In this document: one piece after another, positions 1-64,000 of the stretch
Layout of the letters: every line of letters begins with the position of its first letter
How positions within the stretch are numbered: the stretch's first letter is position 1
Assembly (NCBI RefSeq): GCF_052324685.1
Contig: NC_135225.1
Coordinates: forward strand, 3,802,201-3,866,200
Direction: 5' to 3'
Source: Brachyhypopomus gauderio
Taxonomy: Eukaryota; Chordata; Actinopteri; Gymnotiformes; Hypopomidae
DNA: 64,000 nucleotides
The notes under the pieces: model-generated
Seen by the model: the letters and a program-made list of their open reading frames with translations, nothing else
What the model was told of the DNA's origin: nothing
Databases searched by the model: none
Position numbers and translations under genes: made by a program

Positions 1-2584
1 ACGTGTTGTTTATTGTCCAGCCCAATTACAACACATGCACTGATGAGAAAAAGAGCTTGCTACTGTGCCATTTAGTTAAGGTCCTCTTGATTAAGTTTTC
101 TGTCCTATAAGGGCCCCTCTAACCTTACGTCATTTTCACAGGTACTTAGAAGAGATCTGCTCACGGACGTATCTGAGCTGGTGACCCGAGAGGAGAGAGG
201 AGCATTTGGTACCCAGCTGTCTTGCTGGAGGGCCCCAACAGTCTCTGACTTTAGGGCCCCTGTTCCGTTATATATACATATACAAGATCACATCCCTGAC
301 TGACTTCTGTGACTTCGGAATACAAATGCAGAATCTTTCTGCACCGGATCAATAGTTCTAATAGGTGTGTGGATGTAGTGTGCAGGCACAAGAGAGTGCC
401 TTTTGCGAGTGAGGGGTTGACACCAAAGCCACCAGACTAAGCTCCACTGAAGTGTTGCGGTTACGTCTGTCTCCCTTTGTTAATGCGGAATTAGAGATTT
501 TCACCCCTAACCCCATCACAGCAGTCTGATGGAAATTCCTGCTGCTGAATCTGAATAATCATTAATACCTGCTTGTGTTTGGCACGAAGAGCGTTTCGTT
601 AAAAGGACGCAATCGCCCGTGCTTAGGTAAGCCAGTCCTGCTGTGTGACATCTGGTTTGATTCTGCCTTGCGTCAGGTGTATTCACATCGGATCGTGCGC
701 CCCCAACGACACATTTCTAGGGGAGCGTGCACGCAGGGCACCATGAGGCATCTTCAGATCTCGCCTCTATTATGAAAAGAGCATCTTTCACCAGTAGGTC
801 ACATTGAAGAGCGATGGGAAACTTAGTTTTGTCAGTCAGGTATGGGAATATGCCACCTGGTGGCGGGAGAGGTCGCAGACTGTTTTTTTTTTCTCTCTAT
901 TTAATCTAACTCCACAATATGTGACGTAAGGCTACTGATGTTTTCATGTCACCGGAGCAGAAGTCAGTACTTTTGCCTCGCCACTCCTTTAATGCGCGGA
1001 GACGGAGACGGTGTCGCCGGCGTTAACCACACAACTTTAATATTTATCGCGCATGGCGCACAATTACCTCAACCTCCCGGGAGAAGAACTGGGAGTGTTG
1101 CACTGTCTCCACGGTGCAGGGAGCGCGTTTGTGAGAATATGCAGCTTGTGTAGTCCTGGTGTTAACACGCACCTTATTTGAAGGGTTTCGGTTTAAACCT
1201 CATCTCCGAATTTCACTGAATTAAAAGGACAACTTTGAGACATCTGCGGAAACATACAGGTACTGCTGTAAAATCGGAATATTATGGCGACGCGGTTGTA
1301 TTTGAGCATTTGTATGTTTATAAAAGGCATAATAAAGTTAGATGTATGGCAGATTAACTCAGTAAATCGGCATTGTGCGCTGCATAAGTAATTTGCGTGC
1401 AGGCGTTAAACCTGTCAGAATACAAACAGATCGATTAGGGAATACAGCCGGCAGTAAAAATAAATAAATAAACACTGCAATGAAATCTATAATTAATCGT
1501 TTTAGTTTCGACAAAGTCTATAGTCATATTACGTCTACTTCGCATGCAAAAATGATGGCTAAAAAGACGCAGGCAGACGAACAGCCTTGACCGTCTATTC
1601 GTAGAAGATTGTGTTGCCTCCTTGAAACAATACATGACATGATTTAACATCCTTAACTAGCGGTTGGTTACTCTGTGCATTTCAAGTCTTTTAGCAACCC
1701 TTAAAAGCATTTGGCAGGTTAATACAATGTCTCTTTAAAGGCGTTTCCATATCTGGATGTTATTCTAAAATTAATACCGAAATACTAAAGATAATTAAGA
1801 ATGTGCTTGTGTTTATGCAAAGCTTAGAAGATTATGTGCGCATATATGTTGCATCAACATACTCTATATAATTGTTTAATTGATGTCAATATAGAGAAAC
1901 TGTAATTGACATCTGATTTTATCAATTATCATGACAAAAAGAATAACCTACAGTATTCTGAACAGATTAATGGTATTCCACCAACTGGTGTTGTCCATCA
2001 GTTAATTCAGATCCATTTCCCAATTAACCTCATTGGTTATCACTTAACAGATTTTAATTTAATTTGAATGACAGAGCTAACCAGGAAAAAGAGGGAATTG
2101 GTTAAGAATCTAATGATTCAACTTTCCAATCCTTGTTGCAATTTGCTTTTGTGCCCATCCCTGATGTGTAGAGGTGTGACTAGAAGATTGAAGCTTCTGT
2201 TGCTGTCATCATGTGTGACTGTCTTCAGTGCAGCCAGGTTTCACACAGCTACGTCAACTTGTGTGTTCCTACAGTAAAGGAAACGGGCAGAAACAATTTG
2301 GGTGGCACAATCACAGCCGTTCTGAAACGGACGGCAAAATCGATAGGAGGTGTTTTGAATGAGGGTGCTGTATTACTTCTGGAGTGCCGTCTGATGTACA
2401 TTAATACTTCAGTGTTACGCATTTACTGTGGTATCGATTTTGGCCCACTGTTTTGCTGTACTTGCTGAAAACAACTATAACAGACCTATGGGAATTCCAT
2501 TAGCTTAGGTGCTGTCCATGGTCCTGGATACCTAGGTACATTTCTTTTGAAACGGTGCCTTAACGTAAGTCTATTGTGTTGCAG
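1..2584 (+). other. Upstream region of vwc2 with candidate noncoding leader exon
   Basis: No protein gene is visible here. The vwc2 start codon lies in an exon that begins just after a good acceptor (TTGCAG, ending at 2584), so a 5' noncoding exon should lie upstream. Plausible donors are TAG|GTAAGC at 626/627, CAG|GTATGG at 839/840 and CAG|GTACTG at 1259/1260. The 950-1260 stretch is richer in CpG than its surroundings, which fits a first exon. Which donor is used cannot be told from sequence alone. Confidence 0.3.
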
Positions 2585-2626
2585 ATGGACCCGTCCCCTT
2601 CTTGCTGTGTGAGGAGTGTTATGTGA
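2585..2626 (+). promoter_or_regulatory. Upstream ORF in the vwc2 leader
   Basis: If the acceptor at 2583-2584 is used, the exon opens directly with an ATG. It runs 13 codons and ends at TGA (2624-2626), 42 bases before the vwc2 start. It is in the same frame as vwc2 but separated by the stop, so it would act as a short upstream ORF, not an N-terminal extension. Confidence 0.35.
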
Positions 2627-2668
2627 AGCCGGGTGTCAACCCCACCGTGAAGGTGGTGGGAAGCAGAA

Positions 2669-3307
2669 ATGTTGCGCACCATTGTCATGACAACAGGGCT
2701 TATCTTTGTAACCTGGCTCCTGGCGAGGTCGTGGGGCGGCCCCGTTGTGCCAGTGCCCAGGGCAGGTGAGAGGGGGCGTCTTGAGCCAGCCCGCCCCAAA
2801 CAGGGCATACTGGACCTCCGCGCCCAGCAGCGCCTGGACGAGATCAATAACCTTGGTCTGGAAGGGGTGAAGCAAGGCAACAGAACCAGCAGCGGCAGAG
2901 CACGAGCTGGTTGGAGCTCCTCAAGGCAAGACTTCAAACCTCAGGCAAAGACACTGGAGGTCTGGGACGAGCAGGACTCAGTAAAGCCAAGTGATGGGAT
3001 TCTCCTGGAAGAGACCAACACCTCCCGGGAGGCCATTGATGAATATGCATATCCTGACTACAGAGGCAAAGGCTGCATGGATGAGACGGGCTTTATGTTT
3101 GCCATTGGGGAGAAGTTCACCCCGGGACCGTCCACCTGCCCCTGCCTGTGCACCGACGAAGGCCCCATGTGTGACCAGCCCGAGTGTCCGAAGGTCCATC
3201 CTCGTTGTCTGCGCGTAGACACCAGCCAATGCTGCCCTCAGTGCAAGGAGAAGAAAAACTACTGTGAATTTCGAGGAAAGACCTACGCTTCACTAGAAGA
3301 GTTTAAG
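2669..3307 (+). CDS. vwc2: vwc2 (brorin), first coding exon
   Basis: First of three coding exons (with 5020-5149 and 22435-22586) of von Willebrand factor C domain-containing protein 2. Brorin-family proteins are secreted BMP antagonists enriched in neural tissue. The joined reading frame is 306 residues, close to the human length. A hydrophobic signal peptide covers about residues 1-23. A poorly conserved basic linker follows, then the family hallmark YAYPDYRGKGC at about 126-136. The first VWC domain (about 136-192) has all ten cysteines: C136, C157, C159, C161, C168, C173, C180, C188, C189 and C192. The exon closes with the start of the second VWC domain (C199) and ends in phase 0 at AAG|GTCAGG. 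The start was chosen because it is the first in-frame ATG after the upstream stop and precedes the signal peptide; a purine sits at -3. VWC2 is favoured over its paralogue VWC2L by the long linker after the signal peptide and the flanking ikzf1. Confidence 0.93.
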
Positions 3308-3626
3308 GTCAGGCCATATTACAGTATAAGAGCTCAGAGTTCAGATCTTCATAACAAAACGTCTTCACTTTTGTATATTGTGTTCCATGAGTTATGGATG
3401 CTGAATGTACAAATGAATGGTTTCATTGTGAGGTATCTTAAATGTAATATTATTCATATTTCATTATTTAGGTTACCATCCTGTGGTTGATTATTTATTT
3501 TTTCTTCTCATCACCTAAGTGGACTCTTGTGTGAAATTGAAATAATGTAACATGAGCACTTAATATCTTGGTTTTATATTGATTGCAAGAGATGACAAAA
3601 AAGAGCTGCATTTTTATCTTCTTTTT

Positions 3627-3795
3627 ACATTTTTACATTACATTTTTACATTTACGGCATCTAGCAGACGCTCTTATCCAGAGCGACTTACAAAAGTGCT
3701 TTGCTTCTGATCACAGAATTCATCCTAGGAAATAGTACGGATAGGCCAGAATTCAAGATACCTTTGAGTCAGACTACTACTAAACTACAGGAGTC
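3627..3795 (+). repeat. Teleost interspersed repeat (GCAGACGCTCTTATCC family), copy 1
   Basis: It contains the widespread fish repeat core CATTTACGGCATCTAGCAG followed by ACGCTCTTATCCAGAGCGAC. The downstream 100 bp, ending ACTACTACTAAACTACAGG, is shared with the copy at 18193-18361 in the same orientation. It looks like a non-autonomous element (SINE or LINE tail). The exact family is not assigned. Confidence 0.75.
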
Positions 3796-4830
3796 AATGT
3801 CATTTTTACCTCTTTGTAGTCTCAGTCTCTATCATGGGTGATACATCAGTGTTCCTAAGCCTGAACCCTTTCCATGGGACTAGGCCAATAACAAGAGAAC
3901 ATAGTTTTGCTCTCTGTTCTGTGAGCTTGAGATGTTGAGTTGCTGCTTAGAAATAAACAGTGACGTACAAAAAAAAAAAACAAACAAACCCTCAAAAAAA
4001 AAAAAAACAAACCCTCGCATTCATAAATGAGATGGGGTGAAACCGTTTTGGTGTTGATCATTATAATGGTGCTCACTGATTAGTTACAAGGCTCCTTCCG
4101 ATGCACAACTTGTGTCATCAGGCGCAAAGCAGCAGCAGGTTCACAAATGATTCTGTTTATACGGCGGTTCTCATCCTGCCGAGCTGCCGGGGAGCTGTTT
4201 GTCTGTGCCTTGTGTAATTCTGCTGTTCCTCCGTGCTCCTCGTGCGAGCCTCGCCTCTCCCGTTGGACACCTGCACCGCCGCCACAGCTCTGCGGCAGGC
4301 GGAGACATTTGTTATCCCCAAAGTCAGCATTATCGCTGTTTACAAAGTGTGGGGGAAGATTTCAGCACTGGATTTAGCGCCGCTGCTCAGCTGAACCTGA
4401 TGCATATGCAGGAGACAGCCGCGACAATTACAGTCAAGGTGGAGGGAACTAAACCCAGCATAATGTACGCCGAGGCCCCGCGGCGTTGGCCGTCTGGGGA
4501 GGCAGGGCGGGCGGAGGCAGGGTGGAGGCAGGGTGGAGGCAGGGCAGAGGACAGGCTGCGATCGTGGCAGTTCACGTCTCAACATCTACTTATGAATTCC
4601 CCACTGTAGATAAGACTCTGGACCTGTAGCCAGTCCCTGCACAAAGTGCTTTGGTTGAGTAAAAAGGTGATTATTTAGGCAGGAGTGGCGTGGCGGCCTG
4701 TCCTCCGTTTTGTCCAGTGGAGATACTCTCATGAGAGCTGAAATGAGACGGCAGAGCTCTTTCTCACAAATGCTAATGGCTCACGAGCCGCGTGTCCTCC
4801 CTGGAGACAAAGAGGAGGCTGTGAGCGTAA

Positions 4831-9621
<4,791 letters not shown>

Positions 9622-9670
<49 letters not shown>
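9622..9670 (+). repeat. (TG)n microsatellite
   Basis: An uninterrupted TG run of about 24 units. Confidence 0.97.
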
Positions 9671-9672
<2 letters not shown>

Positions 9673-11956
9673 AATAACTGGAACACATTCCTGTTTTCTG
9701 AATCAAGGTAGCTTAAAGGGAGCTGGGTGATCATTTCAGCATGTCTTAGAACGTAGCTCTTTGTACTTGCTAACATAACATTGTATCATCAATTGCACTG
9801 CCTCCTTAAGATGTGATGACTCAGGTTATAAACCTTAGACCTGCCAATGGTGGTTACTCACTCTACATTAAACCTCACTGTAAGATGGCTTTGTTAAGGT
9901 CACTTTACATAAAATATTACATTTGCTATTGTTTTACATATAAGTCCGGTGCCCAAGTTGTGGTGCCTTTGGCAGGTTTGACTGGGCTCACAAATTGCTG
10001 TTTGTTTGATTTGAGCATCCTGTAAAATGTGCCCCATTTTCGGGTGCAACATGTTCTTGTTTCCTGGTGTGTGGCATGTGTTGTGAAGCGGTGATGGATG
10101 GCGGGGTGAGTGAGGTAAGCACAGTGACACCTCCGTAATTCGTGTGGCAGGTGTCTGAGGTATAAAACCTGGCGCAGATGTAGTGGGAGAGGCAGACAGA
10201 TGCCCTGACCCCCCCTAGGATTTGCACACATCACAAGTACGACTTCAAAGCCTTTCCTGAGTGACATGGTGGGACGGGTCCAGGGTAAACTGACTCTGGC
10301 TGTGAACTCCCGATAATGATCACCTGTGGGCCACATCATACTTTAGTGTTCAAAAACCGCTCGCCGAAAACCTGCTCATCCCCACGTCTTTTTGCTCAGC
10401 GCCCGTTCTCAGACGAGGCCAAGTGAGGAAGATATTTTAATCGGGACCATTAAGAGTCAGCTGACTGTCGCCTGTCTTTGGCTACATGAAAGAGAACTCT
10501 CAGCTCGGGGCTTTTAGAAAAATGAGGCATCTGCTGAATGAAATGATAATAACTGTTGAAGAAAAGAAGAAATTGGAGGTGTCATCTTCATTTTGGACTG
10601 TATACTTGACATAAAATGGGAAGGCAGTGTGGAGAATCGGTGTATAAATAGGATACTCTCGTAATCATAATCAGACACTCAGTCGATGCTCTGCACACAG
10701 TGCCCAATGGGAGATGCAGTCTGCTCAGCTTATCACAGTTCCCACAGAAAACCCGCATCTGAAAGGCACCACATATCCGTAATTTGTCCAAAGTCATTAG
10801 ACCCATATTATCATTTCTTCTGATTCATCCATGGCCGGTGTGGGCTAATCAGGGAGCGAATCAGGAGTGAAGCTGCCCAAAATGTAAGCCTGGAGGAAGA
10901 CTGCTAAAGACAGGAGGAAGACGTCTTCACGCCAGTGTCAGCTTCATCCTATCAGACCAAATGTCATTAATTTTAAGTGGGTGTTAGGACATGAAGAGCA
11001 CACAGATTTCTCAAAGCTGTCTGGGGGATTGATGTCTCCATTTGTTGCTCATGAAGAGGGGAGGTTTGGGGGCTTCTTCAGGGGCTGCTGAACGGAGCAT
11101 TATGGGCGGCGGCTGGGATGTGTTGTTGGGGCGGTACGCCAGGAGACACTCAAGGAAGTGCCGTGGGGGGGAGATGAAAGTGAGTGCTACTGAGAACATC
11201 CACCACAGACAGTTGTTCATGAATATCAAAGAACATCTGTAAGCAGCAGCTTTGCTAGCAACCACGAAAAGAAGGAGAGAAAACACACATTCGTTTTCTA
11301 TCATACCGGCTGCACCTTTAGTCAGTCATGACTGTCAGTAAATATGTGATGTGGCATTAAACAATTTTTTTTTTCTTTATTTATATCTCGGCGGGGCCAG
11401 AAATGTCACTCGATGGTAGAAAGCAGAGAAAGGGCAAAGGAATTTGAGTGGCGAGGTGTGCGGTCATAGCAGACATACAGCAAATGATCAAGCGTCACAC
11501 AGTCACAAATAAGATTATTTCAGATGTGATGCGGTCACACTTTTTGGCGTGGTGGCGACGCCTGCCCGCTAACTGGGGCTTGTGGTTCTAATGTTCTGGC
11601 AGCCTTATGTGAGGCTTGCTGCTTATTTCCCCGCTGGGTTCTCTTGTCTTCGTGACCCTGCCTCGTGCAGGCCATCACCTTGGCAACACACGGTAAAAAC
11701 AGGCGGTCTACTTGAAGGGCTTAGACACTGGGGTCGCAACTAATCTGGGGAGGTTGCAGCAAAACAGTCTGAGTTACAGCCAAAAGCATTTTAAAGCGCA
11801 CGGTGGCACAGCGAGACACACACCGCTATGGTGGGGTGTGACTCCAGCGTTTCTAAAAAAGAGTGACCGGGTGAGCGGGTGCATTCATGGAAGTGTGAGA
11901 GGAACTACTCAAGGCACACGCTGAGAAATAAATGGATGCATCAGAACTAAATGTGC

Positions 11957-12034
<78 letters not shown>

Positions 12035-13190
12035 TCATGCAAATACACTCATACATATAGAAAATATTTTATTTCTGCCCAGAAAGAGAGAGACCTGTTG
12101 CTACTTACAAGAAACAAATCTCTGTGCTGCTTATTATCATGAATGAAACATGCTATGATTATAATTATACATTAATCATGTATGACTAAGGTTATGTGTA
12201 ACCTTAGGCAGTTATAAAAATAAAAGAAATAAGTTTCACCATAACACAATTAAGAATAACACAGGCTAACGTCATCATACCCTGATAGCCTGTTTTTAAT
12301 CAGTTGTATTGTGTGAAATATTTGCCAACCGACTAATATGAAACAAACACCCTAGTCTTCATTATGGCCAGTCTATGCTTATTAACTGCTTCATACTGTT
12401 GCCTTTACTCTAAACACTGTATATCATTATTGTTTTGAATGTTTCATACAGATAATAGCATAAAGACCACTAAAGACTAGGCAGGGTGCTCACTTTATGA
12501 CATGGTTTGGCCATCTAACTCGTTTGGAGAAAAATCTGAGAGTGTGGTTTAAAGACCCTATCCAAACTTTCTGGTCACCCTCTGTCATCACTATGTTCCA
12601 TTTACAAGCCCTGCTTCAAACTTTCATCACTAAGGGTCCCTCCAAACCTCTTTTAGTGGTGCCACTGTCCGAGAGAAAGTTCAGGCAGATTAGGGCTAGG
12701 ACTCAACGTTTTAAGAGCACGTTTCGTGAAGTGTACTGGTCCCTAAATAGTCATTTGAATTGACCAGATAAAAAGTCCTCAGCAAAAAGTGTGCTGTCTT
12801 CTTGCCACTTCCAAAGATGTGTGTGGAATTGTAACGCATTTATATGCACTGAGTTTGGCATTTGGTGCCGACCTTAGTATGAATATTATGTTATTTTGTG
12901 TCCATATTAAGTTTGATGTTTCTAACGCATGTATTATATGGGTGTATCCATATTAATTTATTTTTTATTACTTTATTTTGCTTAAAGTAAATTGAAGTAA
13001 CATCAAAGAAAATCCCAAACAGGATTAATAAATACAGTAATAGCCATTGCTTCGTCTTACTGAATGATAAGCTGTCTGCCAGTTTACACGTGACTTTTTA
13101 CAGTGCTGCCAACCTGGGTAATTTACAGTTGCCATCGTTGGAGGTGCAGACGGGCCAAGCAGTGGAGTTGGCAGCTAAACCAGCTTTACT
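9671..13190 (+). other. vwc2 large intron, middle part, no gene seen
   Basis: Contains a long (AT)35 repeat at 11961-12030 and an isolated 88-codon ORF at 12497-12763 with no family I recognise. The ORF has no splice context and is best treated as chance or a transposon fossil. The 10330-10560 stretch is a possible conserved noncoding element. Confidence 0.45.
11961..12030 (+). repeat. (AT)35 microsatellite
   Basis: Seventy bases of perfect alternating AT. Confidence 0.97.
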
Positions 13191-13194
13191 TTAG

Positions 13195-13330
13195 CCAGTG
13201 GCGCAAAAAGGGGGTATGCAGCGTATGCGACGCATAGGGGCGTTGCACTAGAGGGGGCGCCAAATCAATGAGATATATGTGTGTCACCCCCCCCCCGTCA
13301 ACAACTTTCGTTCGGGGGCGCATGGGTCCA
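13195..13330. mobile_element. hAT-like MITE fragment
   Basis: Starts CAGTGGCGCAAAAAGGGGG, a common hAT-type end in fish. It carries a C-run followed by CAACAACTTTCGTTCG, a string also present inside the TSD-verified MITE at 42125-42423. No clear right terminus or target duplication was found, so it is partial or rearranged. Confidence 0.4.
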
Positions 13331-15140
13331 GCTTTACAAGTGCATGGGTCCAGATCCCTAATCAGCAAGCCAGGAGCAACAGTGAAAAACTCCCTAGGTG
13401 GGATTAGGAAGAAACCTTGGGAGGACCAAGACTCAAAAAGGAGCCCATCCTCCATTGGGCAGCCCAGCTAGTAGAAGTCCAGTTGTATAATTCTGTATCT
13501 GCAGTCTCTCCAGTGTGGGTGTTGGGGCTCAGGTAGGAGACAGCATCGGTGTATCCGCTGGCAAACCAGGGCATTTTGTAGGTGCTGTGATGGGTAGGGT
13601 GAGCGAAAATAAATGGAAGCGATCACGCCAAGTCTCAGGGAAATAGGATGGTTTAATATGTAAAGTGCGCAAACCAAAACCCGTGAACTGATCCGAATTA
13701 AAGATATAATAACCAGCGGTCAACTGGTACAAAGACAAGACAGATATAGACGAACAAACGACCCTCAGGTGAGACGTATTGCGGGCTCCGCCCACTTGAG
13801 GGACGAACACAACACCACACCCACAGGACAAGCTGCTGCTGTAGATGGGGGCGACCAGTAGGGGGCCCTCCGTACCGTGACAGGTGCTTTATGGAATTGT
13901 CTTTGTAGAAACATGAAACCAGGATACAACATGCAGGTTATATATGTAAACATTGAATTAAACATTTGTATATATAGCACACGTGCCAGTGATTAGCATG
14001 TGGTTTCGGCAGGATTACATATAGCAGCACAACTAACTGGAGGAGACTGGAGATGACCACAGTCACAGGGTCACTGAGCCATTGCTTTCCACCCAAATCA
14101 TCGCCACAAACTCGAGTGAACGCATGACACGGCTGGATAGCAGCATCAATATCTCAGATTACTAGAAGACTCAGGGGGGCCCCCCGAGTACATTAACCGA
14201 AGGCTTGAATAAAGAGGCGAGTCATGAGCCTAGATTTAAAGTGAAACTATGTCTCTATCTCGGATTGGAGCTGGACGACTCTAAAGGAGAAGGTTCTGCC
14301 TCCGGACATAGTCTTACTTATTTTCCGAACCAAGAGAAACCCTGCATTTTGAGAGCACAGCAGGTGATATTTTGTGTATGCTATGAGTTCACTCAGAATT
14401 TGTGGAGCAATACTATTTAGCGCTTTGTGAGTCAACAGAAGAATTGTTAAATTAAATTGAGAGCCTGTGCAAGGCAGGAGAGAGAAGGAAAAATGTGATC
14501 GAATTTTCTAGCCCTGGTTAGGACTATGGCTGCGGCATTCTGTCCGAGTTGAAGTTTCTTTAGGGACATTTTAGAGCGTCCAATAAAAAGACAGTTACAG
14601 TAGTCCAATGTTGATGAGACAAAAGCATGGACCAGTTTCTGTGCATATGATAAGGAAAGTAAATGTCTCAGCTTAGTAATATTATGTAAATGGATAAAAG
14701 CAGCCTTACTAACATTACATATGTGTGTGTCAAATGAAAGATCAGAATCAGTAGTGACACCTAAGCTTTTACGGTAGGTGTAGATGTTACTTAAAAACAA
14801 TTTAGGGTCAGAGGAATATTAGACAAATTGCTTCTTGCAGCTTTGGGTCTTATCAGAATTCAGAAGACGAACATTTGACGGCATCCAGTTTTTTATTTTT
14901 TATTTCCTGGAAGCAGTTCTCAATTTTGGGAGTAGAATTGACATCATCTGGATTAGAAGATATAAGTGAGCATCATCTACACAGCACTGGGAGCTAATAG
15001 CCTCCAGTCGCACAACCACTACATCTTGCTATCTGCAAAAGGGAGAGTAGCACAATTAGTTATGCAAAAATCTCGGTCCTTGTTGAGTGTAGACGCAGTC
15101 TGAAACACTGAGATCTACTTCCACACTGTCAACAATGTAG
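13331..15140 (-). mobile_element. LINE remnant (L2/Rex1-like), split by a solo LTR
   Basis: The minus strand encodes the C-terminal part of a non-LTR reverse transcriptase: SLGVTTDSDLSFDTHI, KLVHAFVSSTLDYCNCLF, KKLQLGQNAAAIVLTRARK (14447-14800) and HKALNSIAPQ, GGRTFSFR (14247-14435). This thumb/C-terminal signature is typical of fish L2/Rex1-type LINEs. A frame break near 14440 separates the two pieces. The downstream part (lower coordinates) includes the fish repeat motif AGGAAGAAACCTTGGGAGGA. The solo LTR at 13586-13882 interrupts it. Confidence 0.75.
13586..13882 (-). mobile_element. Solo LTR, 297 bp, 5-bp TSD
   Basis: Begins TG and ends CA (TGTGATGGG...CCGTGACA). It is flanked by the perfect direct repeat GGTGC at 13581-13585 and 13883-13887. 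Read on the minus strand it starts TGTCACGGTACGGAGGGC, like fish Gypsy-type LTRs. No internal retroelement sequence is adjacent, so it is a solo LTR left by recombination. Confidence 0.8.
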
Positions 15141-15145
15141 GCTAG

Positions 15146-15497
15146 ATTACAGGCAAACATTAGCCTCCACTCCTCCCATTACAGGCAAACATTAGCCCCC
15201 ACTCCTCCCATTACAGGCAAACATTAGCCTCCACTCCTCCCATTACAGGCAAACATTAGCCTCCACTCCTCCCATTACAGGCAAACATTAGCCCCCACTC
15301 CTCCCATTACAGGCAAACATTAGCCTCCACTCCTCCCATTACAGGCAAACATTAGCCTCCACTCCTCCCATTACAGGCAAACATTAGCCTCCACTCCTCC
15401 CATTACAGGCAAACATTAGCCCCCACTCCTCCCATTACAGGCAAACATTAGCCTCCACTCCTCCCATTACAGGCAAACATTAGCCTCCACTCCTCCC
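15146..15497 (+). repeat. Minisatellite, 11 exact units of 32 bp
   Basis: The unit starts ATTACAGGCAAACATTAGC and ends CCACTCCTCCC. Exactly eleven 32-bp units fill 352 bp with no indels. The only variation is one T/C site (GCCTCC versus GCCCCC), with C in units 2, 5 and 9. Confidence 0.97.
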
Positions 15498-15654
15498 ATT
15501 CAAGCACTGCTGCATGATTTTTTTTTCTTCCCAAAAACAAATATATATAAAAAATATTGCAAAAAATTTTTTGCAGAATAAATGTTTGTAAAAACCTCCT
15601 ATTTGTGCTTTGCTGAATATCATATTCAAATTCAGCTGTGTGTGGCGTGTGTGT

Positions 15655-15704
15655 ATGTGTGTGTGTGTGTGTGTGTGTGGGTGTGTGTGTGTGTGTGTGT
15701 GTGT

Positions 15705-15763
<59 letters not shown>
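15655..15763 (+). repeat. (TG)n microsatellite
   Basis: About 110 bp of TG with a few GGG interruptions. Confidence 0.97.
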
Positions 15764-15767
<4 letters not shown>

Positions 15768-15799
15768 CGTGCATGTGTATCATTTTAAGTAGCCTTGCT

Positions 15800-16420
15800 A
15801 TTACAGGGTTGGTCCCAGTTTACATTATGAACATCCCACTGTTGGCTGCACATCCATGATGTGAATCTCCCATTTCACCACATCCCAAAGGTGCTCTGCC
15901 GGATTGAGATCTGGTTACTGCGGAAGCCTTTTGAGTACAGTGAACTCATTGTTATGTTCAAGAAACAATTTTGAGATTATTTGCACTTTGTGCAAATCCA
16001 GCCTAAACCATTGATACAAAGCTCTCTGGATCCATGCTTTCATGTTCTTTACTCCAAATTCTGATCCTCCCATCTGAATGTCACAGCCGAATTCAAGACT
16101 TATCAGACCATGCAACGTTTTTCTAATCTTCTATTGTCTGACTGCTCGTGAGCACATGTGAACTGTAGCCTCAGTTGTCTGTTTTTAGCTGACAGGCATG
16201 GAACCCAATGCTTATGATGCTATAGTCCCAAGACTTATGATGCTATAGTCCATCTCCTTCAAGTTTTGATGTGTTGTGCATTCAGAGATGCTCTTCTGTG
16301 TACCTCAGCTGTACCAAGTGATTATTTGAGATACTGTTGCCGTTCTATTAGCTCAAACCAATCTAGTCACAATTTAGCCCAGAGAACTTCTGTACCATCA
16401 GTGCATTTAAGCATGACTGC
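15800..16420 (-). pseudogene. Tc1-like transposase fossil
   Basis: The minus strand reads IQMGGSEFGVKNMKAW, then HKVQIISKLFLEHNNEFTVL, then PDLNPAEHLWDVVKWEI, all characteristic of a fish Tc1/mariner DDE transposase. The glutamate of NPAEHLW would be the last catalytic residue. A block between FRLDL and HKVQ, which should include the second aspartate, is deleted. The serine codon before PDLNP is a stop (TAA). Sequence to about 16420 matches the upstream part of the same element. It is dead. Confidence 0.75.
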
Positions 16421-16779
16421 TACAAACGTCTACTTGCTGGTCTATGGGCCATAAGACCTCGAACTATCTATTTGGGGAGTTTTTTAAATGCTAATCCTGC
16501 ACTTAAGGAAATATTTCACTACTGCTGATTAACTGAACGCTTTTAGCTCCTGCTGGTACTGCATTTACTGTTGTTTGGAATTGTACTAGTGCTCATTTTG
16601 TAATTCCCTCTAGATGTCAACATTAATTCTAGCAGCAACTTAATTCAATGGTATATTGGACTCTTAACCTATTGTACTACCTAGGATGCCTTTGAGTCAA
16701 CGTCAAAGCACTTTTGTACGTCACAAGAGCATCTCCTAAATGCCATGAATATAAACACTGGAGGACTATACAAGTCAAC

Positions 16780-17300
16780 TTGAAGACACGTGCCCAGGTT
16801 TCCAAGTGTGGTATTTAACAAGATGATGGCCTGTCCCACCTGCTGTCCTGGGTATAGGTACAGATTCAAGAGTGGAACTAATTCAGCCACCTCCTGTACA
16901 TGGATGACATCAAGCTGTATACCAAGACGGAAATGAATTTTGACTCACTAATTCAACCTGATCAGGATCTACAACAAGGACAGCATGGAACATCTTTCGG
17001 GCTGGAGAACTATGGCCGAGTAATGAGGGCAAGGGACCTAAGGCTCCACAAAGCTGTATAACAGATCTGGAGAACAGGTCAAAGGTTCCTAGGGATTCTC
17101 CAACCACATGGGACCCATGAGGTTAGAGCCAGCTTGGACAGAACATACAAGTCCCACCATAATGTAAGGCAGGTCCCGAAGAGGCCGTTGAATAGGAACA
17201 ATATGTTTAAAAGTATAAACACATTTGTCCTGCCAGTCTTAAGGATACTAAACAGGCACAGTAAGCTGGCTATAAAAGTTAAGCTGCCCACATGACAGTT
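16780..17300 (+). mobile_element. Non-LTR retrotransposon RT fragment (YMDD)
   Basis: Translation gives LLYMDDIKLYTKTEMNFDSL at about 16891 (YMDD box at 16897-16908), followed by FGLENYG. In other frames RFLGILQPHG, KRPLNRNNMFKSINTFVLPV follow, matching the palm and thumb of an R2/NeSL-type LINE (family consensus YKYLGI...AINTYALPVIRY). Frameshifts separate the blocks, so it is a fossil. Confidence 0.65.
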
Positions 17301-17989
17301 TAACACTAATGTTGTTCCACTGGAGTGACTTCAGCAGATCCTACGAACGACAACTTCAATCAGTTTAGGACTCTGAGGAGCAGCAAAATGCATCCCGAAA
17401 CTCCCAAGCATAAGGTTAAAGTATAAAAGAAAAGATATGAACACACACACTGTATACAAGTATAAGACTGTAAGACTATATATACAGTTTCTGTGTTTCT
17501 CTGGAAAAGACCTCTGACAGACCTCTGTACAAAATATCTATGGATATTTCTCTGTTTCTTTGTAAGGCTTGTGTACGTCACCACAATTTTTGCTACCTCT
17601 GGATCATTTACTGCAGTCCATGGCAGTTATCCTCTGGAATCATATATATATATTCCTATAGCAATTCAAAGATGTGCAGAATGTACCTGAGAAGTATAAC
17701 CTGAAACCTGAAACCTTGTAGCCTGCCAAGCAAACATTCACAGCTCTATTTGCCCACCTGAAGAGGTATTTGCCCACGAGATGAAGAAGCCAGGAGAATC
17801 AACAGGATGTTCTCCCACGAGCCATCCAAAGTGTCCTTGCAGTGGTGGAGTAACAGCGTGAGAACATTCCCACCACAGCTGGAGCCTGGGCAAAAGGGGA
17901 AACGCATGAGAGAAGGATGGATCACACAACAACGTTCAGTGGTCATTGAAACCTACTGGCTGAATAAGCTAACTGCAAACAACGGGTCT

Positions 17990-18545
17990 TTCCCTAAACC
18001 TAGTGAGATGTCTAAGTAGGCATCATTTAAGTAGGCAGCATTATAACTGACATCTGTCATCATAAGACAGACTATTAAGATGCTCTAGTTAGAGAGCAAT
18101 TTCATCACATCTAGTTCTCGCCCAATGTAAGTTTATTTATCTCAGTTTCTAGCGTCGCCTCAGCGTTTCAGCACAATTGATTCTCCTTACAATTACATTT
18201 ACATTTAGGGCATTTAGCAGACGCGTTTATCCAAAGCGACTTACAAAGTGCTTTGTATCTGTTCACAGAGCTCATCCTACTGTAGATATCAGCACAGACA
18301 GAATTCAAGGTATCCTTGAACCAGACTACTACTAAACTACAGGAATCAATGTCATAGTACATGGTAACGGGCTCACTTAAACAGGTGTTAAACCTTTACC
18401 AAGAAGAGCAAATAAATGCAAAAAAACACAGAACCCATTTTTATCGCAATTTCATTTCTTGTGTTAGCTACTTCTTGTGCTAAGAAGTGAATTAGCTAGC
18501 TGCCTATCCACAAAAGTAGCTTGAGGCTTCAAACTCTGCTAGCAT
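17990..18545 (+). repeat. Dispersed repeat D, copy 1, with nested insertion
   Basis: 17990-18185 and 18462-18545 match 40690-40983 in the same orientation. Shared blocks include GTCTAAGTAGGCATCATTTA, GCTCTAGTTAGAGAGCAATT and TCTAGCGTCGCCTCAGCGTT. About 280 bp in the middle, containing the repeat at 18193-18361, is absent from the second copy, so the insertion is younger than repeat D. The class is unknown. Confidence 0.7.
18193..18361 (+). repeat. Teleost interspersed repeat (GCAGACGC family), copy 2
   Basis: Same family and orientation as 3627-3795: CATTTAGGGCATTTAGCAGA core through ACTACTACTAAACTACAGG. It is nested within repeat D. Confidence 0.75.
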
Positions 18546-19129
18546 AAATGTTAATCCCTCTGTGTACAAAACTGTATAAAATTTAGTTTGGTCACAAACT
18601 AACCATATTAAGAAACATTTTTAAAAATGCTTATTGAATATTCTAGAAACAGCAAAGAGAATTAGAATAATGTCATTTGTAAAAGTTAGTGGCTGAGGAA
18701 CCATTCAATGCTGATTTAAAATTTTGCCAGTTTAAGGTTTCTCAGTATGCAGCATATTTAAGGGGTCTAAGAATTAGGACAGTATGGCGTAAAACACTGT
18801 ATGTAAACAGATCACTAGGATTTGGGACAGACCCAATGTGTGCCTGGCAGCACAGAGTAACCCAGAACTTCAGAATGGTTATCTGAAGGCCAGACAGCAC
18901 CTGGAAAAGACAGAAAGGGCTGATGGCTGATTGGCTGACGACCTTTGATCTGAGCCATGTGTCTTCTCAGTCAAGATGCTATTCCACGTTGTGCAGAACC
19001 CCCCAAAAGACACTGGCAAGAACCCCAGAGAAGCCAAGGACCATCTACTGGTCCACTCTATTATAGCCATCACTCAGACTGTATGACCAAACAGACCTGC
19101 AGTGCACTGCTACGCACCACACAAAGATC

Positions 19130-19470
19130 CTGGAATGACTGACGCTATGTAGCATTAGCAGGACTCTTAAGCGCCTTCATCCAGAACTCAAAGTGGGGCT
19201 GTGGAAAACGACCCTGGAGGCCAACGTCAGGCCAATAGCACGAGATGCCATAAGCGCAGGATTTACCAAGGAGATAAACTGTCCCCGCTGCTTCTTTACA
19301 TAAGCCCGAACCCCCTCGGTGAAATCATTCCCAAGAGTGGCTACAGATTCTGGCTATGGGATGGAGAAAAGCCATCAGTCACTCCCTCTACATTGACCCA
19401 CTAATCCATCTCATGAGGGTACATGCGACATCTGAATGTCATTCAGACTGGAGAAGTGTGGTGAAAGGTA
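19130..19470 (+). mobile_element. Second fragment of the YMDD-type LINE
   Basis: Encodes RRIYQGDKLSPLLLYISPNP and IIPKSGYRFW, matching the RT block just upstream of YMDD in the same LINE group (YQGDALSPLLF...KSGYGY), then DPLIHLMR further on. It overlaps in content with the 16.9 kb fragment but lies downstream of it, so these are two separate decayed copies. Confidence 0.6.
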
Positions 19471-19599
19471 GCTGGAATTGATGCAGTCATACTACACAGC
19501 AAAAGTTACGGGCATTATCCTAGAAATAAAAGCTAACAATACAGAAAAGAAGCTTTTTAAAGTATCCTGAGCTAATCTCCTATGCACGAGACAAAAACA

Positions 19600-20114
19600 T
19601 CAAAGACGTGCTTGTCAGGTGTGTGATAAATGACCGTTCAGAAAATAGTTGTGTTACTGTAGCCTGCAAACATTTTAGATATGCTATGTGTAAATTCATT
19701 AACACGGTCGCTACAATAACTGACACAAAAGGATCAGTTGTCACCCCCCATTCATCCTCTTACACTACTGCAGGAGTTGTCTACTGTTGTCTACTGTATT
19801 ACTTGTAAGAGATGTAATCAGATTTATATTGGAGAAACCAAGGGAAGAATTGCTGATCGGTTTGTTGAACAACTTCAGACCATCAGAATGAAAGATTTGT
19901 CATTTCCAGTGTGAAGACATTTTAATACTTATGGACATTGCATTAGTGACAAATCTGTTTGCATTGCCAGTTGTTGCTATGGCAGCAATGAAATTAGAAA
20001 AAAGAAATGATGAACACTCTTGGAACTATAGAGCATCTAGGAATGAATGTTTTAAACATCTACACATATACATATATATATATATACAGTGTGTTTATAC
20101 ATATATATCTGTGT

Positions 20115-20157
<43 letters not shown>

Positions 20158-20350
20158 CACGTGTGTGTGTTTAAACTGAGGTATGTTGAATCCAGCATCT
20201 CAGTTATGATCTATTAGCACATTAACTCTACTGATATAGGCAGTATTCAGTGTTATTGCATTCAGTGACAAGCATTATTTTATTATCCTAACTATCTTTA
20301 AATTATAACTGCTGAAGACCCAACGTAGCGGGTGAGCTTCAATTATAATG
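19600..20350 (+). mobile_element. Penelope-like element fossil (GIY-YIG region), copy 1
   Basis: Broken frames encode SSSYTTAGVVYC, RCNQIYIGETKGRIADRFVE, RHFNTYGHCISDKSVCIASC: the GIY-YIG endonuclease signature (here VYC...IYIGET...R..DRF...H) found at the C-terminus of Penelope-like retroelements. The copy at 45744-46014 has the same layout. Frameshifts and stops mark it as dead. The 3' side runs into (AT)n then (TG)n at 20072-20170, followed by CTGAAGACCCAACGTAGCGG. Confidence 0.65.
20072..20170 (+). repeat. (AT)n/(TG)n compound microsatellite
   Basis: Short AT runs pass into about 25 TG units, at the 3' side of the Penelope-like fossil. Confidence 0.9.
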
Positions 20351-20369
20351 GCATAATCAATAATCGATG

Positions 20370-21430
20370 CTTTGGTGAAGGCTACACACACCACTGAACA
20401 GGGAAAATGTGTGCTAACCGCCCGCCCTTACTTTCACAAAGCAAGGACATTTAGCTGCTCTTATAATGCATATTTATTAAAAAACTGCATTAGACCGAGA
20501 CCTGTTCAGTGCTTCACAGGGCAGCGTCCATTTACGATGCTTCGGGCTCTCTTTAAGAGCATCATCTCTAATGAGATATAAAGGACCGTGCCATTCTCCG
20601 GACTCGAGCTTTACTTCACCTGTACGCTTCATCTCAATTACCACTGGAGCACAGAAGAAACCCATCCCTGAATAGACGGAAGAGTCTTTAATGGCATTCC
20701 CCTTTCAGTTTAGCCTCTCCACCACTGCTTTGATACTTAGTGAGGGTAAGGGGTTGGATTATGTAACTCTTTCAGCTTGAAGCAAGGTGGTGCTGCTCAG
20801 GTCACGTTTGGGGCCTGATACCTTTGGTTTCTCCTTCCATTCGCTTCATCTTCATCATCACTTTTGCTGCTAATATGAAAATCCTGTTACATAATAATTA
20901 AAGCATATACAGCGGTCGTACTAATGAAGGAGCCATGCTGCGGGGTAATCGGAGATGATAAATGCCGTTGATGAATCAAGCATGACAGTGGCATTTCCAT
21001 ACACAGCCTCTGTATTCAGGAGGGAGTCTGAATTGCTCAGTCTGAGGATCATTCTAAATACAACCGTGCTGATATTTTGACAGCATCAACCAAATATTCA
21101 TGCAGATTAGTGCACCTAGACCTACCCAGGTGGGCCACTTCTGTCTACAAGATTGCTTTTGTAGAGGCTCACAAAGGTCTAGTTTGAGGCAGCTTGCTTG
21201 CCAAAAAGAAGTGAAACAATTAAAATGTCTTTTTCTATTTTGTGAATATGCCATCATTTGAAGGAAAAAAAAATCATCACGTGCGTTGAAAAGGCTGATG
21301 TGGCGTGTGTAAAACGGCGGCTTGTGCGCTAGTTCCCTTAACGACTCGTTTCAGTCTTCTTGATCAAGCTCTGCACAACGTGGTAGGGGGTAACACAGCC
21401 AATCTACCGTACGCTGGGCGCTAAGCAGGA
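20370..21430 (+). other. Non-repetitive intron segment, possible conserved noncoding DNA
   Basis: No gene or transposon is seen. The 20880-21000 stretch is balanced in base composition, with homeodomain-like TAATTA/TAATGA cores. It is a reasonable candidate for a conserved enhancer; sequence alone cannot show this. Confidence 0.3.
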
Positions 21431-21539
21431 ATGTCTGCCTGCCTTCAAAAAACCCTCTTTTGGACTAGTGGTAGCTGTTCTTACCATTTCTACATAGTTG
21501 GAATATGTAGACAAAACGATACATATAGTATATATATGA

Positions 21540-21733
21540 TATATATATTAGTGCTGTCAATTCCAGGTGCCGCGATTAAAAGTCCTCACCAGGATTTTGC
21601 TCAAGCTTGCTAGATTTTCTAATTAGCAATCCAGGTAAAATTAGTGGAATCAACACAATCCAGGAAGCCTGAGCAAAATCCTGGTGAGGACTTTTAATCG
21701 CGGCACCTGGAATTGACAGCACTAATATATATA
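21540..21733. mobile_element. MITE with perfect 64-bp inverted repeats
   Basis: 21540-21603 and 21670-21733 are exact reverse complements, with a 66-bp spacer. The arms contain TAGTGCTGTCAATTCCAGGT and end in TA-rich flanks, consistent with insertion at a TA target. The lack of any arm mismatch suggests recent origin or arm homogenisation. Confidence 0.85.
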
Positions 21734-22379
21734 CATGATATATAGGAACTGGATATATTGTGCATGTTTTTGCAGTCATAGTAAATTAGTACTATTTTGT
21801 AACAAGCAGCATTCTTCAGTTTTCTTGTTAGCATACAAACTTAATTCCAGTTAATTAAACAAGACCTTATTAATTAAAGCACTTGACAATGACTTGGAAG
21901 CTGTTCATTTTGTGTTGAGATCAATATACCACTGATTTAAAAGTATTTGAAAGGATGGAGCAAAGGCCTGTTTTAAAAATACATGGAGTGGAAGACATAG
22001 GCGTATACTTAACTTCTACAATTAGTAGTACAGCACAATTCTATCACTATCACTGTGCTTCAGTTTTTATTGAAAGCCCAAGGAGTCTACAGTGTCTGTG
22101 CGTAAGACTTTGTCGTGTAATGATTCACGTTTGAGCTACAGGAGATGCGTGCGTCCATGTTTACACTGGAGTGAAGCACAAAAAGGCTGAAGGCAAATTA
22201 AATTATTCAGACTTCACATTTGTGTCCTGCTTCTGATAAAATACAGCAGATGATGGAGAGGAATGAATAGTGGACTAGAAACCATTTGGATATGTTTGAC
22301 CATTTCCAGCTCAAGCCTTAATGGAAGGGAAATAATGTCAAAAGCTTTCCTGTTCCTCCACAGGCCGCGCTCTCAGTAA

Positions 22380-22586
<207 letters not shown>

Positions 22587-23420
22587 GGGAGCCAGCGCTC
22601 ACCGCAGCGCCTGGCCATCACCTGGACGGCTGTCGGTCAGGATGGCTCCGCCCAACCGGGCCCTGCGACCGCCCAGCACCGCAGCTCCGAGCCTGGTGTG
22701 GGCTTCGGGCACTCCAGCATGATATGGGGCTCACGTCTATCATGAGCTGGTTGTGACAGCTAGTGACTATATGACCTCAGACTGTCAAATAGCATGTAGC
22801 ACAGGCAGTTATTTAGCCTTGGGATGGAGGCCAGGGTGCATAACGCTACATTCCTCATGCTGTGTCATGAAAAGTGCCATGTTTATGATAGTGGTAGATA
22901 CATGGGTCTTAGTTCAAGGGGCATGGGGATAGATAGCTATATTACTACATGAAATTTCTATTTGAGATTTATAACCAGTAATAAATGATATTTATTTATG
23001 TATGTATTGCTAAACTCTACAAAGCCAAGAGGTAAATATCCGGTTTACAGTTAAATATTTTTAATAGTAACTGTATTTTGATATGCGGTCTTGAATCTTA
23101 CAGGGTCAGACTCTTTAGAATGTGTGAAGAGTAAAGTAGCTGTCACTGTGGATGAAGGCAGTGTGCTGTCAGACATCAGGAAGACAGGCTGGACTCAGTC
23201 ACTCAGTGTCAGACACACTTCAGTATGTTTCATGGCTCAGTTGATGTGTGGACGATTTAGGCAAATCCGAGGCGAAAAAGCAGCTTGCAGCTTACAGATG
23301 TTTGTATCTTAGTTTTTTTTTTTTTTTTTTTGTGCTCTAAACTCAAGTGAATTTTAAAAAGAACTGTTACTGTATTCGTGTTTACATGTTTCAAATAAAA
23401 CAAGTTACACCGCACCATAA
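22587..23420 (+). other. vwc2: vwc2 3' UTR with two polyadenylation signals
   Basis: Two AATAAA hexamers follow the stop: 22980-22985 and 23394-23399. The second is followed by a GT-rich stretch (GTTGTTTGTG near 23434) and is the more likely main site. The actual cleavage position is not visible. Confidence 0.55.
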
Positions 23421-23487
23421 TGCTTTAGACACTGTTGTTTGTGACACTGATTAAGATTAGGAAGTCTTTAGTGTTATCATACTGGCG

Positions 23488-23637
23488 CATGGACGTAATT
23501 TTGTAATAAAAAGTGAGGGGGACATGGATTCGTCGCTATTTAAATATTTGGTTTTAACCATAAAAACTGGGGGGGGGACCAAAACCGGCTTTTGAAAAAG
23601 TGGGGGGGACATGTTCCCCCCCCAAATTACGTCCATG
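23488..23637. mobile_element. 150-bp MITE with 8-bp TSD
   Basis: Terminal inverted repeats CATGGACGTAATTTTG and CATGGACGTAATTTGG. Perfect 8-bp target duplication TACTGGCG at 23480-23487 and 23638-23645. An 8-bp duplication points to hAT or P type. It lies about 90 bp past the vwc2 poly(A) signal. Confidence 0.88.
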
Positions 23638-23645
23638 TACTGGCG

Positions 23646-24300
23646 TATACAATGGATGTCAGATTAACTAAGGATACTCTGTTTTTGCCATTTTTAAAGA
23701 GCCATGCTCAAAATGTCAAGCTAAACCTTGGTAAAAATAAATAAATAAATAAAATCAGGTTCCATCTCATCTGCTTGTTCAAAGTGCTGAGTGACAAACT
23801 GCAGAGGGATATCACTGTCTCTGTAGAACTGTCTTATCAGTCTTTAAATGATTGCATCAGAAATTCAAAGATGACATAAAAGACCCCAAATGTCAGAGTA
23901 GCTTTCACACATCCATAGCCTCATTATGACCTTGTGCAAAGTCATTGATCTGTTTTAAAGGATGACAGCCCAGACTTTTTGACAAAAACATTAAGAATTT
24001 AGTTAAAAGGAGGATTCAAATATATTTAATATTGGGCACCTTTCAATATTAAGACAAGTTGTACAACATTCCTCATCAGCAGGTGTTGGGGTGTTGAAAG
24101 ATTATGAACTGGATTCATCATTGGAGTAATTAAAAGCTACTCTATGATACTATCATACTCTATGTCTCTCTTACATACCTCCTAACTAACTTACATACTA
24201 CTAACAGTTCTGATACTATAAAACTCTTAATTCACAGTTGAAATAATCATACTAAAAGTTTATATGCACAAATAAAGAATTTTATTTGCCAGTCACATAT
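23646..24300 (+). other. Intergenic, nothing recognised
   Basis: AT-rich DNA with short TAAA repeats near 23738. No gene, RNA or transposon end was seen. Confidence 0.5.
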
Positions 24301-24635
24301 TCTAGTGTTTAAATCCTTGTCCATTATTCTTTTTTTTTTATATAAGATTCAACATTGTCATTACACATGTAGAGAGAGGTACAAGGCAACAAATTGTAGT
24401 TCAGATCTAATCATAAGTGAAATAAGCAGAATGTTTGTAATGTACAGAATCTACATTAAGAAGTATGTACAGAATACAGGAAGAGAATGTACTAAATATA
24501 TGTACAGATATATAAATGAATGTACTATAAACATGATATACAGATGGGTGTGCTATAAACAGAATACACAGATAGTAATATAACATAATATACAAATTGC
24601 AAAGGATATCCTGGGTGAATGGATATGTACATCTA

Positions 24636-26169
24636 ATGGCGCATTTCCACTAGGGCCTGCTTGACGCGGTACAGTTCGATACAGATCGATTCGCAACGGA
24701 ACGGTACGGTCGCGTTGTGTTTCCATTACAATGGTGGACCACCACAATGTGGATGGAATCGCTGTTGGCGCGCGGGTTGTAGTGTCGTGACATCATTTGT
24801 ATGCGACCACAACACCGGTCAATGCCCCTTAACACATACCATTATTGTATCTTATTTATCTTTATCTTCATTATTGTATGTGGTTGCTCTAATTATTGAT
24901 AATAATTTGGTATTACTCAAACAGGCTGAACACACCCTGCATAAAAAGCATCAGTCATACAATCAAATGAAATCAAACTTTATTATGAAATATAGATATT
25001 TAAAGTACAACATATGTAAATAATATAGTTATAGTTAAAAAAAGTGCAAAAAGCAAATTACCTAAAAATAACGTATAGCTTTATATGAAATAAATATTTA
25101 TAGTACTACAAGCAACATTTTGTGTGCTTTTACTGGCGTCTGTCTCGCATGGTGTTCACAAGTTCGCCAAGCACCCCGAGGAAAGCCCGGTTGAAGGAAA
25201 TATTTTCCGCCAACTCCGCTCGCCTTGTCAGTGGAAGGGGAATCTTGAACGTAAAAAATAACAAATATTAAACACAAGTATTCCCGTGAAAGCAACAACA
25301 ATATAGCGTAACTGCACAAAATGTGTAGCACGTCATCGCTGCGCATGCTTTGTTTATGGCTACAGCTAACTAGCAAGGCTAAGAGCTAGCTATTGTACAG
25401 TAGTGACTGTGGTGGTAACATTAACTACAAACACAGCTCTAAATTCCTGCGTTTACAATAGATGCGTTCATATTACATCTTTTACGAGCCTAGTAGTAAA
25501 ACTGTGAAATCACAATACACTCACCATTCTCCGTGGCCTCCAGCACCAACATTGCCGTGTCTGTCCAGCACGTTTTCTCTTCCGTTACTGGCTGGTCGGT
25601 GACCGTATATGGCATCCATTTGCTGGAACCATTTCCAGTCTTTGCGGTTTGCTCCGCTGCGTCCGTTATGGTCCTTCATCGCCCGGTAATCGCTTTTAAG
25701 CTTTTTTAGCTTGGACCGACCGGCACTGCTGAATGGACCGCTGGTAGCCATGAGTGGCCATTAGCGCGGAAACCTCGCTAAAAACCTTTACATTTCTAGT
25801 GGCCCCGTCCAGTTCGCCCTGGATTTTTTGATCGCTGATTATTAACAGAAAGGTTTGTACCTCGACGTTTGACCAGGGAACAGACTTCGCTCCTTGGGTT
25901 TTAAAAATGGCTGAGGAGTCCATAGCATAGCGGAGGAGTCGCTCTCCTGACGCAACCTGTGACGACACTCCCTGGCCAATCAGTGTCATGCTGTTCCTCC
26001 ACGTCACAGAACTGTACCGCTTCGGAACGGTTAGAACCTCGAGCGAGTCTGTACGAAATTAGTACCTGAAGGGGCCGGCTAACTGGGACCTGGTACTGAT
26101 GGAAACACTCACAAACCGTCGCGAATCGAACCATACCGCGCCAAGTAGGCCCTAGTGGAAATGCGCCAT
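24636..26169 (-). mobile_element. Harbinger-like element carrying a Myb/SANT gene only
   Basis: Terminal inverted repeats of about 42 bp start ATGGCGCATTTCCACTAGGG at both ends, with about four mismatches. Flanking bases are TA on both sides (24634-24635, 26170-26171); a 3-bp TAA duplication is also possible if the ends are set one base differently. That is compatible with PIF/Harbinger insertion. The only coding content is the Myb/SANT protein at 25130-25923; no DDE transposase is present. It sits inside an older LINE remnant. Confidence 0.7.
25130..25923 (-). pseudogene. Myb/SANT-like DNA-binding protein of Harbinger type, frameshifted
   Basis: Exon 1 (25923-25525, ATG at 25923) encodes the trihelix/SANT signature: VPWSNVEVQTFLLIISDQKI, GELDGATRNVKVF, then KLKKLKSDYRAMKDHNGRSG and WKWFQQMDAIYGHRPASNGR. 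This is the DNA-binding accessory protein of fish Harbinger transposons. A one-base shift near 25728 breaks QQCR from KLKKLK. A GACAGACA tandem duplication shifts the frame again after VLD. A strong donor (GAATG|GTGAGT) ends exon 1. A possible exon 2 (25243-25130) encodes RAELAENISFNRAFLGVLGE and stops at TAA. Two frameshifts make it a probable pseudogene, though recent. Confidence 0.7.
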
Positions 26170-26399
26170 TAAATGTATATACAGAACTCATTATTATGAA
26201 ACCATAATATACAATAGGTATGTACAATGACTATGCAGAAAATTACACTGCAGTGTTTAACTAGGAGAGAGAAGTGGGTGGATCACCGAGGGAGTTCAGT
26301 AAGGAGACAGCTTGGGGCAAGAAGATGTTCCTCAATCTGCTTGCCTTGGTCCTGGGGCTCCTGCAAGAGGCCAAAGTCTATGGGTTGTGTGGGAAAGGT

Positions 26400-26637
26400 T
26401 GGTCAGGGTGGGAGGAGCATGTCATGGTGGGAGGAGTCTGTCAGGGTGGGAGGAGTCTGTAATGGGTGAGAGGAGTCCGTCAGGGTGGGAGGAGTCAGTC
26501 TGGGTGGGTGGAGTCTGTAATGGGTGAGAGGAGTCCGTCAGGATGGGACGAGTCAGTCTGGGTGGGTGGAGTCTGAAATGGGGGGAGAGGAGTCCATCAG
26601 GGTGGGAGGAGTCAGTCTGGGTGGGTGGAGTCCAATA
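26400..26637 (+). repeat. G-rich minisatellite, about 58-bp higher-order unit
   Basis: Three near-copies of a roughly 58-bp unit (starting AATGGGTGAGAGGAGTCCGT) at about 26460, 26519 and 26577. Each is built from 18-20 bp GGGTGGGAGGAGTC subunits, and shorter versions extend to 26400. It lies within the LINE remnant. Confidence 0.85.
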
Positions 26638-27419
26638 CATACAGCATTTCCTCTGGACATCCTCAATAGTTGGAAGTGAAGATGCGTCCTCTGAGCTCCT
26701 ATTGCTGCAATATGCAATCTGATATGGGTCCAGTGTGTGTGGGAGGCAGTTCTTCAGATGTGCCAGCACCGGTCCCTCGAAGCTCTTCATGACAATCGGT
26801 ATGAGTGCTGCAGGATGGCACTCACTCATGTGTGCCGGGCTGGAGTGTTTCGGCACTGTTATGATAGATGTGGCTTTAAAGCGTTTCGCCTGGGCAAGGG
26901 ACAAGCTGAAAATTCCAGCTAGCTGCTCCACACATGCTATCAGAACACGCCCGGGGGGTTCTGCCAAGGCCCGCGGACCTGCGCACGTTGATCCGGCTCA
27001 GTGCAGTGTAGACGTACAGAATGTGAGGGGCTGGTGAACTGCAGAGGGGCTGGTGCTGGTAACCATTTCCCTGTAGTCTCCATCGAAGCGGGCATAAAAA
27101 TCGTTGACCTCATTCAGGAAGGAGACCTCCGTAGTGACCAGGGTGGAACTGTTGGTCTTGTGTTCATCGATGGTCTGGATGCCCTACCACATGCGTCGGG
27201 GATCACAGCTACAGAAGTGTGTTGCAGCAAACATGCTGGTGGGATTTTGGGAGCGCTGTGCTTCAGCTGGAGTGATTAAAATCATCAGCAACTGTGAAAG
27301 CAGCATTCGGCTTAGCAGCCTGTTGTTTGCTAATAGGTGTATAAAGATCCTTTATAGCAAGGTTAGCATTAGCATCCGGGGAGATATAGACTGAGGTTAC
27401 AGTGGGAGGTGAACTCCCC

Positions 27420-30400
27420 CCCCCCCCCCCCCCCCCCCACCCCTGCCTTGACAGATATAAAGGTCTACACAGTGTACACTGAGCTTTGTTAATATAAATA
27501 CACAGGCATTACAGTCCATTAGTCTCTTACTGCGGTTGATGCAAAGTCGTATCTGTTCAAAGATCGCACATTAGCGAGGAAAATGCTGGGTGCGGTGTTA
27601 GCGTTAGCTTAGCGCTCCATGCTTCCCTCTCCTTTGGTTATGGTGTCGACGCCATAGGGTACAGTGCGGAGCCTCAGGAATGAGTGAAGGATTTGTGATA
27701 AAAACTGTCAGATAACGAAGACCGACATCCAAATCGACCTATAGGGTGTAGGTTGTTAAAGTAGAGCTGCCCTGTATGAATAGACATGAAATTAACAGAA
27801 ATATACCGCAAAATCTGGTAGAGACTCAAGGTCCCATGATCTGGTCGCATCACCATCTTGCTATCAAGAAATAAATTTGTTGTACATTCCCTCTGGAAGG
27901 TCTTCTGAAAAGCACAGATGTTATATAATCGCCCACTGCCAGTAACAAAACAGCTGAAATTGCTTGGATTATAAAGTAATAATATGTAATTGAATTAAAT
28001 TTGGTAATAGAAAAAAATAATGAATTATAGCTGTTTGCTGTGATTACGTACAGGCTGTAAATTAATTAGCAAAATGAATTTCTTGTAGTCTATTGTGCCT
28101 CCAGAATCCTGAACAGTTTTCCTCTTTAATGCAGCGTTACCTGACAACCTGAATATCCCTACAGCAGTAAGTTGTACCCTGGGGCCCAGCTTGAGGACTG
28201 TAGAACATAAGAACGCTTCTGCATAGCAGAAAGAACTACACCCTGCTGGAGAATACGGGTTAGCTTTACATGCAGCCCAATAATGTAATATTAACCATAA
28301 TGTGACTACTACCTTTACAAAGGAATGACAACAAAAAACAACCATGTGTTAAGTAAACTTCTGATATAAAGACGTGTTACTATTTATAATCCACACACGC
28401 CAGCTGCCCCATTGCTCATCTGCAGACAACAACCCCTTTTCCGACGCTGACTATTTCTCAGTCCTCGGTCCACTCTGATATTTGACCTACTGCTTGTCCT
28501 GCTTCCCGCCCTGGTTACCCATGAAGTGCTGTGTCCTCGTGTCCTTGCATCAGCCCAGCCCCCTGTCTACCCAGACCTGTGTCCTGTCCTATGTCCATGC
28601 TGCCGTTTGACCCCTTACCAGGTTCATTTCCTGCTTCCATCTTGGTTTCTGTCTCCGACCCCATTTATGTTATCTCAACCCGAGGAATGAGACCGGGTTG
28701 GTTATCTCTGTTAACATTTGTTGGGGGGGGGGGGGGGGGGGGGGGGTCTGTCATTGTTTTCCCTCTTTGGGTCACAGGTCCCAAGGCACTAAGAGCCATG
28801 TGATTTTGTTTTTGTTTCTGATCTTGTCTCATGTTTTGTATATATGTGCCATTCTGTGTCTCATTTCACCCGATTACTAAATATTTATACCCGTCTTGTC
28901 TTGCTCATCATTGATATAAACAGTCTGTTGTATCCGTGGGTTTACGGTTTGTTGTATTTACACACAGTGCTATGTTGTTTTGTGTTCTTTGAGCTGGCAC
29001 ATATTATTTTCACTGTTTTCTGTCTGTTTCCCCTGACTTATGGCCACAGGACCTTGAACTGTTTTAGGGTAAAGAATTTGTGTTTGCCCTCACATCGCTC
29101 ATCTTCACAAATGTGTCCTGCCTTACCTGCATTACAATGATGTTATTTCATCCAAAGGTCTCTTGTCATGGGCATCCAGCTCCATAATAGGCAGTTGTCA
29201 GTATATGTTTGTGTTGTTTCATTGCTAATGTCTGTAATGGCAGTAAAGTTCATGCTTTAAACCCCATTTCCAGGAAATTTTGGTCTTATCTGTTGTCCAT
29301 TTAAATAGATACTTGTATCAAATTGGTTTATATGGGCTACATGCAAACAATTTATTTTGAATCCTAAATAGGCCAATTCATTCAGAGTCTCTGCCGGTAA
29401 ACTGGTGCATGGCCAAAACCTCGAAAAATCTTATTTGTACTGGTATTCCCACTACACTCGTGACATAGCCTACTTATAATTTCAAATGAGTGAGGAAGGT
29501 GTGGGATACATGTCTGTTATAGATTAACTTCCCGTGACCTTTGAACTTGTTGACAAAAACATCTGCGTTGATGAGCTGTGTAAGGCGGAGGGAGCATGAG
29601 GCTAAGGCAATGGGGCTACGTACAATGCCTAGAACAGTTAGTTAGCTAATGTCCGCTAATAGTTATTCTAACCCATGCTAATCATATAACCCAATTTTAG
29701 TGTTGCCTTTAGTCCTGACCCATATCACCGAAAAAAAAACACTTTATAGAGTAAAGATGCAGATGATGATTTTGTTATTAAGCATTATACTTACACTTGA
29801 AAATGACTTTGTCAGCATCTGCCATCCTGTATTGTAAAGTTTGCTTTCAGAAAGAATACTTTCAGTGATGACAAGGTTGAATAGTGTTTAGTTTTTTGCA
29901 CACATGGAATTTTCACCTGGCATATGATATTATATAATCCAGGTAGTTATTGATTACAAAGTGTGATACCTATGATCTCAGCCTCACTAACAATCCCAGA
30001 AATACTATTTAAGAATTCTATTTATAATAGAAGTATGTAATTTAATCTCTTTCTTTTCCAGCCCATTTGAATGCTCTATTTCTAGCTACATGCCTCTCTG
30101 ACCACAAAATAGGTAATAATGGACTGTGAACATGAATACACTAATGGCCTCTTGTAGGTTAAGATACCCTGACGCATTTGCATAATTGTCATTGATGTGT
30201 TTTACTACCCCTCATGTTCATTATGACTCTTGCTTATTGCCCCAGCCCCCCACGCCCTAGTGCAACACACACCATCCCACCCATAACAAAGGACACCAGC
30301 AGAAAGATATTGTGCAGTTCTACCCAATACGTTCAGCCATATGTTAAAATCCTAAACTGCAGGCTTCTGTTTTTAATAACTGTCTTAAAGCATATACTTG

Positions 30401-30460
30401 ACTGACTATGATGAATTATTCACTGATGGCATTGAAGCACATTTGGCTACATGAATGAGG
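27420..30460 (+). other. Intergenic; possible degenerate repeats, no gene seen
   Basis: Contains a C-run (27417-27438) and a G-run (28723-28746). The 28400-29150 block, CT-rich and punctuated by the G-run, looks repeat-derived but I cannot name it. No coding exon was recognised. Confidence 0.4.
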
Positions 30461-31108
30461 AATGTGACCCAGAGCCGTATAGAGAGAGAGTCGCGACAAC
30501 GGAAGTTCAAAACGCTTGATGGTCACGTGATTCACGGAGGCTTCAGATAGTTCCAGGAAGTTCAATTTGAGCGCATAGACACAGAGACAGAACTGCGATT
30601 TGAGGATTATTGTGAACATATAACGACCAACTTTAGGCTAATTTTAGAGCACATTGCTGTTTAATGCTTTGATTGTTTTATAATTGTTATATATTACGTT
30701 CATTTATATATTTAGAGGGACAGGAAGGGGTGAGAAATTCAGATTAGATTTATTTTCTAACATTAACATATCTTTAAATCATGGTAATTTCTGTAATCCC
30801 ATGGTATTGGTGACCTAAGTAATCTAAATGACTAATGTACATTTTCTGACAGAAGGAAAATTTTATTTGACTTCATTGTGCAGAAATATGCTTTAAAAGG
30901 GTACATTAAAACACATTACATTTACATCCAGACAGTATATAACATATTAAAATACATTGATAAATTATATATATATCTTGTCTTTTTAATACACACTTAT
31001 TTACAGCAATTAATTCATTAAATAAATCTCTAATAATCTCAAATATGAATATCATGTCAAGCAGTTTTTCTGTGTCCTTTCCTCCGTGTTGTTTGTGTAG
31101 TGTCCACC

Positions 31109-31258
31109 ATGGTTTGCTGTGTTGCATGGGGATGCTCCAATCGAGCAAATATTTTTGGTTTCCCCACTGATACTGAGAGGAGAAAAAAATGGTTGTCTCA
31201 ACTAAGCAGGAGCAATCTTACCCTCACTAAAGATTACAACAGCAAATATATATGTGAG
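31109..31258 (+). CDS. THAP-domain protein, exon 1
   Basis: Starts at an ideal Kozak context (CCACCATGG) and encodes 50 residues opening MVCCVAWGCSNR. This is the start of a THAP C2CH zinc finger, a sequence-specific DNA-binding fold. Zinc ligands C4 and C9 are present, as are the FGFP block, RRKKW tryptophan and the third ligand C49 in YICE. The exon ends in phase 0 at GAG|GTAATC. A possible acceptor (TGTGTAG, ending 31100) precedes the start, so an upstream noncoding exon may exist. No stop or frameshift interrupts it. It lies within the TIR-bounded element at 30470-32927, which argues that the gene is mobile. Which THAP subfamily it belongs to is not determined. Confidence 0.75.
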
Positions 31259-31601
31259 GTAATCATCAAACACTGCATTTGCACTTTTCACAATAAACAC
31301 ACTATTGGAAAGCTTAATGCCTGATTTATTAAAATACAGAATAGTGAACAAAAAAATCAAAGACTGCAGACAGACTCGGGTGCAGGGTGAGGGTGCTATC
31401 TAGTTGCAGCTCCATTGAATCCTCTATGGTTCTTTGGCTTAAAGAGAGAGAGGAGAAAAAGACAGGAGAAAATGATTATTATGAGTATTGATGTGATATG
31501 AATTTGAACTTGTTGCACATCCTTGGTTGTTTTTTATACGTGTAATGAGTGTATACGTATCCAGTAAGTGTTCTCTAATACTGTGTATTCACCCACTATG
31601 G

Positions 31602-31867
31602 CAGGGGTGCCCACAGTTTTCAGCTTGCGAGCTACTTATAAGATGACCCAGTCAGAAAGATCTACCGGGGTGGCGGCGAACGTAATTTGTTGAGTGGATT
31701 GCAGATTGGCTGCCGTGAATGTCAATCAAAATACAACCGTCAGTGCAGATGTGCGATTCATCTACTACTATTTTATGTGACGCGATCTACGCACATTCCT
31801 TCGCGATCGACCGACAGTTCCTTCGCGATCGACCGGTCGATCGCGATCGACGTAATGAGCACCCCTG
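31602..31867. mobile_element. hAT MITE, 266 bp, perfect 8-bp TSD
   Basis: Starts CAGGGGTGCCCAC and ends GTGAGC-type CACCCCTG. Flanked by CACTATGG at 31594-31601 and 31868-31875. Its interior GCTTGCGAGCTACTTATAAG and ATCGACCG palindromes match a common fish hAT family. It is inserted in the intron of the THAP gene, so it is younger than that element. Confidence 0.92.
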
Positions 31868-31937
31868 CACTATGGGATATATGGGTAGACGAAACTGAGT
31901 TGTCATGTGTGAGGAGTAAACTCACATCACTCTGCAG

Positions 31938-32127
31938 GCACATTTTGAGGCAGATCAGTTCATCAAAACCAAACAGGGCAACACTAGGCTGAGAGCAGAT
32001 GCTGTTCCCACCATTTTTGTGCATCGCCCCGCACTCAGAAAGAGGAAGCCCCCTGCAATACGACGCACCACTGGACCTGTAAAGACAGGGCCCATAGCTG
32101 CTGATCACAGCTATAGTGTTGACACAG
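31938..32127 (+). CDS. THAP-domain protein, exon 2
   Basis: Continues the THAP finger in phase 0 after acceptor CTCTGCAG. AHFEADQF supplies the last zinc ligand (H52) right after C49, giving the C-x2-H pair. LRADAVPTIF contains the AVPTIF box that ends nearly all THAP domains. A basic tail (RPALRKRKPPAIRR) follows, which could be a nuclear localisation signal. The exon may end at ACAG|GTATAA (32127, phase 1). If not spliced, the frame reads on through AT-rich sequence to a stop at 32247-32249, giving a total of about 153 residues. No transposase domain follows within the element. Confidence 0.7.
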
Positions 32128-32935
32128 GTATAATAAGTATGAACTCCTATTATATTATTATATTATATTATTTATTTCTGTTATTATATTATTATATTAT
32201 ATTATTATATTTATTTATATTATTAGAATTATATTATTTCTTTAAGTGATAGAATATTTAAAACTTAATCACACTAAATAGTATACGTCTTTTATATCCA
32301 GCAGTTTCAAAAACTGAGGAAATACGTTAATAAAATAAAAATAAATAAAACGAAATAAAAAGGAAAATAAAATAAATAAAAGGATAAATAAATAAAATAA
32401 AAGGAAATAAAACGTTAGCTGGTACTCCAAAATGGATATCTTCATTTTACCTCCTCGACCCAACACACTCTACAATCACACTCAAATGTTATATTTAACC
32501 AATACTAGCTACCCCGCAAAAACTTCGCGTTTAGGTGAAATGGCATTAAGAGAGGAATTTACAATTAATAGGCTATCGGTCGTTAATGTGAAATCTCGCT
32601 AACTGTATTCGCGTTGTCTTAGCATAGATTTAGTTCCCTAAATCTGCTTATTAAGAGGTGGATAATTCACTAAAATGCTTTAATTCACATTTTAATGCAC
32701 ATGCTAATTTGATTCTGATGTCCTTATAATACACAATCTGATTTTTTATGCGTACTAACCTGTAAAAGTGTATCACAGATGGTCCACTGCTCCAGTTTGA
32801 CTGCGCTGCTCGTATTTGCTGCTAACTTCCGGGAACTATTGACAGGCTCCACGATCCGCCATTGCTGTAAAAAACTGGTCCATTGGAGTGAACGGAGTTG
32901 ACGCGACTCTCTCTCTATAGGGCTCTGATGTGACC

Positions 32936-35900
32936 GAGCTCACTGGTGGAGCATTAGAGGTTTTAAGCCAGTATACCAAATAAATTAAATGTATGCAAAT
33001 AAACAGCATATAAGAAGCTGTATACGCAGCTCTGTATCTTGATCTGTTTTCCATAAAAGGTGCATTACCCTATCTCTTAAAAAAACACTTTGCCTAAGCA
33101 TTTTATAACCTTAACTTGGCAGTTTAAGTATTAGTGTTCTCTTGGTTTTCAATGCAATTAGAGTCCAATTAGAAAATGAGGAAAGCTAACTCTAATGACT
33201 ACATCTTCTGGAGGATACCATCTTCTTTGAAAAGGAATCCCCCAGCTGCCCCGGGAGCCTCTGCCTCCATTAAAAGGAGTGTGCTTAACGAAGAAAGTCT
33301 GTCGTAGGAATTGTGCATTCTGCTCAGAACAGTAGCCCTCCGCCCTTACCCTCAGACGTTTGAACGATGTCAGATGCTTCGCTCTCAACAAGCAGTGACA
33401 TGAACGTCTAGCTTGCAGTCAAATTCTTTCCTTTAAGTCCTACTGCAGCTGTCTGTCATTCTCTCTGACTTTTCCTTCGGCTCAGACTTTATTCAAAGTT
33501 GCATCTTCCGTTCCACACTGCTTTAGTGATCTAAAGGAGTGGTTTATAGATTTTGATGGCAAAGATTGCTTCCTCGGTCAACTCGAGTAATTTCTCGGAT
33601 AATTGTGGTGCTGTAAGTAGACTGAGGAGTGAACAGAGCACCATTGCTGGTCTTCTACCCACAGTAAGCCACTTAGAACTCAGCCAATACCAGCCGCACA
33701 AAAACCCCATTACTGACTCTACTTAATTTACCTCAATCAACTGCAAATGACACAGAATGGCAGCAGGGGGGCGAGATTAGTTAAGAGTTAAGACAAAGCA
33801 CAGATCTAATTTAGGGACTTTGTTCACGAGACAATAATAGATTGAATATAATTTTGATTACAATTCTATGGCATGATACACCTGTGACAATGGAATATTC
33901 AATCATGAGTCGCTGTAAAGTGACCCTTGAGCGCACACATGGTACTGAGCTTTCTAGTTTCATGGTTTTTTTCTGCATTATTTTTGTTTGTGTAAATTAA
34001 AGTAAATGTTCTTTACAGGTGTATATGTAATGACAGTGTCTATTACCTTTAAAGGTCGTTTTTTTTTTTTAATCTATGAAAATATTTCCCAAAGGGAATG
34101 TTATACATTTCAGTTACCTTCCAAACTTTTCTACTAAAACAACATTAAAAGAAGTTTTATATGTCTTTTACCATTCTGTTGTGGGTGTATACCCCAGTGG
34201 ACTGACTGAAAACCTCAGTGTTTATTTGTATAAAGCCAATGATATAAAGTGTGCAACCCTGAAGAGGTGAAACGCTATTAGTGGTCCCGGTCAACAGTGG
34301 AATTCCTGTTTAAATAGAAGCAAATCAAATCCTCTGGTAAAATTAGAGGATGTCAAAGTTCAAATTTTTTAAAACGTATGTAGAGCAGAATCATCTGTGC
34401 ATTTCTTTATACATTCACAATAAAACTATTCGCTAATGTTAGCTAGCATTAAGTAGATAATTAGCTGATATTTTGGTTGGTTAACCAGGTCTTACTAACA
34501 GGCTTGACTTGACACAGCCAGAGCCAAGCATGGCCAAGTCAATGACTATCGGCAATTTAAAAATGCCAGTGTATCATAAAACATTATTCAAAAAAAGTTA
34601 AATTATAAAACAAAATTAGCAAACCGTTATGTACACAATTTGTTATATCTCACTGCTTGATATATTATTGAGTACAATGTCAAATGAAAACAATGACTTA
34701 TTTAAACCATAGACAATTTACTAACATTGAACGGTGCAGAGTGAGTGAAGTGTGGGAGGGTCAGTTGATTTCACAGTTCATGAATATGCAATGCAAGTTG
34801 ATGTATGATTCGCTACAGTCAATTAGTGTTATGTATGACATCTAAGAACACCAAAACAGGGCTAATCTTAAATGATTGGGGGATAGTATATATATTAAAA
34901 AAAACTAATTTAGAGAATGTTTAATGTACTATGCAGTGCACAATAAATGACTGAACTGAAGTGGAACTATGAAGATAACCACATACTTCCTGCAATAACA
35001 TTTTGGAATACAGAGGAAAAATACTGTGCAGGGCCCTTAAAGTCATAATACTCTTAGTTATCGCCATGAAGTCATAATGTTTTTTTGCTAATGTATATGT
35101 GACATTACGATTACCATGACATAAAGTGTTCAACTGAAACAGTACTTCCTCATTCTCGTCAGTATCCCATATTGTCGGCTCCAATAAAACCGCTTGCTGA
35201 CTGGTTATTGACGCCACCCCGGCTGTGAGCTCGGCACAGAGAACTGCTGCATTTGGAAGGTGTGATCTCGTCTGCCATGAGCCAGACTTAGCCCCCCCCC
35301 AACCTCTTCACTTCTTCTCTCTGCTCCTCCCAGCTAATGAATAGAGTCATTAAAATGGGGGAAAACATGGCGTTGAGCCGCTTCACACACAAGTAGGGGA
35401 GCGGGTGGCTATTGACGATCTGTTTTTGTAAGTTGGGCTGACCTGTTGCATCTCTCCACGTGTGTTATTGATTGGTGTGTGGCTCCGTCGGAGAGTGATT
35501 GAGCAGGAAGTCTAATCCTGCACATCCTCATCCTCGCCAGAGTCAGTGTGTGTGCTCGGGGAGAAGCCTCCCTTCCTCTCCGCTCCGCTGTGACCTGAAT
35601 ACAGAATGGGCTTCGCAGAGGTTCTGCTAGGAGAGAGCATTGTTTTTGATACAGATGTCTGCATAACTAGATGTCAAGCTGTCTGAGCATGAGGTCATGT
35701 TAACATGAAACTTGCTCTTCTCTCCGTGCCCCAAGGAATGTCACCATCCAGTATTTACCCCACTCTGTACACCCAGAAGATTTTCCCCTTCCAGCTAATA
35801 AGGGAGATTGTAACGGTCCCATGTGGATCCTTATTTGTAAGCAGTTGCCAACAAGGCTCTATGGTTCTTAGTTTCTTAAGATCTTTGCCGTATTGCTCCT

Positions 35901-38900
35901 GTATAACATGGCCAAGAGACACATCTGGCTGGAATAGACAAACGTTGGGTCTCCATCTTCAGTTGCTCATAGAGTCACAGGGGAGTTTACATGTGTCAGG
36001 AGAAAGAGACCCGTGCTTGACACGCTTTAAATGAGGCACCACCGAAACGCCGATACCTGACAGCAGTTAAGGGGAGAACGGCATATTCACTTGAGTAGCA
36101 TCTGTGCTGCTTTAAAGTTTCTTTTCACAGGTAATTTCAGCCAACAGACGAGGGGAATGAAAGAAGCTTGGCCGAGCAGTTGTGTGGCAATTTAATAATG
36201 GAAGCCCAGGAGTCCCAAGGGACACACCCATTTCTCAAAGCAACAGAAAAAGTCCATTACCCTGCAGTGTTGCCTACCTAATGCCACCTTCTTACTCCGT
36301 AATTGAAACTGTTGGCTGCATTATAACATATGGAGAGACACGAGAGGGAGAAAGAGGGAGCAGCCTGCCAAATTCAGAGGGTCTGGCCTTCTTTGTCACC
36401 TCTGGCAATGACAACTCTAAAAATACACAACAGCAAGCAGCAATGACCGTGATCTTTCCAATGGGGACAAGCTACACCCCAATTCACCTTCCCAGCACTT
36501 CATCCTGAAATAATTCTGTGCTAAAGACTTTTAATTTGATGCCAAGATTTTTAATAATATGAAATTTCCCTTTTAATAGAGGAACTCATAAATTAATACC
36601 AGCTAAACTAAGTGCTGACAGGCTTACATTGCCATTTAGATTCACGGAATTACACAATAAAGACTTAACTGCACAGTACACCAATGTCAGCTTAAATGAT
36701 ATTGTCAAGTGTACAAAAAGGTTGCAGTAGACTATACGCCGAACTGAGTACCACAATCATTACGACGAAGAGCAACGTGTACAGATTCAGATTCAAATAT
36801 GTCCAAATGGTATTAAACATGTAAATAATAATTAATAATAAAGTTGTTGACTGATTTTTTTGGGGGTAAAGAATGGTTGGTTAAATGTGTGAAGGACGGA
36901 TTTGATTGGTTTTCATGTCTGAGGGGGCTGATGGCTCAAGTCCACCTTGTTCCTCAGGTTCCTCCAGCTTGAGCAGCACGGAGGTCCTACAGTTTTGTGC
37001 TGTAATGGGGCTTTCAAAATGTATGTTTTCAGTCTGTCGTTTCAGGTTATCTGAAGTCATTTGTTTTTGAATGTCATACAATGCATGTATTATGTGCTGA
37101 CAGCTCATAAGTACTGGGATTGAGGTCTACCCAATCCGCTGCTTCTAATGCAGTTTCAGATAACTGCACCGACAGTGACCGTTTTTCATTTTGTCTATTC
37201 TAAGAATTCTAATGTCTACTCTATTCTTTGCCCAGCAGTGGGCAAGGCCACTAAGGAGGGCTGCAGCCGTACACCCTCCGAGTCCAAATATCTCTACATC
37301 CAGGGAGATGACGGCTCACAGATATCATTCCCCTTCACAAGTCCCCCGATGAAACACGGAGCCGCAGATTCATTAATTCACTGGGCTAATTGAGTGTGAC
37401 AGGCACAGAAAAGGAAGCAAGGACAGAGGGCAAGAGAGCTGTAACCAAACGCTGCCCAGGGCCAGACAGGCGGGACAAGCCTGCCCCAGGTGCCCATGGA
37501 AATTTCATGGGAGGATTTCGGTTTTAAATGTGTGCAAATGCTGAAGCAGGAAGGGCACTGGAGAACGGCAGAGCCAATAGCAGTGAAGTAATAATGCATA
37601 GCCAGCACAAAGCACAGTCATTAGCGAGGCCTAAGCCAAGGGCATGGAGTTATAAATAATACTAAACATTTTTCATTAAGTCAACAATTCTGAGCAACTT
37701 TCCGGGCATGGGTATACAAGGGAGTGCAGTAAATGCCATGTACAATACATTGTGCACGGACTCCGTACAAGCACGCCGAGGGGTGATGTTGTGTCTGTGT
37801 GTGTCATTTCTATAAGCGTGCGCAGAGAGAGATGGTGTTCTCTTGCGTGGCCCGCAGCACAACAAATGTGAAGCAAAACAAAGATGACTACACAACAACA
37901 TTATGAGATGCTACATTAAGAGAAAACACCACATTACCAGATGTGAGACATTAACATTAACAAATTTGTAAAAAATAAATAAATAAATAAATGACAGCAC
38001 ATTAACATTATCCGCAAGCCAACAGTATTAACCAAACAAAACATTTCCCAAATGATACATTTGCTACATAAAATAGATGTGTAGAGTAAAGAAAATATAA
38101 TCATTTATGTTTTGTATTCTGTCTATAAACCACCATAGTAAAGAGTGGGACAGGAGGGATCACACCCAATAACAACATCTTGTTATAGTTGGGCTTTGTT
38201 CAAAGATATTAAGAAAGAGCTCAAAAGTATTCAGGGTCAACTCTCCAACCTATCAGTGACCCTGTGCACCCAACCATCCTCCACCCAGTTTAAGTGTGCT
38301 AACCTTGAAAAAAACTTTTCTAAGCTCCTGAGTAGTTGTATAGGACCTTTGACACCCTCAACAACTATGCCAACATAGTGCAACAGTATTATTTTGAGTG
38401 AATGGTGTAGTTTTGGCCCACTAGCGCAATAGTACAGAAATAAATATAAGAAACCTACAGGATGCACAAGCATGTATTCCCTATATTTTTATATTGAAGA
38501 ATCCTTGAAAAACTAACATGGCCCCACCTGATTAACCAAGATAGGATTCCCCAGCAGGGCTGAAGTAAAGAACTGCATAGTTTTACCGGTTTAACTCCAT
38601 TCCTAAACTAGGTCTGCCTAAGATTCAAGTTCCTGCAAGTAATAAATCCCATTTTAGAAATGAGATACTGCTAGTATAGTCGTGTGTGTCTGGTGTCCAC
38701 ATCTACACTTACTGAGCACAGGATTTTTCACAGATACAACATAATACTTCTCTTAAAGTCCATAGCAGAATTATTATCAGTCAGCACTGTGGAAGTCTGG
38801 AGGTTTGGAAGTATGGGTGTGGAATAACGGGTGAACCAGTCTGTGGCATAATAGAAGGAATCGTGTGAACAAAGCACCAGAGAGGGAAAGAACATTCTAG

Positions 38901-39940
38901 TAGCATTACAGGTCAACCTCGCCTCTTGGTTGTGATCACAAGCCATTTCAGAGTAGGCAGAGCAAAAATAATCCTTGGCCAAGAGGAAAATCAGTCAACC
39001 TCTGCCCACGACGGAAATAAAAGAGAGAATTTTCTGTTGCAGCTGAATTTCTCTATCCAGATGAATGAGACCTGCTCAAATTAGCTTCGCTGCTGCTAGT
39101 CACCGCAGGATGGATGTAGTGCTATTTAAATAATCTGAGATGCAGTACTGGGAAGAAGGAGGGGACAACTGGCTAATAATAACCAAAGAATTGTAGCATC
39201 ATGACTTTTTCTTTCTCTTGGTGAAAATAATTTCTCACACTAAAAATATCCTCATGTCTGGTAAAGGTATTAGGTAATTCATTAATAAACTGGTATTACA
39301 AAAACTAGTTCAAAAGAGAAAATGGGGGAGAGAGAGAGAGAGAGAGTAGATTAACCCCAGACACAGTTGGAAATGGGCTGAGAAGTTGCACTGAGAAATC
39401 TTATAGCAGAAATACACTTGAAAGAACAGTGCTGTACATTTGTCCCAGATGCACAGATGGTTTATTTTTCATGGTTGTGCAAAAAATGGCACATATATGG
39501 TCAGGAATAATTTTGTTATTCACTAAAAATGTTTCCTTTAAAAATTGAAGAATGAGCTCACTGGAACCCTATTAAAGTTTGTTGCCCCACCCGTTTAAAC
39601 CAATCAAATAGCTTTACATCACTAATAGCCAATAGCTTTACAGTTCAGATTTTCACTGGCCTTAAGTAGTATGGCACCCAGTAGAGTCTTCAAACTTAAT
39701 CAAGTTCCTTTTTCACTATTTTTTCACTATGTTTTGAATTTAATATCCTACTCTTCATAAAGGTTCCTCTGTACAATATAGGTTTCTTCTTTTTATTGGT
39801 GTAATATACAGAACCCTAAAAACATTGTTGGCCAAAGCACACTACTGCAGAGTTCTCAGAATATTCCTGTTGGCATGCAATGTTGTTTTTTGTGAATATT
39901 TTTAAATGAATTTTGAAAAACCATTTAGTTTATAAAACAA
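32936..39940 (+). other. Intergenic between vwc2 and spmip7, no gene seen
   Basis: Mostly AT-rich, low-repeat DNA. Two stretches (35290-35640 and 36470-36680) have balanced composition and homeobox-like AT cores and are possible conserved noncoding elements. Open frames here are short and lack splice context. I searched by eye for a ZPBP-like gene and saw none. Confidence 0.4.
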
Positions 39941-39949
39941 TGAACGGGA

Positions 39950-40455
39950 ACGCGAGCAGCGTTAAGCAGGCATACCTCCGGACACGGACGAATTTCGTCC
40001 GTCCGTACCAAACGTAGCCTCCGTAGGGGGCCACTATACCTCTTTCCGGTTCCAACGTTGTTATGATTTTTTTTAATACATCCTCTAGAGGGCAGTATAG
40101 TCAAATTTCCGGCACCGGCGCACCAGCAATCTCCTCCCAGCTGTTTTTGCATCGCTGTTTATCGCGATGACCTGGCACCGTAGCAGAATGTAGCCTCTAA
40201 CCAACTCGCAAAGTTTCTCTTCTAACTCGAGCGTCATTTTTTAAAGTCCAGTACTCTTCTTCATTGATTTTCCCGAATTGGTGTACGTCCGATGCTTCTG
40301 ACTCTCTACTGCCCCCTGATTTCCTGTTTATATTGCTCCGTTGCTACGGATTCGTAAGCGCTCTGGCAACGGACCCACTGACGGATGAAACGACCTCCGG
40401 AACCGGACGAAAGGGTCCGTATCCGTAATTACCGTAGGGTGTGAATGGGCCTTTA
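39950..40455. mobile_element. CpG-rich MITE-like fragment
   Basis: Rich in CGGACG/CGTCCG words, including the near-palindrome GGACGAATTTCGTCC at about 39985. The right end AGGGTGTGAATGGGCCTTTA resembles a TIR, but no matching left end was found. It is probably a truncated or unusual DNA transposon. Confidence 0.4.
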
Positions 40456-40689
40456 ATCTCGCGAGAGCTCAGCTCACGTTTATAACAGCTTTACTGCACG
40501 CTGCTTCAATACACACAGCCCGAGTGCGTTGCTAGTGTAAAGGACATAACTGCTGACGCCGGTTTGTTTGAGCATTTAAATACATTTTATAAACACACGT
40601 TTTTTTTAATGCAAATTGCTCCCACCTAGTCTGAAAACACAGGTTCAGACATCGGTCATATCGGCATTAAATGTCAAGGCTCTGTCCCA

Positions 40690-40983
40690 AATGAGCTGTC
40701 TAAGTAGGCATCATTTATGAAGGCGTCTGTTTAAGTGTGCAGCATTATAACATCTATCCTCATAATGCAGATTATTGAGACGCTCTAGTTAGAGAGCAAT
40801 TTCATCACAGGTTGTTCTCGCCCAGTGTAAGTTTATTTACCTCCGTTTCTAGCGTCGCCTCAGCGTTTCAAGCACGATGGGTTCTTCCCGTTGTTAATTG
40901 TCTAGTTAGTTAAGGTACTTGTGCTAATAAATGTGTTAGCCAGACTAGCTGCATGTCTACAACAGTATCTTGAGACTTCCAAC
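40690..40983 (+). repeat. Dispersed repeat D, copy 2
   Basis: Matches 17990-18185 plus 18462-18545 in the same orientation without the inner insertion. It is cut at its right side by the hAT-like element beginning at 40984. Confidence 0.7.
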
Positions 40984-41296
40984 CAGCCCCGTCGACAGGG
41001 GGGGGAACAACCGGGTCTGTTGTCCCGGGCCCCAGGGCCAGGGGGCCCATCAAAGAGCCCAATATTTTATTTTTTATTTAAAGTCTATAATTTTGAAATA
41101 ATCTTGAAATCTTTCATTAATATAAAATTCTGTACTCAAAATAAGCTCAATGGCTAAAATATATATGCTTTTTACCTATCTACACATTTTCCATTAAGTG
41201 CATACACCCCCGCCTCCCACTGAAAAATGGTTTGATCCAGCACCGACCGTAGCTCGGCTGGTATCCGCCCAACAGTGGGAAATACAGTGGTGGATA

Positions 41297-43329
41297 CACT
41301 GTAAAAAAAAAAAGTGTAAAAAAACGGTAATTTTCTGGAAATGGGGGCGCCAGAAAATTACTGTAAAAAAACAGATAAGTACTATAAATTTAAAAACATA
41401 CATAAACTGTAAAAAAACGGCAATTTTCTGGCGCCCCCGTTTCCAGAAAATTACCGTTTTTTTACAGTTTATGTAAGAAAACAGATAAGTACTGTAAATT
41501 TAAAAACATACATAAACTGTAAAAAAACGGTGATTATAACACTTAACATGCAACACTGTCATTTTAAAGGAAATATTCCTAAGATTGAATGTGGTCTTTA
41601 CTCTAGTTCACATTCAATTATAACAATATTGCAGTGTGGTGTAGGAAGGAGAGGTAGCAAACAGATCCACCGCAGCACAAGGCTTTTTAAATTCAAACTG
41701 CCTCAACAACATAATCACGCCAGACCCCACGATCACGCAGAAGAGACTTAATTTAGACACAACACATGAGAGAACGGCAATAACACGACAACACTACACA
41801 AACATGGCATAGAATAATTCACACAGTACGACTACATAAATTGATGAAGGGGGACTTAAACCAAGTAATGCACATAATCAAGTACACAATTAATCAACAC
41901 ATGCATAGACATCACATTAACAGATAACGATACCGGAGTCGCAGAGACTCATGTGAAGTAGCGCCGTCCCCCATTGGACCGACGCTTCAATATAAAAATA
42001 TATATAACATTAATAGTTAAAATGAGCCATAAACTCCGAACCGTCAGAACACACATTTCAACGCTACGGTTATAGTTAAACTATGATCGGACAGGAATGC
42101 CAGACACATGTTCTAGCACTATATCAGGTATCACCAAATGGCGGACCGCGGTCCGGATCCGGACCCGAACGCCGTCCTGTCCGGACCCAATCACATTCCT
42201 GATTAAATGGATACGGACCCAAATGCCAAAAAAATTTTAACGGGAGACTATATTTTAAAACGGAGAATTTATTTTCAGACGAGTGTTACGTTCACCACCC
42301 ATTTGAGTGTTACGTTCAAACCCCCCCCGCTCAACAACTTTCGTTCGCCACCGCGAACCCGGACCTAAGGTCTGAGCTATCTGCCAAAAATGGACCGCGG
42401 AGAGATTTAATTGATTACCCCTGCACTATATGAACCGATAAGAATATATTACGCGTTAACTAAATAAGTTACATGCACTGAAAGCTGACTTTGCAAATAC
42501 TCATTTGAAGAAACACTGATTTCAAAACTCATGCATTTGGGCTGCAGCGGGGTGATAACGAAAGGTTCTTCAAACAATATGCACAACCAGAACAACTTTT
42601 CATGCACACTGTGCAGTGGTCCGATTCAAACAGGCCCCACCCCTACCAATCATAAACTTAACATATTCAGTTATCTTTACTTAACATGATCATTGCAATG
42701 CCTATTTCAGCTCAATAATGATAACAACTAGTTTTATTTAGTAATGGCAATATTTTTTATGAAACATGAAATAATAATTAATGATTACTAAAATAATTTA
42801 TTAAAACCTAATCCGGGTTTACAGTGTAGATACAGTGATACAGATACAGTGCATATTTAATAGTGGATTGAAAATGAGATGGATCTGGAACGCCTTAACT
42901 CTTTATGTATGTTATAAATATAAAAATAAATCACAGTCAAGAACATTTTACTTTTTACTCACTTTTATAACATGAAAATCACATATTTAACATGTCAAAA
43001 CTTAAATTAAAACATGCATCAATGTTGTCTTGTAATATTTCCTTGAAATTAATTCCAGAAGATTCTATTACTTTGTCTCATTAAGATTAATCAATATTAC
43101 TTTCTTTTTACAGTTTGTTTAGTTAAAATTATTATCTAAGAATTGTTAAAAAACAGATTTATAATGTATTTAATTTATACAGATTTTTCTTGTTAAATCA
43201 CATGACATTTTTAAATAAACAGTTTGTTCTGGTAATTGTAATACACTTTCCCTGTCATTTTAAAATACAGGAAAAAACTGTAAAATTTATTGGGAAAAAC
43301 CTGTAAAAAAACTGTTTTTTTTTACAGTG
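41297..43329. mobile_element. 2.0 kb TA-flanked nonautonomous element
   Basis: Ends CACTGTAAAAAAAA at both sides (inverted) with TA at 41295-41296 and 43330-43331. Comparison with the uninterrupted partner (GGATAGTTAAAG in 43528-44555) confirms the TA duplication. Near the left end, 41322-41361 and 41420-41459 form a 40-bp hairpin, and a roughly 110-bp tandem duplication follows. No transposase frame is seen. A Tc1/mariner-type or other TA-targeting class is likely. Confidence 0.7.
42125..42423. mobile_element. hAT MITE, 299 bp, perfect 8-bp TSD
   Basis: Starts CAGGTATCACCAAATGGCGG and ends GATTACCCCTG. Flanked by CACTATAT at 42117-42124 and 42424-42431. The GGACCGCGG blocks near both ends are the subterminal repeats of a common fish hAT family. 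It is nested inside the 41297-43329 element. Confidence 0.9.
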
Positions 43330-43527
43330 TAGTTAAAGTATATACAGAAATCTGGAGCGCAGAAAAGAAAGGAAAAACATTTACCTGACGAATTTTAATG
43401 TTGCATTGTGTTCCAGGTTTGAAAAGTGCTGAAATTTAGGCTAAAGTACTTGAAAATGCTTGAAATTGTAACGACTTCGTTTCACAACAAATATCTGTCT
43501 GACTGAACAGTTCTCTTGTATTACGTT

Positions 43528-44555
43528 CAGGCCCGTTGACAGTCTTGCTGAGGCCCGGGACAATAAAGTTTCATGTGCCCCCCCCCCCCCCCCCCCCCCC
43601 CGCTTACGTCATTTGAATTTTCTCTGTAGCAGACAATCCTTGTGTTAGGTCATATAGTATATAATATAGCCACAGATCAAAGCTGTTTCTGACAGCTGAC
43701 TGGTTTATACTTGACGTGTCGCGAGCGGCGCGAGGGTCCGCGCTGCGAAAATTACGTAATCGCAATGGCACCGAACGTGCGCGAGGGTCTCGCGCGCTGT
43801 CGATTCGCGAGGTCGTGCACCTCTCGAATTTTGTAACTTCGCGCGCAGCCGCGCCTCAGCGCAATGAACAAAGTCACGTTTGCAGGGTTCATACACCTTT
43901 ACAAGGTGGAATTAAAGCACTTGTACGTCACTTTAAAGGTCCATTTCAATATTTCCCTGAACGCTAAACTTAATTAAGTTAAATATTTATACATATACTC
44001 GAAATAATTCGCTTTTTATTTACATTATTTAATGGTTGTTTATTTTTCAAAACGCCCATTATTAACGTCTTCACATTCTCTCATGTTTCGTCCTGGAATT
44101 ACATTTGTTGTGAAACGAAGTAGTACTTTAGCTTAAATTCCAGCACTTTTCAAACCTGGAACACAATGCATTAAAATACATTAAAATTCGTCAGGTAAAT
44201 GTTTTTTCTTTCTTTTCTGCCTCCAGATTTCTGTTTACTTTAACTATCCTCCACTGTATTTCCCGCTGTTGGGCGGGTACCAGCTGGTTACGGTCGATGC
44301 TGGATCAAACCATTTTTCAGTGGGAGGCGGGGGTATATGCACTTAATGGAAAATATGCAGATAGGTAAAAAAAAACATATATTTTAGCCATTGAGCTTAT
44401 TTTGAGTACAAAATTTTATATTAATGAAAGATTTCAAGATTATTTAAAATTATAGACTTTAAATAAAAAATAAATAGCTGGGCTCTTTGATGGGCCCCCC
44501 TGGCCCTGGGGCCCGGGACAACAGACCCGGTTGTCCCCCCCTGTCGACGGGGCTG
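43528..44555 (-). mobile_element. hAT-like element, copy 2, inverted within copy 1
   Basis: Ends CAGGCCCGTTGACAG and (reverse) CAGCCCCGTCGACAG. Perfect 8-bp target duplication ATTACGTT at 43520-43527 and 44556-44563. It is 1028 bp with no transposase frame. Its minus strand repeats copy 1 from the CAGCCCC end through the GCGCGCGAAGTTACAA block, so the pair forms a large inverted repeat. A run of 20 or more C at 43579-43602 is internal. Confidence 0.85.
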
Positions 44556-44879
44556 ATTACGTTAACAAATACGAGCCTCTTTTAATTCCAGGACGAAACA
44601 TGAGAGAACGTGAAGACGTTAAGATTGGGCGTTTTGAAAATAAACAACCATTAAATAATGTGATAAAAAAGCGAATTATATCGAATCATTTCGAGTATAT
44701 GTATAAATATTTAACTTAATTAAGTTTAACGTGCTGGAAAATATTGAAATGGACCTTTAAAGTGACGTACAAGTGCTTTAATTCCACCTTATAAAGGTGT
44801 ATGAACCCTGCAAACATGACTTTCTTTATTGCGCTGAGGCGCGGCGCGCGAAGTTACAAAAGTCGACCTCGTTTGTCAA

Positions 44880-45510
44880 TTGTGTGGAGGGTAGTTGAAA
44901 GGATACAGCCACTGATTGGAGGGTTGACCCTGGGTTGTTCTCTGCACTGCTGTATTGCCTGAAGAAAACCACCTACTGTGGCAGGACGTTGTTCTATGCT
45001 TGTGATCCCTCTCACCCTGTTCTTACACTATGGCAGGCCACAGAGTCACAGCACAGCAGCAACAGCACATGACACATGCCAGAAGAGTGAAATTAAGGAA
45101 AAATGTAGACACACTGTCCAAAACCACATAATCAACAGAAAATACAATATACAAACACATTTACATATTTATAATTACACAACCCAAAATGAAACATGAA
45201 CATTTGAAACAAATGAAACAAAACAAAATGAAAGGACAACATTTTAACATAAATCCACAGCATTAACCATATTAAAATATGTACAGAATTGTTGCATTTG
45301 AGGTTGCTCACAACACAAATACGCCAGGTCACTGGGGACATTTTCAAAATAAAGAAACATATATGAAGACACAATTAAACCGTTATGAACATGCAGATGA
45401 GCTACAGATCTAAGGTAAGTAAATGTTAACAAGGAATTGTCTGGAGATTTGTTTACTAGTCATTACTAGGACGTTCAAAATTTCAAAAGCAAGATAAGAG
45501 ACTGTACCAA
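44880..45510 (+). other. Intergenic, nothing recognised
   Basis: AT-rich DNA with short A-rich runs. No gene or transposon end was recognised. Confidence 0.45.
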
Positions 45511-45513
45511 TTC

Positions 45514-45516
<3 letters not shown>

Positions 45517-45584
<68 letters not shown>
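45517..45584 (+). repeat. (TG)34 microsatellite
   Basis: An uninterrupted TG run. Confidence 0.97.
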
Positions 45585-45589
<5 letters not shown>

Positions 45590-45743
45590 AACAAAAGATG
45601 CTGTGTGCTCCACAACTTTCTAAAAACGTACATAACAAGGACAGTTTGGTACACTATTGCACAATGGCCAGAACTCATCAATTAATTCATACACCTGTTT
45701 GTGTTTCTCCAAACACACATTCTTCGTCTTTGAATCTCCCAAT

Positions 45744-46009
45744 TTAATTTCTGCCATAGCAACAACTGGCTATGCAAACAGATATGTCGTTAATACAATG
45801 TCCATTAGTATTAAAATGCTTTGCCAATGGAAATGACATCCTTAATCCTGATGGTCCGAAGGTGTTCAACAAACCGATCAGCAAGTCTCCTCTTTGTTTC
45901 TCCAATGTAAAGCTGATTACATCTCTTGCAAATAATACAGTACACAGCTCCTGCTGTGTTGTATGAGGATGACTGAGTGATACCAATTGATCTTTTTGTG
46001 CCCACATCA

Positions 46010-46014
<5 letters not shown>
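45744..46014 (-). mobile_element. Penelope-like element fossil (GIY-YIG region), copy 2
   Basis: A minus-strand frame encodes SSSYNTAGAVYCIICKRCNQ, LYIGETKRRLADRFVEHLRT, then in a shifted frame KHFNTNGHCINDISVCIASC. This is a better-preserved copy of the GIY-YIG endonuclease seen at 19.6-20.3 kb. The 5' side (higher coordinates) ends in an (AT)44 microsatellite; a (TG)34 run lies on the 3' side. No reverse transcriptase part remains. Confidence 0.7.

Positions 46015-46100
<86 letters not shown>
46013..46100 (+). repeat. (AT)44 microsatellite
   Basis: Eighty-eight bases of perfect alternating AT next to the Penelope-like fossil. Confidence 0.97.
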
Positions 46101-46105
<5 letters not shown>

Positions 46106-47180
46106 CATTCATTAGAAATGATCGGTCGGCAGTCCTGATGATTGACTGCTAAATTTATAATGTTCTTAACAATATCTCTTTATATTGAGCCATGGTAATG
46201 GGTTTAGCTTATATAGTAAGAGAGCACTGGTCTGCTCCACTGTGCCTGTCTTTAAACACAGAGGCAGTATCAGGCCTGTAAAATAGTGTGTGAATTATTC
46301 AAGTGCAATCCGGAATGTGGACCCCACAGAAACGAGAGCTGAGCTATTGTTTTCTTCACTCTGTTGAAATGGCACAGCAGATTTTCAGCTTAATTAGCTT
46401 GAGTTGGTATTGGTCATGCCCAACTCCCTTGCTGTATAACACTAATTGGGTTGTATTTTTTTAAACCCATATTCTCCCACAGACAAATTTGAGGATCTTT
46501 ACCTTAAAGACTTCCAGAGTTTAACTTCAGCCATCAATACATATCATCATTGTCACTCTATACTCAGATTTAGACCTACAGGGAGCACTACTATTAAGAA
46601 TAAGCTAAGGCCAATAATGATTTTATATGTACATTTCCGGTAAATACATAATTTTACTAAATCAAGCACCCACAATCATTGGTCATTAACAGAAAAAGTT
46701 TTAGAGGGTTTTGGCTTTAGTGAACAATCCAATTTTTGTAATAGGACTATAAACAAACTGCAGTTTTTTACCAGTCGCTATATTTTCAGGTTTTTTTTTT
46801 TATCATAGCTATCGTTACAGACAAAAGATCGCTTCCTTAAATTTTTGTGAGGTAAGTCTTAAAGTGCAGTTTTGGAGCAGAGCTTGGCTCTTCAAAGACC
46901 TCTTCCAGCCTGCCTCCCAACTGGGTAAACCTGTCTTATTTAGGATGCTGTATTGAGTGGCTGCGCCTGTTCTTGGCACACCATCCCCACCTAGTGAGCA
47001 ATATGCGTAATTACCGGTTGCCAAGTGGTCTTTTCAAACACCATTGTCTCAAATCAAGATTTTTACTGTACGAACCCACACTTGCTGGCAAGACTCGACC
47101 ATCTTCCCTTCACATTTGCTGTTAAAGTCTAGGTTACCCGTCAGTAACCGGACTCCCTGTCGCCAACAAAGGCAAACAAA
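46101..47180 (+). other. Intergenic upstream of spmip7
   Basis: No coding exon recognised. A half X-box GTTGCC occurs near 47019. Confidence 0.45.
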
Positions 47181-47185
47181 TGACA

Positions 47186-47198
47186 GTCTCTAGGCAAC
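47186..47198 (+). promoter_or_regulatory. Candidate RFX X-box for spmip7
   Basis: GTCTCTAGGCAAC matches the two-half-site RFX motif (GTNNCC spacer GGNAAC) with one weak position. It lies about 130 bp before the spmip7 ATG. RFX factors drive ciliary and axonemal genes, which fits a sperm microtubule inner protein. Confidence 0.45.
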
Positions 47199-47328
47199 GA
47201 GTGTCACCGAAAATAGACCCATGTCGCCACTAATCTACATTATATGGTTGTCTCCACTGGAGGATGCCGAGGGCTGAAGGATTGGGAACACACATCGCCT
47301 AACCTGGACCAGGCCTGTATCCGTTCTC

Positions 47329-47599
47329 ATGATGGACCTGGCCCGTCCGCCTGCCTCCAGCGCGCCCTTGGCGCCGCTGCGCGACCTCGTGCCGTTGATT
47401 GACCCGTGCTGCGGTCAGATAAGCGCCGGGGCAAAGGTTGATTTGAGGATGCAGGACAGGTGCAGATTTATTGATGGAGTTTATGTTCCGTCTGATCTGT
47501 GGGTTCCTGCTGGAGCGAGAGAAAGACCACAGACACCTCCAACCAGACCTTCAGCGGTGATGTGCGACGCATCTGATGATAAGTGCTGGAACTCCAGAA
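47329..47599 (+). CDS. spmip7: spmip7 (spata48-like) exon 1
   Basis: First coding exon of a multi-exon gene with continuous splice phases through 260 residues (further exons at 47736, 48027, 48486, 48727, 49723, 49879). I assign it to SPMIP7/SPATA48 (C7orf72), a microtubule inner protein of the sperm flagellar doublets. The assignment rests on position between vwc2 and ikzf1, same strand as in human, and on downstream motifs (PPRIKPPSTTLEKMADP, WNRQQVR, QIPLY, PGYTG). Exon 1 encodes 90 residues with LWVPAGARERPQTPPTRP near its end. It closes in phase 1 at AGAA|GTAAGT. Two adjacent ATGs (47329, 47332) could start translation. No membrane segment or signal peptide is present, as expected for a cytoplasmic structural protein. 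Confidence 0.65.
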
Positions 47600-47735
47600 G
47601 TAAGTCAGAGGGGCAATGAAAGCAAAATAGATTTACTATAGATCTAAGGTAATAGATTACTTTATCCTAATATTTAGGTAAGCAGACATATATAGGCATT
47701 ACGCTGCATACTTTTGATATTTCATATGTTCATAG

Positions 47736-47806
47736 GCCGGGCAAGAAGAGAGATTTTTGAAGCAGGTTCTACACAAATCCCGCCGGCAGCCCAAACTCTT
47801 GATAGG
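47736..47806 (+). CDS. spmip7: spmip7 exon 2
   Basis: Acceptor TTCATAG, donor AGG|GTAGGT. It completes a serine codon and encodes RARREIFEAGSTQIPPAAQT then LDR, ending in phase 0. Confidence 0.62.
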
Positions 47807-48026
47807 GTAGGTGAAAATGATGTTTAAATCACATGCCAAAATGCTTAACTTAATTTTGATTGAAACCTGTTAACTGTAAAAATGTTATTTTATCTTAACA
47901 AATAAGTCATCTGGCTGGACTTAGATAAATTAATAGAACATATTACAGTCATCATTACTCAGTGACTCTGTAGTTGATATATTTGACCTCATATTTAACT
48001 ATTTCCATCATGCGTTATCATTGCAG

Positions 48027-48103
48027 GGTTCGCGTCCCTCGGTTCTGTCTGACTGGATCAAGATGGCATCTAAGCGCTATATTTATACGTCGACAGCTCA
48101 AAG
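48027..48103 (+). CDS. spmip7: spmip7 exon 3
   Basis: Acceptor CATTGCAG. Encodes GSRPSVLSDWIKMASKRYIY and TSTAQ and ends in phase 2 (CAAAG|GTCAGG), which the next exon completes to an arginine codon. A second GTCAGG five bases on gives the wrong phase. Confidence 0.65.
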
Positions 48104-48485
48104 GTCAGGTCAGGCATCTAACATGCAGGCAGAGAAACCCCTGTCTCATTTAGGGTCAGATAGCTCAGAAAACGGCCGATCTCCGACGCTGTGTGCCAGA
48201 AAAAAACAAATTTTCACCTGCCTTCATTCCGTCTAGAATTGAAACTTCTAGATGAAGTTTCTAGATGAAGAAGAAATGATACATTCTTGTGTTTCCATCT
48301 ATAATTAATATGCAAGCCTACCAACGACACTGCAGCCTGTGTTGGTCATTAGTGGTGAAGCAGTAAGCCGATTTCTGCATGAGAGCAACCATTCACTTAA
48401 CTTTTGCACTGAAGCTATTATCATTTTATAGGACACATTTTTTTGCCATCATGACACATTTTCAATGAGGATGTGGTCTTTCCAG

Positions 48486-48624
48486 AAGTTATGAAGACAT
48501 AAACTGGGACTCCAAGATACCCCCTCGAATCAAACCTCCATCAACCACCCTGGAGAAAATGGCTGACCCTGTAAAACAGCACTTCTCTCTGAAGAGATAC
48601 CATGCCAGGCCAGAAAGTTGGCAG
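48486..48624 (+). CDS. spmip7: spmip7 exon 4
   Basis: Acceptor CTTTCCAG. Encodes SYEDINWDSKIPPRIKPPST, TLEKMADPVKQHFSLKRYHA and RPESWQ. This is the most conserved-looking part of the protein. It ends in phase 0 at CAG|GTTAGT. The following 102 bp are also open and in frame, so the intron may sometimes be retained. Confidence 0.68.
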
Positions 48625-48726
48625 GTTAGTCTATTGTACTGCGCACGTATGGATTTAGATGTGCCGTGCAACTCTAGGGTTTGTACTGCTTGGGTCGTGT
48701 TTAAACGGGTGTTATTTCCCTTCAAG

Positions 48727-48794
48727 TCTATAGGACCTCATTGGAATAGGCAACAAGTCCGTGCCACATATAATATGAAGAAACCTATCAGCTT
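48727..48794 (+). CDS. spmip7: spmip7 exon 5
   Basis: Acceptor TTATTTCCCTTCAAG in phase 0. Encodes SIGPHWNRQQVRATYNMKKP then ISL and ends in phase 2 at GCTT|GTAAGT, a strong donor. Confidence 0.62.
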
Positions 48795-49722
48795 GTAAGT
48801 GATTTTATCCTCACAATAATGGTGACATTTTTTTATTGGGGGGGGGGGGGGTGTTGAAATGAAGTAATTTCAAAAGAAGTTGAAATAAAACCTATGCTAC
48901 TGATTTGTTAAAGATAGACATTAAATGGAGAAGTGTTTTACTTATTTTTCATTTTGGGCGAAAAGGCTCCAGCTTAAAAAAAAGAGAAGTATTCTGCACC
49001 TTTTGCACTAAACTGAACTGTCTGACCTGTAATAACATGTTTTTTTCTGCTAACTTGCCGATTTCCAACATGATATAAATGACATAACCCAAGTGTTTGT
49101 ATCCTGTATATTTTTTTAAGTTTATGTCTGGAAGCATGTTTTGAGAAACATTTATAGAGAGACATTTATAGAAATCTAACATTTGAAAGGCCCAGAAAAC
49201 AGAAAAATATTGAAACAAGGCAGCATTCATAGATTAATACAAGGCAGTATTTATAGACTGCTGTGTAATAGGTGATATAGAGTGTATAGCTGGTGCCAGA
49301 GGTCAGAAGACAAATAGGTTTTCCCAGGGTGGACGTAGCATCAAACGTGTTCTGCTATGTGATGTTGGCCTGCTGTAAGAGTAGAGCAGATCTTTGTCCA
49401 GGATGGCTGGGCTGATGGACAGGTGTGGGGTTACCTTACTGCCCCAGAGTCTCTCCTTTAGAGAGCCTGCAGAACAAACACATCTTACCGGCTGCTCTGT
49501 TTTTGGCACCATGATGAGCCCATCGCTGTTTACTGTAACCTTATATGTGAGGTTCTTCTCTGGTATTTTGACCTTGATTATGATACAGTAGGTGTGATGT
49601 GCAAATATGATAATTCCACTTACAACTTACAAGCACTGGATGAATCCAGGATGCCTTTAAGCCTATTTAACTGCATCTTTGTGAGGTCTTCTATTTTTAT
49701 TTTGTTTTTATTTATTTTACAG

Positions 49723-49764
49723 CACCAGCCCATGTACAAAACTGGACCAAATTCCGTTATATTG
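49723..49764 (+). CDS. spmip7: spmip7 exon 6 (short)
   Basis: A 42-bp exon after a strong acceptor (TTTATTTTATTTTACAG). It encodes TSPCTKLDQIPLY in the phase demanded by both neighbours. Donor TTG|GTAAGC. Confidence 0.6.
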
Positions 49765-49878
49765 GTAAGCACTCAGAAGGGCACAAGAGTAAACCGCAGA
49801 ATTTCATAAAAACAATTTGGAAAATTTCCGTTCTGTGGTTTCGGATTATGCTTTTGCGTGTCTATCTGTCTTGTCCAG

Positions 49879-49990
49879 TGGTGTTGTGGGCTCTGAAGAC
49901 ATGGACAGTGTGGACAGGCCAGAGCAGGACTTCAGGCCTCTAACACGTCTGCGCACCACTCTGCCCCCTTACACCCCCACAGCCCAGTAC
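49879..49990 (+). CDS. spmip7: spmip7 exon 7
   Basis: Acceptor TCTTGTCCAG. Encodes GVVGSEDMDSVDRPEQDFRP, LTRLRTTLPPYTPTAQY. The best visible donor is TAC|GTAACC at 49990 (phase 0), which does not match the phase of the next likely exon. Confidence 0.6.
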
Positions 49991-50110
49991 GTAACCTGCG
50001 TGCAGTTGTATATCTGATGAATGTTGGTCCAGCACTCTGTTGACGTGTATGCCTGAGAAACCAAACTGCTAGGAGACTCACACTACCGTTGTGTTGGGTT
50101 TCTCCCAAAG

Positions 50111-50213
50111 CCGCCCCACCATGCCTGGTTACACAGGTAAAGCTGTGCATGACAGACCGCACACAGCCATGTGCCTGCCTTCGCCACCCTCTGCTCCTCA
50201 CACTACAGGGTAA
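50111..50213 (+). CDS. spmip7: spmip7 probable exon 8, junction and end uncertain
   Basis: After acceptor TCTCCCAAAG one frame reads RPTMPGYTGKAVHDRPHTAM followed by CLPSPPSAPHTTG and TAA at 50211-50213. PGYTG is a repeat motif of SPMIP-type proteins, so this frame is probably right. It needs a phase-2 donor upstream, but the visible one is phase 0. The GTAAGA at 50210 is also a good donor, so the coding region may continue. A 50664-50861 ORF with IFRHFSKLARKVIRVLP is a weak candidate for a last exon. Confidence 0.4.
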
Positions 50214-51001
50214 GACCCACATATACAACAGTGCGTGCAACATTTATGTGCTACGTGTTTACTGCTCACTTCTACAAAATATGTGTTTGGTGCGTCTACA
50301 TTAAATGTGTCTTTTGTCTCATTCACCCTCATGAAATATCTCATTTCCTTTAAACATTTAAAATAACATCTGAAAGCTTAGAATCTCTGCAATCAATGTC
50401 TGTAGATTGGATTTAACATTTAGGGCACTGTAGTTCCTTAAAGGTTGACTGAGCGTACATTTTTAGGTGTTTGAAGTTCTTGAGGCTAGTATTAATATAA
50501 ATATAAACATTAAAATATTTATTTAATACTTATCAGATAAGTGCAAATTTAACTCAATGGCTCAAAATCCCAGCTTCATCTGAATTCTTTGTGCATTCAT
50601 CCCTTCTGTGCCATTTCAATATTCCCCTCTGCACAGCACTGCGCAGTATTTTGGAGCTGAGTTTTGTGCATAGGCAACTTTAGGTCAGCAGGGGGCAGCA
50701 CGGCAGTGTCTTCAGAGATCTTCAGACATTTTTCTAAATTAGCCAGGAAGGTCATTCGAGTTCTGCCACGAGTCTTTGCTGATGTTTTGAATGCAATTTA
50801 TCCTGCCTCAGATGAGACACAGTTACAGTTAGAAAAGCAGTTCAGGTGTAGTTTAGAGTAAAGCAAGAGAAAATGAGTTTCTGTATCTGTCAAAACATTC
50901 TTTATCACATGAATACTAAATCACAGGGCCATCATCATTGCTCACATTTCTCTACCTCTCTGTATGCATCTTTTCTTCTTTGCATCTTTTTTTTATCTGC
51001 A

Positions 51002-51003
<2 letters not shown>

Positions 51004-51093
<90 letters not shown>
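51004..51093 (+). repeat. (CA)45 microsatellite
   Basis: An uninterrupted CA run. Confidence 0.97.
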
Positions 51094-51095
<2 letters not shown>

Positions 51096-54000
51096 GCTGT
51101 CTCTTTCTCTCTGCTATATAGCCTACATCAAAAGCCGTTTTTTAATTGTTTGTTTATTTGTATGTTTATACAGGAAAATATAGCATCATAAAGAATTACA
51201 GGACTGTGAATTACAGGACTGTGAATTACAGGACTGCCACCCTGTGTGTTTTATGCCTGTGTGTAATTCCTTCATGTTTCTTGGTTTGTTAGAAACAACT
51301 CTGGCCTAGATTTACAACTCTTCAATGTTTTCCAGCCTGTAGCTTGTTTCTCTCTAATAAGTGTCTGAGATGTCTCGCAGTAGATTTAAAGCACCCACAC
51401 ATGATTTAAACACAAGGGTTAAAAAGGTCTTTAGTCCACAAAGCATGTGTGGGATACAGAAATGAAGACAGGGGAAAGGTGCTTGTAAATCATTAAAATG
51501 AGGAACTATTAAAAAAGGAAAAAAAGGTCTGAATTTACATGTTGGGTGTTTTGTTTATGTGTCAGTGTAAACTATTATGGAAGACTGTGGGAGTGAAAAA
51601 AAAAGGTTTTTCTATAAGAGTTAAGATGGTGTAGGCTGACTGAGATGAGGGGTCGACCCAGCCCTGCTGCAGACCTCGTTCGCTCTCTCAGAAACAGCAG
51701 AAACCGTCCTCTGCTTTCAGAATGACTAGGAATGGGTCATGTGCAGCTTGAGCTGGGAGGAAGAGGGAGTGGAAAGAGGAGGTGTCTGAAAGAGGCGCTG
51801 GAGGAAAACCAAACTCCTCGCCCAGGGACCGGGTGGTTTTTTTTTGAAAACGTGTTTCCTAGCCGGGTCTCAGAAGAGCTGGTTTACCGGCTTTTGGAGC
51901 AGCCTTCTCCAGATGGTCCTATCCAGAGCCGAACTGCTGTAGCTGCTGGTGGTAATCGTGGTTTTGCTCGACCCAGATCCATTTTCCTGGAGCTACTGGC
52001 CCTCTGAAATCTGTTTCCTCTGCTGATAAAGCAGGCCTCCCAGCTTTTCCTTGTAGCAAAGAGGACCAGCCAGCACCTTAAGAACTTCCTCTCCTCTAAC
52101 TCTCCACTGGTTTCTTTTTTATAACAAGATTTTTTTTCTCTAGTAGCTTTTTATTAACTCATAGAAATGAGACTAATCCGCTTGGGGGTGAAAAAAAACG
52201 AATCCTTTAATTCCAAATAAAGTCTGTTTTTAGAACATGATACGGTTTAATGGTTCTACAACTGGATGTACTATTGATTCTTATAACATTCAGTCAAAAA
52301 CTTCCAGTTTTGTACATGCCTAACTGGCTGGTTTGTGTCTTTGTAGGAGCAGTTCAACCCCCTCATTCTATGGGCGCAAGGGTCCTTTGTCCAGAATGGT
52401 CACCACTGTCCCTCCATGCAATCCTTATCTCCACCGTTAAACTACACTTCCCATCTACCTCTGGGATTAAAAAAAGAAATTAAGCATTAAACACAGGAGT
52501 AAAGTTGTTAAAAAACAGGAAAAAGACTGTCGTCCCTTTTCAAGAAGTCCAATCTGTGTTTGTCAATAGCTCTAAAACGATGTGATAGCAATGACTTATT
52601 TTCTGTGAGTTCAGGATAATGAAATGCTTCATTACCATAATTTCCCTTGATTCAGATAAGCCGTTCTGTGAACTTGGAGGATGTGTCATTATATTACACT
52701 TTGCATATGAGTGTTTGCCTTTGTCTGTGTGTGTACCAAAGTGTCAATTCTGCACATTATTTTTTCTCAGATCCTTTTGCATATTTTGACTGTCTTAATG
52801 GAAAGGAAAACATATTGCAGTCGGGGTCTTAAAACGTAAAATGGTCTTGATTATGTTTTACATTAAGCAAGGAGGCCAACATTTCATCTCAGGAATGCAT
52901 GCGACAGTAGGAAACGTAAAAAGAAAACGGCTGTTTCTCTACGTCTAAGTGCTCTACTTCTATACCCCAAGAACTGTGGTTTGGAGAAGAAAAGAGAATG
53001 GCAGGGTAGCTTCACCTGTTGACAGGAAAGAGGAACGTGCTGGTTTCCTGTTTCCCCCCTTAACCTTAGTTTCTGTGCTTTACTTACAACTCAGGATTTA
53101 GCTCCGCTAGCAGTTAATCTAAAGTTTATGGTCCCTTTTAAACACAATTCACTTTACTTAAACTTGTTTGGATTTTTCATTTGTAAGAGTTAGTAGCAGA
53201 TATTTTACACAGAATTTAACTCTTAGGTGTATAGTTTTTATATTTTTACCAGCTCCTGACAACAAGTTGATGTTGAATTACTGTATCCAGTGCCACCTTT
53301 TCTCGTGAACATGTAATTCTGAGGCACTAAAGCAAAAAAAAAAAAAAAACTGATAATACAGTGTTGAAATTGCAAATCACCTTGTGTTTAAAAATGCCTG
53401 ATGCTATTTTCAGTGTGAGTCAGGTGCTATTGATCAGTCAGCTCCACTCCCAGTGAATCTCACGGTTCCTGTCTATTAGTTGGGGCGGCAAAGCTGTGGG
53501 AGAATGGAACAGTCCCCAGCATATCCAGAGATGGAGATGTGGTTAGAAGATAACTAACCTCTGGGGCCATGGACGCTTTGACTGTGGGAGGGGCCCCAGT
53601 GTTGTTTTCCTATCACAAGATACAAGTAGTTTCTCTGGGCTCTCTCTCCCCAAGCAGGCTGCAATATATAAAAAAAAGATTAACATACAAGTAATTTTTC
53701 CCAAGAGAAATTTGAAAATATATTGTTAGCATTCCAGGTTTTAATGTCCACTGAATCTAATCCTCAGATCAATACACATTAATAACACCCTGGTAAACTA
53801 GTATATTAAACACCTCAAAAATATATTGGTCAAAATGGCAAGTTCAGTGCTGTGCACTAAAGTGTCTGTTAATGTGCTAGAACTCTGACGGAAGGCCGTG
53901 TGAGTACTGACTGGTTTTTACTAATCCCTGTATAATATCAAGCTACATGGCTTCACTTCTTGAAATCGAGCACCTGTGCAGTTTTGTACTGGGATCTAGG

Positions 54001-55160
54001 TATAATTGTACACTATCCCCCGAATCAGAACAATACCACTGCATTAGGGGGCAGGCGTGTATTTCTCTCCCTCCAGGACCCTATATCCGACCCCTGTCTC
54101 TGGCTCCTGGGTCTGTAAGTTCTTATTAGCTCAATTTTCATGTTGGGGTCACAAACATAATGGCTGATTCACCAGCGGTCCTTTAGGGCCTTTTCCATAC
54201 TCACTCGGGCGAAAGATTAATTTCTTTTCCTCCTCTTGATTTTTTTTTTCTCGTCATTTCTCCATAAAGAGGGTAAATGTCAAGCATGCCTGACTCCTTC
54301 CAGTGACACGTCCATTCCAAGAGATGATTACCATAAGGAAATTGACACTTTAGTGTGCACAGGAAAATTTAATTTAGCCTGACATCTTGCTGCATAATGT
54401 ATTCCTGAAGGAAGTGAGATTTCTCAGCTCCAGACTGAGAATTTAAATAAATTTGACTATTAACATAATTACTAGTCTTGCACACCTCAAACCTATTTAT
54501 GCATTTAAATCAATTATGGATTACATGTTGTTTAAGCTTCTAACTGGCTGTTTAAAGATCCATGAAATAACAATAGACTGCACTTGTCTATTAGTTTATT
54601 CAAGTTGATACTAATTTTATCTCAGATAAGGTGTTATAATTACTACACTATTCTGCTGTAAATGTGAAGAGGTGGCTTAAATCTATGTGTTAAAATCTCT
54701 GTGGTAGCATAATTAATATATACCAAACTTGAAAACAGTGATATAGCCTAAATCCATATTTTTTGGTTTATTACATTAATTAATCATTCAATATGGTACA
54801 GTACTAGTTTGTTTGTCTTTGTGCAAGCAGGTTGAGCTTTACATAGACACACAAGGTATTTTACATGATTTAGTGAACATATGACTAAAGTGGCCTGCAG
54901 TGATCCAGGGTTTAGGCTTTGCTGAAGGGTACACCGTCTGACAGCTGAAGCAAAGCAGTGTGTCACTCATATTGTTTAGGGGTAGAATATTTGATATAGT
55001 GCTATAGTGGGCTGTAGTGTTTTGCACTTCACTGCATTGTGTATGAATGATTTGATGTATGCAGTGATATCTAAAGAGTATGAATGATTTGATGTATGCA
55101 GTGATCTCTAAAGAGTTTGGATGATTTGAGGTATGCAGTGATCTCTAAGGAGTTTGGATG

Positions 55161-55163
<3 letters not shown>

Positions 55164-55230
<67 letters not shown>
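55164..55230 (+). repeat. (AT)n microsatellite
   Basis: Perfect alternating AT, preceded by three diverged copies of a roughly 53-bp unit containing TATGCAGTGATCTCTAAAGA. Confidence 0.95.
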
Positions 55231-55232
<2 letters not shown>

Positions 55233-57804
55233 TATCTATAAAATTTTCTCTGAAAACTCAATAATGTAAAAAACACCATAATAAATAAGAATTGTTATTC
55301 TTATTGTTGTTAAGATTACTGAACATATGGCTTGGATTTTATGCTTTAGTCAAAATTACAACAATACTTTTCTCCAAAACACATCACTAATTTAAATGTT
55401 AGATCTTGTCATTCGTTTTGTTTGTTTTTGTTTTCTATGTATTCTGGCTGTATAATCAAAACCTGATTCACTGATGTATAATAATGTCCTCTAAGATGTG
55501 TGATTTTGATCAGTGGAACTCCCAAACCACAATACAGGCATGTTCCAAAATACATTGAATAAGGATATAGTGTTTGTACCTGAGATTAACTTTGCAGATT
55601 AAATTACTAATAACTGTTCTGGCATTAGATTCCAAAAACTAGGAAAAGATGGAGTCACCACCATGATTCTATCAGACAGTCCAATAGAAGAGCAGAATAT
55701 ATACTGTATCTAAAAGGTTTTACCCTGTCTCAATATTCTCCCATGTGCCTGACTTCTTAGCCATTATGTTTTGCCGACTCACTGGAATTTGCTGATATCT
55801 TATTGGTTGGGAGCCCCATGTTCAGTTCTGCAAGTGTTGATTGGAGCCAAAACACAGTTTGCTGACTCATGCTCCCTATTAGCTTTCCCTTGGCCTGGCC
55901 TCTGGAGCCGGGCTGAACTACACCACCACCCTGCCGTGTTACTGACTCCCAGCAGCACTAAATAAACCATTCACAGTGGTAGAAGGCGCAGTGGATTTCC
56001 AGTGAATTCACATGGGATCCAGACACAGGTAGTCATGTTGTGGTAAGCCACCATCATCCAAGCCTCCGCTCCTGCATGAAGACCAACTGCCTGCGAAAGT
56101 CCTCCTGGTTGTCTGGAGATAAGAGTTACCTCCTACTTAACATGACTCAGCAGCTCAGGGCATGCACCAGCAGTTCCTGAGATATGGCAACCTGGGAGGG
56201 TCAGACACCAGGATCACTGGGAGAGAACCGTAAAACATTCTCTTACTAGCTTATTACCTTACCAGTGCAGTCATAAAGCAATGTACCGGAAAAAACTTTG
56301 AGAAAATAATGACAAAACATGGGAATAAAATGAGTCTATTTATTTTAACCAAACCTGCTGTCTGTCTCATTATTTATTGACATTTTCTATAAATATTAAT
56401 GTAAAAATTATATGTCTTTGGAACATCGCCGGCAATATGATCTGCACATCCAACTTGAGTCAAATGATTAGTTTTATAACAGTAGCAAAGGCAATGTTGA
56501 GTGTATCAGCAAGTTAGGTGTGTTTTAAAAGACACCCCCCCCCCCCCCCAATAACTTCATATATCCAAATAGCCTGAATAAAATCTTAAAAGTTCCTGTT
56601 GGTCTTAAAGGTTAAAGGTTTTTGCAGTTAAGAATAGCCCTATTGTGTCATACTCATACATGGTTGTATGGTGAAATGATCACAGACATAGATCATGGAT
56701 TCATATCCCTCTACAATACACCAGGGGTCATAGAGCTTCTACTTTTATAACCTGACTATTGCATCCTGGATAAAGACACGTTTCTTTATTGTGACATAAA
56801 GATATTAATGCTGGTGTTTAGGTTGTTATTTAATGACGCTATTTGAAAGTTAGTAGTTAGGATAGTCTGAAGCACACTGATGTACAATTTGATTTTACTT
56901 TTAAAATTACAGAAAGGTATGTAGCTCACAGACTGATTGTAAAGACAGTGAACCCAGACAATGGTAAAATAAATAGAAATATAATATCTGTAGTGTATAG
57001 TTATTAATCAAAACAGCTGATGGTTAGATCGAGCTTTCTAGTGACTGCCTTTATAATACATTTTGACATAATTTTTAGTTGGTTTCAGGATATTATGGTT
57101 AAGAGACTACCAAACAAATGCTGTCTAACAAAAACACATAGTTATAAAGTTTGGGTGTTGAAAATAGGAGTTGTAATGTGCCAAGCAGTGAGTGTGTGTC
57201 AGTGGAGGGCATATATATGACACACCTCTTCTGAGCTGATCTTCAAGCTAAATCAGAAGAGCCTTGTGTGCAGCAGAATGTTATTCCCAATAAACTAAAC
57301 TAACACACCAAATAGCATATTAAAACATATTAATCAATATAGCTATATATGTGTGTCATCCAGTAGGGAAAGGTCACTGTTGACAGTGTTTTTCTGTGAA
57401 GATTGTAGAGTAGACACAGTATGCAATAGTATCATTAGTGGCAAATCGGTTATAAAGTGCTTCATCGAAAGCCCATCTTGGTATGCTAAATTATTTAATA
57501 TAAATCTGTTCGTATCATCGCCCACAGTATTGTTTGTAAAGCCAGGTAACAAGAGAATAGCTTCAGTGCAAGACGCCTGTCCCTCTGAGAGAAATAAATA
57601 AACAAATGAATGGTCCACTCTCCCTGGCCGCCTCATCCCATCTCATGCATGGCTGCCAGTGATGGTCTACTGGGTGTCAGGTTTTATTGGCACGACACAA
57701 AGCAAAGTGCCAAGCGCTGCCGCCTCGACTCCCTGACACACACTGCATCTGGAATAAAAGCTTGCAAAAATGTCTCGCACGAGCACAGAAAGCCAGCAAT
57801 GTTA

Positions 57805-57943
57805 GGCTGGAAGGAGGAAGTGTGGTGGAGAGGGGAGGGACCGAGGGCAGAGTTCCCTAGTGCTGCCGCGGCGCTGCGAACTTCTGCACATGGAGCGGGG
57901 GACAGCTGGAAGAACTTCATATTACAAACTCAAGGAATAGCAG
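57805..57943 (+). promoter_or_regulatory. ikzf1: Candidate ikzf1 promoter and noncoding exon 1
   Basis: A short CpG-rich patch (CTGCCGCGGCGCTGCGAAC, 57862-57880) lies just after AGGAAGTGTGGT (57815-57826), a composite ETS-RUNX site (AGGAAG plus TGTGGT). A good donor, CAG|GTACAG, sits at 57943/57944. Together they look like a haematopoietic first exon, 5.3 kb before the first coding exon of ikzf1. The exact transcription start is not visible. Confidence 0.45.
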
Positions 57944-59376
57944 GTACAGTTCCTTCACCCGTGCTTCTCAACACAATCAGACGTAAGTCACTTTCACTCG
58001 AGGCTGAGATGAAGTTTTGAATTTTCCACTACGAAAATGAGAAAAGCTGGCATAATGGAAAAAAGACGAAATGTCCTAAAGCAGCAGGTGCACTAGAGTC
58101 GCTTAAATCCTCACAGGCGTGCAGAGTCGAGTTTAAAGGCGTGTGCAGGTAATTGCTCTGAGTGAATTAGCCTACCTTCTTATCAATAATAGCCCATCAG
58201 TCTACAGCTTTGTCTTTCTTTTGGAAAAGAACAAGAGAAAATTTCCCCCGGTTTTCCAGAGAGGAATATTGTCCTAATATTCAAATGGATGTTGGAATTA
58301 ACGCGAGTTTATTTTCACTGTATACATAATCATTAAGCAACAAGTGTACAACATGTTTTCTTTATATTTGGTCATTATTATATACTAAGACGATGGCTGT
58401 CCGCTTCACTTTCGTAAGCTTCATGTGCTGAAGCACCTGTTGCTCTTTCCGCATGTGCTACTGAACATCCTTTATGAAAAACTACCACGATATTTCGCTA
58501 AAATGTATTTGCTTTAGGTCTAAATTTTATATAGCTTCTAATATGTGAATAATGTTTTACACATAACTTATTATATTTGCCTATATTCTCGAGTTTTAAT
58601 AGTCTAAGCTATAGTTCTCCAAAATATAGCATAACTTATCTCATTTTTATCTTAAACAGCCAGACCAAACTAGTTATAGATATATAACAGCTTTTGAAAA
58701 GTATTATAGGTTTTAAAGGGTAAACTACTCAAAACTAATAAAAAACCATAAACGTAATCTGCATTTTTATTAAGGCATAGGAAATAACACAAATTTTGTC
58801 TCGGTACGTTTGTACTCATTGTAAGAACTTTTCACTGTAAGTTATATGGGATGTCAGAAGTGAAGTTTTCTACATGCTGTTGTGTTAAAATAACTTGTGG
58901 GCACGACGAATGAAAATATTTCACACATTTATTGAAGAAACATTTATGCCCATGGTAACTTCAGTCTCCGTCACAGGACTTCGAGAGGAAACACGAGTCA
59001 CGGAACAACAGGCAAACTGCCTAAATGTTAGAAATCCGTTACCAAAGTTCACTGCTTTAAGTTAATCAAGAAATTTTAAAATACATGCCTTATATTTGTT
59101 CACTTAAATCTTTAACCAGAAAAATGGTAGTACCAACCTGTCGTTTTTCAAAGATGTGAAAAATTATTTTGACCATGGATATATTTGATCTCTGTATTAT
59201 AGATGGTATAACGCAAAGGATCCAAACCAATAGTATACGTTTTTTTATTTACATAATAAGCGAAATAATATGTAGTCTGTTTAAATGCAGTTGGTTTCAT
59301 GAATGCTACTTCTAAAAACCAATTTATGGAAAATAAAAGTATAAATAAGATCGGAGTTAATTAAGCATTGAGTGAG

Positions 59377-59382
59377 AGATAG

Positions 59383-59434
<52 letters not shown>
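59377..59434 (+). repeat. (GATA)n(GA)n microsatellite
   Basis: About six GATA units followed by 17 GA units. Confidence 0.95.
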
Positions 59435-59437
<3 letters not shown>

Positions 59438-60556
59438 TGTACTGTACTGTATTAAGAGTTCTGCGTTGAATGCCAGTGTAGTGAAGTGTATCAAATGTAA
59501 ATGAGGCTCCTAACGCTTCTTTAAAGGCGTTTTATTTCAGGGAAACATTCACTGTCAGTTCTTACACATCATCTCTGACAGGTGCCAATCACCCCATCAG
59601 CATTGTGTTGAAATCCCGCTTGACGCAAGACAAGTCGGTCAGTGGGTGCCAGGTTTGAAGAAGTTTTTCCTATATCGCTTTAATATGTGCCGTGGTTAAT
59701 TGGAGACCATCGTAATTTTACCGGTTATAACAGCAGCCTGGCCATGTTAGCTCCTGTGTCACTTTTTAACTACTCACGTACTTTGGAAAAGTTGGAAAAT
59801 GAATCAGCAGTTTGACACATATTAGCAACATGCATTAAAACAGGAAGAAAGTTTAATTGAATGACACTGGCCTATTTAAACAATTTCTAACAGATAAAAT
59901 ACAGTATTCCCAGGAGAAACAAAGCTTTCCATTAAAGACTGTAATTTTAAAAGCCAGTTTGCTTGGCATTAAAAATGCAGATATGAATGTATTGTCAGAT
60001 GTCAGATTGTAAAGATGTTATGACAGATGCTATAAGTGACCTTTATTTACAAATCAGAGTGATAACTTGTTTTAAAGAAAAAATAAAAGTCAATATTTTA
60101 TACATCTTCTATAATCTGAATCACCTATAAAAGTCCTTCAGGCGAAAAGTAAAATGAGACAGATTACTTTATGAATCCTGTGAAGCACACTGTTTGTTGT
60201 TTTAGGAGAAAGGAATATCCCTGATGTGTTATTCAACAGAGGAATTAAAAAATTAGGGAATTTACCAAGGATTTTTACATTAGCTTTAAATATTCCTTCG
60301 GCTTCCCCCAGAGGAAAAAATCCACAATTCAACTCCTACAGAAGATTTAATTTCTAAAAAGCAGTTTTGACAAATTTTTATGTAATTTAAGCTGGAGTCA
60401 CATGAAACTGCTTGCTCCAAGTGTTGCTTAGGAAAGAGTTTCTCACCTCAGAATGTCTCTGACCTGAGCCGGGTCATTTTGACTGTTTAACGGTTTTGTA
60501 GTGCGTGTCTCCACCCTTCTCCTCTTGGGTTTGTTGTTTTCAAGCTTAATACCACA

Positions 60557-60609
60557 TCTCTCTCTCTTTCTCTCTCTCTCACTCTCTCTCTCTCTCTCTC
60601 GCTCTCTCG
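60557..60609 (+). repeat. (CT)n microsatellite
   Basis: A CT run with a few interruptions. Confidence 0.9.
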
Positions 60610-61774
60610 ATCTCTAGCTCACAAAAACACACTTGCCTATAAATACACATACACATTGACTTTCACAAAGATAACTGCACTATATCTACTGACTAAATTA
60701 GCTATTGAGAGTATTATATCGTAGTGTGTTCCTGTCCATTGCAACAAAGAACTCTAATTTGAAAGGGTAAAATTTTAATCATACTGCCAGACGGTTATAT
60801 AAGAGCTTAATAATCTAAGTCTATGCTATCTTCATTATCTAGTCTATGGCAGACAGGTGAGAGCATTGTGGGTAATAGAGAGGGGTTGGTGTGTAATATC
60901 CCATAGAAGAAACTCAAAATATAACTATTGCATGTTAGTAACTTCACATTGCTGTTTTCCTACCATCTAAAACAGTCCTAATATTAAAATCCAATTTTAA
61001 ATGAAGTCTTTGTTATATTTCATGTAAATTCTGAATTACATGGAATATACAGGGATTGTGGATTACTGTCTTACTGCCTGCGCCTTGTTACTCTCCTTTA
61101 AGTTTAAATGATAGGCAGCCATCAATCAATTAATTAAAATCAATTAATACTTCACTGCTTTTGTTCATTCAATGACCTAAATGTATGTGTTTGGCTGGGT
61201 TTGCCAACTACATGGTAATATTAATATCAATAGTAGGAAGATAGTTTTAAACTTCATTAATCAATGTTCATAGATCATTTAAATGCAATGTTCATCATTT
61301 AGGTCATTCTTTTACTTGTTTGGTTCATGTTACTGTTTATTGTCACATGATATTGTATGCCACATAAAATTAATTGTAACAGTCAAATAGTGTTTCAATC
61401 TTGCACTGATGTAATGTTCAGGATGAGTAAAAACATAATAATCCAGATGTTAGAAATTCACACTGAAAATGAGATTTTTCTAATACACTTCTGAACATTC
61501 ATATATGTAAAAGTATTGACACATACGGACTTACTGCAGAACTGAAGTATGTGCCGACAAGTGAAAGTCCCCCCCCCCCCTCTTTTATTCAAACTATCAT
61601 TATTTCCCATCACACCTGCTAGCCAGTAAAGGGGTGTGAGTGGATTCACACCTGTCTCCCTGCTCCAGATACACACAGAAAACTTTCCACAGTGTTCAGA
61701 TCAGCAGATACAGCCAGTCCTGTTGGCAACTTCCATCATTGGTTATTACCCCTCATTCCCGAATGGCACACACC

Positions 61775-62160
61775 CACGCAAGGGCCCTTGGTCCAGTAAC
61801 ACACACCCGGCTCTCGCTGGGCTCCTGGGTGAACAATCCGGTGCGGGGTCGTCGTCCTCGGGAAGACCGAGGCGTCGCCACAGTCGAACGGCCGTTCGTT
61901 TCCCGCTGTTTGTCCTAAATGTGTGGAGCCATCTGTCAGTGAAAACAGGAAGGCCGAGGTTGCCCCTGCTCCCAGGGGCCCGCTTCAGCATGCTGGGCTA
62001 TTTTCGGGAGCTTCACTTCTCCCTGTGTGGCTTCCTGGGCTAGGCGCGGGCCTCCAGCGGGAACGTCTTGAAGTGGCAGCACGCAGGCCGAGACAGTTGG
62101 GCCCATCTGCCGCGGGCCTGAGGGGCCCCTGCATTATTAATGGGGCCACGCACACTGCTG
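61775..62160. promoter_or_regulatory. CpG-rich block upstream of ikzf1 coding start
   Basis: Roughly two dozen CpG in under 400 bp, against a CpG-poor background. The long open frames across it are composition effects. It may be an alternative ikzf1 promoter or enhancer. Confidence 0.35.
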
Positions 62161-62479
62161 GCTCCTCAGAGAGGCAGGCCTGGCTTGAGGAAGGTCTGGC
62201 TCCTCACCACACTCCTCCTGTGGAAAAAAAAAACATCTCTCTCGCCCCCTCGGCCTGCCACAGTACTTCTTCTGCATGTCCACTTCTTGACACGTCTTTT
62301 TGTCCTATCCTTGAGCTTGCTTTCTCTGTCCCTGTCTTACGCATTTTTACTTTGACGGTTTCCACTCTTTCTCCTCCTATTCCCTCTCCACTTTACTTCC
62401 TCCTGTCTCGCTTGCGCTCTCTCTTTCATTTGCTCTTCTTCCTCTTTACTATCCTTGTCACCCCTCTTGCTTGGTCTCC

Positions 62480-62501
62480 GTCTCTCTCTCTCCCTCTCTC
62501 T

Positions 62502-62564
<63 letters not shown>

Positions 62565-62628
62565 TTCACCTTTTGTTTCTGTCTATGGCTTGACCATGCA
62601 AGTATGTGTGAGAGAGCGAGAGATAGTG

Positions 62629-62672
<44 letters not shown>
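62480..62672. repeat. (CT)n and (GA)n tracts in inverted arrangement
   Basis: A CT-rich tract at 62480-62565 and a GA tract at 62611-62672 are complementary and separated by about 50 bp. Confidence 0.93.
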
Positions 62673-62675
<3 letters not shown>

Positions 62676-63265
62676 TGGGCTGCCGGGCTCACCCATGCAT
62701 GCTCAGTAAATTAGAGTGAACACGGGTGCCAATCAGCTGGTACTGCCAGATACCCGCCTCCCCCATGACCCAGGGCCATCTAATTTTCTGCTTAATTTTG
62801 CTGCAGTCAGTTTGCATTTTTGGATGATTATGTGGTGGGAAATTAACAATAAATAACAAATGTGGTCTGAAAGCCTCCTCTTGAGTTCCCAACACCCACC
62901 CCTGGAAACCAGTATCCAGTTGCACGAGCACCCTCTCAGTCCACCCAGCCTGTCAGTTAGGGTAATGAAAGTGTCTGTAGTTCTTTGTAATGTAATGTGG
63001 AGGACAGTGGTGTCTGCTGCTGGAATGGGGGTGTTCTTGCAGGGCTGATGGAGACATACAAAGAAAAGGCATTCCCCCTGTAATCACTAACCGCCCTCTC
63101 TTAGAGACTTATATTTGCAACAGTAGGTGCTGATGAAACTGAAACACGTTTTCTCTGTTTCTATCCTGGTCCCCGCCCATGTGTCTGTGTCTGGCTGGTG
63201 CTGTCCGTCCTCACCCCGGGTCTCTTTCTCTCTTTCACTCATTCCTGTTAGAGTACCTGCAAAGG

Positions 63266-63305
63266 ATGGAAACAGAAGAGGCACAGGAAATGTCCCAAAT
63301 AGCAG
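63266..63305 (+). CDS. ikzf1: ikzf1 (Ikaros), first coding exon (partial gene)
   Basis: Exon 63252-63305 follows a strong acceptor (TTTCACTCATTCCTGTTAG). It carries 14 bases of leader and the first 13 codons plus one base of Ikaros: METEEAQEMSQIA(G). This parallels the conserved vertebrate N-terminus, with acidic residues then MSQ. It ends in phase 1 at GCAG|GTAGAA. Ikaros is a C2H2 zinc-finger transcription factor essential for lymphoid development; its zinc fingers lie beyond this window. The gene is on the same strand as vwc2 and spmip7, as in human. The assignment depends on the pairing with the next exon. Confidence 0.85.
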
Positions 63306-63830
63306 GTAGAACGGCGCCTCGTGCACTCACAGCAGAGAGAGGTTGTGGTGGGCCTCACGAAACTCAGATCCTGCTCTGTGATGGTGACCTCAAAACAGAT
63401 GTCAGATGGCTGAGTGACACCCAGATAGCTGATTTAATACGATTACAGCAAACACTTTTCCAGGATAGCAGTGAAAAAGGAAACGGAAGGTGTTTTCTAA
63501 GTGGAATATTGTTCAGAAGTCCTAACCAGGCTGAAACTGATGCGTCTAACAAAGATGTCTGAGACAGTTTCCTGCTTGCCATGTTCCACTGAATGCAATG
63601 TCATAGTGATGGTTACACGTTTAAAGCTGAGCACATCACAAAACAATAACTGCTCCTCACAGGGGAAAAAAAACACTGGTGTTTTTTATCTAAAACTATG
63701 AAGAAATGCAGTCTTGAGGATTTCAAAAACTGACAACCTTGATCAACAATAAAGCAGCAGTTCAGTTTGAACATGGAGGACGTGGCTTGCCTGTAGTTGT
63801 AGCTCATGTTGAGGCTCTCTGTCTGATCAG

Positions 63831-63950
63831 GGAGGGACAGCCCTACCAACAACGAGGGGGGTGAAGACCAAGAGGAGGCCATGCCTGTCCCAGAAGACCT
63901 CTCTGCCAGTACAGGCCTCCAGCACAACCACCGCAGTGACAAACCCACTG
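63831..63950 (+). CDS. ikzf1: ikzf1, second coding exon
   Basis: Acceptor CTGATCAG, donor ACTG|GTGAGT, phase 1 at both ends, 120 bp. Encodes RDSPTNNEGGEDQEEAMPVP and EDLSASTGLQHNHRSDKPT. The block MPVPEDLS is the characteristic Ikaros-family N-terminal motif. A symmetric phase-1 exon can be skipped without a frameshift. The gene continues past the window end. Confidence 0.87.
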
Positions 63951-64000
63951 GTGAGTAAGTCAAGTGTGGCCACAGGTCAAATGCAACTACAGCACTGAGA

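What the first reader, a model, noticed from the sequence alone, without database searches (positions are those of the whole stretch)
30470..32927. A mobile element that encodes only an intact THAP DNA-binding domain
Seen: about 28-bp inverted termini, a perfect 8-bp target duplication (ATGTGACC), and between them a two-exon THAP finger with all four zinc ligands, the conserved W and the AVPTIF box intact. No transposase frame follows. Known: P-element transposases begin with a THAP domain, make 8-bp duplications, and truncated Drosophila P products (such as KP) that keep the DNA-binding part repress transposition. Inference: this may be a THAP-only nonautonomous element whose protein binds its own ends, acting as a mobile repressor or a newly dispersed transcription factor. 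The ETS-like GGAAGTT block shared by both arms could be promoter or binding site.
Basis: partly seen in the sequence, partly recalled or inferred. Interest (0 to 1): 0.87.

Follow-up and report, generated by a model that had tools for sequence, protein, structure and literature searches.

The report
Amplified P-element remnant keeping its THAP
This is one copy of a recently active jumping-gene family related to the fruit-fly P element that has lost its enzyme but still carries the DNA-binding front end; the front end seems preserved because the copies are young, and no sign was found that natural selection maintains it.

Summary
Window 30470-32927 has 31-nt inverted ends (94% complementary), a perfect 8-bp target duplication, and a THAP domain in spliced exons (Pfam E 1.6e-17) with no transposase. 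It is one of many copies: the exact 26-bp terminus occurs 143 times in this genome, against 0 for a reversed control. A 5,345-bp relative on contig C12 has the same ends, its own 8-bp duplication and the same THAP exons, predicted to splice in frame into a P-type transposase (RNase H N, GTP-binding insertion, sub-threshold RNase H C). The window element is that transposon with about 3 kb removed and an 86-bp A/T-rich filler left. The filler is wholly or partly present in 49 of 52 copies read, so one deletion founded the family. The window copy differs from two others, with different target duplications, by 2 and 4 bases, so it moved recently, presumably by borrowed transposase. The repressor or transcription-factor reading is not supported: THAP substitutions look neutral (19 of 83 synonymous; 22.5% expected), the predicted 122-aa protein ends before the likely dimerisation region, it lacks four loop residues of the full-length THAP, and copies without exon 2 also spread. 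A new member of a known kind (KP-like, Izanagi-like derivatives).

The parts
30462..30469 (.). left copy of 8-bp target-site duplication ATGTGACC
30470..30500 (+). left terminal inverted repeat (31 nt, 94% complementary to the right one)
   Evidence: the 26-base core has 143 exact matches genome-wide, control 0
30536..30562 (+). left subterminal inverted repeat GGAGGCTTCAGATAGTTCCAGGAAGTT; core ATAGTTCC at 30547-30554
   Evidence: 1 of 1000 base shuffles scores as high or higher; core at nearly the same distance in the sister family
31109..31258 (+). THAP exon 1 (start codon in CCACCATGG, zinc Cys pair, W, ends ..YICE)
31602..31867 (.). nested MITE (CAGGGGTGCCC...GAGCACCCCTG) in intron 1, with its own 8-bp duplication CACTATGG (31594-31601, 31868-31875); not part of the family
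   Evidence: no other row covers it (rows end at element position 1132 or start at 1399); the 266-bp unit recurs elsewhere
31938..32127 (+). THAP exon 2 (CEAHF, AVPTIF box, basic linker)
   Evidence: acceptor; frame and donor GT in copies (donor scores weakly)
32302..32330 (+). remnant of exon 3 (AVSKTEEIR then TAA); in full-length-type relatives it continues into transposase; the last codon before the stop is already filler
32325..32410 (.). A/T-rich 86-bp filler at the internal-deletion junction, replacing about 2.9-3.3 kb of transposase-coding DNA
32411..32927 (.). right arm of the transposon, 96.1% identical to the right arm of the full-length C12 copy
32824..32850 (-). right subterminal inverted repeat; core ATAGTTCC at 32832-32839
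32897..32927 (-). right terminal inverted repeat
32928..32935 (.). right copy of target-site duplication ATGTGACC

Best explanation
The element is an internal-deletion derivative of a full-length P-superfamily transposon living in the same genome. One ancestral copy lost the transposase part, about 3 kb from eight codons into exon 3 to the 3' region, and the gap was closed with an A/T-rich filler (shown by alignment). That derivative then spread, moved in trans by transposase made elsewhere and recognising the shared termini and subterminal repeats (mobility shown by target duplications and near-identical copies at different sites; the source of transposase is inferred). The THAP exons are carried along. 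They are still open in most copies read because the copies are young; no constraint on the protein was detected. If expressed, the 122-aa product would be a THAP finger with a basic tail and without the dimerisation, HTH, catalytic or GTP-binding parts (inferred).
For: Full-length C12 copy (G000:C12:2789366-2794710, 5,345 bp): same 26-bp TIR at both ends, 8-bp duplication CTCTGAAC, left arm 93.7% and right arm 96.1% identical to the window element, with the filler exactly at the gap. Its frames hit TNP-like RNaseH_N (7.8e-27), GBD (2e-07) and weakly RNaseH_C (1.4e-04, 22.2 bits, under the 24-bit cut-off). The C6 copy has one 672-codon frame containing AVSKTEEIRDEDTERR..., so the window's exon 3 is its truncated start. 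Filler: at least 50 of 86 bp present in 46 of 52 THAP-type copies, partly in 3 more, not covered in 3; absent in 3 of 3 full-length-type copies. Perfect 8-bp duplications in 32 of the 34 copies where both ends were found, of 53 examined. Window vs L009 2 of 2,164 and vs L010 4 of 2,184 differences, with different duplications. Neutral N:S, pooled ratio 0.98, 95% CI 0.58-1.73. Copies without exon 2 (L023, L026, L076) share the right breakpoint of a secondary deletion; L023 and L076 have perfect duplications of their own, as has L040 with a different deletion of exon 2.
Against: Of the 44 copies with both exons, 30 are open with the full signature and 3 more are open with a changed signature residue; only 11 are broken (three of the 44 are one triplicated C8 copy). 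That fits youth, but weak or recent selection (ratio down to about 0.6 pooled, 0.33 for shared variants alone) is not excluded. Exon 1 differs from the consensus less (0.67%) than non-coding sequence does (1.12%); exon 2 (1.40%) and the exon 3 remnant (1.58%) do not. None of the three full-length-type copies read has an uninterrupted THAP-plus-transposase gene, so the present transposase source is not shown.
Confidence: 0.9

Rival explanations
1. Mobile repressor: the THAP-only protein binds the subterminal repeats of its own family and blocks transposase, as the Drosophila KP protein does, so that the deletion derivative was favoured.
For: Known precedent that small P elements encode repressors such as the 207-aa KP protein (PMC7776569, passages). 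Start codon context CCACCATGG in the window copy; GT/AG at intron 1 and an open frame in 33 of 44 copies. Exon 1 is less diverged than non-coding DNA. Subterminal core conserved with a sister family whose THAP is about 55% identical over exon 1.
Against: Neutral N:S. The protein stops before the zipper-like region, which was named by eye and by a crude heptad score (0.625 against 0.50 for the window protein). A 4-residue deletion in the zinc-finger loop relative to full-length-type relatives. Derivatives without exon 2 also spread. No expression data.
Confidence: 0.1
2. Dispersed transcription factor: the THAP copies act as new host regulators.
For: Many scattered copies, 33 of the 44 read with both exons having an open frame.
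Against: No sign of constraint on the codons as a whole; recent copies; 11 of 44 broken. A single domesticated copy among many would escape this test.
Confidence: 0.03
3. The THAP exons belong to a host gene (conserved single-copy locus) that happens to lie between chance repeats.
For: None found.
Against: The termini occur 143 times. THAP exons lie inside multiple copies with different 8-bp duplications.
Confidence: 0.01
4. Independent THAP capture: a non-P (for example hAT) MITE picked up a host THAP exon.
For: 8-bp duplications and CAG-type ends also occur in hAT elements (recalled).
Against: The same ends flank THAP plus a P-type RNase H/GBD transposase in the C12 copy, in compatible frame.
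Confidence: 0.02

Closest known systems
Izanagi, non-autonomous P element of medaka (PMC2820524, passages)
   Same: 27-bp TIR, 8-bp duplications, multi-copy, contains THAP-coding exons, no transposase
   Different: 1,316 bp; TIR CAATGAGTTATATCACTAGAGGAGACA is a different sequence; its THAP is described as degenerate, in three putative exons; the passages seen mention no full-length relative
KP and other internally deleted Drosophila P elements (PMC7776569, passages)
   Same: internally deleted, non-autonomous P elements; small ones can encode proteins such as KP; that KP keeps the THAP end is recalled
   Different: KP encodes 207 aa, this 122 aa, ending before the zipper-like region; KP is a known repressor, here there is no evidence for repression
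Zebrafish Pdre2 and its internally deleted copies (PMC10983969, passages)
   Same: vertebrate P-type transposon with THAP transposase, 8-bp duplications and internally deleted copies
   Different: Pdre2 TIR is 13 bp (CATACCTGTCAAC) with 12-bp subterminal repeats; sequence unlike this family's ends
Sister P family in the same genome, e.g. G000:C182:41152-45645
   Same: related TIR CAGAGCCGTAGAAAGAGAGAGTTGCGACAC, nearly the same subterminal ATAGTTCC spacing, THAP plus RNase H/GBD
   Different: 4,494 bp, 795-codon transposase exon open; THAP only about 55% identical over exon 1

Membership tests
P transposon superfamily | 8-bp target-site duplication | tested here: met
   window copy, and 32 of 34 copies with both ends found, of 53 examined
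P transposon superfamily | terminal and subterminal inverted repeats | tested here: met
   31-nt TIR; subterminal ATAGTTCC at 78 and 89 from the two ends in the window and C12 elements, 77 and 90 in the sister
P transposon superfamily | THAP joined to RNase H with GTP-binding insertion in the autonomous relative | tested here: met
   C12/C6 copies: THAP exons, RNaseH_N and GBD over cut-off, RNaseH_C below it; the join is predicted, and each copy read has defects
P transposon superfamily | transposase in the window element itself | tested here: not met
   deleted; the element is non-autonomous
KP-type repressor element | internal deletion retaining both ends and THAP | tested here: met
KP-type repressor element | retains the dimerisation (leucine zipper) region between THAP and RNase H | tested here: not met
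   the window frame stops nine residues into exon 3; the zipper-like stretch lies about 70-115 residues into the full-length exon 3 frame (by eye and crude heptad score)
KP-type repressor element | represses transposition | not testable with these tools
   needs a cell assay
Izanagi (medaka) | same terminal sequence | tested here: not met
   published TIR differs from the window TIR
hAT MITE | mobilised by or derived from a hAT transposase | tested here: not met
   the full-length relative with the same ends carries P-type domains, no hAT match listed

The most novel reading that the evidence does not exclude
A THAP-only derivative founded by one deletion in a vertebrate P family makes a minimal THAP protein that still competes for the subterminal ATAGTTCC sites of its own and a sister family, acting as a trans repressor shorter than KP; its open frames reflect short-lived selection too weak to see at 1% divergence.
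Probability: 0.1. Interest if true: 0.65.

Novelty: new member of a known kind. Interest (0 to 1): 0.34.

Why it matters
It documents a recently active P-superfamily lineage in one (reportedly fish) genome with a full-length relative, a sister family with an open 795-codon transposase exon, and deletion derivatives of both. That is a natural system for asking how P-type ends are recognised and whether truncated THAP products regulate transposition outside insects. The specific claim of a selected THAP-only repressor is weakened by the data.

Tried and rejected
Viral-collection searches with the protein and the TIR found nothing. A paper search for the TIR letters found 0 papers. I first assumed an intact full-length copy would exist. 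The three read each have defects: C6 has a stop in exon 1 and no right terminus in the stretch fetched; C12's transposase frame is split by about 390 bp relative to C6, which I did not test as a possible intron; C16 lacks the left 85 bp and the start codon. Other full-length copies may exist unread. I considered whether the right end encodes a second, opposite gene (donor-like site at 32760 on the minus strand) and dropped it without a protein search. The arms' promoter motifs were only located, not tested. Traits of P, hAT and KP not attributed to a call are recalled. No tree was built; variants were counted as unique site changes against a consensus, so recurrent changes and gene conversion are not separated. 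The triplicated C8 copy (L042-L044) counts three times; collapsing it leaves S at 13 of 60 private and 6 of 23 shared. The 52 THAP-type copies were chosen by best score, so older and more broken copies are under-represented, which biases the open-frame counts upward.

Full report
Observation. The sequence at 30470-32927 is as described. The termini are 31 nt and 94% complementary, the 8-bp flanks are identical, and no other place in the window matches the 25-base core with up to 3 mismatches. The THAP exons give Pfam THAP at 1.6e-17 over the full model; the best solved relatives are THAP2 and THAP1. There is also a short predicted third exon, 32302-32330, and a nested MITE in intron 1, 31602-31867, with its own duplication CACTATGG. 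No other row of the genome search covers that MITE: rows end at element position 1132 or start at 1399. The 266-bp unit is a family of its own (40 of 1,587 candidates scored, most rows covering positions 1-266). Splice-site scores support the exon 1 donor (top 3.1% of GT in the window) and the exon 2 and exon 3 acceptors (top 2.7% and 2.3%), but the exon 2 donor is not among the ten best of the element (matrix recalled). No transcript was available.

Copies. The window lies in a 796.5-Mb genome of 840 contigs. The exact 26-base terminus has 77 forward and 66 reverse matches; the reversed control has 0. The element search scored 40 of 1,887 candidates and returned 87 matching pieces. The right 188 bp scored 40 of 190 candidates, all 98-100% identical. 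The THAP protein search scored 150 of 768 candidates. These are lower bounds. I read 52 THAP-type copies (39, and the window) and three full-length-type copies.

Full-length relative. A search for the P-type RNase H family gave 88 matches from 94 candidates. Among them, C12 holds a 5,345-bp element with the same terminus at both ends and duplication CTCTGAAC. Its left arm is 93.7% and its right arm 96.1% identical to the window element. Its reading frames match TNP-like RNaseH_N and GBD over their cut-offs and RNaseH_C below its cut-off. The C6 copy shows the exon 3 frame AVSKTEEIRDEDTERRESE... in a stretch of 672 codons. The window's exon 3 has the same first nine residues, the ninth already coded by filler, and then a stop. 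The window element is therefore this transposon with about 2.9 kb (against C6) to 3.3 kb (against C12) missing between 32324 and 32411. At least 50 of the 86 filler bases are present in 46 of 52 THAP-type copies, 24 in 3 (L023, L026, L076), and none was covered in 3 (L020, L038, L040); none is present in 3 of 3 full-length-type copies. Each of the three full-length-type copies read has defects, listed under tried and rejected.

Mobility. Of 53 copies examined (52 THAP-type and C12), both ends were found in 34; 32 of these have perfect 8-bp duplications and 2 do not (L020, L037), while 19 had no end pair recognised in the stretch fetched. The 30 independent duplications carry 3.26 bits of information against a mean of 0.89 and at most 2.13 in 2,000 random draws; the commonest bases are GTTTAAAC. 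The window copy differs from L009 by 2 of 2,164 and from L010 by 4 of 2,184 aligned bases, MITE left out, and the three have different duplications. Median divergence from the consensus is 1.02% over 52 copies.

Is the THAP maintained? Of 52 THAP-type copies, 8 lack an exon in the stretch read. Of the other 44, 30 are open with the full signature, 3 are open with a signature residue changed, and 11 are broken. Substitutions were classified in the 42 copies with at least 85% of the coding columns. Private variants: 13 synonymous of 59. Shared variants: 6 of 24. The expectation from the family's own non-coding spectrum is 22.5%. With the triplicated C8 copy collapsed the counts are 13 of 60 and 6 of 23. 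The pooled non-synonymous/synonymous ratio is 0.98 (95% CI 0.58-1.73), and a ratio of 0.3 is rejected (P 8e-07); for shared variants alone the interval is wide, 0.33-2.68. Against the neutral reading, exon 1 differs from the consensus less than non-coding DNA (0.67% against 1.12%), though exon 2 (1.40%) and the exon 3 remnant (1.58%) do not. None of the 50 THAP-type copies with exon 1 read has the 12-bp piece (residues SEKG) found in the three full-length-type copies. L023, L026 and L076 lack exon 2 through deletions with the same right breakpoint (left 1137 in two, 1119 in the third, in element numbering); L023 and L076 have perfect duplications of their own, and only one end was recognised in L026. 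L040 lost exon 2 through another deletion and also has a perfect duplication. So mobility did not need the THAP protein in cis.

Ends and mechanism. A sister family at C182:41152-45645 (4,494 bp, duplication GTCCCGCC, 30-bp perfect TIR) has a 795-codon open transposase exon and a THAP exon. Its ends align with this family's. ATAGTTCC starts at 78 (this family) or 77 (sister) from the left end and at 89 or 90 from the right end, preceded by GGAG; GGAAGT is not next to it in the sister, which has one at 63 from its right end. [quoted passage not shown] I infer that this is a transposase or THAP site and that either family's transposase could have moved the derivative in trans; neither was tested.

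Comparison. Izanagi of medaka is the nearest published case seen: 27-bp TIR, 8-bp duplications, THAP exons, no transposase (PMC2820524, passages). Zebrafish Pdre2 has internally deleted copies too (PMC10983969, passages). KP of Drosophila is the functional precedent for repression (PMC7776569, passages), but the window protein ends before the zipper-like region of its own relative. The terminus letters were not found in the library held; I could not search a repeat database, so this family may already be catalogued there.

Verdict. A real, well-resolved, recently mobile deletion derivative of a P-superfamily transposon: a new member of a known kind. The repressor or transcription-factor proposal remains possible but has evidence against it.

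Noticed in passing
L056 (536-2586), L060 (752-2846), L061 (536-2622): Deletion derivatives with the sister family's ends, about 2.05-2.1 kb, with perfect 8-bp duplications, that keep a 228-265-codon frame with RNase H N (domain checked as a protein in L056) and gave no THAP match: the reverse of the window element.
   Followed up: partly
L052 with L086 and L087 (G000:C182:41152-45645): Sister P transposon with perfect ends, GTCCCGCC duplication and a 795-codon open transposase exon; 4 matches have a 795-codon frame (two of them on the same contig), which suggests recent activity.
   Followed up: partly
G000:C16:11778438-11971540; C73 and C19 arrays (of these only L065-L067, L070 and L073 on C16 were read): Eight P-type RNase H matches at 25-33-kb spacing on C16, and many on C73 and C19, suggesting tandem segmental duplications that carry P sequences.
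   Followed up: no
L042, L043, L044 (G000:C8 around 11.80, 11.88 and 11.97 Mb): Three identical copies with the same duplication, about 85-87 kb apart: probably a segmental duplication, not three insertions.
   Followed up: partly
31602-31867: Nested MITE with 8-bp duplication CACTATGG inside intron 1; a family elsewhere in the genome, 40 of 1,587 candidates scored, 91-100% identical over the main pieces.
   Followed up: partly
15082-15564: Array of a 32-bp minisatellite; 6 of 11 registered copies are 98-100% like the reference copy.
   Followed up: no
43848-44845: Inverted repeat, arms of 164 nt, 95% complementary, 670 nt apart; possibly another transposon.
   Followed up: no
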